Assembly: GCA_016649995.1 (NCBI GenBank)
Contig: JAENWJ010000015.1
Coordinates: 1-33,627, forward strand
From: Peptostreptococcaceae bacterium
GTDB taxonomy: Bacteria > Bacillota > Clostridia > Peptostreptococcales > BM714
DNA length: 33,627 bases
Reading direction: 5' to 3'
Shown here: positions 1 through 33,627 of the stretch, piece by piece
How the letters are laid out: each line of letters starts with the position of its first letter
Numbering within the stretch: the first letter of the stretch is position 1
Notes under the pieces: generated by a model
The model's input: the letters and a program-made list of their open reading frames with translations, nothing else
The model's database searches: none
Told to the model about the DNA's origin: nothing
Program-made: the position numbers and the translations under genes

Positions 1-454
1 ATTCTATCTGTGCCGAAGCCAAAACCTTTGTATAACGCGTAGCGAGACGGTTCTCCTCGATTAAATCGTCGATTATCTCTTCGGAAAAAACCTTTATCGC
101 TTTCTCTGCCAGCCTGAAAAGCTGTTCTCCCCAATATATCTCAAGCCCTTTCCTGAATGGCGAATCAAGAAGAACCTTGTAGTATTTGCTTATTAACCCC
201 TCGTAAACCGGCTCATTTTCATCGAAAAAATTCTGTTCATCTTCATAAAATAAATCCCTTGTGTCTATGGTATTGCGTATGTAACATATCTGAGACACGG
301 ACTCAAATTCCTGCCTCAATATATTAATTTCCTCAATCACGCGATTTTGAGCATCCAATCCATCCGCTTTTTCAAGACAAGATAATTTGCTTTCAAACCT
401 TTCCCCGATTAATTTCATGTCCGGTCTTGTATAATCAATCTCTCCAAATATCAT
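1..454 (-). CDS. M3 family oligoendopeptidase, N-terminal part (runs off the window)
   Basis: The reading frame starts at an ATG at 454, with an AGGGGG ribosome site a few bases upstream, and stays open for 151 codons to the left edge. The opening residues (MIFGEIDYTRPDM) match the typical start of M3-type oligoendopeptidases, which are cytosolic zinc peptidases that cut short peptides. The visible part is the helical N-terminal region, rich in Glu, Lys and Leu. The HExxH zinc motif of the family would lie outside the window, so catalysis cannot be confirmed here. It is transcribed leftward, away from the decayed gene and repeat that follow. Identification rests on the N-terminal pattern only. 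Confidence 0.75.
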   Translation of the reverse strand, partial: MIFGEIDYTRPDMKLIGERFESKLSCLEKADGLDAQNRVIEEINILRQEFESVSQICYIRNTIDTRDLFYEDEQNFFDENEPVYEGLISKYYKVLLDSPFRKGLEIYWGEQLFRLAEKAIKVFSEEIIDDLIEENRLATRYTKVLASAQIE

Positions 455-484
455 CAAAATCCCCCTATCTATTTATGATTTTAT

Positions 485-551
485 GTAACTATTCACTCAC
501 ATTTCTAAAGCAGTTTTAGTACTCGGTTGTGAAATGTGAGTGAACAGTTAC
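485..551. repeat. Long inverted repeat (21-bp arms)
   Basis: Arms 485-505 and 531-551 are reverse complements over 21 bp with a single mismatch, around a 25-nt spacer. No T-run follows on either strand, so a simple intrinsic terminator is unlikely. The right arm lies at the end of the RidA-like remnant. It could be a small mobile hairpin element or a decayed one; no target-site duplication was recognised. Confidence 0.6.
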
Positions 552-777
552 AAAACATCTTACATTGTGGGCCTTAAATGTTTTGTATATTTCCAGACAA
601 AATTCTTTTGTTGGCTTCATTCTGGTTGAAAGAAGAGCCGCCGAAGGTGTTTTAGCGACCATTTCAAGATTATGCGTTGTTTCCTGCGTTAACCTGTCCA
701 CACAAATATGCAGTTTCGTTGAAAACAACAGCCTTGCTCATTCTTATAGACGGCTCGTGTCTAGAAATATCTTTCAT
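530..777 (-). pseudogene. Decayed RidA/YjgF-family gene
   Basis: From an ATG at 777, with an AGGG site upstream, the minus strand reads MKDISRHEPSIRMSKAVVF and continues to a YLCGQV segment. This is the usual N-terminus of a Rid-family protein (a conserved RMSxAVVxNxxxYLxGQV pattern, from memory of the family). The frame then hits a stop near 670. A second frame (about 535-665) carries a further, loosely Rid-like stretch including LLSTRMKPTKEF. The C-terminal barrel strands and the catalytic Arg region are not recognisable, and the end runs into the inverted repeat. RidA proteins hydrolyse reactive enamine/imine intermediates; this copy should be inactive. Confidence 0.55.
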
Positions 778-868
778 GTTAAAATCCCTTTTTTTGTCCA
801 TTATAACACACCTATCCCTTTTTATGAGAAACGGCAACCAAACCGATTTTCAAAATAGCTATGCATAT

Positions 869-898
869 TTGACGCCGCTATGGGTATTCAAGTAATAT
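869..898 (+). promoter_or_regulatory. Sigma-A type promoter for the comFB-family gene
   Basis: TTGACG (869-874) and TAATAT (893-898) are separated by 18 bp. The ribosome site AAGGAG (914-919) and the ATG at 930 follow, so the gene appears to have its own promoter. Confidence 0.5.
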
Positions 899-929
899 GG
901 AATATATACGTAAAAGGAGTGGGTATAAT

Positions 930-1196
930 ATGAAAATGCACAATTACATGGAAGAAGTAGTCGATAAAGTATTGACAGATCATCTGGATGAGGTTTCACA
1001 CATCGCCAATTGCGAAAAATGCCGAAAAGATGTGCTTGCTCTTACATTGAACAATTTGCCCGCCAAATATGTCGTCACAGAAGACGATGAGGTCTACGGA
1101 AAACTCGATGAAATAGAAGAGATGAATATTGAGGAAATAATGAAGGAATTGAAAATCGCAATTGAAATAGTTAACATCTCACCGCTTCACGATTAA
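930..1196 (+). CDS. ComFB family protein
   Basis: An 88-residue protein similar to the late-competence ComFB family. Recognisable parts are the MEEVVDKVL start, the CEKCRKDVLALTLNNLPAKYV core with a paired CxxC, and an acidic helical C-terminus. The ATG at 930 was chosen because AAGGAG ends 10 nt before it; an upstream in-frame codon at 897 has no such site. Firmicute ComFB is encoded in competence loci but its biochemical role is poorly defined; cyanobacterial relatives have been reported to bind cyclic di-GMP (recalled, not shown here). The gene is monocistronic, with its own promoter and a terminator shared with the convergent fab operon. No other competence gene is in the window. Confidence 0.75.
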   Translation: MKMHNYMEEVVDKVLTDHLDEVSHIANCEKCRKDVLALTLNNLPAKYVVTEDDEVYGKLDEIEEMNIEEIMKELKIAIEIVNISPLHD

Positions 1197-1218
1197 AAAC
1201 TTGAATCTACAAGTTCGT

Positions 1219-1258
1219 AGATAAACAAAAGAGTCCAATTGGACTCTTTTGTTTATCT
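1219..1258. terminator. Bidirectional terminator between comFB and fabZ
   Basis: A perfect 40-bp palindrome: AGATAAACAAAAGAGTCCAA followed immediately by its reverse complement. The T-rich outer arms can serve as the U-tract on both strands. The fabZ stop codon (1253-1255) lies inside it, so it ends both convergent units. Confidence 0.8.
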
Positions 1259-1675
1259 TATTGCAAATGTAAGCTCAGCTTCAACAGCAACCTCGCCATC
1301 TACCCTTGCTATCGCCTGACCAAAACCTATGCTTCCCTTCGACTTGACTATGCGTGTTTCCAATGTCAACGTGTCTCCAGGTATTACTTTTCTTCTAAAT
1401 CTTGCTTTCTTTATTCCCCCAAAATACGCAGTTTTGCCTTTGTTTTCCGGTAGGGACAGTATAGCAACAGCACCAACCTGTGCCAAGGCCTCTATTATAA
1501 GCACGCCTGGCATTACATGCTCGTCGGGAAAATGCCCCTGAAAAAAATATTCGTTGACGGTTACATTCTTTATTCCCTTGGCATATACACCTTCTTCAAT
1601 TTCATTGATTCTATCAATAAGCAAAAACGGATATCGGTGGGGAATAATTTCCATTATTTGGTTTGAATTTAGCAT
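1253..1675 (-). CDS. fabZ: 3-hydroxyacyl-ACP dehydratase FabZ
   Basis: A 140-residue hotdog-fold dehydratase that removes water from 3-hydroxyacyl-ACP to give trans-2-enoyl-ACP, the third step of each elongation cycle. The conserved [11 protein letters not shown] segment (residues 12-22), catalytic His48 in GHFP and catalytic Glu62 in the IEALAQ helix are present. Length is normal for FabZ. It is the last gene of the operon, 11 nt after fabF, and its stop lies in the terminator palindrome. FabZ normally makes no cis double bond, although Enterococcus has a FabZ-like isomerase (FabN); nothing in this short sequence lets me call it FabN. Confidence 0.95.
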
Positions 1676-1685
1676 AGCATTCCTC

Positions 1686-2924
1686 CTACTCGTTCCATTT
1701 TTTAAGAATTATTGATGCGTTGTGCCCTCCAAAACCCAGTGAATTGGAAAGCGCGTATGAAAGCTCCTTCTCGCGTCCCTTGCCGGGAACATAATCAAGG
1801 TCGCATTCGGGATCCGCTTTTAAAAGACCGGCCGTAGCAGGAATAAATCCCTCTTCGAGAGCCTTGATGCAAATAATCGCCTCAATAGCTCCTGCGGCTC
1901 CAAGCATGTGGCCTGTCATTGACTTTGTGGAGCTTACCGGTATATCCCTCGCGGCTTCGCCAAATGTCGTTTTAATTGCCTGCGTTTCAAATTTATCATT
2001 GTAGGGTGTGCTTGTACCGTGTGCGTTGATGTATGATATATCCGAAGGCTTGATTCCCGCTTCTTCTATGGCAAGCTTCATTGCTCTAGCCCCGCCTTCT
2101 CCTCCAGGAGCCGGCGCAGTTATGTGGTGGGCGTCGCATGTGAATCCGTAGCCTACTATTTCTCCGTATATTTTTGCGTTTCGCGCCTTAGCATGTTCCA
2201 GAGTCTCAAGGACCATCATCCCGGATCCCTCGGCCATTACAAATCCATCCCTCTCCACATCAAAAGGTATGGAAGCTCGCGCAGGATCGTTTTTGGTAGA
2301 CAGCGCTGTCATAGCCTCGAATCCGGCTACCCCGAGAAGTGTAACTGCTGCCTCTGTTCCTCCCGCAACTATAATATCGGCATATCCATGCTGCAAATTC
2401 CTGAAAGCCTCTCCAACAGCGTTTGTGCCCGACGCGCACGCCGTCACCACTGTATTGCAAAGCCCTTTTGCTCCCAACGCTATGGCAACGTTTCCAGCCG
2501 CCATGTTTATAATAGACATGGGTATGAAGAAAGGAGATACCCTCTTGGGTCCTCTATTTATTAATTTTCCTGCCTGCTCCTCGATAGTACCGAGGCCTCC
2601 AATACCGGATCCCACTATTACTCCCATTCGTTCCGGATTGTACGGTGATTCTTTAAGCCCAGAGTCTTCAAACGCCTGCTTGGAAGCCGCTATTGCAAAC
2701 TGCGTGTATCTGTCCATTCGCTTGGCTTCCTTCTTGTCAATATATTCAACCGGATCGAATCCTTTGACCTCTCCGGCCACCTTCACCTTTATTTCATCCG
2801 TATTGAAATGGGTTATAAAATCTATTCCCGGCGCAGTTTCTCTTATGCTTTCCCAAAGGCTATCAACATCGTTTCCGATGGGAGATACTGCTCCCATCCC
2901 TGTAATAACAACTCTCTTTTTCAT
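1686..2924 (-). CDS. fabF: Beta-ketoacyl-ACP synthase II FabF
   Basis: A 412-residue condensing enzyme that joins malonyl-ACP to a growing acyl-ACP. The Cys-His-His triad is visible: Cys163 in [10 protein letters not shown], His302 in [12 protein letters not shown] and His339 in TGHMLGAAG, with Lys334 nearby. This matches E. coli FabF almost residue for residue in position. The ATG at 2924 was chosen because the AAGGGGG site (2931-2937) ends 6 nt upstream; another in-frame ATG at 2930 abuts that site directly. It follows fabG by about 11 nt in the operon. In bacteria without FabB, FabF also elongates cis-unsaturated intermediates, which matters for the FabX-like gene at 7590. Confidence 0.95.
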
Positions 2925-2935
2925 ATTCATCCCCC

Positions 2936-3676
2936 TTACATTACCATTCCGCCGTCGACATTAAGCACTTGCCCGGTAACATAGGCAGCCGCATCCGAAA
3001 CTAGAAAAGCAACAGCCTCGGCGATGTCCTCAGGCGAACCCAATCGTCCGAGAGGTATTCCCGAAAGCATTCCTTCTCCCGCTTTTTCAACCAGATCCTT
3101 TGTCATATCCGTTTCAATGAATCCCGGAGCAACCGCGTTTACGGTTATGTTTCTTGCGGCCAGTTCCCTCGCTGCGGATTTTGTCATTCCAATAACTCCG
3201 GCCTTTGATGCCGAATAATTTATCTGTCCCGCGTTTCCTGTCACGCCTACAACCGAAGCCATGTTAACAATCTTTCCGGACCTTTGCTTCATCATAATTT
3301 TAGCGGCATGCTTAATGCAATTATAGCTGCCCTTAAGATTAACGCGTATGACAGAGTCAAAGTCCTCTTCTTTCATTTGAATTATAAGTTTATCCCTGGT
3401 TATTCCGGCATTGTTAACCAATATGTCCAAAGACCCGAATGTATCCTTTGCAATCTTCATCAGTTCTTTGGCCTCATCCGAATTTGAAATATCGCCTTTG
3501 GCTTTTACAGCCTTTATGCCTTCCTTTTCAAGAGCCTCAAGCAATGTGTCCATAGCCTCGTCGTTGCTTCTGTAGTTTAGCACCAGGTTTGCTCCGGCCT
3601 TTCCGAGACGTATTGCCACAGCCTTCCCTATTCCCCTGCTTGCTCCCGTGATTACAGCCGTTTTCCCCTTCAACAT
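2936..3676 (-). CDS. fabG: 3-oxoacyl-ACP reductase FabG
   Basis: A 246-residue short-chain dehydrogenase that reduces 3-ketoacyl-ACP with NADPH. It has the Rossmann TGASRGIG motif at the N-terminus, NNAG (residues 88-91), and the catalytic Ser141, Tyr154 and Lys158 (YSASK). Length and motif positions are typical. Its ATG overlaps the end of fabD by 7 nt, indicating translational coupling. The only upstream purine-rich sequence (ATAAGG) is very close to the start. Confidence 0.95.
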
Positions 3677-4692
3677 GCCTTATCACCTATCTTTACATTT
3701 TTTTTTGTGGTCAAACGGTTAATGCTTCTGATTGTCACATTCATCTTCGGCGAAAGCATTTCTACCGCTTTTTCGAGGGACTTGACATCCTCTATGTTGA
3801 CTATTCTCAATTTCACATTTTCTTTCTTGCCGATTTTCTTTATGAATCCTGTCAGGGTCTTGCCCGGACCTATTTCAACAAAGGTGTCTACTCCGTCGTT
3901 AATCATTCTCTGTATGCTTCTTTCCCATTGAACCGGCTTCATTACCTGGTTTTTGAGTATGTCCTTTATATGGTCCTTGTTTTCTATATAATCCGCGAAA
4001 ACATTGGAGATAAGGGGAATATTTAATTCCTTGAAATCTATATTCTTGAGTTCCTCGGCAAGCCTATCGGCGGCCGGTTTCAGCATTGAGGTATGAAATG
4101 GTGCGCTTACCTTTAATGGAGCTACAAGCTTTGCGCCCTTTTCCATAGCAATAGCAGACGCCCTTTTCACAGCTTCGATTTCCCCGCCTATGACAATCTG
4201 CCCCGGACAATTGAAATTAGCGCATTCAACAATCCCGTACTCCTTGGCTTCATTTACAGCTTCCTGGACTTTTTCCTCGTCAAGGCCTATTATGGCAGCC
4301 ATTGTTCCCTTACCTTCGGGTACGGCCTCCTGCATGTATCTACCGCGTTTCTTTACAAGCTTCACTGCAACCGCGAAGGCAAGTGCTCCCGCTGCCACCA
4401 ATGCCGTATATTCTCCTAGGCTAAGACCGGCTACCACATCGGGTTTAAGCCCCTTTTCCTCCGCAGCCCTAAGTGCGGCCATGCTTGTGGTCAGAACTGC
4501 CGGCTGTGTATTTTCTGTAAGATTAAGTTCCTCTTGGTTTCCTTCGGTTACCATCTTGGTCAAATCCATATCCAAGGCATTATCGGCCTCGTCAAATACA
4601 TCCTTGCTGCTCTTGAATTTTTCTATAAGGTCTTTTCCCATGCCAATGTATTGAGAACCCTGCCCTGAAAATAAAAATCCTATTTTGCCCAT
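3670..4692 (-). CDS. fabD: Malonyl-CoA:ACP transacylase FabD
   Basis: Transfers malonyl from CoA to acyl carrier protein, supplying the extender unit. GQGSQ near the N-terminus, nucleophile Ser91 in GLSLGEY, Arg117, catalytic His200 in APFHTSM and the EIGPGKTL motif are all visible. The residue before the nucleophile loop is Leu (GLSLG rather than GHSLG). The protein has 340 residues, about 30 more than usual, because of a basic C-terminal tail that reaches into fabG. A strong AGGAGG lies upstream of the ATG. It follows fabK by about 12 nt. Confidence 0.93.
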   Translation of the reverse strand: MGKIGFLFSGQGSQYIGMGKDLIEKFKSSKDVFDEADNALDMDLTKMVTEGNQEELNLTENTQPAVLTTSMAALRAAEEKGLKPDVVAGLSLGEYTALVAAGALAFAVAVKLVKKRGRYMQEAVPEGKGTMAAIIGLDEEKVQEAVNEAKEYGIVECANFNCPGQIVIGGEIEAVKRASAIAMEKGAKLVAPLKVSAPFHTSMLKPAADRLAEELKNIDFKELNIPLISNVFADYIENKDHIKDILKNQVMKPVQWERSIQRMINDGVDTFVEIGPGKTLTGFIKKIGKKENVKLRIVNIEDVKSLEKAVEMLSPKMNVTIRSINRLTTKKNVKIGDKAC

Positions 4693-4704
4693 GTAGATTA
4701 CCTC

Positions 4705-5649
4705 CTAAATGTTTAAATCCTTTGCATCATCAAGGAGATTCTTAAGCTCTCCAAACATCTCCTCAATTATTTCCAAGGCCGTCTGCTCGCGTTTTACGAG
4801 TCCGGCAATCTGTCCGCTCATGATAGAGCCCATGGACACATCCCCCAGGCAGGCAGCTTTGTGCAAGGCTCCCCTCCCGAGTTCTTCGTATTTTTCCGCA
4901 GGAGCAAACTCTTTATCCATCTTCTTGTACATCCTTGCAAGCTTGTTCTTTAGAACACGAACCGGGTGTCCCGTCGATCTTCCAGTCACAAGTGTGTCTA
5001 TGTCCTTGGCTTCTAGTATTTTCTTCTTATAGTTCTCATGGACATTGCATTCCCTCGCCACTAGAAAACGAGTTCCAACCTGAACACCTGAAGCCCCCAT
5101 CATGAATGCAGCTGCAATTCCTCTTCCGTCGGCAATTCCCCCGGCAGCTACAACCGGAATATTAACAGCATCCACAACCTGGGGCAAAAGACACATTGTG
5201 GTCAGCTCACCTATATGTCCGCCCGCCTCTGTCCCCTCTGCAATTAGTGCGTCAACACCTGTGGATTCCATTCGCCTGGCCAATCCTACCGAAGGCACTA
5301 CAGGAATTATCGTAACATCGTTTTCACGCCATCTTTTGATGTATTTTCCAGGGTTTCCGGCTCCGGTAACTATGACCTTAACCTTTTCCTCCCATACAAC
5401 CTCGGCCACCTCTTCTACAAAGGGACTAAGGAGCATGACGTTAACCCCGAAGGGTTTATCCGTCAGGGTTTTCGCTTTTCTTATTTCTTTCTTTACCCAG
5501 TCACCGGGGGCGTTCCCCGCGGCTATTATCCCCAATCCTCCAGCGTTTGAAACGGCCGCAGCCAGTTCCGCGTCTGAAATCCAAGCCATTCCTCCCTGGA
5601 TTATAGGGTACTCTATTCCAAGCAAATCCTTGAATTTTTTCTTTGCCAT
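4705..5649 (-). CDS. fabK: FMN-dependent enoyl-ACP reductase II FabK
   Basis: A 314-residue TIM-barrel flavoprotein that reduces trans-2-enoyl-ACP, closing the elongation cycle in place of FabI. Visible features are the N-terminal PIIQGGMAW segment, VTGAGNP, catalytic His145 in EAGGHIGE, and a phosphate-binding C-terminal half (GASGVQVGTRF). The ATG at 5649 has GGGGAGG 5 nt upstream; a TTG one codon earlier is less likely. Its position between acpP and fabD is the same as in streptococcal fab clusters. It lacks the C-terminal cysteine motif of the paralogue at 7590, which argues for different chemistry in the two proteins. Confidence 0.93.
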   Translation of the reverse strand: MAKKKFKDLLGIEYPIIQGGMAWISDAELAAAVSNAGGLGIIAAGNAPGDWVKKEIRKAKTLTDKPFGVNVMLLSPFVEEVAEVVWEEKVKVIVTGAGNPGKYIKRWRENDVTIIPVVPSVGLARRMESTGVDALIAEGTEAGGHIGELTTMCLLPQVVDAVNIPVVAAGGIADGRGIAAAFMMGASGVQVGTRFLVARECNVHENYKKKILEAKDIDTLVTGRSTGHPVRVLKNKLARMYKKMDKEFAPAEKYEELGRGALHKAACLGDVSMGSIMSGQIAGLVKREQTALEIIEEMFGELKNLLDDAKDLNI

Positions 5650-5685
5650 CAATACCTCCCCTTTCCAGAGTATGCCTCTGATGGA

Positions 5686-5913
5686 TTATTTATTCGCTTC
5701 AACGTAACGGACAATGTCACCGACCGTCAGCATCTTTTCAGCAACTTCTTCTTCAACCTCGATTTCGAATGCCTCTTCTACAGCCATTACAACTTGTACT
5801 ACGTCCAATGAATCAGCATCCAAATCGTCCTTTATATTGCTTTCCATGGAAACCTCTTCTGCCTCCACGCCTAATTCTTCAACTAAAATTTCCTTCACCT
5901 TTTCAAATACCAT
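5686..5913 (-). CDS. acpP: Acyl carrier protein
   Basis: A 75-residue, strongly acidic four-helix protein with the DADSLD motif. Ser35 is the expected 4'-phosphopantetheine site. It carries acyl chains between all enzymes of this operon. GGAGG precedes the ATG with normal spacing. It sits between fabH and fabK, as in other fabT-type clusters. Confidence 0.96.
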
Positions 5914-5943
5914 TATAATTTCCTCCTTGTCTTTTTATCAGTT

Positions 5944-6924
5944 TTAATTTAATTGCCATTCAACGAGTGCAGCGCCCCATGTGAGCCCTCCTCCGAAACC
6001 TACAAAAATAAGCTTGTCGCCTTTTTCAAGCAAACCCTTTTTAGCCATTTCATTCAATGCTATAGGTATGCTGGCAGACGATGTATTTCCGAATCTTTCA
6101 AGATTAACATAGAATTTTTCTTTGTCGAATTTCATTTTATTTGCAACATACTCGAACATCCTGTTATTCGCCTGATGGGGTACAATATACTTGACATCAC
6201 CCAAATTGATCCCCATACCATCTAGTACATCATTCAAGGCTTTCCTCATTATACGAGTAGCGAATTTGAAAATTTCCTTGCCATTCATTTGAAGATAGTT
6301 CTCGCCTGTTTCCGGCGTTTCCATGAAAGGATTCGAAACATTTCTCGATTTTGAAATCAGATTGCCTTCTATATCGCCCTTTGAACCGATGACAGTATTA
6401 AGGATGCCGGTCTTTTGCGAAGCCTCTAGTACAACAGCGCCCGCTCCGTCTCCGAAGAGCACGCAGGTGTTCCTATCTTTCCAGTCTATTACCTTGGACA
6501 TGACTTCTGAACTGACCACCAAAATTTTCTTGGCCTTCCCAGCCTTTATAAAACTATCCGCCACATCAAGCCCGAAAAGAAATCCCGAGCAGGCTGCCGA
6601 TATATCAAATGCCACTGCATTCTTCGCTCCAAGCCGCCTTTGCACCAAACAAGCCGTAGCAGGCGTAAAATAATCCGGTGTCAGTGTGGAAAGAATAATC
6701 ATATCCAATTCCTCCGGCTTGATGCCTGCGTTTTCAAGCGCCGCTTCCGATGCCTTGAGAGCCAAATCCGAAGTATTTTCCCCTGTAGTTATTCTTCTTT
6801 CCTTTATACCTGTTCGAGTTCTAATCCACTCATCATTTGTTTCGACAAGCTCGGACAACATATGGTTGTCTACAATTTTTTCAGGAACATAAGTGCCCGT
6901 GCCAATAATGCTGGCGTAATTCAT
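5944..6924 (-). CDS. fabH: Beta-ketoacyl-ACP synthase III FabH
   Basis: A 326-residue enzyme that condenses a short acyl-CoA with malonyl-ACP to start fatty-acid synthesis. The triad Cys112 (AACSGFLFG), His250 (PHQANNRM) and Asn280 (GNTSSAS) is intact. The ATG at 6924 with AAAGGGG upstream is preferred over a TTG one codon earlier. It lies 14 nt after the MarR-family regulator, so regulator and enzymes share a transcript. Confidence 0.95.
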   Translation of the reverse strand: MNYASIIGTGTYVPEKIVDNHMLSELVETNDEWIRTRTGIKERRITTGENTSDLALKASEAALENAGIKPEELDMIILSTLTPDYFTPATACLVQRRLGAKNAVAFDISAACSGFLFGLDVADSFIKAGKAKKILVVSSEVMSKVIDWKDRNTCVLFGDGAGAVVLEASQKTGILNTVIGSKGDIEGNLISKSRNVSNPFMETPETGENYLQMNGKEIFKFATRIMRKALNDVLDGMGINLGDVKYIVPHQANNRMFEYVANKMKFDKEKFYVNLERFGNTSSASIPIALNEMAKKGLLEKGDKLIFVGFGGGLTWGAALVEWQLN

Positions 6925-6938
6925 CAAGTCACCCCTTT

Positions 6939-7388
6939 CTATTTGTCAGCTTGATATTTCTTAGTAAAATACTTGTTAAGATTTTCAAGAGCATTTATTA
7001 GCTGTTTGTCATCTTGGATTTTCAAATCCTCCATAACCCCATTCACCATGCCTTCGTGGAAATTGGCATGCATAAGATATGCTTCCTTGCCTTTGTTCGT
7101 CAGCTTTATCTCGACGATTCGTCGATCCTCCTGGTTCTTGTTTCTCTCTACATAATCCTTCTTTACAAGCCTGTTGATGGATGTAGTCAAGGTACCTATT
7201 GTTATACCCAGTTTTTTTGCCACCGTGCTCATCGATTGGGGCTTCCCCAAACCGATTTGCTCAATTGTATGCATCTCCGTCATGGACAAAAGGCAACCCA
7301 TGCGCTTCAATTCCTTTTCCTCTATATTGAGTATATTTCGAAATAGCTCAACCAGTATCTTATTTAAGACCTTTGCGGTATCTGACAC
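6939..7388 (-). CDS. MarR-family regulator, FabT-like
   Basis: A 149-residue winged-helix protein with MarR features: dimerisation helices at both ends, a recognition region (STVAKKLGITIGTLTTSINR) and a wing ending RRIVEIKLTNKGKEAY. It starts at a GTG with GGGAGG upstream. It is the first gene of the fab operon, the position of FabT in streptococci. Streptococcal FabT represses fab genes using long-chain acyl-ACP as corepressor (family knowledge). Three copies of an ACTTTGA-N3-TCAAAGT-type palindrome in the upstream region resemble the FabT site as I remember it, so autoregulation and control of both transcription units is likely. The ligand is inferred. Confidence 0.85.
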   Translation of the reverse strand: MSDTAKVLNKILVELFRNILNIEEKELKRMGCLLSMTEMHTIEQIGLGKPQSMSTVAKKLGITIGTLTTSINRLVKKDYVERNKNQEDRRIVEIKLTNKGKEAYLMHANFHEGMVNGVMEDLKIQDDKQLINALENLNKYFTKKYQADK

Positions 7389-7427
7389 AATCCTTCACCT
7401 CCCGGATTATTATTTCGAGCAATTATT

Positions 7428-7444
7428 GCTTTGACTTTCAAAAC
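7428..7444. promoter_or_regulatory. FabT-like operator, site 1
   Basis: GCTTTGACTTTCAAAAC: a slightly degenerate copy of the palindrome at 7451. Its centre is 23 bp away, about two helical turns, and it lies downstream of the leftward promoter. It could support cooperative repression of the fab operon. Confidence 0.6.
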
Positions 7445-7450
7445 ATTATT

Positions 7451-7467
7451 ACTTTGACTTTCAAAGT
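7451..7467. promoter_or_regulatory. FabT-like operator, site 2 (on the fab operon promoter)
   Basis: ACTTTGACTTTCAAAGT: 7-bp arms perfectly symmetric around a 3-bp spacer. It overlaps the -10 element of the leftward promoter (7465-7470) and the expected start point. Confidence 0.75.
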
Positions 7468-7493
7468 ATATAACGGATCAAATACTTTGTCAA
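7465..7493 (-). promoter_or_regulatory. Promoter of the marR-fab operon
   Basis: On the minus strand, TTGACA (7493-7488) and TATACT (7470-7465) are separated by exactly 17 bp. The -10 hexamer shares bases with operator site 2. The GTG start of the regulator is about 77 bp downstream. Confidence 0.8.
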
Positions 7494-7514
7494 TATTTTT
7501 AAATTTCGCAAAGG

Positions 7515-7543
7515 TTGACAGAAAAACACCTTTTGATTATACT
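7515..7543 (+). promoter_or_regulatory. Promoter of the FabX-like gene
   Basis: TTGACA (7515-7520) and TATACT (7538-7543) with exactly 17 bp between them, a near-consensus sigma-A promoter. Operator site 3 overlaps the -10, giving the same geometry as the divergent fab promoter. Confidence 0.8.
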
Positions 7544-7557
7544 TTGAATATCAAAGC
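7541..7557. promoter_or_regulatory. FabT-like operator, site 3 (on the FabX-like gene promoter)
   Basis: ACTTTGAATATCAAAGC: the same palindrome as site 2 with one arm-end mismatch. It covers the end of the -10 and the start point of the rightward promoter, and links the gene at 7590 to the regulator of the fab operon. Confidence 0.7.
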
Positions 7558-7589
7558 ATTAAAACCCATTTGAAAAGGAGACATTAAAT

Positions 7590-8663
7590 ATGAAACTTAA
7601 GCCATTGATAATAGATGATTTAAAAGCCCGCGTACCTATAATACAAGGCGGCATGGGCATAGGGGTTTCCCTATCATCCCTGGCCTCGGCTGTTTCCAAG
7701 GCCGGCGGGGTAGGAGTTATTTCCGCTGCGCAGGTAGGATTCCGCGAACCCGATTTTGAAAAGGACAACGACGCCGCCAATCTTAGGGGACTCAAAAAGG
7801 AAATCCAAAAAGCGAGAGTCTTAAGCCCTCAGGGCATATTAGGCGTCAATATAATGACGGCGACGAACAACTATGCGGAGCAAGTAAAAGTATGCGTTGA
7901 GGAAAAAGCAGATCTGATTATATCAGGAGCTGGACTTCCCACAAACCTACCTGGCTTGGTGAAGGATTCGGCTACAAAAATTGCCCCCATAGTATCCTCT
8001 GCAAAGGGCGCAAAAGTAATAACGAAGCTTTGGACAAAAAAATACAACTATCTTCCTGATCTAATAGTTGTTGAGGGCCCAAAGGCAGGCGGTCATCTCG
8101 GCTTCAGCCCGGAAGTGCTTTCAAACCCGGTATTGCCAGACCTAAAAACCATAGTGTCGGAGGTCATCGAAATACTAAAGCCTTTCGAAGAAGCCTATGG
8201 CAAAAGCATCCCCGTAATAGCCGCAGGGGGCATATACACCGGCAAGGATATCGCCGAATTCATAAAACTCGGAGCAGCGGGAGTACAGATGGCAACCCGT
8301 TTCGTAGCCACAGATGAATGCGATGCGCACATAAACTTCAAGAAAGCATATATAAATGCGCAAGATGACACAATCAAGATAGTGGTAAGCCCGCTCGGAA
8401 TGCCTGGAAGAGCCATATACAACAACCATGTAAAAACAGTTGAGGCAACCGGAAAGAAAATCAAAAAATGCTTCGGATGTCTCAAAGCATGCAACCCTGC
8501 TACAGCGCCCTACTGCATAACCGAAGCACTTGTAAAAGCTGTAGAGGGCGATGTGAATGACGGACTTGTCTTCATAGGAAGCACAGGATGCCTTGTTGAC
8601 AAGATTGTTCCGGTTGAAGAACTCATGGACGAACTAACGACCGAAGCCGAAGCCAATCTATAA
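7590..8663 (+). CDS. FabX-like flavoenzyme (FabK/nitronate monooxygenase superfamily) with a four-Cys motif
   Basis: A 357-residue TIM-barrel flavoprotein. Its N-terminus (VPIIQGGMGIGVSLSSLA), GAGLPTNLP, the His169 loop (EGPKAGGHLGF) and GVQMATRF place it in the FMN-binding FabK/nitronate monooxygenase superfamily. Unlike FabK, it has Cys294, Cys297, Cys301 and Cys309 (C-x2-C-x3-C-x7-C), suited to a [4Fe-4S] cluster. From memory, Helicobacter FabX (about 363 residues) shares the GAGLPTNxP, EGPxxGGHxGF, TRFxxTxECDA and SPxGxPxRAI stretches and a cysteine cluster in the same place. FabX oxidises a saturated acyl-ACP and isomerises it to the cis-3-enoyl form, the branch to unsaturated fatty acids. 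AAAGGAG precedes the ATG. Operator and promoter layout tie it to the fab operon. Substrate and activity are inferred; a generic nitronate monooxygenase is the alternative. Confidence 0.8.
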   Translation: MKLKPLIIDDLKARVPIIQGGMGIGVSLSSLASAVSKAGGVGVISAAQVGFREPDFEKDNDAANLRGLKKEIQKARVLSPQGILGVNIMTATNNYAEQVKVCVEEKADLIISGAGLPTNLPGLVKDSATKIAPIVSSAKGAKVITKLWTKKYNYLPDLIVVEGPKAGGHLGFSPEVLSNPVLPDLKTIVSEVIEILKPFEEAYGKSIPVIAAGGIYTGKDIAEFIKLGAAGVQMATRFVATDECDAHINFKKAYINAQDDTIKIVVSPLGMPGRAIYNNHVKTVEATGKKIKKCFGCLKACNPATAPYCITEALVKAVEGDVNDGLVFIGSTGCLVDKIVPVEELMDELTTEAEANL

Positions 8664-8671
8664 AAGAAAAG

Positions 8672-8695
8672 GAACAGGCATTAATTTGTCTGTTC
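8672..8695 (+). terminator. Weak hairpin after the FabX-like gene
   Basis: GAACAGGC and GTCTGTTC can form an 8-bp stem (one G-T pair) with an 8-nt loop, a few bases after the stop codon. No T-run follows, so termination is uncertain. In the remaining 200 bases up to the ribU promoter I see no gene. Confidence 0.25.
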
Positions 8696-8898
8696 ACTAC
8701 GCTCTATGGCTGCTTTTCATCATCTTATACTAACTTTAAGTAGCTATTAACAAAAATAAGCTTAGATGCATAAAGCCATCTGCTATAGGATTTTTAAGTT
8801 GTATGCCTTTTGTATTGTTTTTTCTGCTTTCTGCTTTTTTCACTTTATCATAAAGCCGAATCTTGAGTAGATTTCAAGTTTGCTAATTCTTCATTTTC

Positions 8899-8927
8899 TT
8901 GACGGCAGAATTAATTGGTGTTATACT
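8899..8927 (+). promoter_or_regulatory. Promoter of the ribU leader
   Basis: TTGACG (8899-8904) and TATACT (8922-8927) separated by 17 bp, about 20 bp upstream of the riboswitch. Confidence 0.7.
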
Positions 8928-8948
8928 TCATTTAGAAAACCGAATATT

Positions 8949-9060
8949 TTCTTCAGGGTTGGGTGCAATTCCCTACCGGCGGTAAAGCCCGCTAGCCGAG
9001 AAATCGGTTGATTCGGTGAAATTCCGAAGCCGACAGTTAAAGTCTGGATGAGAGAAGAAA
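8949..9060 (+). promoter_or_regulatory. FMN riboswitch (RFN element)
   Basis: The conserved RFN core is directly readable: CAGGGTTGGGTGCAATTCCC, then ACCGGCGGTAAAGCCCGC, a variable hairpin (AGCCGAGAAATCGGTTG), GAAATTCCGAAGCCGACAG, and AGTCTGGATGAGAGAAGA. Closing strands TTCTTC (from 8949) and GAAGAA (to 9060) complete the junction. It binds flavin mononucleotide and should lower ribU expression when FMN is plentiful. Confidence 0.95.
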
Positions 9061-9076
9061 ACTATAACGATACTTA

Positions 9077-9104
9077 ATGCCCTGGAATCCCTGATCCGGG
9101 GCAT
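9077..9104 (+). terminator. Expression-platform hairpin of the FMN riboswitch
   Basis: ATGCCCTGGA and TCCGGGGCAT form a 10-bp stem with one G-T pair around an 8-nt loop. The following ATTATATT is only weakly T-rich. The ribosome site GGGAGG begins about 8 nt later, so either weak termination or an effect on translation is possible. Confidence 0.6.
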
Positions 9105-9124
9105 ATTATATTGGGAGGAATATT

Positions 9125-9709
9125 ATGAAAAGAGCCAGTTCAACCAACAAAATGGTCAAAACATCCGTTTTGTCCGTCATCGCATTCGTTTTGATGCTTA
9201 TCGAATTGCCAGTGCCATTATTTCCAGTCTTTCTCAAGCTCGACCTGAGCGACTTGCCAGCACTTGTAGGTGGCTTTGCAATGGGACCCGCTGCCGGTGT
9301 TGCCATCGAACTCATTAAAAACTTTCTACATTTCATCACAAGGACCTCTACAGCCGGTGTAGGTGAGCTTGCAAACTTCATAGTGGGCGCTGCCCTTGTA
9401 TTTCCAGCCAGCTACATCTACAAGATGAAGAAATCGAAAACCCAGGCTCTCAAGGCATTAGCAGTCGGAACAGTTTCGATGGCCATTGCAGGAGGACTGG
9501 CAAACTACTTCATATTGCTTCCGTTTTACGCTAAAGTAATGCCCCTTGATATAATAATTGAAAAGGGCAATGCCGCAAACGCGGCAATCCATGACATGAA
9601 AACACTAGTACTGTATGCCATAGTTCCCTTCAATCTGATAAAGGGAGCCGTAATCTCTGCAATCACACTGTTGATTTACAAAAAGATATCTGTCATACTT
9701 CACAAATAG
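9125..9709 (+). CDS. ribU: Riboflavin ECF transporter S component RibU
   Basis: A 194-residue hydrophobic protein with about six membrane segments. It has the RibU-type KLDLSDLPALVGGFAMGP segment and a conserved KNFLHF loop, typical of the substrate-binding subunit of energy-coupling-factor transporters. It takes up riboflavin together with the shared EcfA/EcfA'/EcfT module, which is encoded elsewhere. GGGAGG precedes the ATG at normal spacing. The FMN riboswitch upstream confirms the ligand class. Neighbouring FabK and the FabX-like protein, and PyrD further on, are FMN enzymes, but no shared control is visible. Confidence 0.93.
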   Translation: MKRASSTNKMVKTSVLSVIAFVLMLIELPVPLFPVFLKLDLSDLPALVGGFAMGPAAGVAIELIKNFLHFITRTSTAGVGELANFIVGAALVFPASYIYKMKKSKTQALKALAVGTVSMAIAGGLANYFILLPFYAKVMPLDIIIEKGNAANAAIHDMKTLVLYAIVPFNLIKGAVISAITLLIYKKISVILHK

Positions 9710-9918
9710 ATAAGAGAGATATCAGCTATTAGTTGTCAGCTATCAGGAAAAACAAAAAAGAAAAGAAGAACTAAGAGAGTTGATGCTTTCAGGTCAAGGA
9801 TTTAATTGCTCACTGCGGCCTGCGGCGGATTCTCAATTCGAGTGATGCATTAAACTATACAAATTTCTAAAACCTAAAACAATCAAAAGATGTGATTTAT
9901 GCTTTTACAGTGGGCAGT

Positions 9919-9974
9919 GGGAACGCCTATTTCACCCTTCCGTATTTTTACGGAAGGCTGAAATAGGCGTTCCC
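9919..9974. terminator. Very long near-perfect hairpin between ribU and the convergent gene
   Basis: Outer arms 9919-9934 and 9959-9974 pair perfectly over 16 bp. After a single C/C mismatch, inner arms 9936-9944 and 9949-9957 pair over 9 bp around a TTTT loop. A T-run (9981-9985) follows on the plus strand after a short gap. It probably ends ribU transcription and may also act on the leftward gene. The 200 bases between ribU and this hairpin hold no recognisable gene. Confidence 0.6.
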
Positions 9975-10004
9975 CTTCATGTTTTTAGTCTTTTATGATG
10001 TTAT

Positions 10005-11198
10005 TTACAGCCAACGGAAAAAAGTGTTGACCAAATCCACATGGTCTCCCATACATACCAAATGATGGTTTCCCAATGGTTCTGTAAGGAAGTAATTTAC
10101 ATCTTCCTCAAGCTTTACATGGATCTGCGTTCTGCACAAATTTGGGTCTCTAAGGTTTTTCAAAACCTCCCCTTTTGAAACGAAATATTTATCTGCATTT
10201 CTTGAAATCTTGAAGATTGTTACATCACTTTCGGGTATTTTGCCCCTTATGCCTATGCCTATGCCCGACTCGAAATGGGTCTCTAATTCGTAGCCTTCGG
10301 TAATGCTCATAGGTACGGTGCAATGAGCCAATACCATTTCATTTCTGCCCACATCGATTCTTGAAGGATTGGCTACAAAGACCGGCTTATCGGTAAGATA
10401 ACTCAATAGTGTCATTGAAATAAGCGCCGGAACGTCCCCCTCGCAACCTGCCGGAATCCCCTCGTCGTTTAAGATTGAAAGCGCAAGACAACCTGTGTTT
10501 CCAAGCGGTTCAAGAAGATCGAAACATCTGAGTGTAAAACCATCCAAATCATACCTTTTAATTATTGTCTTAAGCCCCGAATATATGGCGAGAGCTCCCT
10601 CTGTGACTTCACTGTCGAAAGACTTCTCTCTTATTTCCTTGAATGCTTCATCTGGAACCTTCTCTTCATCGCTTATGCTTCCGATAAGCTCATCTATGCC
10701 TATATCCACCAGTGTTATCCCCAAGATATCCTTGATTTCCTTATAGTCGACATCGCTTGCTATCAGCCAATCGGACGGTTTCCCTATTACTCCCAATCGG
10801 ATGCTTTGCAGCCGTTCCTTCACAGACATTATCCTAAGCATTTCTTCTATGCGTCTCGAAGTATATGCGGCATCACCGTGTATAATCTCCACCTGCTGTT
10901 CCTTGTCTCTTAGGAAGGATGCAATTTCCATAGAAGCAGCCAAGGAATTATGCATTCCACTCGTCAGAAGGACAAACGGCGGCTTCAATTTTTGATATAG
11001 TTCCTTAAATACCCCCTCGGTTCCTCCGGACTTGATGAATATGAAATGGAAACCCTCGCCTTCAAAATCTACCGGCTTGACATGCTCAAAGGTTCGCCCC
11101 GTCTTCTCTTCTATTTCGCTTAAAAAATCAACAAGCGTATTGTCTATATATCCTTCGTTGTGCACATCGGAAACAATGTCCAATACCTTAATTTTCAT
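10005..11198 (-). CDS. L-fucose/arabinose isomerase-like protein
   Basis: A 397-residue protein related to the sugar ketol-isomerase (FucI/AraA) fold. The second half carries the family-like segment GNTGCLALSILNDEGIPAGC followed by EGDVPAL, then an AHCTVP stretch and a C-terminal HHLVCMGDH region. Those acidic and His residues could hold the divalent metal, but assignment is uncertain. It is much shorter than FucI (about 590 residues), and its N-terminal part, with TSGMHNSLAASMEIASF, matches no enzyme I can name. The start at 11198 is supported by AAGGAAGG just upstream; an earlier in-frame codon lacks a ribosome site. It lies downstream of glpK, 140 nt away on the same strand. Substrate unknown. 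Confidence 0.65.
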   Translation of the reverse strand: MKIKVLDIVSDVHNEGYIDNTLVDFLSEIEEKTGRTFEHVKPVDFEGEGFHFIFIKSGGTEGVFKELYQKLKPPFVLLTSGMHNSLAASMEIASFLRDKEQQVEIIHGDAAYTSRRIEEMLRIMSVKERLQSIRLGVIGKPSDWLIASDVDYKEIKDILGITLVDIGIDELIGSISDEEKVPDEAFKEIREKSFDSEVTEGALAIYSGLKTIIKRYDLDGFTLRCFDLLEPLGNTGCLALSILNDEGIPAGCEGDVPALISMTLLSYLTDKPVFVANPSRIDVGRNEMVLAHCTVPMSITEGYELETHFESGIGIGIRGKIPESDVTIFKISRNADKYFVSKGEVLKNLRDPNLCRTQIHVKLEEDVNYFLTEPLGNHHLVCMGDHVDLVNTFFRWL

Positions 11199-11338
11199 CT
11201 CATCCTTCCTTTCAATTCTCAGGTTTCCAGTTATTAATAAAATGCCGCAACCTTTCCTTATGTTTTCTGATTTCAATGATTGCCTATTTTATCATTATAA
11301 CCTTCAAAACACCGCTGGAAACAATTATTCTCAAATCT

Positions 11339-12835
11339 CTACATCTCTTCCCAACGTTTAGATCTCTCTACAGCCCTGGTCCATCCCCTGTAAAAATTCT
11401 CTGCATTAACTTTTTCCATCTCGGGATAGTATAGTCTCTCTGCCCTCAGCATTCCTTCAATGGCTTCCTCACTTTCCCAAAACCCTGTTGCGAGCCCCGC
11501 AAGAGCAGCTGCTCCAAAGGCAGTCGCCTCATTTATTACGGGTTTTACAACGTTTTTACCCAAAATATCCGCCTGAAATTGCATGAGAAAACCGTTTTCC
11601 ACCGCACCTCCGTCAACCCTTAGTTCTTTTAGAATTACTCCCGAGTCAGACTGCATAGCCTCCAAAACATCCTTTGTCTGATACGCTATGGACTCTAGTG
11701 CGCTCCTTATTATGTGGTCCCTTCCGCTTCCTCTGGTAAGACCCACTATGATTCCCCTTGCGTACATGTCCCAATGGGGAGCCCCTAGCCCTACGAATGC
11801 GGGAACGAGATAAACCCCTCCGTTGTCAGCCACCTTAAGCGCCGCCTGCTCGCTTTCTGATAAACTGTCGATGAGCCTCATTTCATCCCTTAGCCACTGG
11901 ACTATTGCCCCGGCCATGAAAACACTACCCTCGAGAGCATAGAGCGTTCTTCCGTTTTTTCTCCAGGCCACCGTGGTCAAAAGCCCCTTGTCTGATTCGA
12001 CTATCTTCTCACCCGTGTTCATGAGCATGAAGCACCCTGTCCCATAGGTGTTTTTAGCCATCCCCATACGGAAGCATCCCTGCCCGAAAAGCGCGGCCTG
12101 CTGGTCTCCCGCTATGCCCGAAATTGGAATCCTTTCCCCTCCAAAGAGCATTGGATCTCCGTATCCTGCTATTCCCGAGGAATCCACTATTTCGGGGAGC
12201 ATGGATACCGGAATATCAAGCGCATGCAATAGCCCTTCGTCCCATGTGAGGTTCTTTATGTCAAAAAGCATTGTTCTTGATGCGTTTGAGACATCCGTGG
12301 CGTGAACCTTGCCCCTTGTGAGGTTCCATATCAGCCATGTGTCTATTGTGCCGAAAAGCAATTCTCCCCTTTCGGCTCTCTCCCTAGCTCCCTCAACATT
12401 GTCCAAAATCCATTTGATTTTAGTGCCGGAGAAATACGCATCGAGCAAAAGCCCCGTTTTGCTACGTATGTATTCTGCGTATCCTTCTTCTGCAAGGGTT
12501 TCGCATATGGAGGCTGTCCGTTTGCACTGCCATACTATTGCATTGTATACAGGTTTCCCGCTCTTTCTGTCCCAAACAACGGTAGTTTCCCTCTGGTTTG
12601 TTATGCCTATGGAATCAATTTCACCGTAGTCTATGCCGGCCGTTTCTAAGGCTTCCTTAACCACTCCGCTTTGGCTGCCCCAGATTTCCATTGGGTCTTG
12701 CTCAACCCAGCCGGGCTTGGGATAGTATTGCTTAAACTCCTTTTGCGCCATGGAAACAATTTTTCCGGCCTTATCAAACAGAATAGCTCTTGAGCTTGTC
12801 GTTCCCTGGTCCAGCGCAAGCACATACCTTTTCAT
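11339..12835 (-). CDS. glpK: Glycerol kinase
   Basis: A 498-residue FGGY kinase that phosphorylates glycerol to glycerol-3-phosphate with ATP, in the cytoplasm. The N-terminal [14 protein letters not shown] motif, [32 protein letters not shown] and [12 protein letters not shown] all match glycerol kinase. The ATG at 12835 has AAAGGAG 9 nt upstream. An ATG two codons earlier (12841) overlaps the stop of the preceding lipase fragment as TGATG, so either could be used. No glpF or glpD lies nearby. The linkage to a (now broken) lysophospholipase suggests it once used glycerol released from lipids. Confidence 0.93.
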
Positions 12836-12840
12836 TTCCA

Positions 12841-13092
12841 TCAGCTCCTTTCCCTTATCCATTCGTATATAATTTTGCAAGTCTCGGCACGGTTTGTTTC
12901 GTTCAAAATTTCGTGCCTCGCACCTTCCACTATAACCCTAGATACATCATCATATCCGAAGTCTCTGTAAAAGCCGAAAAGAGTTTCGATGTCCTTACCG
13001 TTTCTTCCCACAGGGTCCTTTTCTCCCGAAAGCATAAGAATCGGAATTTTCTTTATTCCGTTGTCCATTGCGGTGAGGCCATGCCCCCCGCT
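12841..13092 (-). pseudogene. C-terminal remnant of an alpha/beta-hydrolase (lysophospholipase/monoacylglycerol lipase type)
   Basis: About 83 codons remain. Residues KKIPILMLSGEKDPVG, with the acid-residue loop, and ARHEILNE, with the catalytic His, are typical of the C-terminal third of clostridial serine lysophospholipases. The nucleophile GxSxG region and everything before it are missing. The frame opens at a stop codon (13093-13095), and there is no convincing ribosome site for the Met at 13068. The stop overlaps the glpK start as TGATG, which points to an older lipase-glpK operon. The break lies close to a short palindrome (13137) and the terminator of the next gene. Confidence 0.75.
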
Positions 13093-13136
13093 TTATTTAT
13101 TCTATCTTTGGTCTTCCATTCCTTTTTATTTGTATC

Positions 13137-13152
13137 GGACAGGTGCCTGTCC
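13137..13152. repeat. REP-like palindrome GGACAGGTGCCTGTCC
   Basis: A perfect 16-bp palindrome between the lipase remnant and the ATPase terminator. It resembles GGGACAGG-type repeats that spread through bacterial genomes (recalled). Only one copy is in the window, so repeat status is unproven. Confidence 0.4.
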
Positions 13153-13159
13153 CCCCGTC

Positions 13160-13192
13160 TTATACAAAGGACCCCGCAATTTTTGCAGGGCC
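13160..13192 (-). terminator. Terminator of the P-type ATPase gene
   Basis: On the minus strand GGCCCTGCAA pairs with TTGCGGGGTCC (one G-T and one mispaired position), followed by TTTGTATA. It lies 30 nt after the ATPase stop codon. Confidence 0.65.
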
Positions 13193-13222
13193 TCTATCTA
13201 TGGATATTTCTATTTCATTTTT

Positions 13223-15982
13223 CTAATCAGTATTCACTACGACCCGTCTGCTTCGCTTGAACGCCTTAATGGTTTCATAGACGGCAAGGAAAACCATGGC
13301 GGATCCTGTTACAAATGCCCAATCCATAATCGACAATGGAGCAAATCCTATGAACGAATTTATGAAAGGAGTATATATAGCGGCAATTGTCAGCCCGATT
13401 GAAAACAAGATAGAAAGGAGCATCTTCTTATTCGTGAAAAATGTATAGTTGAAAAGACTCTCGTATGTGTATCTTCTTGAAAGAACATTCATGAACTGGC
13501 ATGCCACTATGGTTGCATAGCTAATGGTTGTCGCCCTGGCATACAGTGCGTGCGTGGATGTCATATCAACACCCATGCGATTTATGAACAGCCCGAAATT
13601 TATGAAACCCAAAAGACCCATTACAAATCCTAGTGAAAGAATCTCCGTCATGGATTTCTTGCTTAGTATGTGGTCCTTTCGGCTTCTCGGCGGTGATGTC
13701 ATTATGTCATCAGAAGCCGGATCGAATGTGAGCGCCGTAAGCGGCAGGATCTCCGCCAAAAGATCTATGGCAAGTATCTGTATGGCAAGTATTGGTATGG
13801 GCCATCCGAAGAAAGCTACACCCATCAGTCCGAGAAGCACCACCGACAGCTCGGCCCCGTTGCTCGTTAGGGATGCCAATATGGTCTTCTTTAGATTGTT
13901 GTATATTGTTCGACCCTCCCGTATTGCATATACCATGGTTGAGTAGCTGTCGTCGAGGAGAATCAGATCCGCGGCCTCTTTTGAAACATCTGTTCCTATT
14001 CCGCCCATAGCAACCCCTATGTGAGCGCTTTTAAGTGCGGGGGCATCGTTTACTCCATCACCCGTTACGGCTACTATCTGATCCTGGTTCTTTAGTATTT
14101 TAACAATTCTGAGCTTGTTTTCGGGTGAAACCCTTGAGAATATGAGTGATTCGTTTTTCTCCATTAGATTCTTAAGCGCATCATCGTCCATTTCGTCAAG
14201 ATCCTGCCCTGTGACCACTTCTACGGGACTTCCGTCCTTTGAAAGGGCTACCTGCTGGCCTATGGCCTGGGCTGTTATCGCATGGTCTCCTGTCATTATG
14301 AATGTACGGATATGTGCATCATGCGCTTTTTCCATGGCCTCGCGAACCCCCTCCTTTGGGGGATCTGTCATTGCCATGAGGCCTAGGAATACTACATTTC
14401 TTTCCATGTCCTCAAGCACATAGTCACTTTCGTCTTTTCCTAGTTCCCTGTACGCAATAGCCAAAACCCTCATAGCCTTCTTGGAATATGCAACATTAAG
14501 ATCCTTTAAACACTCCTTGTCGGATTCTTCCATGGGAACCGATTCGCCATTTCTATATATTCTGTTGCTCACCTCAAGCACGCTGTCCATCGCGCCCTTC
14601 ATCGTAAGAACCTTTCTGTCTCCGAATTGTCTTACCGAACTCATGCGCTTCCTTACCGAATCGAAGCTGAACTCATAGAGCTCAGGGTTTTCCTCATCTT
14701 CATTGGGAGAGCGGGTTCCAAGCTTCGTTGAGGCTGCAACCATAGCCGCTTCCGTGGGATCTCCTATTGCGTACCACCCTGTATGGTTTTCATCCGGTTC
14801 ATGTATTTCAGCATTCGATGCCATAGTTGCGGCATCGAGCATTATTTCTATTTCGTCTATTTCATCCCTTGTAAGCTGGCGCCCCTCTGAATTCTTGATT
14901 CCTCCCTTTGGCTGGTAGCCTATTCCCGTAAGTTCGTATTCCTTTCTGTCGAACCATAGGTGTTTTACCGTCATTTCATTTTTGGTAAGCGTGCCGGTCT
15001 TGTCTGTGGCTATTACATTGGTTGAACCCAGTGTCTCAACAGATGACAGCTTTCTTATTACGGCATTTTTCTTGGCAAGCCGTCCCACACCGTTTGACAA
15101 AGCCACCGTCACCTGCATAGGCAGAGCCTGCGGCACCACTGCAACGGCTATTCCAAGCCCGTAAATGAGCGCGAAGTTCATTCCCAGCCCTTGGCTTATG
15201 CTGATGCCGAAGAGCACCACACCTATAAATACGGCGAAAACTGCAATGCTGTTGGCTATTGCCCTCATCTCAATTTGAAGAGGTGAGGAGGATGCATCCT
15301 CCTCCTGGGTCATATCTGCTATCTTCCCTAGTTCAGTCTCCATTCCTGTCCCAACGACTATACCCTTTGCGTTCCCGGATGCAACCGTCGTTCCAAGATA
15401 GGCCATATTGTCCCTGTCGGCAAGAATAGCCTGCTTCTTCAATGTATCTGAATTCTTTTCCTGAGGCATGGATTCTCCCGTCAGAGAGAAGTCGTTGGTC
15501 CTGAAGTTGAAAGCCTCCATTATGCGTATGTCTGCAGGAATCTTGTCCCCTTCTTCAAGGTAGATTGCATCTCCCGGAACAAGATCCGTCTGGATGATCT
15601 CCTTCAATTCCCCGTCCCTATAAGCCTTGGACGGCGACTGCACCAGCTTCTTTAGGGACTCCATTATATTCTCAGCCTTGTTCTCTTGGAAATATCCTAT
15701 GGACGCATTGACAATAACAATAATCCCCATTATTACAGCATCGTTATAGTTGCCTATAAGAAGCGACATGAAGGCTGCAACCATAAGCAGAATCACTAAA
15801 ACATCCTTGAACTGGTACAGAAACATTTGCCACTTAGGGATGCGTGGTTTTGCAGTCAACTCATTCTTGCCATACTTAACCATTCTCTCTGACACCGCCG
15901 AGGAATCAAGTCCTCTTGAAGATGTTTCAAGAATGTCAAAAATTTCAACCGCACTTTTCATATAATACTCTGTTTGCTTCAT
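13223..15982 (-). CDS. P-type (P2) cation-transporting ATPase
   Basis: A 919-residue membrane pump with the full P2 plan: actuator motif TGES (168-171), phosphorylated Asp327 in DKTGTLT, KGA near 462, TGD (564-566), the hinge TGDGVNDAPAL (640-650) and about ten membrane segments. Length fits Ca2+- or Na+-type pumps. The ion-site residues are unusual. M4 reads PQALP with Gln285 instead of the Glu of PEGLP; M5 keeps Asn708 and Glu711; M6 has Asp740 and Glu744 (IDLLAE), closer to the ID..D pattern of Na+/K+ pumps than to the N..D of SERCA. The ion is therefore not predictable from sequence. GGAGG precedes the ATG. It is flanked by its own terminator and that of degV, so it is probably monocistronic. 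Confidence 0.9.
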   Translation of the reverse strand: MKQTEYYMKSAVEIFDILETSSRGLDSSAVSERMVKYGKNELTAKPRIPKWQMFLYQFKDVLVILLMVAAFMSLLIGNYNDAVIMGIIVIVNASIGYFQENKAENIMESLKKLVQSPSKAYRDGELKEIIQTDLVPGDAIYLEEGDKIPADIRIMEAFNFRTNDFSLTGESMPQEKNSDTLKKQAILADRDNMAYLGTTVASGNAKGIVVGTGMETELGKIADMTQEEDASSSPLQIEMRAIANSIAVFAVFIGVVLFGISISQGLGMNFALIYGLGIAVAVVPQALPMQVTVALSNGVGRLAKKNAVIRKLSSVETLGSTNVIATDKTGTLTKNEMTVKHLWFDRKEYELTGIGYQPKGGIKNSEGRQLTRDEIDEIEIMLDAATMASNAEIHEPDENHTGWYAIGDPTEAAMVAASTKLGTRSPNEDEENPELYEFSFDSVRKRMSSVRQFGDRKVLTMKGAMDSVLEVSNRIYRNGESVPMEESDKECLKDLNVAYSKKAMRVLAIAYRELGKDESDYVLEDMERNVVFLGLMAMTDPPKEGVREAMEKAHDAHIRTFIMTGDHAITAQAIGQQVALSKDGSPVEVVTGQDLDEMDDDALKNLMEKNESLIFSRVSPENKLRIVKILKNQDQIVAVTGDGVNDAPALKSAHIGVAMGGIGTDVSKEAADLILLDDSYSTMVYAIREGRTIYNNLKKTILASLTSNGAELSVVLLGLMGVAFFGWPIPILAIQILAIDLLAEILPLTALTFDPASDDIMTSPPRSRKDHILSKKSMTEILSLGFVMGLLGFINFGLFINRMGVDMTSTHALYARATTISYATIVACQFMNVLSRRYTYESLFNYTFFTNKKMLLSILFSIGLTIAAIYTPFINSFIGFAPLSIMDWAFVTGSAMVFLAVYETIKAFKRSRRVVVNTD

Positions 15983-16094
15983 GAGTTATCCTCCATAATA
16001 TTCGATACCAACATGATACCCAAAAATGACGCTCCATAAAACAATTTTGCTTTTTTGCCCAAAAAGAATCACGCAATTGATGCTTTGCGCAACA

Positions 16095-16125
16095 TAAAAG
16101 AAGCCCGGGCATACACGCCCAGGCT
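16095..16125 (-). terminator. Terminator of degV
   Basis: On the minus strand AGCCTGGGC and GCCCGGGCT form a 9-bp GC-rich stem (one G-T pair) with a 6-nt loop, followed by TCTTTTAT. It lies about 10 nt after the degV stop. Confidence 0.8.
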
Positions 16126-16135
16126 CTGTTGTCCA

Positions 16136-16978
16136 TCATGCCTCGTATGCAACAATGCCTATCAGTCCAGGCCCCGTATAAACCCCCATGACCGGTCCAA
16201 GCTGGGCAAAAAAACTTTCCTCAACGTTTCCCATTTCGCGTATCTTTTCCATTAGCTTCATCGCCTCTTCATCTGCGTTTGCGCTTATTACAGCCAGATT
16301 AAATGACTTTCCGGCGTATTTTTCCTTCATGAGTTCGAACATCCTGTTTATGGATTTCTTTCTCCCTCTTACTTTTGAAATTGTATAATAGATTCCATTG
16401 TCATTAATGCCGATGATAGGCTTTATCCCAAGAATCTCTCCAATTGTTCCCTCTACCAAACCTATGCGTCCACCCAGTTTAAGATATTCAAGGGTCTTGA
16501 CCACGAATGTCAAATATATGTTATCCCTAGTTTTAAGGATTTTCTCCATGATTTTATCCAAATCATTGCTCTTTTCTCTTTCCTTTGCCGCCTCAATCGA
16601 CAAGAATCCAAGACCGAATGACAATGCTTTTGAATCAACCACTTCTATGTTCAAACCATCATAGTTTTCTGCCACCTGGCGAACCATGTTGTATGTGCCA
16701 CTAAGTCCCGATGAAATAAGTGATATGACCACATCCGTATATTCTTCAGACTTAAGGCGGTCGAGAAGCCTAATTACATCTCCCGGAAGAGGCAGGGAGC
16801 TCTTTGGCACCTCCTTGTCCAAATTTTCATATATCTGCTTAGGTGTTATATCCAACCGGTCTCTGTATTCCCTTTCCTTGTAAATAACTCTTAACGAAAG
16901 CATTTCAATATTATACGCCTTCATCTGTTCGGCGGAAAGATCGCTGGTCGAATCCGTAACAATAGCTATTTTTTTCAT
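16136..16978 (-). CDS. DegV family fatty-acid-binding protein
   Basis: A 280-residue cytosolic protein. The N-terminal AIVTDSTSDLS motif, ISSGLSGTYN near residue 90, the VVDSKALSFGLG segment, and the C-terminal ANADEEA and GPGLIG stretches are typical. DegV/FakB proteins bind one fatty acid and, where FakA is present, present it for phosphorylation so it can enter phospholipids. No fakA is in the window, so the pathway link is inferred. AAAGGAG precedes the ATG with good spacing. It has its own promoter and terminator. Confidence 0.92.
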   Translation of the reverse strand: MKKIAIVTDSTSDLSAEQMKAYNIEMLSLRVIYKEREYRDRLDITPKQIYENLDKEVPKSSLPLPGDVIRLLDRLKSEEYTDVVISLISSGLSGTYNMVRQVAENYDGLNIEVVDSKALSFGLGFLSIEAAKEREKSNDLDKIMEKILKTRDNIYLTFVVKTLEYLKLGGRIGLVEGTIGEILGIKPIIGINDNGIYYTISKVRGRKKSINRMFELMKEKYAGKSFNLAVISANADEEAMKLMEKIREMGNVEESFFAQLGPVMGVYTGPGLIGIVAYEA

Positions 16979-17014
16979 GTTTTTTGACTCCTTTCGAGTT
17001 AGTCCTACTGATTA

Positions 17015-17043
17015 ATATTACCATATTCACCCTAACCTAACAA
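17015..17043 (-). promoter_or_regulatory. Probable degV promoter
   Basis: Minus-strand TTGTTA (17043-17038) and TAATAT (17020-17015) with a 17-bp spacer, about 37 bp upstream of the degV ATG. Confidence 0.5.
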
Positions 17044-17061
17044 GATAAGACTCACCCGGTC

Positions 17062-17089
17062 TTGCATTAGATATATCTTGATATATAAT
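17062..17089 (+). promoter_or_regulatory. Probable promoter of the protein at 17120
   Basis: TTGCAT (17062-17067) and TATAAT (17084-17089) with a 16-bp spacer. The ribosome site AAAAGGAG and ATG follow within 31 bp. Confidence 0.5.
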
Positions 17090-17119
17090 AGAACTACTTA
17101 TGAAAAGGAGCTGACCAAA

Positions 17120-17677
17120 ATGGGATTCTATGATTTTTCTAAAAAACAATATATTATAAACGCCGCTCTTGGAAAAAACACTTCGCGGCTTACAAGAATT
17201 TCCAAAAAATATCCCAAGAAAACATTTTTTCGCAACTATTTCAAGCATATGAGACGATCCATTTACCAATTCGCAACCCTGATTTATTCCTCAAATGACA
17301 AAAGAGCCAGAAAATTCATCAGCCTTAACAAAGAAGAGTCAAAAGCCTTTGTCGATTTAGCGGCTCTATACTTCACAATTGCCATGACATCGAGAAAGGA
17401 AAACATGCAATTGCTCAAAAATATTAATATCTCAAGGCCAGCTCTTCTTGGAGAATTATACAATCAGCTTGAATTTGATTCCGAAGAAAGAACGCTCGGG
17501 AAGCGTCTCTTAAAGCAATCGGAACTCAATTTTTCAACTTTTACTGTTAATTGGTGCAATATTTTCTCCGAAAAAGTTTTACAAGTAGAAGAGTCTGCAC
17601 TTTCTCAATCGGAAAACGAAGAGCTTCTTTCAATCATACATGGGAGCTTCCTTTTTTTCATGAGGGCCTTCACCTAA
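17120..17677 (+). CDS. Protein of unknown function (185 aa)
   Basis: I do not recognise this protein. It starts MGFYDFSKKQYIINAALGKN; the ATG at 17120 was chosen for the AAAAGGAG at 17103-17110. The N-terminal third is very basic (RLTRISKKYPKK) with several aromatics. The rest looks mainly helical and soluble, with an acidic stretch near the C-terminus. No signal peptide, membrane segment, metal motif or known catalytic signature is visible. It is one of few plus-strand genes here, with its own promoter, and converges on the gene at 17696 with an 18-nt gap. The length and strong start site favour a real gene. Confidence 0.65.
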   Translation: MGFYDFSKKQYIINAALGKNTSRLTRISKKYPKKTFFRNYFKHMRRSIYQFATLIYSSNDKRARKFISLNKEESKAFVDLAALYFTIAMTSRKENMQLLKNINISRPALLGELYNQLEFDSEERTLGKRLLKQSELNFSTFTVNWCNIFSEKVLQVEESALSQSENEELLSIIHGSFLFFMRAFT

Positions 17678-17695
17678 TGCAAACGGTTTCTTTTT

Positions 17696-18457
17696 TTAGC
17701 CTTGGTCAAGTGCATCCGCTTCCCTCTGCAGTTCTTCCTTTATCGGCAAAAACTCAAGCCCCTTTTGAGTGCAAAAATCCTTTATGCTTAGACCGGCCTC
17801 CGGAATATCGGTCCCCAGTATTTTACCAATGCTTTCCGAAGTAATTCCCCAATCAAGCAAGTCTGCGAATGTTGTTTTGCCATTTATCGTTCTTTCATCG
17901 GTTTCCTCTCCACTTGTCTTAGCATCATCATCCATCTCCAATGCAGGAGATTCTTCCGCGTTATATGATCTTACTTCAATCCCATTCCTTTCGATGTATT
18001 CTATCTGTTCCTCTGTCGGTTCAGCTTTTTCCTTCAGAATAGCAACCGCCTCAAGCGGCAAAAAGGTTCCCTCTTCTATTTCATACGGGAGTCCCAAATA
18101 TAGCGCTACGAAAAGTTTTACCGAACCATTTCCTATTTCAGTACCTTCTTCTTTCAAATTTTCATATATCAATTCAAGGTCTTTGTTTTTAAACTCCCCA
18201 GGGTCCGTATCTTCAGGCAATACAAATGCCATCGTCAAATCCTCTATAGGTATTCCAAAGGCCTCCGAAACATCCGAAAACGAATATGATCCTCTTATAT
18301 CCCCCGGATTCGGCATGCCTTCGAATTCGCCCGAATCGTAAACAGCCGGTTCCTTTGATGATTCGGTCTGCCAATACCCCAAAGAACTCGAAAAAGCTAT
18401 CCCTCCAAAGATTGCCAAAAATATGATAATACCAAGAACCCCACTTTTAATTTTCAC
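17696..18457 (-). CDS. Membrane-anchored helical-repeat protein paired with the NapH-like gene
   Basis: A 253-residue protein starting at a GTG (18457) with GGGAGG 8 nt upstream; the start lies inside the end of the NapH-like gene (11-nt overlap), so the two are coupled. Residues about 5-25 form one hydrophobic segment (GVLGIIIFLAIFGGIAF), then a presumed extracytoplasmic, acidic part. Two similar modules follow: one with YSFSDVSEAFGIPIEDL...LPEDTDPG, and a weaker one near the C-terminus with TTFADLLDWGITSESIGKIL. Similar modules occur, from memory, in proteins linked or fused to NapH-type polyferredoxins of anaerobes. No haem or Fe-S motif is present. It may anchor or guide an electron-transfer partner. 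Confidence 0.65.
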   Translation of the reverse strand: MKIKSGVLGIIIFLAIFGGIAFSSSLGYWQTESSKEPAVYDSGEFEGMPNPGDIRGSYSFSDVSEAFGIPIEDLTMAFVLPEDTDPGEFKNKDLELIYENLKEEGTEIGNGSVKLFVALYLGLPYEIEEGTFLPLEAVAILKEKAEPTEEQIEYIERNGIEVRSYNAEESPALEMDDDAKTSGEETDERTINGKTTFADLLDWGITSESIGKILGTDIPEAGLSIKDFCTQKGLEFLPIKEELQREADALDQG

Positions 18458-19274
18458 TGAGGCCACCTCCCGTTTTAAACTCAACCGTATCCGGAATTGG
18501 GCAAACTTCCTCGGAAGTGCATATCCTACAGCTTATGCATTGATGATCTCGAACCGTTTTATTTTTATCGACCCGAATATTCATTGGACATGCCTTTCCG
18601 CAAGCCCCACAATCTATACAGGTTGACGTCTCCCTTTTTATCTTGAATATCCTAAATAGATTGAATATGCCTAGGAAAGCCCCAAAAGGACATGTATATT
18701 TGCACCAGGGTCTTTCAACAAAAAGCGCTCCTACCATTGTTAATGCAAGAATTGCCAGGGCGGACAAAGCCACTTCCCCTGTCCAGAAATTGAATAATGC
18801 ATAGTATGGATCAACATTTACAAAAAGAAGAACCCCTGATTTTGCCGTAACATATACTACCCATGCCAAAACCAAATATCGTAGATATCGCAATTTACTG
18901 TTTATAAAAATAGGCATGAATCTATTATATCTTTTTTTAAAAATCCTTTTGCCCAGCTTCCCTATCCATTCCTGAAGCGTTCCCAAAGGACACACCCATC
19001 CACAAAAAACGGGTCCAAAAAGCACAGACAGCACTATAACCGAATAGAGCATGGCCAATGCTGACTCATGAATCTTTTGAACAAAGGTTCCCGTTGTAAT
19101 AGTTTGGTACAAGGTCACTACCCCTCCGAATGGACAAAGCGCATGAAGAGATGCCGCAGACAAGAAAGGAATGCCTTGCCCGGATTCCTCTAAACCGTGA
19201 TTTATCGATATTGCCGCAATGAGTAAAAAGAAAAATGTTTGAATGTATGCCCTTATCTTTATTGTTTTCTTCAT
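18447..19274 (-). CDS. NapH-like membrane polyferredoxin (4Fe-4S)
   Basis: A 275-residue membrane protein. About four transmembrane helices alternate with the cysteine loops CGWVCPLG and CKYTCPFG of the NapH/CcoG-type membrane domain. A C-terminal ferredoxin domain follows with CIDCGACGKACP and CISCRICTSEEVCP, enough for two [4Fe-4S] clusters. Such proteins pass electrons between the quinone or flavin pool and periplasmic or cytosolic partners. The second ferredoxin motif has an extra residue pair before its last Cys, a small departure from the C-x2-C-x2-C-x3-C rule. AAGGGAGAG precedes the ATG. The downstream gene overlaps it. No reductase subunit is nearby, so the partner is unknown. Confidence 0.82.
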   Translation of the reverse strand: MKKTIKIRAYIQTFFFLLIAAISINHGLEESGQGIPFLSAASLHALCPFGGVVTLYQTITTGTFVQKIHESALAMLYSVIVLSVLFGPVFCGWVCPLGTLQEWIGKLGKRIFKKRYNRFMPIFINSKLRYLRYLVLAWVVYVTAKSGVLLFVNVDPYYALFNFWTGEVALSALAILALTMVGALFVERPWCKYTCPFGAFLGIFNLFRIFKIKRETSTCIDCGACGKACPMNIRVDKNKTVRDHQCISCRICTSEEVCPIPDTVEFKTGGGLSEN

Positions 19275-19338
19275 ATGCTCTCCCTTGCATCATATTCGTT
19301 TCTTTTTATTTGCCCGATTAAACCTGAATCAAAGCAAA

Positions 19339-19368
19339 ATAATGATTGCCGCCTTTGGCAATCATTAT
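19339..19368 (-). terminator. Terminator of kynU
   Basis: A perfect 12-bp stem (ATAATGATTGCC / GGCAATCATTAT) with a 6-nt loop; on the minus strand it is followed by a T-rich stretch (TTGCTTTG). It lies 37 nt after the kynU stop. Confidence 0.7.
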
Positions 19369-19405
19369 AATCTACTTATGTGTTTTTTATGTGATGGTGC
19401 AAAGC

Positions 19406-20689
19406 CTAAGCTACTGTGCCTCTTTTCTTGTCGAACCTCTTGTACTCTCCATTTTCATATATTCCCTTTATGGCAGATACAACCTTCCAAACATCATGAA
19501 AAGAGGTATATAGGGGAACAGGAGCCAGACGAATTATGTTTGGGGGCCTGAAATCTGGAACAACGCCCCTCTCCTTAAGCGCCTCGTTTATGCGTACCGC
19601 CTCTTCATGTTCTAGAGCCACATGTCCTCCACGTTTTTCATCTTTCCTCGGAGTTCCCACAGTAAAGCCATCGGGACTCAACCATTCATCTATAAGGAAC
19701 ATCATGTACGAAGTAAGCTCCAGTGATTTTTCCCTAAGATTTTCAATTCCGGCTTCTTCATAGATTTTCAGGGAACCTTCAAGGGGCGCCATTGAAAGCA
19801 TGTGGGATGTTCCTATCTGCCATCCTCCAGCTGACCTGTTTTGATGAAACTCGTTTTCAAGATCGAATTGCTTATTCTTCTCAACTCCATACCATCCGGC
19901 AAGTCCTACCTCCCTGTCGAAATGGCGCTTGTTTATATAGAATCCGGCAGTCCCACCGGGGCCGTTATTAACGTATTTGTAGTTGCACCAAAATGCAAAA
20001 TCGGGTCCGTAATCGCTAAACCTATGCGGCACCGCACCTATGGAATGAGCGCAGTCAAAGCCTATTAATATACCATTTTCATGTGCCTTTTCTGTCAAGC
20101 TCTTCATATCAAGCAGCTGCCCGCTCCTATAGAGCACAGAGGGAAGCAGAATAAGAGATACTTCCTCATCCATAGCATCCGCTATAGCATTCTCGTCGAG
20201 TGTCTTTCCATCAGAGCTTTCAAATACAAGCAAATGCTCCTTTGGGTCGTATCCCTTTGTCTTCATGAAACTCTCAACGGCGTATCGGTCGGATGGAAAT
20301 GTGAGGTTGTCCATGAGTATCTTCGTGCGGTTTCCCTCGGGACGGTAGAATGTCGCCAAAAGCAGGTGGAGATTTACGGTTGTGGATGAATGTATCATCA
20401 CCTCATCCTTTTCCGCGCCTATTAGCCCAGCCAACTTGCCCGCAAGCATTTCGGGATAATAAAACCACGGTGTTTCCCCACCCATCCAGCCGTTTATGCC
20501 GAGGGTCTTCCATTCCTCCATTACCCTTAAGAGCGAAGCCTCCGCGTCCACCGACATGAGTCCCAGGGAGTTTCCGTCCATGTAAATCGAATCCTTCAAG
20601 AGATAAAATCTGTCCTTGAATCCTCTCAATGCATCCTCGCCGTCCTTGTGGACCGCCCAGCTTTCTTCAATAGAGAACCTTTCGCTCAT
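19406..20689 (-). CDS. kynU: Kynureninase
   Basis: A 427-residue PLP enzyme that splits kynurenine to anthranilate and alanine. It matches the kynureninase pattern: YMDGNSLGLMS near residue 36, GWMGGETPWFYYPEML, STTVNLHLLL, GFDCAHSIGA (Asp212, His215 near the cofactor) and the PLP lysine Lys238 in WCNYKYVNNGPGG. A C-terminal RIAxxPLYxS-like end is also present. Length is normal. GGAGG precedes the ATG. It follows a MarR-family regulator by 40 nt on the same strand, and the pair probably forms one operon. No tryptophan dioxygenase, formamidase or anthranilate-degrading gene is in the window, so it may act on imported kynurenine. Confidence 0.92.
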   Translation of the reverse strand: MSERFSIEESWAVHKDGEDALRGFKDRFYLLKDSIYMDGNSLGLMSVDAEASLLRVMEEWKTLGINGWMGGETPWFYYPEMLAGKLAGLIGAEKDEVMIHSSTTVNLHLLLATFYRPEGNRTKILMDNLTFPSDRYAVESFMKTKGYDPKEHLLVFESSDGKTLDENAIADAMDEEVSLILLPSVLYRSGQLLDMKSLTEKAHENGILIGFDCAHSIGAVPHRFSDYGPDFAFWCNYKYVNNGPGGTAGFYINKRHFDREVGLAGWYGVEKNKQFDLENEFHQNRSAGGWQIGTSHMLSMAPLEGSLKIYEEAGIENLREKSLELTSYMMFLIDEWLSPDGFTVGTPRKDEKRGGHVALEHEEAVRINEALKERGVVPDFRPPNIIRLAPVPLYTSFHDVWKVVSAIKGIYENGEYKRFDKKRGTVA

Positions 20690-20729
20690 TGTGTGCCTCC
20701 TTGATTATTGTTTTATTGAGTAACCTTAA

Positions 20730-21158
20730 TCACTCCAAGTTTCCGTTTATGCGTTTCAAATGAATAATAAGGCCTTTCTTTCCGCTTTCATCTATCCCTT
20801 CGGTCATTCTGTTTTCAAAGGCTTCGATAACTTTCCATGCCGGTTCCATTAGCTCGCGCCCCTTTTCTGTGAGGCGGATCCTGTTTGCCCTTGCATCGAC
20901 CTCGCTAACTGACCTTCCCAGAAGCCTTTTTGCCTCCAGTAAATCAATCAAACCTGTAAGTGTCGAAGGTTTGACTTCAATAACCTCGTGGATTTCCTTC
21001 TGCAAAAGGATCCTTTTTTTCCACAGACAATTCAGAACCCTGAATTGCGCATATGTAATCCCGAGCGGAGCCAACAATCCGTTTAACAGGTAGTTCGTTT
21101 TCCTTGCAATTTCCTGAATAAAATAGCCGGAATGATTGCTGAATTCGTTTTGCGCCAT
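20730..21158 (-). CDS. MarR-family transcriptional regulator (kynU-linked)
   Basis: A 142-residue winged-helix protein with MarR layout: AQFRVLNCLWKKRILLQKEI, a recognition helix in VKPSTLTGLIDLLEAKRLL, a wing DARANRIRLTEKGRELM, and a helical C-terminus. The ATG is preceded by TAGGAGG. It lies immediately upstream of kynU, so it probably controls that operon, perhaps in response to kynurenine or another aromatic compound (inference from context and from the aromatic-ligand habit of MarR proteins). No clear operator was found upstream. It is clearly different from the fab-linked MarR protein. Confidence 0.85.
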   Translation of the reverse strand: MAQNEFSNHSGYFIQEIARKTNYLLNGLLAPLGITYAQFRVLNCLWKKRILLQKEIHEVIEVKPSTLTGLIDLLEAKRLLGRSVSEVDARANRIRLTEKGRELMEPAWKVIEAFENRMTEGIDESGKKGLIIHLKRINGNLE

Positions 21159-21175
21159 ATTATTTAGCCTCCTAA

Positions 21176-21292
21176 CTAATAGTCTAAAACAAAAGCGCCG
21201 TCGCGTCCATCAGTTTTTGCTTTTTCAGTAAAGCTTATAACCTCCCCGCAAAAAAGCCCCAGCTTTTCAACGCTTCCGAAAGGAAGCTCCAT
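21176..21292 (-). CDS. Possible small ORF (38 aa) upstream of the kynU-linked marR
   Basis: An open frame beginning MELPFGSVEKLGLF and ending just 17 nt before the marR start. The frame stays open for 11 more codons upstream of the ATG, to a TAG. A GGAGG lies too far upstream of the ATG to decide the start. It could be a leader peptide, a small gene, or the remnant of a longer gene. I do not recognise the product. Confidence 0.3.
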   Translation of the reverse strand: MELPFGSVEKLGLFCGEVISFTEKAKTDGRDGAFVLDY

Positions 21293-21361
21293 TACTGATG
21301 CTGTCCCTTTATGGAAACCTCCGTTTAGCTAACAAAAATCAAGCCTCTCACAAATCCACAA

Positions 21362-21457
21362 TCAATCTTTTTTCTTTCTGCTCCCATAACCGAAAACCCT
21401 CAAATAAATATAAACCGCGAAAAAAGTAACTGCCGCAAAACCGATAAATGTCTGCAT
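21362..21457 (-). CDS. Small single-span membrane protein (31 aa)
   Basis: Begins MQTFIGFAAVTFFAVYIYLR and ends in a basic tail (GYGSRKKKD). One hydrophobic segment covers residues 3-19, followed by positive charges, which predicts an N-out/C-in single-span protein. A clear TGGAGGG lies 5 nt before the ATG. It begins 15 nt after the SGNH hydrolase stop and is probably co-transcribed with it. It has no recognised family. The strong ribosome site and membrane-protein pattern support a real gene. Confidence 0.6.
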   Translation of the reverse strand: MQTFIGFAAVTFFAVYIYLRVFGYGSRKKKD

Positions 21458-21472
21458 TATATCCCTCCAATT

Positions 21473-22057
21473 TTATTTTCTTGTTAATTTCGACATCGCT
21501 TCCGATATTATTGACGCCATGAGTCTGTTTCCCTCAACATTGAGATGCAATCCGTCCGAGTATAAGTCCCTGCCACGCTTTGCGTCATACTCGTAAAATG
21601 GCCTGTATGCATCTATATAGTCTATTCCAAATATCTTTGCGAACTCTCCAACCCATCCCCTATACTGGCAAAGCTTATTGCGGACAGTGCTGAAATCTGC
21701 AAAATTTTTCCACTCCGGATAGACCATATCGTCAATTATATCAATCTCTATTCCTAAAATAGGCAATATACCCCGAGCCAGCGACTGGTATGCCATTGAC
21801 GACATATTTGCCTGTACTCTGCTTGCCGGCTCACCCATTATGAAATCATTGGCTCCGCCCATCAATAAAACAGCTTTTGGTTTTTCCATCAAAACATCTT
21901 CGTAAAAACGCGACAACATTCCTCCCGTCGTATCTCCATTTATACCCTTGTTTATATATAAATCTCCCGACAATTCGGATGCCAGGCTCGTCCACACATC
22001 GCGTCGCCTTACTCCATATCCATATGTCAAGCTATCTCCCAAACATACAATCTTCAT
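21473..22057 (-). CDS. SGNH/GDSL-family hydrolase
   Basis: A 194-residue esterase-like protein. Block I GDSLTYGYG (Ser9 nucleophile), block III GGANDF (oxyanion Asn) and block V SDGLHLN (catalytic Asp-x-x-His) are in order. No signal peptide is visible, so it should act in the cytoplasm. GGGAGG precedes the ATG at 22057, which is preferred over an in-frame codon ten residues upstream. Family members act on acyl esters of lipids, peptides or sugars; the substrate is not predictable. A tiny membrane protein gene follows closely. Confidence 0.85.
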   Translation of the reverse strand: MKIVCLGDSLTYGYGVRRRDVWTSLASELSGDLYINKGINGDTTGGMLSRFYEDVLMEKPKAVLLMGGANDFIMGEPASRVQANMSSMAYQSLARGILPILGIEIDIIDDMVYPEWKNFADFSTVRNKLCQYRGWVGEFAKIFGIDYIDAYRPFYEYDAKRGRDLYSDGLHLNVEGNRLMASIISEAMSKLTRK

Positions 22058-22103
22058 GAATCCTCCCATTGCCGCCTTTTTAATCATTATATATTATGCG
22101 TAA

Positions 22104-22138
22104 TAAAAAAGGAATCCATTGATGTTTCGGATTCCTTT
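22104..22138 (-). terminator. Terminator of the coiled-coil protein gene
   Basis: A 10-bp stem (AAAGGAATCC / GGATTCCTTT) with an 11-nt loop; on the minus strand it is followed by TTTTTTATTA. It begins 9 nt after the stop codon at 22147. Confidence 0.8.
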
Positions 22139-22146
22139 GAAGATTC

Positions 22147-22407
22147 TCACGCTAATTCTTCAATTTTGTTTTCCATTTCCTCTATTTCATAAAATATTCG
22201 AGTCAGTTTTTCAGCATCCACTTCCTCATCCATTTTATGGGCTGCATAAACCAAATCTCCTATTTCTTTTTTCTTTGTCTTTATTTCAGATTCAAGCTGA
22301 GCCATGTTGAATTTCATCTTGCCCGTCTCTACCAATTCCGCGGACTTAGCTCCGATGGTAGATGCAGTCTCCTTTGTAGTGCTCTTTATCTTGTCTAGTA
22401 AACTCAT
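22147..22407 (-). CDS. Small coiled-coil protein of unknown function (86 aa)
   Basis: An 86-residue, mostly helical charged protein starting MSLLDKIKSTTKETASTIG. Heptad-like spacing of Leu/Ile and many Glu/Lys residues from about residue 30 onward predict a coiled coil. It resembles the N-terminal helical part found before zinc-ribbon domains in some Firmicute proteins, but no cysteines are present. GGGAGG lies 7 nt before the ATG at 22407. It is monocistronic with its own terminator. Function unknown. Confidence 0.75.
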   Translation of the reverse strand: MSLLDKIKSTTKETASTIGAKSAELVETGKMKFNMAQLESEIKTKKKEIGDLVYAAHKMDEEVDAEKLTRIFYEIEEMENKIEELA

Positions 22408-22501
22408 ATGCCGCCTCCCATATATTTTTTGTCTTTCCTTTAACAAATACCCTTCTTTATAAAAATTATTCATCTACGTTCACTGGAAAGAATCCGTTTT
22501 T

Positions 22502-22695
22502 TCATATTTTCGACTGTTCAATGGCGCAGTTTATGAAATTATTTATGAATCGGATGTTTCTTTCCTTATCATCAGGAAAATCCCTTATACACGAAATAAT
22601 TGACAAAGATATAATTCTAGCAATCCTGCCGAAATTATTCCTTTCATTATATCAAATTGCTCCGCAAATGCCACCCCATGTCCAAACTTTTCGAT
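22502..22695 (-). pseudogene. C-terminal remnant of an unidentified gene, frameshifted
   Basis: Two minus-strand frames join across a shift near 22650. The first contains GIEKFGHGVAFAEQFD; the second contains NERNNFGRIARI, then RDFPDDKERNIRFINNF and a stop at 22502. Both have protein-like composition, but no start codon with a ribosome site is present and I cannot name the family. Upstream (22700-22830) no further coding could be read. Confidence 0.35.
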
Positions 22696-22834
22696 CCCCT
22701 CTCAAATAAAAAAGTCTTGCATCCGATAGGTTAATTAGCAAATGATCTTTGACTCGTGTTTGCAAACGGGTTATCGTATATATTAAATGGCAAAAGAAAT
22801 CATTGGCACTCCGGGCACGACCGATTTAAAAAAA

Positions 22835-23109
22835 TTAAAAATCATCTGCACCTTCGCCGAAGAAATCCATTTCGCTTTCTTCGCCATGCTTCACGTATAC
22901 GATTTTCATTTTTTCCAGATTTTTTTCCATCTTTCTTAGCAATCCGCCTATTCCCGCGCTATCCTTCTTCTTTGCCACAGTCAATGCGTGGGAAGACATT
23001 TGGTAAGATCCTTGAACCCGAATGTCTTGGCTGTTTCCATGATTGTGCTCAGTATATCGATGATCCCGTCGAAACTATTTCTTTCAAGAAGTTCTTACAA
23101 ATCGGCCAT
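22835..23109 (-). pseudogene. Broken small gene downstream of the flavin reductase-like gene
   Basis: Starting from an ATG at 23109 the minus strand reads MADL, then a stop, then ELLERNSFDGIIDILSTIM and KTFGFKDLTK. A frame change near 22985 leads to ALTVAKKKDSAGIGGLLRKM and an acidic C-terminal end at 22835. The two halves look like one protein of about 90 residues interrupted by a nonsense codon and a frameshift. It lies 17 nt after the flavin reductase-like gene and was probably in the same transcript. Family not recognised. Confidence 0.45.
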
Positions 23110-23126
23110 ATTTTTTTCGTTCATGC

Positions 23127-23633
23127 TTATTCAACTACATACGCAGAGACGATTTCAGCGTAGTAAAGGTTGTAAAAATCGCCCCGATTGCAATACTCAT
23201 TTTCCGATTTTTCAAGAAAGGCTTCCATCTTCATTTCGTTCTTCATTAAAACCTTGCAATCGAGATGCAACCTGCAATCGCCGACTATAAAGGTTTCTAG
23301 TGTTTGGGACTTCATTGCGGTCAAGTTGCACTCCGAAAATTTATCCGTGGTCATTCCTGTTGTCTGCCCGCATATGAGCAGTTCATCGGTAAAATCCCTG
23401 TCCACTGGCACGCTGACAGTGAATTCACCTGTCTTTTCTATCAATCCGCATGTAAACCTCGAGGGTTTTATCAATGCAGCAAAAACCGGCTTGCCCCACA
23501 TAATACCTATGCTTCCCCATCTGCTTGTCGTTATGTTGGCAATACTGCCGTTTCTCGTGTTTAAAAAAACGCCCTTCGGCAGTTGCCTAAGAAACTTTTC
23601 CGTATAAAAACTGTAGTCGACTCCGCAATACAA
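23127..23633 (-). CDS. Flavin reductase-like domain protein
   Basis: A protein of about 169 residues with the split-barrel flavin reductase-like pattern of clostridia: YTEKFLRQLPKGVFLNT, WGSIGIMWGKPVF, a conserved SRFT stretch, FTVSVP, and KFSECNLT with a Cys. Members bind FMN and reduce flavins or act as electron carriers. No ATG is available. A TTG at 23633 lies 6 nt after a GGGGGG stretch; the frame continues upstream to another TTG at 23651. This unusual start could mean a slightly damaged 5' end, in keeping with the broken gene that follows. Confidence 0.7.
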   Translation of the reverse strand: MYCGVDYSFYTEKFLRQLPKGVFLNTRNGSIANITTSRWGSIGIMWGKPVFAALIKPSRFTCGLIEKTGEFTVSVPVDRDFTDELLICGQTTGMTTDKFSECNLTAMKSQTLETFIVGDCRLHLDCKVLMKNEMKMEAFLEKSENEYCNRGDFYNLYYAEIVSAYVVE

Positions 23634-23704
23634 TACAATCCCCCCAGCCAAACTTGATATTTTTGCTCAACATATATTTTTTACCCTTTACATTTCATCT
23701 ATAA

Positions 23705-24427
23705 TCATTTTTTGCGGTTTAATTCATTTTGTATTTCACTCTTCACTTTTTCAGAAATGGCCGATGTGTCCCTCAGTGAAATCTCCCCAAAATCGACCGG
23801 TTTCAGCACGGAGACTTTGACACTGGCAGGTTTAACCCGCAATGTATCCCTGCCCTGCATACGCCATGTCCCATCAATTGCAACAGGCAACACAGCCGCC
23901 TTGGATTTTGTGTAAATCTTAAATGCTCCGGCCTTAAATTCTCCAATATTCTCCGATCCGCTTCGGGTCCCTTCGGGGAAAACACACATAGGATGACCAT
24001 CTGCAACGGTTTTAGCTGCCCTTCCTATGGCTTTGAGGGAATCCCTGGGATTGCTTCTATCCATGAACACACTATTTAGGTAACGCATCCACCTGCCCAA
24101 TATGGGTATTTTCCTTATCTCCTCTTTGGCCAGAAACCCAACAGATGAATCCAGATACCCAAGCAAAACAGGTATGTCGAAATTGCTTTGGTGATTCGAT
24201 ATGAAAAGCACGGGGCCTTCCTTGGGTATGTTTTCGAGGCCCACTATTTCAACCTTGCTGCCGCTTATTCCAATAACGGACTTCCCCCATATCCTCGATA
24301 CAATGTGCGCAAAGGCTTCTGCCTTCGGTTTTGAAATAAGGCTTACTATTTCAACTACAATCATTGCAGGAATCGTCAAAAGAAGACTAATCCAAAGCAA
24401 TGTATAAAAACAAACCGTTCTGAACAT
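23705..24427 (-). CDS. plsC: 1-acylglycerol-3-phosphate acyltransferase (PlsC-type)
   Basis: A 240-residue membrane-associated acyltransferase that adds the second acyl chain to lysophosphatidic acid. A hydrophobic N-terminal anchor (residues about 5-30) precedes the catalytic NHQSNFD block (H-x4-D), a KEEIRKIPILGRWM stretch and the FPEGTRSG substrate block. The ATG has GAGGAG 9 nt upstream. It is the last gene of a co-directional group with CNNM, CorA, Pit and DUF47 genes (23-nt gap to CNNM). It would use acyl chains made by the fab operon. Confidence 0.88.
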   Translation of the reverse strand: MFRTVCFYTLLWISLLLTIPAMIVVEIVSLISKPKAEAFAHIVSRIWGKSVIGISGSKVEIVGLENIPKEGPVLFISNHQSNFDIPVLLGYLDSSVGFLAKEEIRKIPILGRWMRYLNSVFMDRSNPRDSLKAIGRAAKTVADGHPMCVFPEGTRSGSENIGEFKAGAFKIYTKSKAAVLPVAIDGTWRMQGRDTLRVKPASVKVSVLKPVDFGEISLRDTSAISEKVKSEIQNELNRKK

Positions 24428-24450
24428 GATTTCCGTCTCCTCTATTTTTT

Positions 24451-25485
24451 TTATTTCGTTTCCGATTTCATATTCTCTTGTTCCATCTTAGCTTTGTGTT
24501 TTGAAAGAGCAAGCTTCTGCATATCCTCTGTTCTATCCTGCTCATCGACTATTTCAACCTTTAAAATCTCCTCGACGATATCTTCAAGGGTAACAATTCC
24601 GTTAAACATGCCGTACTCTCCGTATACAAGGGCCATATGGCTCCTGCTATGTATGAATACATTCAGCAGGTTATCCAAGCGGGTATCCCTGTCTGTAAAT
24701 ATGACTCCTCTTTTTTCGCAGACATCTCCCACCGTAAAACCCTTGCCTTTGCAAAAACCAACCAACTTCTTGACATAGAGTATACCAATTATGTTTTCGT
24801 CTGTGCCTTCATACACAGGAATTCTTGAAAAACCCTTGCTTATTATTTCTTCAAGTAAATCATCATCAATAATTCTTCCCGCCTCAAGTAAATATGAAAC
24901 CGTTCTCGGTGTCATGACATCAATTGCCTTCTTTTCCGAGAATGAAAGAGCCCCAAGTATTATCCTTTCCTCATCCTCGTCTATGTTGGAATCGGGAGAA
25001 TCCTCGTGCTCCTTTATTATTTCCCCAAGCTCGCTTTTTGACCAGATTGTAGGCAATTCCTTGCCTAGCATTAAGTCCAACATTATTGAAAGCGGATAGC
25101 ATACAGGAGAAAAAATATAAATCATACCCTGTACAAGCCAAGCTGTTTTCGCTCCTATTTTAAGGGCATTCCTCGAAAACACTGCCTGCGGAAGAATTTC
25201 TCCAAAGATGAGAATCAGACCGGTTGATACCAATCCGGCAACTACGCCCGTTGCAATGCTGCCCAGAAATATCGCCATGGTTGAATTGACCGCTACATTT
25301 CCTGTCAGAAGTGTGCAAAGAAGCAAATTCCCATTCTTCCTCACCCTGTAAACCTTTTGCGCTTTCTTATCTCCAAGCCTAATTTTTCTTTTCAGCTCTG
25401 AAACATTGAGACTGAACAGCCCAATAGTCAAGCCGGAAAAAATAGCAGACAATAAAAGAAGCATTATGACAATGACATAATTCAT
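24451..25485 (-). CDS. CNNM/HlyC-CorC family transporter (DUF21 plus CBS pair)
   Basis: A 344-residue protein. The N-terminal half is a DUF21 membrane domain of about four helices (SAIFSGLTIGLFSLN opening; ILIFGEILPQAVF). A CBS pair follows (SRIPVYEGTDENIIGILYVK; YGEYGMFNGIVTLEDIVEEI). It ends soon after the CBS pair with a charged tail, so the C-terminal CorC/HlyC domain of about 80 residues found in many relatives is absent. Family members are linked to Mg2+ or Co2+ homeostasis. GAGAGG precedes the ATG. It sits 13 nt after corA. Confidence 0.85.
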   Translation of the reverse strand: MNYVIVIMLLLLSAIFSGLTIGLFSLNVSELKRKIRLGDKKAQKVYRVRKNGNLLLCTLLTGNVAVNSTMAIFLGSIATGVVAGLVSTGLILIFGEILPQAVFSRNALKIGAKTAWLVQGMIYIFSPVCYPLSIMLDLMLGKELPTIWSKSELGEIIKEHEDSPDSNIDEDEERIILGALSFSEKKAIDVMTPRTVSYLLEAGRIIDDDLLEEIISKGFSRIPVYEGTDENIIGILYVKKLVGFCKGKGFTVGDVCEKRGVIFTDRDTRLDNLLNVFIHSRSHMALVYGEYGMFNGIVTLEDIVEEILKVEIVDEQDRTEDMQKLALSKHKAKMEQENMKSETK

Positions 25486-25498
25486 GGATTATACCTCT

Positions 25499-26479
25499 CT
25501 ATAGCATTTTTTTGTTCTTGAAATATTTTAGCATGAGAAAAACCGCAGTCGCCGTTATGACCCAAAACATCGGATAGCCGGCGCGCCAGCCGATTTCCGG
25601 CATATACTTGAAATTCATTCCATAGATCCCCGTAAGAAATGTCAATGGTATGAAGATAGTGGCGAAAATAGTTAGGGTCGTCATTGTCCTATTCATCCGG
25701 TTGCTTAAGTTTGAAAGATACGTGTCCGACATTCCCGAAACCATTTCCCTATATATTGACAACGAATCTATTATATGAAAAACATGCTCGTATGAATCTT
25801 TGAAATAGATTCTTGTCTCTGGCTTTACAATGGGTATCTCATCCCTTGACAGCACGTTGAATACATCCTTCAAAGGCCAGACCGAATTCCGGAGTATAAG
25901 TATGTTTTTTCTAAGCTTGTGTATTTCTTCAAGCACGTCCTCTGTTCGCGTCATTATAAGGCGCTCTTCAAGGCTCTCTATCTTGATATCCATTTTTTCA
26001 ATTAGGTCAAAATAATTGTTGATTATGGATTCTAAAAGAGCCTGCAAAAGGTAGTCCGGTCCGTTCTTTCGAACAAAAGAGTCATCAGTTTCAATCGCCT
26101 TTCGGACCTCGCTAAATACATCTCCCTTCCTTTGTTGGAAGGAAATGAGGCTGTCCTTTGTCAGTATGAAACTTACCTGCTCGTTTCTTATTCGATTCTT
26201 GGCTCCATCATATGTAGGCATTTTAGCGACAACAAACACAAATTCAGGATACACTGCAATTTTGGGTCTTTGTCCCTTTGTTACTATGTTCCTTTTCACA
26301 ACCCTATGCCGCGTTTTCAAAAGCCCAAGGGTTTTATCCACGGCCTCCGCTTCTTCCATGTCATTTACATTTATCCAATGGAATAGCGAATCTTCGATTT
26401 CCATCTCTTCAAAACGGTTTGCAAATTTTCTTTTCCAAAGTCGTTCATTATATTCATATTTTTCGAATAATCCCGACAA
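25499..26479 (-). CDS. corA: CorA-family Mg2+/Co2+ transporter
   Basis: About 326 residues. A soluble N-terminal domain and a long helical stalk precede two C-terminal membrane helices with the signature YGMNF between them (TFLTGIYGMNFKYMP). The pore forms as a pentamer in the family. The start is uncertain: a TTG at 26479 has AAGGGG 8 nt upstream and fits best, while a GTG at 26488 overlaps that site. Together with the neighbouring CNNM gene it suggests a divalent-cation module. Confidence 0.88.
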   Translation of the reverse strand: MSGLFEKYEYNERLWKRKFANRFEEMEIEDSLFHWINVNDMEEAEAVDKTLGLLKTRHRVVKRNIVTKGQRPKIAVYPEFVFVVAKMPTYDGAKNRIRNEQVSFILTKDSLISFQQRKGDVFSEVRKAIETDDSFVRKNGPDYLLQALLESIINNYFDLIEKMDIKIESLEERLIMTRTEDVLEEIHKLRKNILILRNSVWPLKDVFNVLSRDEIPIVKPETRIYFKDSYEHVFHIIDSLSIYREMVSGMSDTYLSNLSNRMNRTMTTLTIFATIFIPLTFLTGIYGMNFKYMPEIGWRAGYPMFWVITATAVFLMLKYFKNKKML

Positions 26480-26531
26480 TTTAAACACCCCTTCTGTTTA
26501 TTTTGATTAACTTGCATCCCCTTGTTCTTTT

Positions 26532-27476
26532 CTATCCCGCGATTTTTAACAGCACAAAGCTAATCAGCCCTGCAATAGATGGCGTTCCGAACCATGCGAG
26601 TACAATGTTTCTTATGGTCTTCATATTGACGGTCTGTATCCCTTTGACCAACCCTATTCCAAAAACTGCTCCGACAATGGCTTGGGATGTCGAAACAGGA
26701 ATGCCTACCTGCGCATAGAAATACACAACCAACGCTGCAGAAAGCACAGATATGAATCCCGAAAAGGGATTTAGATGGACTATTCCCTTTCCCACAGTCA
26801 TCATCACAGGTTTCGAATGCGTCAAGACTCCAAACGCTATGGAAAGCCCTCCCAGCACAACGGCTTGTCCTGCGCTGAAAAATTCAAGTCTGCCAACAAA
26901 AAGAGCCGTTATATTAGCCACGTTATTTGCTCCCAAAGCATATGCAGAAAAAGCACCCGAAAGTATGAATCCGATTTTTATGAACCGATCGAACAACTCG
27001 ATGTTGTTTATACGCTTCTGTACATGCTCGCTCACGAGCCTATACAAAACATATCCAATTGCCATGGCTCCCAAAGGCGTTAAGAACCAGGCTCCAAAAA
27101 AAGGCAGGGTTTCTCTGATTACGAATCGGCCATCCGCTATTCCCGAGCCGATAATTGCTCCGATGACCGCCTGGGATGTTGAAATCGGGAGCTTGAAAAT
27201 TGTCAAGGACCCTACCGTCACGGCTGCGGCACTCATGACGAGGAAAGCGTCCATCCCTGAAAATACACCGTTGCAAGCCGCATATGCCCCTAAATTCTCT
27301 ATGCCCGCCGCGCCTTCCATTAAGGCTCCGGCCACCACCAGGACCGCCGTTAGGGATACGGCCCATCCGTATCTGATTACGCGTGTTGCCACAGCAGTTC
27401 CAAAACAATTGGCCGAATCATTGGCTCCCAATGCCCAACCCAAAAATACCGCAGATATCAAATAGCAATATATCAT
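26532..27476 (-). CDS. pit: Low-affinity inorganic phosphate transporter (Pit family)
   Basis: A 314-residue integral membrane protein with the internal duplication of the PiT family: GANDSANCFGTAVATR near the N-terminus and GANNVANITALFVG in the second half. Each is followed by a PISTSQAVIGA- or PVSTSQAIVGA-type loop. It takes up phosphate, usually as a metal-phosphate complex, driven by protons or sodium. The upstream DUF47 gene ends 4 nt before its ATG. Its position beside corA and CNNM fits coupled handling of phosphate and divalent metal. Confidence 0.93.
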   Translation of the reverse strand: MIYCYLISAVFLGWALGANDSANCFGTAVATRVIRYGWAVSLTAVLVVAGALMEGAAGIENLGAYAACNGVFSGMDAFLVMSAAAVTVGSLTIFKLPISTSQAVIGAIIGSGIADGRFVIRETLPFFGAWFLTPLGAMAIGYVLYRLVSEHVQKRINNIELFDRFIKIGFILSGAFSAYALGANNVANITALFVGRLEFFSAGQAVVLGGLSIAFGVLTHSKPVMMTVGKGIVHLNPFSGFISVLSAALVVYFYAQVGIPVSTSQAIVGAVFGIGLVKGIQTVNMKTIRNIVLAWFGTPSIAGLISFVLLKIAG

Positions 27477-27480
27477 AGAA

Positions 27481-28137
27481 TCAAACCTTTCTGATTACGA
27501 TGATTTTTTCTAGCAGATCGGAAATATCCTCCGCCAGATCGGAAATATCCGCAAACTTGGTGACAAAGTATCTCAATTGATTCTTTTCAGCCAAGGAAAG
27601 GCCGCTGCGATATAAATCTTTGATGATTGATTGCTCAATAATGTCTACTGCGCTTTCATGGGCGTCTATTTCAAAGCACAATTCATGCAAATTCTTATTT
27701 TCGCTCCATATGTCCGAAAAAATCTTGTCCACCGCTATTCGGAGTTTCTTAAGCTGAAGCTTCGTCTCCTTGTTTATCGCCATGAGTCCGTCCAAATACT
27801 CATCGTCAATCTCTACTGCCTGAAGATAAATATCCCTCATTATTTCCTCGGACTCATTTGCTATTTCATCTATTTCCTCAATCAGACAGAGAACTTCACG
27901 CCTAGACTGAGGCAAGAGATTGCCCTTCAGAAGCTCTATTACTATGCGTCTTCTTATGGCATCTGCATCGGTCTCCATTGCACTGATTTCCTTTACATAG
28001 GCCAATGCCTTTTGCTCGTTCCCTTCCTCAAATATATCCTCCACATATTCTGTGAGCCTTTCATGGCAAAGAATGCATTTGTCGAGATGCTCCAAAATTT
28101 GGTCGTGGATTTCCAAGTGTTTTGTAAAAAAAGCCAT
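27481..28137 (-). CDS. DUF47 family protein (PhoU-like)
   Basis: A 218-residue, all-helical cytosolic protein of the DUF47/PhoU-like family that is commonly paired with Pit transporters and thought to modulate them. Acidic E/DxxxD-type stretches typical of PhoU metal binding are present (SAMETDADAIRR, IEEIDEIANESEEI, ISDLAEDISDLLEK). AAAGGGG precedes the ATG. It is the first gene of the group. A TATACT hexamer lies about 45 nt upstream, but its -35 is poor. Confidence 0.88.
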   Translation of the reverse strand: MAFFTKHLEIHDQILEHLDKCILCHERLTEYVEDIFEEGNEQKALAYVKEISAMETDADAIRRRIVIELLKGNLLPQSRREVLCLIEEIDEIANESEEIMRDIYLQAVEIDDEYLDGLMAINKETKLQLKKLRIAVDKIFSDIWSENKNLHELCFEIDAHESAVDIIEQSIIKDLYRSGLSLAEKNQLRYFVTKFADISDLAEDISDLLEKIIVIRKV

Positions 28138-28300
28138 TTCTTCACCCCTTTTTGAATTTGCTTCATATATTACAGTATAACCTTAAAAATGTCTTTAGAA
28201 AAGCCGTCTACATCGTCCACATATTCGTTCACAAAAAAACAAAAAGCCCATCTATAGAAATCCATGTTTTCGGTTTCCTATTTCCTGTGCTTCAAGGCAC

Positions 28301-28346
28301 TTAATGTTAGAGACATTAATGTTATATAGCTGCATCATGCAGCTAT
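28301..28346. repeat. Clustered palindromes upstream of the DUF47-pit operon
   Basis: Three symmetric elements: TTAATGT-N5-ACATTAA (28301-28319), an overlapping ACATTAATGT (28313-28322), and ATAGCTGCAT-C-ATGCAGCTAT (28326-28346). None is followed by a T-run. They follow the glycosyltransferase stop on the minus strand and lie about 165 bp upstream of DUF47. They could be a weak terminator, a regulator site or both. The rest of the 28138-28369 gap shows no gene. Confidence 0.4.
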
Positions 28347-28369
28347 TCAATAATACAGCGCAATTGTAT

Positions 28370-29596
28370 TTATATTTTTGGAATATGACTTTCAATTGAT
28401 TCAAATACGCTTTCCCATGACTTTCTTTTTACGAAATCCTTTCTGATTTCGGAATCAGTCGGAAGCAGGTTCGAGTCCATCTGTTCTATTAAAACCTCTG
28501 CAAATCTGCCAGCATAATCGCTTTCGTCTTCCTTGAGCGGCTTGTCTACCGAAACCATTCTCGGCAGCTTAACCATCAAAGCATTTCCGGACTCAGTCAT
28601 ATCCTCTCCAAACCACGCCTTCAATCCTCCCAATTCAGAAACAGCCAATCTCATTCCGCAGGCTGCGGCCTCCACCAAAACGAGAGGGAGCCCCTCATAA
28701 AACGATGGAAGTGCGAAAACGCCGCTTTCCCTAAATAATATTGCAAGATCAAACTGATCCATGTTTCCCATGAGCCTTACACTCTTCATTTTTCTTGCCC
28801 TTGCTGAAAGCTGCTCGTATTCCGTTCCCTTGCCGGATCCCGCAAGGCAAAGCCTTGCCTCCGGCCTACGCGCCAAAACTATTTCAAATGCATCGAGAAG
28901 GCTCAAAACCCCCTTAGCTTTGCTGATTTTACCCGCATATACTATCTGTTCCGGCTTCCGACTCAAGCCCTTATTATCTTCATTGAAGCAACTTCTGTCG
29001 TATCCTGCTCCCGTAACAGCTATTTTTTCAGGATGCACACCGTAAACTTTACAGATTCGACTCTTTTGAAAATCATTTAGTGCAAAAATACCGTCAAGAT
29101 TTCTGCATGCATTTATTACTCTTTGACTATGCATCCTGTTGTTTTCCATCTGCCTGAGATCGCTCCCATGCGAAAAAGCAAACACCGGAATATTAGTAAA
29201 GCTTTCCCTTACGAGCGCGGTCAGAAGCCATAGATGGTGGGATATTATGACATCCGGCTCAAACGATTCAACAGTCTCCGTCAAATGCCTTCCGAACGAA
29301 TTCTCCCAAAGTTCCAGATTGTTGCCGACAAGCTCATCGTACCGGGTGCTTTCATATGGCATTTCATCGCTCATTCCCACGACTGGAAAAGGCAATTCCC
29401 TGCTTTCGAAAAGCACCGGCTCAAAGCAGATTCCTTCAGGAAGGCAATACTCTCCCTTGTCTCCGTGGGAAGGCATTCCTGCAATAAGTGTTTGCTTGTA
29501 TCCTTTGCTTTCTGCTTGGAGTAAAATATTCCTCGCAAAAACACCGCTTCCTGTCTTTCCGGGTTCCTGTGCAATCACATGAAGGATTTTTCTCAT
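28370..29596 (-). CDS. GT4-type glycosyltransferase
   Basis: A 408-residue GT-B fold enzyme. The N-terminal acceptor domain begins MRKILHVIAQEPGKTGSGVF. The C-terminal donor domain has VYAGKISKAKGVLSLLDAF, GMRLAV, and the E-x7-E motif in FYEGLPLVLVEA. It should move a nucleotide-activated sugar to an unidentified acceptor, such as a lipid, polysaccharide or small molecule. The ATG at 29596 was chosen because GAGGAG ends 7-8 nt upstream; an ATG two codons earlier nearly abuts that site. No polysaccharide cluster surrounds it. Confidence 0.85.
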   Translation of the reverse strand: MRKILHVIAQEPGKTGSGVFARNILLQAESKGYKQTLIAGMPSHGDKGEYCLPEGICFEPVLFESRELPFPVVGMSDEMPYESTRYDELVGNNLELWENSFGRHLTETVESFEPDVIISHHLWLLTALVRESFTNIPVFAFSHGSDLRQMENNRMHSQRVINACRNLDGIFALNDFQKSRICKVYGVHPEKIAVTGAGYDRSCFNEDNKGLSRKPEQIVYAGKISKAKGVLSLLDAFEIVLARRPEARLCLAGSGKGTEYEQLSARARKMKSVRLMGNMDQFDLAILFRESGVFALPSFYEGLPLVLVEAAACGMRLAVSELGGLKAWFGEDMTESGNALMVKLPRMVSVDKPLKEDESDYAGRFAEVLIEQMDSNLLPTDSEIRKDFVKRKSWESVFESIESHIPKI

Positions 29597-29651
29597 TTCC
29601 ATTCTCCTCGCAATTCCTTTTCGCTGCAAAATTTTTAAAGTACTCGTTTTC

Positions 29652-30107
29652 CTATCGTTTCGCAAACCTTAGAATACCTTTCATTAATTTCGATAAGGGG
29701 CACATATATATGCACCAAAATCTTTTCCTAAAAAACACTTCCGTTAGCAAGGCCAGAATCATGCTGCCTACCATCAACCCAAAAAAATAATACCACTTTG
29801 CTCCGTCCCTATCTGCAAATGCTATCAAGACAAACAAAATAAAACCAATGTAAGTGAAAAAAAACAACCATCCCGCAACATTGGCTTTCTTTGGATTTTC
29901 TTTTATATGTCTAGATTGATTTTCACCCGCAAAATCCAGAAGATTGCCTATGGGACAGGTATCGTAGCAAAAGCTCTTTTTTTTACGCCATACCGTTTCA
30001 ATCAATGCATATGCAAAAATCAGAAATATTCCGCGCCAAAGCCGCAAAACGCAAACAACTGTAAATACGCTTCCGAAGAACAGCCACCCCTTAATTCTTG
30101 CCTTCAT
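29652..30107 (-). CDS. Small membrane Fe-S protein (NapH-like, Fer4_5 loops only)
   Basis: About 151 residues and four predicted membrane segments. Two cysteine loops, CYDTCPIG and CIYMCPLS, match the C-x3-CP pattern of the NapH/CcoG membrane domain. The C-terminal ferredoxin domain of full-length NapH is absent; the protein ends 17 residues after the second loop. The ATG at 30107 has GGGGGG 7 nt upstream; another ATG at 30113 nearly abuts it. It lies 64 nt after pyrE and 55 nt before the glycosyltransferase, on the same strand. Function unknown; it may work with a separate ferredoxin. Confidence 0.65.
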   Translation of the reverse strand: MKARIKGWLFFGSVFTVVCVLRLWRGIFLIFAYALIETVWRKKKSFCYDTCPIGNLLDFAGENQSRHIKENPKKANVAGWLFFFTYIGFILFVLIAFADRDGAKWYYFFGLMVGSMILALLTEVFFRKRFWCIYMCPLSKLMKGILRFAKR

Positions 30108-30171
30108 TTTCATACCCCCCAACCGTATATATTCCGATTGTACAGGATAAGTGCAACTTTTTCAAGCTGGG

Positions 30172-30744
30172 TTAAACCATTTTTCTAGAGCCTGGTTTTA
30201 CCCATGGCATTCCGCTCTTGCATAATGGACATTCATCCGGTTCATATACACTTATATCCGCTTTTACAGCGCTAAACACCGGAAAACCCAAGGCATCGCT
30301 TCCGCCACGGTCCACAAGGCACACTGCCGCTACGACTTCAGCACCAAGACTCTCTAAAAGATTCTTGACCTCGTTAGTCGACTTTCCTGTTGTTATTACA
30401 TCCTCTGCAATTATTACTCTGTCTCCCTGCAAAATTTCAAAGCCCCTTCTTAGGCACATTTCATTGTCTTTCCTTTCCGCGAAAAGAGCCTTCCTATTCA
30501 TCTGCCTTCCGAATTCATAGGCAGGGATTACCCCTCCCATAGCCGGTCCCACAAAATAATCAAATTTCAAATCTTCTATCTTTTTAACTACCTCGCCAAC
30601 CACAATAGCAGCCTTGTCGGGGTAGGCCAAAACCTTCGCGCACTGAACATAGCCCCCACTGTGCTTCCCGGAAGACAATAGAAAATGTCCCTCCAATATT
30701 GCCTCGGTTTCTTTGAATATTTCAAGCAATTCCCTCTGTTCCAT
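30172..30744 (-). CDS. pyrE: Orotate phosphoribosyltransferase
   Basis: A 190-residue enzyme that joins orotate to PRPP to make OMP. The PRPP-binding block is VIIAEDVITTGKSTNEV; the N-terminal LSSGKHSGGYVQCAK and the FAERKD loop are also typical. Near the C-terminus a CPLC pair (DECPLCKSGMPW) is characteristic of this clostridial/thermophile PyrE subtype. It is the last pyr gene, 12 nt after pyrD. Confidence 0.94.
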   Translation of the reverse strand: MEQRELLEIFKETEAILEGHFLLSSGKHSGGYVQCAKVLAYPDKAAIVVGEVVKKIEDLKFDYFVGPAMGGVIPAYEFGRQMNRKALFAERKDNEMCLRRGFEILQGDRVIIAEDVITTGKSTNEVKNLLESLGAEVVAAVCLVDRGGSDALGFPVFSAVKADISVYEPDECPLCKSGMPWVKPGSRKMV

Positions 30745-30756
30745 AGCTTGTCTCCT

Positions 30757-31671
30757 TTATAATATGCCTGTTATCTCAGACAGGCTTTTAATTTTTTCAC
30801 GTTCCATGAAGGTTTCGATTTCTTCGATTATCCTTGTTCCCGCCCTCAAATCCATGAAATTGGCGGTCCCAACCTGAACACATGAAGCCCCCGCCATTAT
30901 AAACGATATAGCATCCTCTCCCGTAACAATCCCTCCCATTCCCATTATGGGCACATCGACGGCTCTTGCCACCTGGTGAACCATCCTGAGCGCTATGGGG
31001 CGAATCGCCGGTCCGGACAGTCCGGCATATGTATTGTCAAAAATTATTTTTCGCTTTTTCACATCAACCGCCATGGCTTGAATAGTATTAATTAAAGATA
31101 TGGCGTCCGCCCCTGCCTCTACGCATGCCGAAGCGATTTCAGCAATGTCGCCCACATTCGGCGACAGCTTCACCATCAACATCTTCGCAGTATGCTTGCG
31201 AATTTCCTTTACTATACCGTAAGCCGAATCAGCATTGGTTCCGAAAGCCATCCCACCGCTTTTTACATTTGGACAAGATATGTTGAGCTCTATGATTTCA
31301 AATGGAGTATCTTCTATTCTTCGTACAGATTCTACATAGTCCTCTATCTTAGATCCGCTGACATTAACCAAAATCCTGGTATCAAGCTTTTCAAGATAAG
31401 AGGCTTCATCTGCAAGAAACCCTTCAACGCCAGGGTTTTCGAGCCCTACACTATTCATTATGCCCGAAGGTGTCTCCCACACTCGTATGCCTTTATTGCC
31501 GTCTCTTTGCTCCATGGTTATTCCCTTTGTGGATATACCTCCCAGCTTGGAAACATCATAGCATTCTCCGTATTCCTTTCCAAAGCCAAAGGTACCCGAG
31601 GCCATAACCACCGGATTTTTAAATGTTATGTTCCCAAAATCGACTTGGCTACAGCTCATCAAAGAACACAT
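30757..31671 (-). CDS. pyrD: Dihydroorotate dehydrogenase B, catalytic subunit
   Basis: About 304 residues; an FMN TIM-barrel enzyme that oxidises dihydroorotate to orotate. The class 1B pattern is clear: VMASGTFGFGKEYGE, a SxGLENPG loop, ELNISCPNVKSGG with the catalytic Cys, MVKLSPNV, and the phosphate-binding GMGGIVTGEDA. Its start overlaps the end of pyrK. Two ATGs are possible: 31671, with AGGAG 3 nt upstream, and 31659, whose product begins MSCSQVDFGNITFKNPVV and also fits. It acts as a heterotetramer with PyrK, passing electrons to NAD+. Confidence 0.93.
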   Translation of the reverse strand: MCSLMSCSQVDFGNITFKNPVVMASGTFGFGKEYGECYDVSKLGGISTKGITMEQRDGNKGIRVWETPSGIMNSVGLENPGVEGFLADEASYLEKLDTRILVNVSGSKIEDYVESVRRIEDTPFEIIELNISCPNVKSGGMAFGTNADSAYGIVKEIRKHTAKMLMVKLSPNVGDIAEIASACVEAGADAISLINTIQAMAVDVKKRKIIFDNTYAGLSGPAIRPIALRMVHQVARAVDVPIMGMGGIVTGEDAISFIMAGASCVQVGTANFMDLRAGTRIIEEIETFMEREKIKSLSEITGIL

Positions 31672-32356
31672 CCTCTCCTGCAAAAACGGGACCGTCCTTA
31701 CATGTTTTCTTATTTCCATTTTTTGTTTTACATGTACATACTAAACATGCCCCTATGCCGCAGGCCATGCGTTTTTCCATCGACACGAAAACCTTGACAT
31801 CGTAGGGCCTCGTTTTTTTTGCTAGGGCCTCCATCATGGGCTCAGGACCGCAGGCAAAGATGACGTCATACCAGGATGGATCAATCCCTTCAGTCACAAA
31901 TCCTCCTATGTCTATCTGCATGGAATCGGCATAGGCCGAAAAACGGTCAGAATTGATATCCTCATCGGAATATCCGAGATAGATGTCAAGCTTTTCGGGA
32001 CTTAATTCCCTTATCGTTTTGGCTGCGAGCCTAAGAGGCGCCGTTCCCAATCCTCCTCCCACAAGCGCAATGCGTCCCGTCTCCATGGGGAATCCGTTTC
32101 CATATGGTCCATCGATGCTTATTTCATCGCCAGGTTTTTTCTTAGAGAGTATACGGGTTCCTTCTCCGCAAATCCTGTAAAGGAATACTATGCGGTCGTC
32201 CTCGAGGTCATGGATGCTGAGAGGCCTTGAAAGCACCGGGTATTCGTCCCATGCACGAACCATGTAGAACTGCCCCATTCCGCCCTCAAAGCTCCCTTCT
32301 ACAGCAATCTCATATACCGTTTCCGTCAAGGAATTGTTGTACAGAATTTTACTCAT
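31649..32356 (-). CDS. pyrK: Dihydroorotate dehydrogenase B, electron transfer subunit PyrK
   Basis: A 235-residue ferredoxin-reductase-type protein. The FAD-binding RPLSI block and GDEISIDGPYGNGF are followed by the NAD-binding VGGGLGTAP. A C-terminal cysteine set in CGIGACLVC, with a fourth Cys at TCKDGPVF, holds the [2Fe-2S] cluster. It carries electrons from PyrD's FMN to NAD+. Its ATG overlaps the end of pyrF by 8 nt. Confidence 0.94.
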   Translation of the reverse strand: MSKILYNNSLTETVYEIAVEGSFEGGMGQFYMVRAWDEYPVLSRPLSIHDLEDDRIVFLYRICGEGTRILSKKKPGDEISIDGPYGNGFPMETGRIALVGGGLGTAPLRLAAKTIRELSPEKLDIYLGYSDEDINSDRFSAYADSMQIDIGGFVTEGIDPSWYDVIFACGPEPMMEALAKKTRPYDVKVFVSMEKRMACGIGACLVCTCKTKNGNKKTCKDGPVFAGEDVFFDEL

Positions 32357-33200
32357 ACGCTAGGTCCCTTCTCATCATTTCAACACGCCCGCTTATTATA
32401 TCCATGAAAGCGTTCTCATTATCGGCTTTCTGCGCATGGGCGATTATGCCCCTAGATGAATTGACCACCGCGCACGGATCGCTTATCGCATCCTTTATGT
32501 CGTTGCCGGTTCCTCCCTGCGCGCCGTATCCAGGCACCAGAAAGAACATTCCGGGGCAAATCTTTCTCACTTCATGAAATTCGCGTGTGTTTTTTATACC
32601 CACCACTCCGCCTATGGAACTGTATCCGCTGTTGCCTATAAAGTTAGCCCCCCACTCAGCAACTTTTTTTGCAGTTTCCATATAGAGAGGATTCCCGCCC
32701 GACATGGTTTTTTCCTGAAAGTCCGCCGCAGAGGGATTGGATGTCTTAATCAAAACAAAGAGGCCCTTATTTTTATTCTTTATATAATCATAATATGGTG
32801 ATATTGCGTCCTCACCCATGTATGGATTCACTGTCATGAAATCAGCCTCGAACTCGCCACTGAAATGCGCCTTGGCATATAGCCCTGCAGTAGAAGAGAT
32901 ATCTCCCCTTTTAGCATCTGCTATGGATATCAATTTCTTTTCCCTAAGATAGTCCATTGTTTTTCCATAGGCCCTCAGTCCTTCGATTCCCTCCGCTTCA
33001 TAGCATGCTATCTGCAGCTTGAAGCAGGCCGCCCTGTTCTCTGCCGCATCTATCGCCAAACGGTTGAACGCAAAAATCCTATCATTTTCGGCACTGTATT
33101 TCTTTTTCAAAAAATCCGGTATATACTCCATCCGTATGTCCAGCCCAACGCAAATCATCCCCTTGGAAACGACCTCATCGTGCAATCTGTCTACTATCAT
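32349..33200 (-). CDS. pyrF: Orotidine 5'-phosphate decarboxylase (type 2)
   Basis: A 283-residue TIM-barrel enzyme that makes UMP from OMP. The catalytic ADAKRGDISST segment contains the Asp/Lys/Asp set, and the length and FKLQIACYE and GYGAQGG stretches fit the longer type 2 subfamily rather than the 230-residue type. It overlaps pyrC by 26 nt and pyrK by 8 nt, so translation of the operon is tightly coupled. GAGGGGG lies upstream of the ATG. Confidence 0.93.
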   Translation of the reverse strand: MIVDRLHDEVVSKGMICVGLDIRMEYIPDFLKKKYSAENDRIFAFNRLAIDAAENRAACFKLQIACYEAEGIEGLRAYGKTMDYLREKKLISIADAKRGDISSTAGLYAKAHFSGEFEADFMTVNPYMGEDAISPYYDYIKNKNKGLFVLIKTSNPSAADFQEKTMSGGNPLYMETAKKVAEWGANFIGNSGYSSIGGVVGIKNTREFHEVRKICPGMFFLVPGYGAQGGTGNDIKDAISDPCAVVNSSRGIIAHAQKADNENAFMDIISGRVEMMRRDLAYE

Positions 33201-33627
33201 AAACTATTTCCCCCTCTTTCATTGTAAATACAATCTCCCCTTTAGTCTTCCATCCGTTAAAGGGTGTATTTCTGCCCTTCGACACGAAGGTTTCTGATGA
33301 AATTGTCTTTGCTATATCCAGGTCGGCCAAAACCAGGTCCGCGTCAAATCCCTCTTCAATGCGTCCCTTGGCAAGCCCAAGAAGTTCGGCAGGCTTTTCG
33401 GCCATCATTTCAATCAGCCTTCCAAGACCTATTTTTTCCTTTTCAAAAACGGTATTCACCATTTCAAATGCTATTTCCACATTAGATATGCCCGGGCTTC
33501 CATTTATTTTATCTTCCCTGCTGTGAGGGGCATGATCCGTTCCTATCACATCTACAAGTCCACTCCTAACCGCATCCAAAAGCGCCGCCCTGTCATCGGA
33601 TGTTCCAAAGGAAGGGTTCACTTTGTA
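33175..33627 (-). CDS. pyrC: Dihydroorotase, C-terminal part (runs off the window)
   Basis: The last 150 codons of a metal-dependent amidohydrolase that closes carbamoyl-aspartate to dihydroorotate. VIGTDHAPHS contains the catalytic Asp and a conserved His; KINGSPGISNVE and AKPAELLGL-like blocks (here EKPAELLGLAKGRIEEG) follow, then the FNGWKTKGEI end. The frame continues beyond the right edge; the GTG at 33621 is not the start. It is the first pyr gene visible, and the operon promoter and any PyrR or uracil control lie outside. Confidence 0.92.
   Translation of the reverse strand, partial: YKVNPSFGTSDDRAALLDAVRSGLVDVIGTDHAPHSREDKINGSPGISNVEIAFEMVNTVFEKEKIGLGRLIEMMAEKPAELLGLAKGRIEEGFDADLVLADLDIAKTISSETFVSKGRNTPFNGWKTKGEIVFTMKEGEIVYDSRQIAR

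What the first reader, a model, noticed from the sequence alone, without database searches (positions are those of the whole stretch)
7590..8663. A FabX-like [Fe-S]/FMN enzyme as the candidate unsaturated-fatty-acid enzyme of a Firmicute
Seen: the protein at 7590 belongs to the FabK/nitronate monooxygenase superfamily but has four clustered cysteines (294, 297, 301, 309) that the FabK at 4705 lacks, plus His169 in an EGPxxGGH loop. Known (from memory): Helicobacter FabX is a superfamily member with FMN and a [4Fe-4S] cluster that oxidises saturated acyl-ACP and isomerises it to a cis-3-enoyl-ACP. Several other sequence stretches also match my recollection of FabX. Inference: this gene supplies the cis double bond in an organism whose fab cluster has no fabA, fabM or fabN. 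Many such Firmicute genes are probably labelled nitronate monooxygenase.
Basis: partly seen in the sequence, partly recalled or inferred. Interest (0 to 1): 0.85.

Follow-up and report, generated by a model that had tools for sequence, protein, structure and literature searches.

The report
FabX-type unsaturated-fatty-acid enzyme in Clostridia
A gene that standard annotation would call "nitronate monooxygenase" is really a relative of Helicobacter FabX, the enzyme that puts the double bond into membrane fats; it shares a regulatory switch with the fatty-acid genes and is a strong candidate for how many oxygen-avoiding clostridia make unsaturated fats.

Summary
Observation confirmed. The 357-aa protein has Cys294/297/301/309 and His169 in EGPKAGGH; the neighbouring FabK lacks the cysteines. 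Nearest solved relative is H. pylori FabX (1e-66; FabK 2e-31; classical NMO about 1e-9). In a 52-protein tree all FabX-like proteins separate from FabK+NMO at 100/100. The AlphaFold model (pLDDT 94) matches FabX best (TM 0.87-0.89). The four cysteines align with FabX's proven [4Fe-4S] ligands and are kept in 52 of 52 complete relatives, with a slightly different spacing (CxxCxxxCx7C). New here: fabX and the fabT-fabH-acpP-fabK-D-G-F-fabZ cluster diverge from twin promoter-like sites, each overlapped by the genome's only exact copies of a FabT-like palindrome. In relatives fabX often lies next to or inside the fab operon. Of 111 order-level genomes with the gene, 109 have FabZ and only 3 have a second FabZ-type gene. 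Lineages lacking FabK have FabI, so it is not the missing enoyl reductase. The idea is not new (Neisseria UfaA; F. nucleatum FabX): a new member of a known kind, bearing on the open clostridial UFA question. Activity and electron acceptor are untested; H. pylori FabX needs O2, so an anaerobe must differ.

The parts
7590..8663 (+). fabX/ufaA-like gene, 357 aa, FMN plus predicted [4Fe-4S] protein of the NMO superfamily
8469..8516 (+). codons of Cys294, Cys297, Cys301 and Cys309, predicted [4Fe-4S] ligands (CxxCxxxCx7C)
   Evidence: aligned with FabX C300/C304/C308/C320; invariant in 52 of 52 (ligands from PMC8626469)
8073..8096 (+). EGPKAGGH loop with catalytic His169 (FabX E175...H182)
7515..7543 (+). 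promoter-like site of fabX, TTGACA-17-TATACT, 11 of 12
   Evidence: consensus match; shuffles give about as many sites of the minimum quality
7542..7556 (+). FabT-like operator CTTTGAATATCAAAG overlapping the -10 of fabX
   Evidence: one of only two exact sites in the 1.84 Mb genome
7465..7493 (-). divergent promoter-like site of the fab operon, TTGACA-17-TATACT, 11 of 12
7452..7466 (-). FabT-like operator of the fab operon, placed on its -10 exactly as the fabX one
7429..7443 (.). third, one-mismatch FabT-like palindrome
6939..7388 (-). fabT-like MarR-family regulator
   Evidence: NCBIfam TransRegFabT best hit, 139 bits, below its cut-off of 200
5944..6927 (-). fabH
5686..5913 (-). acpP, acyl carrier protein (DSLD motif)
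4705..5652 (-). fabK, enoyl-ACP reductase
3670..4692 (-). fabD
2936..3676 (-). fabG
1686..2930 (-). fabF
1253..1675 (-). fabZ

Best explanation
The gene encodes the FabX/UfaA enzyme of this clostridial lineage. It binds C8-C10 acyl-ACP, uses FMN and His169 to take H from C2/C3 with a [4Fe-4S] cluster (C294/297/301/309) at the end of the acyl tunnel as second redox centre, and releases cis-3-decenoyl-ACP, which FabF elongates to unsaturated fatty acids. FabT represses it together with the rest of the fab genes. Shown here: homology, conserved cofactor and catalytic residues, fold, genomic linkage and the shared palindrome. Inferred: binding of the cluster, the reaction, the product and FabT binding. 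Because the organism and most relatives appear to be anaerobes, the electrons cannot normally go to O2 as in H. pylori; an unknown acceptor (ferredoxin or flavodoxin, or the next enoyl-ACP) is the likeliest difference.
For: FabX is the best PDB match by sequence and fold (TM 0.87-0.89 for the top three vs 0.70-0.76 for FabK). Tree split from FabK+NMO 100/100. FMN, catalytic and Fe-S residues conserved in complete relatives. Exact FabT-like palindromes only in the fabT-fabX gap, on both divergent promoter-like sites, and upstream of fabX in 10 of 54 loci against 0.007 expected per 300 nt. fabX beside or inside the fab operon in Clostridium celatum, Faecalicoccus and several families of the order; recurrent neighbours are mainly fab/acc genes. 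109 of 111 carriers have FabZ (p=2e-7) and only 3 have a second FabZ-type gene. No desaturase of either Pfam family in the genome. In one genome (G140) fabX has decayed together with the fab operon. Literature: FabX mechanism (PMC8626469), anaerobic UFA role of Neisseria NGO1024 (cited in PMC11300592), clostridial enzyme unknown (PMC2700279).
Against: No enzyme or lipid data; it is not known that this organism makes UFAs. A FabX tunnel loop (F74, Y75) is missing and ACP contact R160 is Leu. 24 order genomes have FabZ but no FabX-like gene, four of them with cyclopropane synthase, so other UFA routes may exist. Cyclopropane synthase is not clearly enriched among carriers and is absent from the own genome. 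A second FabZ-like gene exists.
Confidence: 0.75

Rival explanations
1. Redox-neutral variant: the protein is a trans-2/cis-3 decenoyl-ACP isomerase acting on the FabZ product, FMN and the cluster cycling without net electron transfer, which would remove the need for an acceptor in an anaerobe. (A sub-case of the same biological role.)
For: FabZ is present in 109 of 111 carriers, so the trans-2 substrate is available; no recurrent electron-transfer partner is encoded beside the gene; FabX isomerisation itself needs no O2 (PMC8626469).
Against: All redox residues of FabX are kept; H. pylori FabX starts from the saturated acyl-ACP. No direct evidence.
Confidence: 0.3
2. It is a second enoyl-ACP reductase (reverse direction) rather than a UFA enzyme.
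For: Same superfamily as FabK; overexpressed F. nucleatum FabX raises the MIC of a FabK inhibitor from 0.4 to 3.1 ug/mL (PMC11091888).
Against: The own genome has FabK; 11 of 14 long-type carriers without FabK have FabI, and the other three are incomplete, lack FabZ, or carry a truncated copy; [quoted passage not shown]
Confidence: 0.08
3. The double bond is made by the second FabZ-like protein (contig C21, FabN-like) or the crotonase there (FabM-like), and the FabX-like protein does something else.
For: C21:10956-11396 is a 146-aa FabZ-like protein; C21:12840-13634 is a crotonase.
Against: Both lie in a cluster of 2-hydroxyacyl-CoA dehydratase, thiolase, 3-hydroxyacyl-CoA dehydrogenase and CoA-transferase genes (by inspection); the crotonase is nearest short-chain-enoyl-CoA hydratase; the second FabZ is not detected in the sister species and a second copy occurs in only 3 of 111 carriers.
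Confidence: 0.08
4. An ordinary nitronate monooxygenase detoxifying propionate-3-nitronate or nitroalkanes.
For: Only Pfam NMO and such labels cover it.
Against: Tree, fold, Fe-S cysteines, fab linkage and FabT-like palindrome all argue otherwise.
Confidence: 0.02

Closest known systems
FabX of Helicobacter pylori (HP0773; PDB 7e1q, 9lt5)
   Same: Fold, FMN site, His182, four Fe-S cysteines, acyl-tunnel residues I321, L325 and F339, K152 and K159 of the ACP helix; about 42% identity over aligned columns
   Different: CxxC instead of CxxxC and a shorter Fe-S loop; F74/Y75 loop missing; R160 is Leu and R164 is Lys; FabT-like operator and fab-operon linkage; host lineage anaerobic while FabX needs O2
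UfaA of Neisseria gonorrhoeae (NGO1024) and betaproteobacterial relatives such as Cupriavidus necator pHG1
   Same: Same side of the tree; four cysteines kept in the C. necator protein; Neisseria protein reported essential for anaerobic UFA synthesis (as cited in PMC11300592)
   Different: Distant (36% in C. necator); Neisseria sequence and paper were not available here
FabX of Fusobacterium nucleatum (C4N14_08920)
   Same: FabX homologue in an anaerobe that also has FabK (PMC11091888)
   Different: 50.8% identical to Hp FabX according to that paper; UFA role there also inferred, not shown; sequence not compared here
FabK (C. difficile 7l00, S. pneumoniae 2z6i, window 4705)
   Same: NMO-superfamily TIM barrel, FMN, His
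   Different: No Fe-S cysteines; separate clade; enoyl reductase with NAD(P)H

Membership tests
FabX/UfaA | Closest to FabX in sequence and tree, apart from FabK and NMO | tested here: met
FabX/UfaA | Four cysteines for a [4Fe-4S] cluster in the C-terminal domain | tested here: met
   aligned and invariant, slightly different spacing; binding of a cluster itself not testable
FabX/UfaA | FMN site and catalytic His (N99, E175, H182, Q240, T243, S273) | tested here: met
   N87, E162, H169, Q233, T236, S267
FabX/UfaA | FabX fold with the Fe-S subdomain | tested here: met
   model pLDDT 94; best PDB matches are FabX, TM 0.87-0.89
FabX/UfaA | Positively charged ACP-binding helix alpha7 (K152, K159, R160, R164, and T130) | tested here: inconclusive
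   K139, K146, T118 kept, R164 is Lys151, R160 is Leu147
FabX/UfaA | Dehydrogenase/isomerase activity on C8-C10 acyl-ACP | not testable with these tools
   needs enzyme assay
FabX/UfaA | Electron acceptor (O2 in H. pylori) | not testable with these tools
   acceptor unknown; no recurrent partner gene
FabK | TIGR03151 above cut-off | tested here: not met
   155 of 453 bits
Classical nitronate monooxygenase | Groups with NMO proteins | tested here: not met

The most novel reading that the evidence does not exclude
The clostridial FabX is an O2-independent [4Fe-4S]/FMN enzyme that makes cis-3-decenoyl-ACP by a redox-neutral or ferredoxin-coupled route, and is the long-missing UFA enzyme of the Clostridia in which the anaerobic pathway was first proposed.
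Probability: 0.4. Interest if true: 0.75.

Novelty: new member of a known kind. Interest (0 to 1): 0.52.

Why it matters
The anaerobic UFA pathway was proposed from Clostridium, yet a 2009 study still called the clostridial enzyme "novel and unknown" (PMC2700279). A FabX-like gene sharing a FabT-like operator with the fab operon, with relatives in Clostridium, in kin of C. difficile and in Faecalicoccus, gives a specific gene to test, explains many "nitronate monooxygenase" labels, and raises the question of how a FabX works without oxygen. It also bears on the published claim that FabX inhibitors would spare most human-associated bacteria.

Tried and rejected
Cyclopropane-synthase presence as a proxy for UFA: 24 of 148 genomes have a strong hit, 20 of them carry FabX-like against about three quarters of all genomes, and the own genome has none; uninformative. 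Search for a conserved electron-transfer neighbour: none recurrent. Other shared palindromes upstream of the loci without a FabT-like box: no common motif. Placing the Fe-S site from coordinates: model coordinates are not exposed, so the geometry rests on alignment and fold match. A wrong-frame Variovorax sequence spoiled the first tree and was removed. Isabella & Clark 2011 and Bi et al. 2016 are not held. Species name not determined; the order looks like Peptostreptococcales because one sampled genome is nearly identical to Acetoanaerobium noterae in this protein and another has a FabK 96% identical to that of C. difficile.

Full report
What is there. Window 7590-8663 (+) encodes a 357-aa protein. 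It is a member of the NMO superfamily (Pfam PF03060, 183 bits) but scores 155 against a cut-off of 453 for FabK, which the neighbour at 4705-5652 passes with 503. No NCBIfam model reaches its cut-off on it.

FabX relationship. The closest solved structure by sequence is H. pylori FabX (E 1.2e-66), followed at a distance by FabK (2.5e-31) and classical NMO (about 1e-9). Identity to FabX is about 42% of aligned columns. A 52-protein ML tree puts all long FabX-like proteins, H. pylori FabX and the C. necator relative on one side of a 100/100 branch, and FabK plus NMO on the other. The order of branching inside the FabX side is poorly resolved, so I do not claim that the clostridial proteins form one clade apart from Helicobacter. 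An AlphaFold model (15 sequences, pLDDT 94.2, pTM 0.93) matches FabX entries best (TM by query length 0.87-0.89 for the top three; FabK 0.70-0.76).

Residues. The published [4Fe-4S] ligands of FabX are C300, C304, C308 and C320 (PMC8626469). They align with C294, C297, C301 and C309, which are invariant in 52 of 52 complete relatives; the catalytic His182 aligns with His169 (53 of 53). FabX residues N99, E175, Q240, T243 and S273 are kept as N87, E162, Q233, T236 and S267, and tunnel residues I321, L325 and F339 as I310, L314 and F328. ACP-contact residues K152, K159 and T130 are kept, R164 is Lys and R160 is Leu; the F74/Y75 loop is absent. The first cysteine spacing (CxxC) and the loop before the last cysteine are shorter than in Helicobacter.

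Regulation. [quoted passage not shown] fabX diverges from fabT. The palindrome CTTTGANNNTCAAAG has exactly two perfect copies in the 1.84 Mb genome, both in this gap (7452-7466, 7542-7556), with a one-mismatch copy at 7429-7443. Each perfect copy overlaps by two bases the -10 hexamer of a TTGACA-17-TATACT promoter-like site, one facing fabX and one facing the fab operon. FabT is known to bind palindromes in fab promoters of Enterococcus, including that of the fabI/fabO operon (PMC9083066); that this palindrome is the FabT site is my inference from its resemblance to the streptococcal FabT box (memory) and its position. The core TTTGANNNTCAAA occurs within 300 nt upstream of fabX in 10 of 54 loci, among them several Clostridium species and the Acetoanaerobium-like genome, against 0.007 expected per 300 nt from the rest of the loci (a few loci are near relatives).

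Genomic linkage. fabX is divergent from fabH in Clostridium celatum, inside the operon between fabK and fabD in Faecalicoccus and in one small-genome family of the order, and next to fabT or fab genes in several more. Neighbours recurring in four or more of 35 loci are mainly fab and acc genes, plus a few unrelated ones; no electron carrier recurs. Among 148 genomes of the order, 111 have a FabX-like match of at least 150 bits (two of them, G086 and G133, are the short type described under Noticed in passing); 109 of these have FabZ, against 24 of 37 non-carriers (Fisher p 2e-7), and only three carriers have a second FabZ-type gene. In 18 carriers fabX is within 20 kb of fabZ. Reading side by side, 14 long-type carriers have no FabK match; 11 of them have FabI and the other three are incomplete, lack FabZ, or have a truncated copy. 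So the protein is additional to the enoyl reductase. In G140 fabX survives only as a 40-residue fragment next to equally decayed fab genes.

Rest of the genome. No fatty-acid desaturase of either Pfam family. Two FabZ-type genes: the one in the cluster and C21:10956-11396. The latter, and the only crotonase, lie among 2-hydroxyacyl-CoA dehydratase, activase, thiolase, 3-hydroxyacyl-CoA dehydrogenase and CoA-transferase genes (named by inspection; crotonase and FabZ), and the second FabZ was not found in the sister species. A FabN- or FabM-like role is therefore unlikely, not excluded.

Mechanism. H. pylori FabX dehydrogenates decanoyl-ACP and isomerises it, passing electrons to O2 via FMN and the cluster (PMC8626469). 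The clostridial enzyme has the same machinery, so the same chemistry is the best guess, but the final acceptor must differ in an anaerobe; the same puzzle was noted for Neisseria NGO1024 (PMC11300592). A redox-neutral isomerase acting on the FabZ product is the most interesting alternative and would need no acceptor. The F. nucleatum finding that excess FabX partly offsets FabK inhibition (PMC11091888) would fit chemistry that can run in the reducing direction under anaerobic conditions; that is my reading, not the authors'.

Novelty. A UfaA/FabX route in anaerobes lacking FabA has been proposed (title of Isabella & Clark 2011, cited in PMC11300592), FabX homologues were counted in 7 phyla (PMC8626469) and one studied in F. 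nucleatum (PMC11091888). I found no paper in the held library assigning it in Clostridia, where the enzyme was called unknown in 2009 (PMC2700279); subscription papers were not searchable. The points that may be new are the shared FabT-like operators, the fab-operon linkage, the order-wide co-occurrence and the distinct cysteine spacing.

Noticed in passing
window 8945-9063 and 9125-9709 (+): FMN riboswitch (Rfam RF00050, 121.6 bits) upstream of an ECF transporter substrate component, probably riboflavin uptake (RibU); it follows fabX but looks like its own unit.
   Followed up: partly
G000 contig C21:5570-19190 (locus L009): Two copies of a 2-hydroxyacyl-CoA dehydratase-like gene set with activases, plus thiolase, 3-hydroxyacyl-CoA dehydrogenase, crotonase, MaoC-like hydratase and CoA-transferase; one copy carries an adjoining FabZ paralogue of unclear role.
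   Followed up: partly
L084-L089 (genomes G086, G133, G230, G211, G231, G296): A short (about 320 aa) FabX-like subfamily keeps four cysteines (CxxCxxxCx4C) and the His but lacks the ACP-binding helix region; not beside fab genes. Probably an Fe-S NMO with a different substrate, and a warning that the cysteines alone do not prove FabX function.
   Followed up: partly
L077 (Cupriavidus necator pHG1), 3242-7140: A FabX/UfaA relative labelled nitronate monooxygenase lies next to two U32 peptidase-family genes and an SCP2-domain gene (resembling ubiU/ubiV/ubiT for O2-independent ubiquinone synthesis, from memory), near nosZ and an Fnr-type regulator: an anaerobic-respiration context.
   Followed up: no
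L098 (G140:C1:1018000-1037000): A genome in which fabX and the adjacent fab operon are decayed to fragments, suggesting loss of de novo fatty acid synthesis.
   Followed up: partly
window 16136-16978 (-): DegV-family protein (FakB-type fatty-acid-binding), hinting that exogenous fatty acids may feed the acyl-ACP pool that FabT senses.
   Followed up: no
G000:C73:3270-3284 and C10:4627-4641: One-mismatch copies of the FabT-like palindrome elsewhere in the genome; nearby genes not examined, and such sites may well be chance (the reversed control pattern also gives matches).
   Followed up: no
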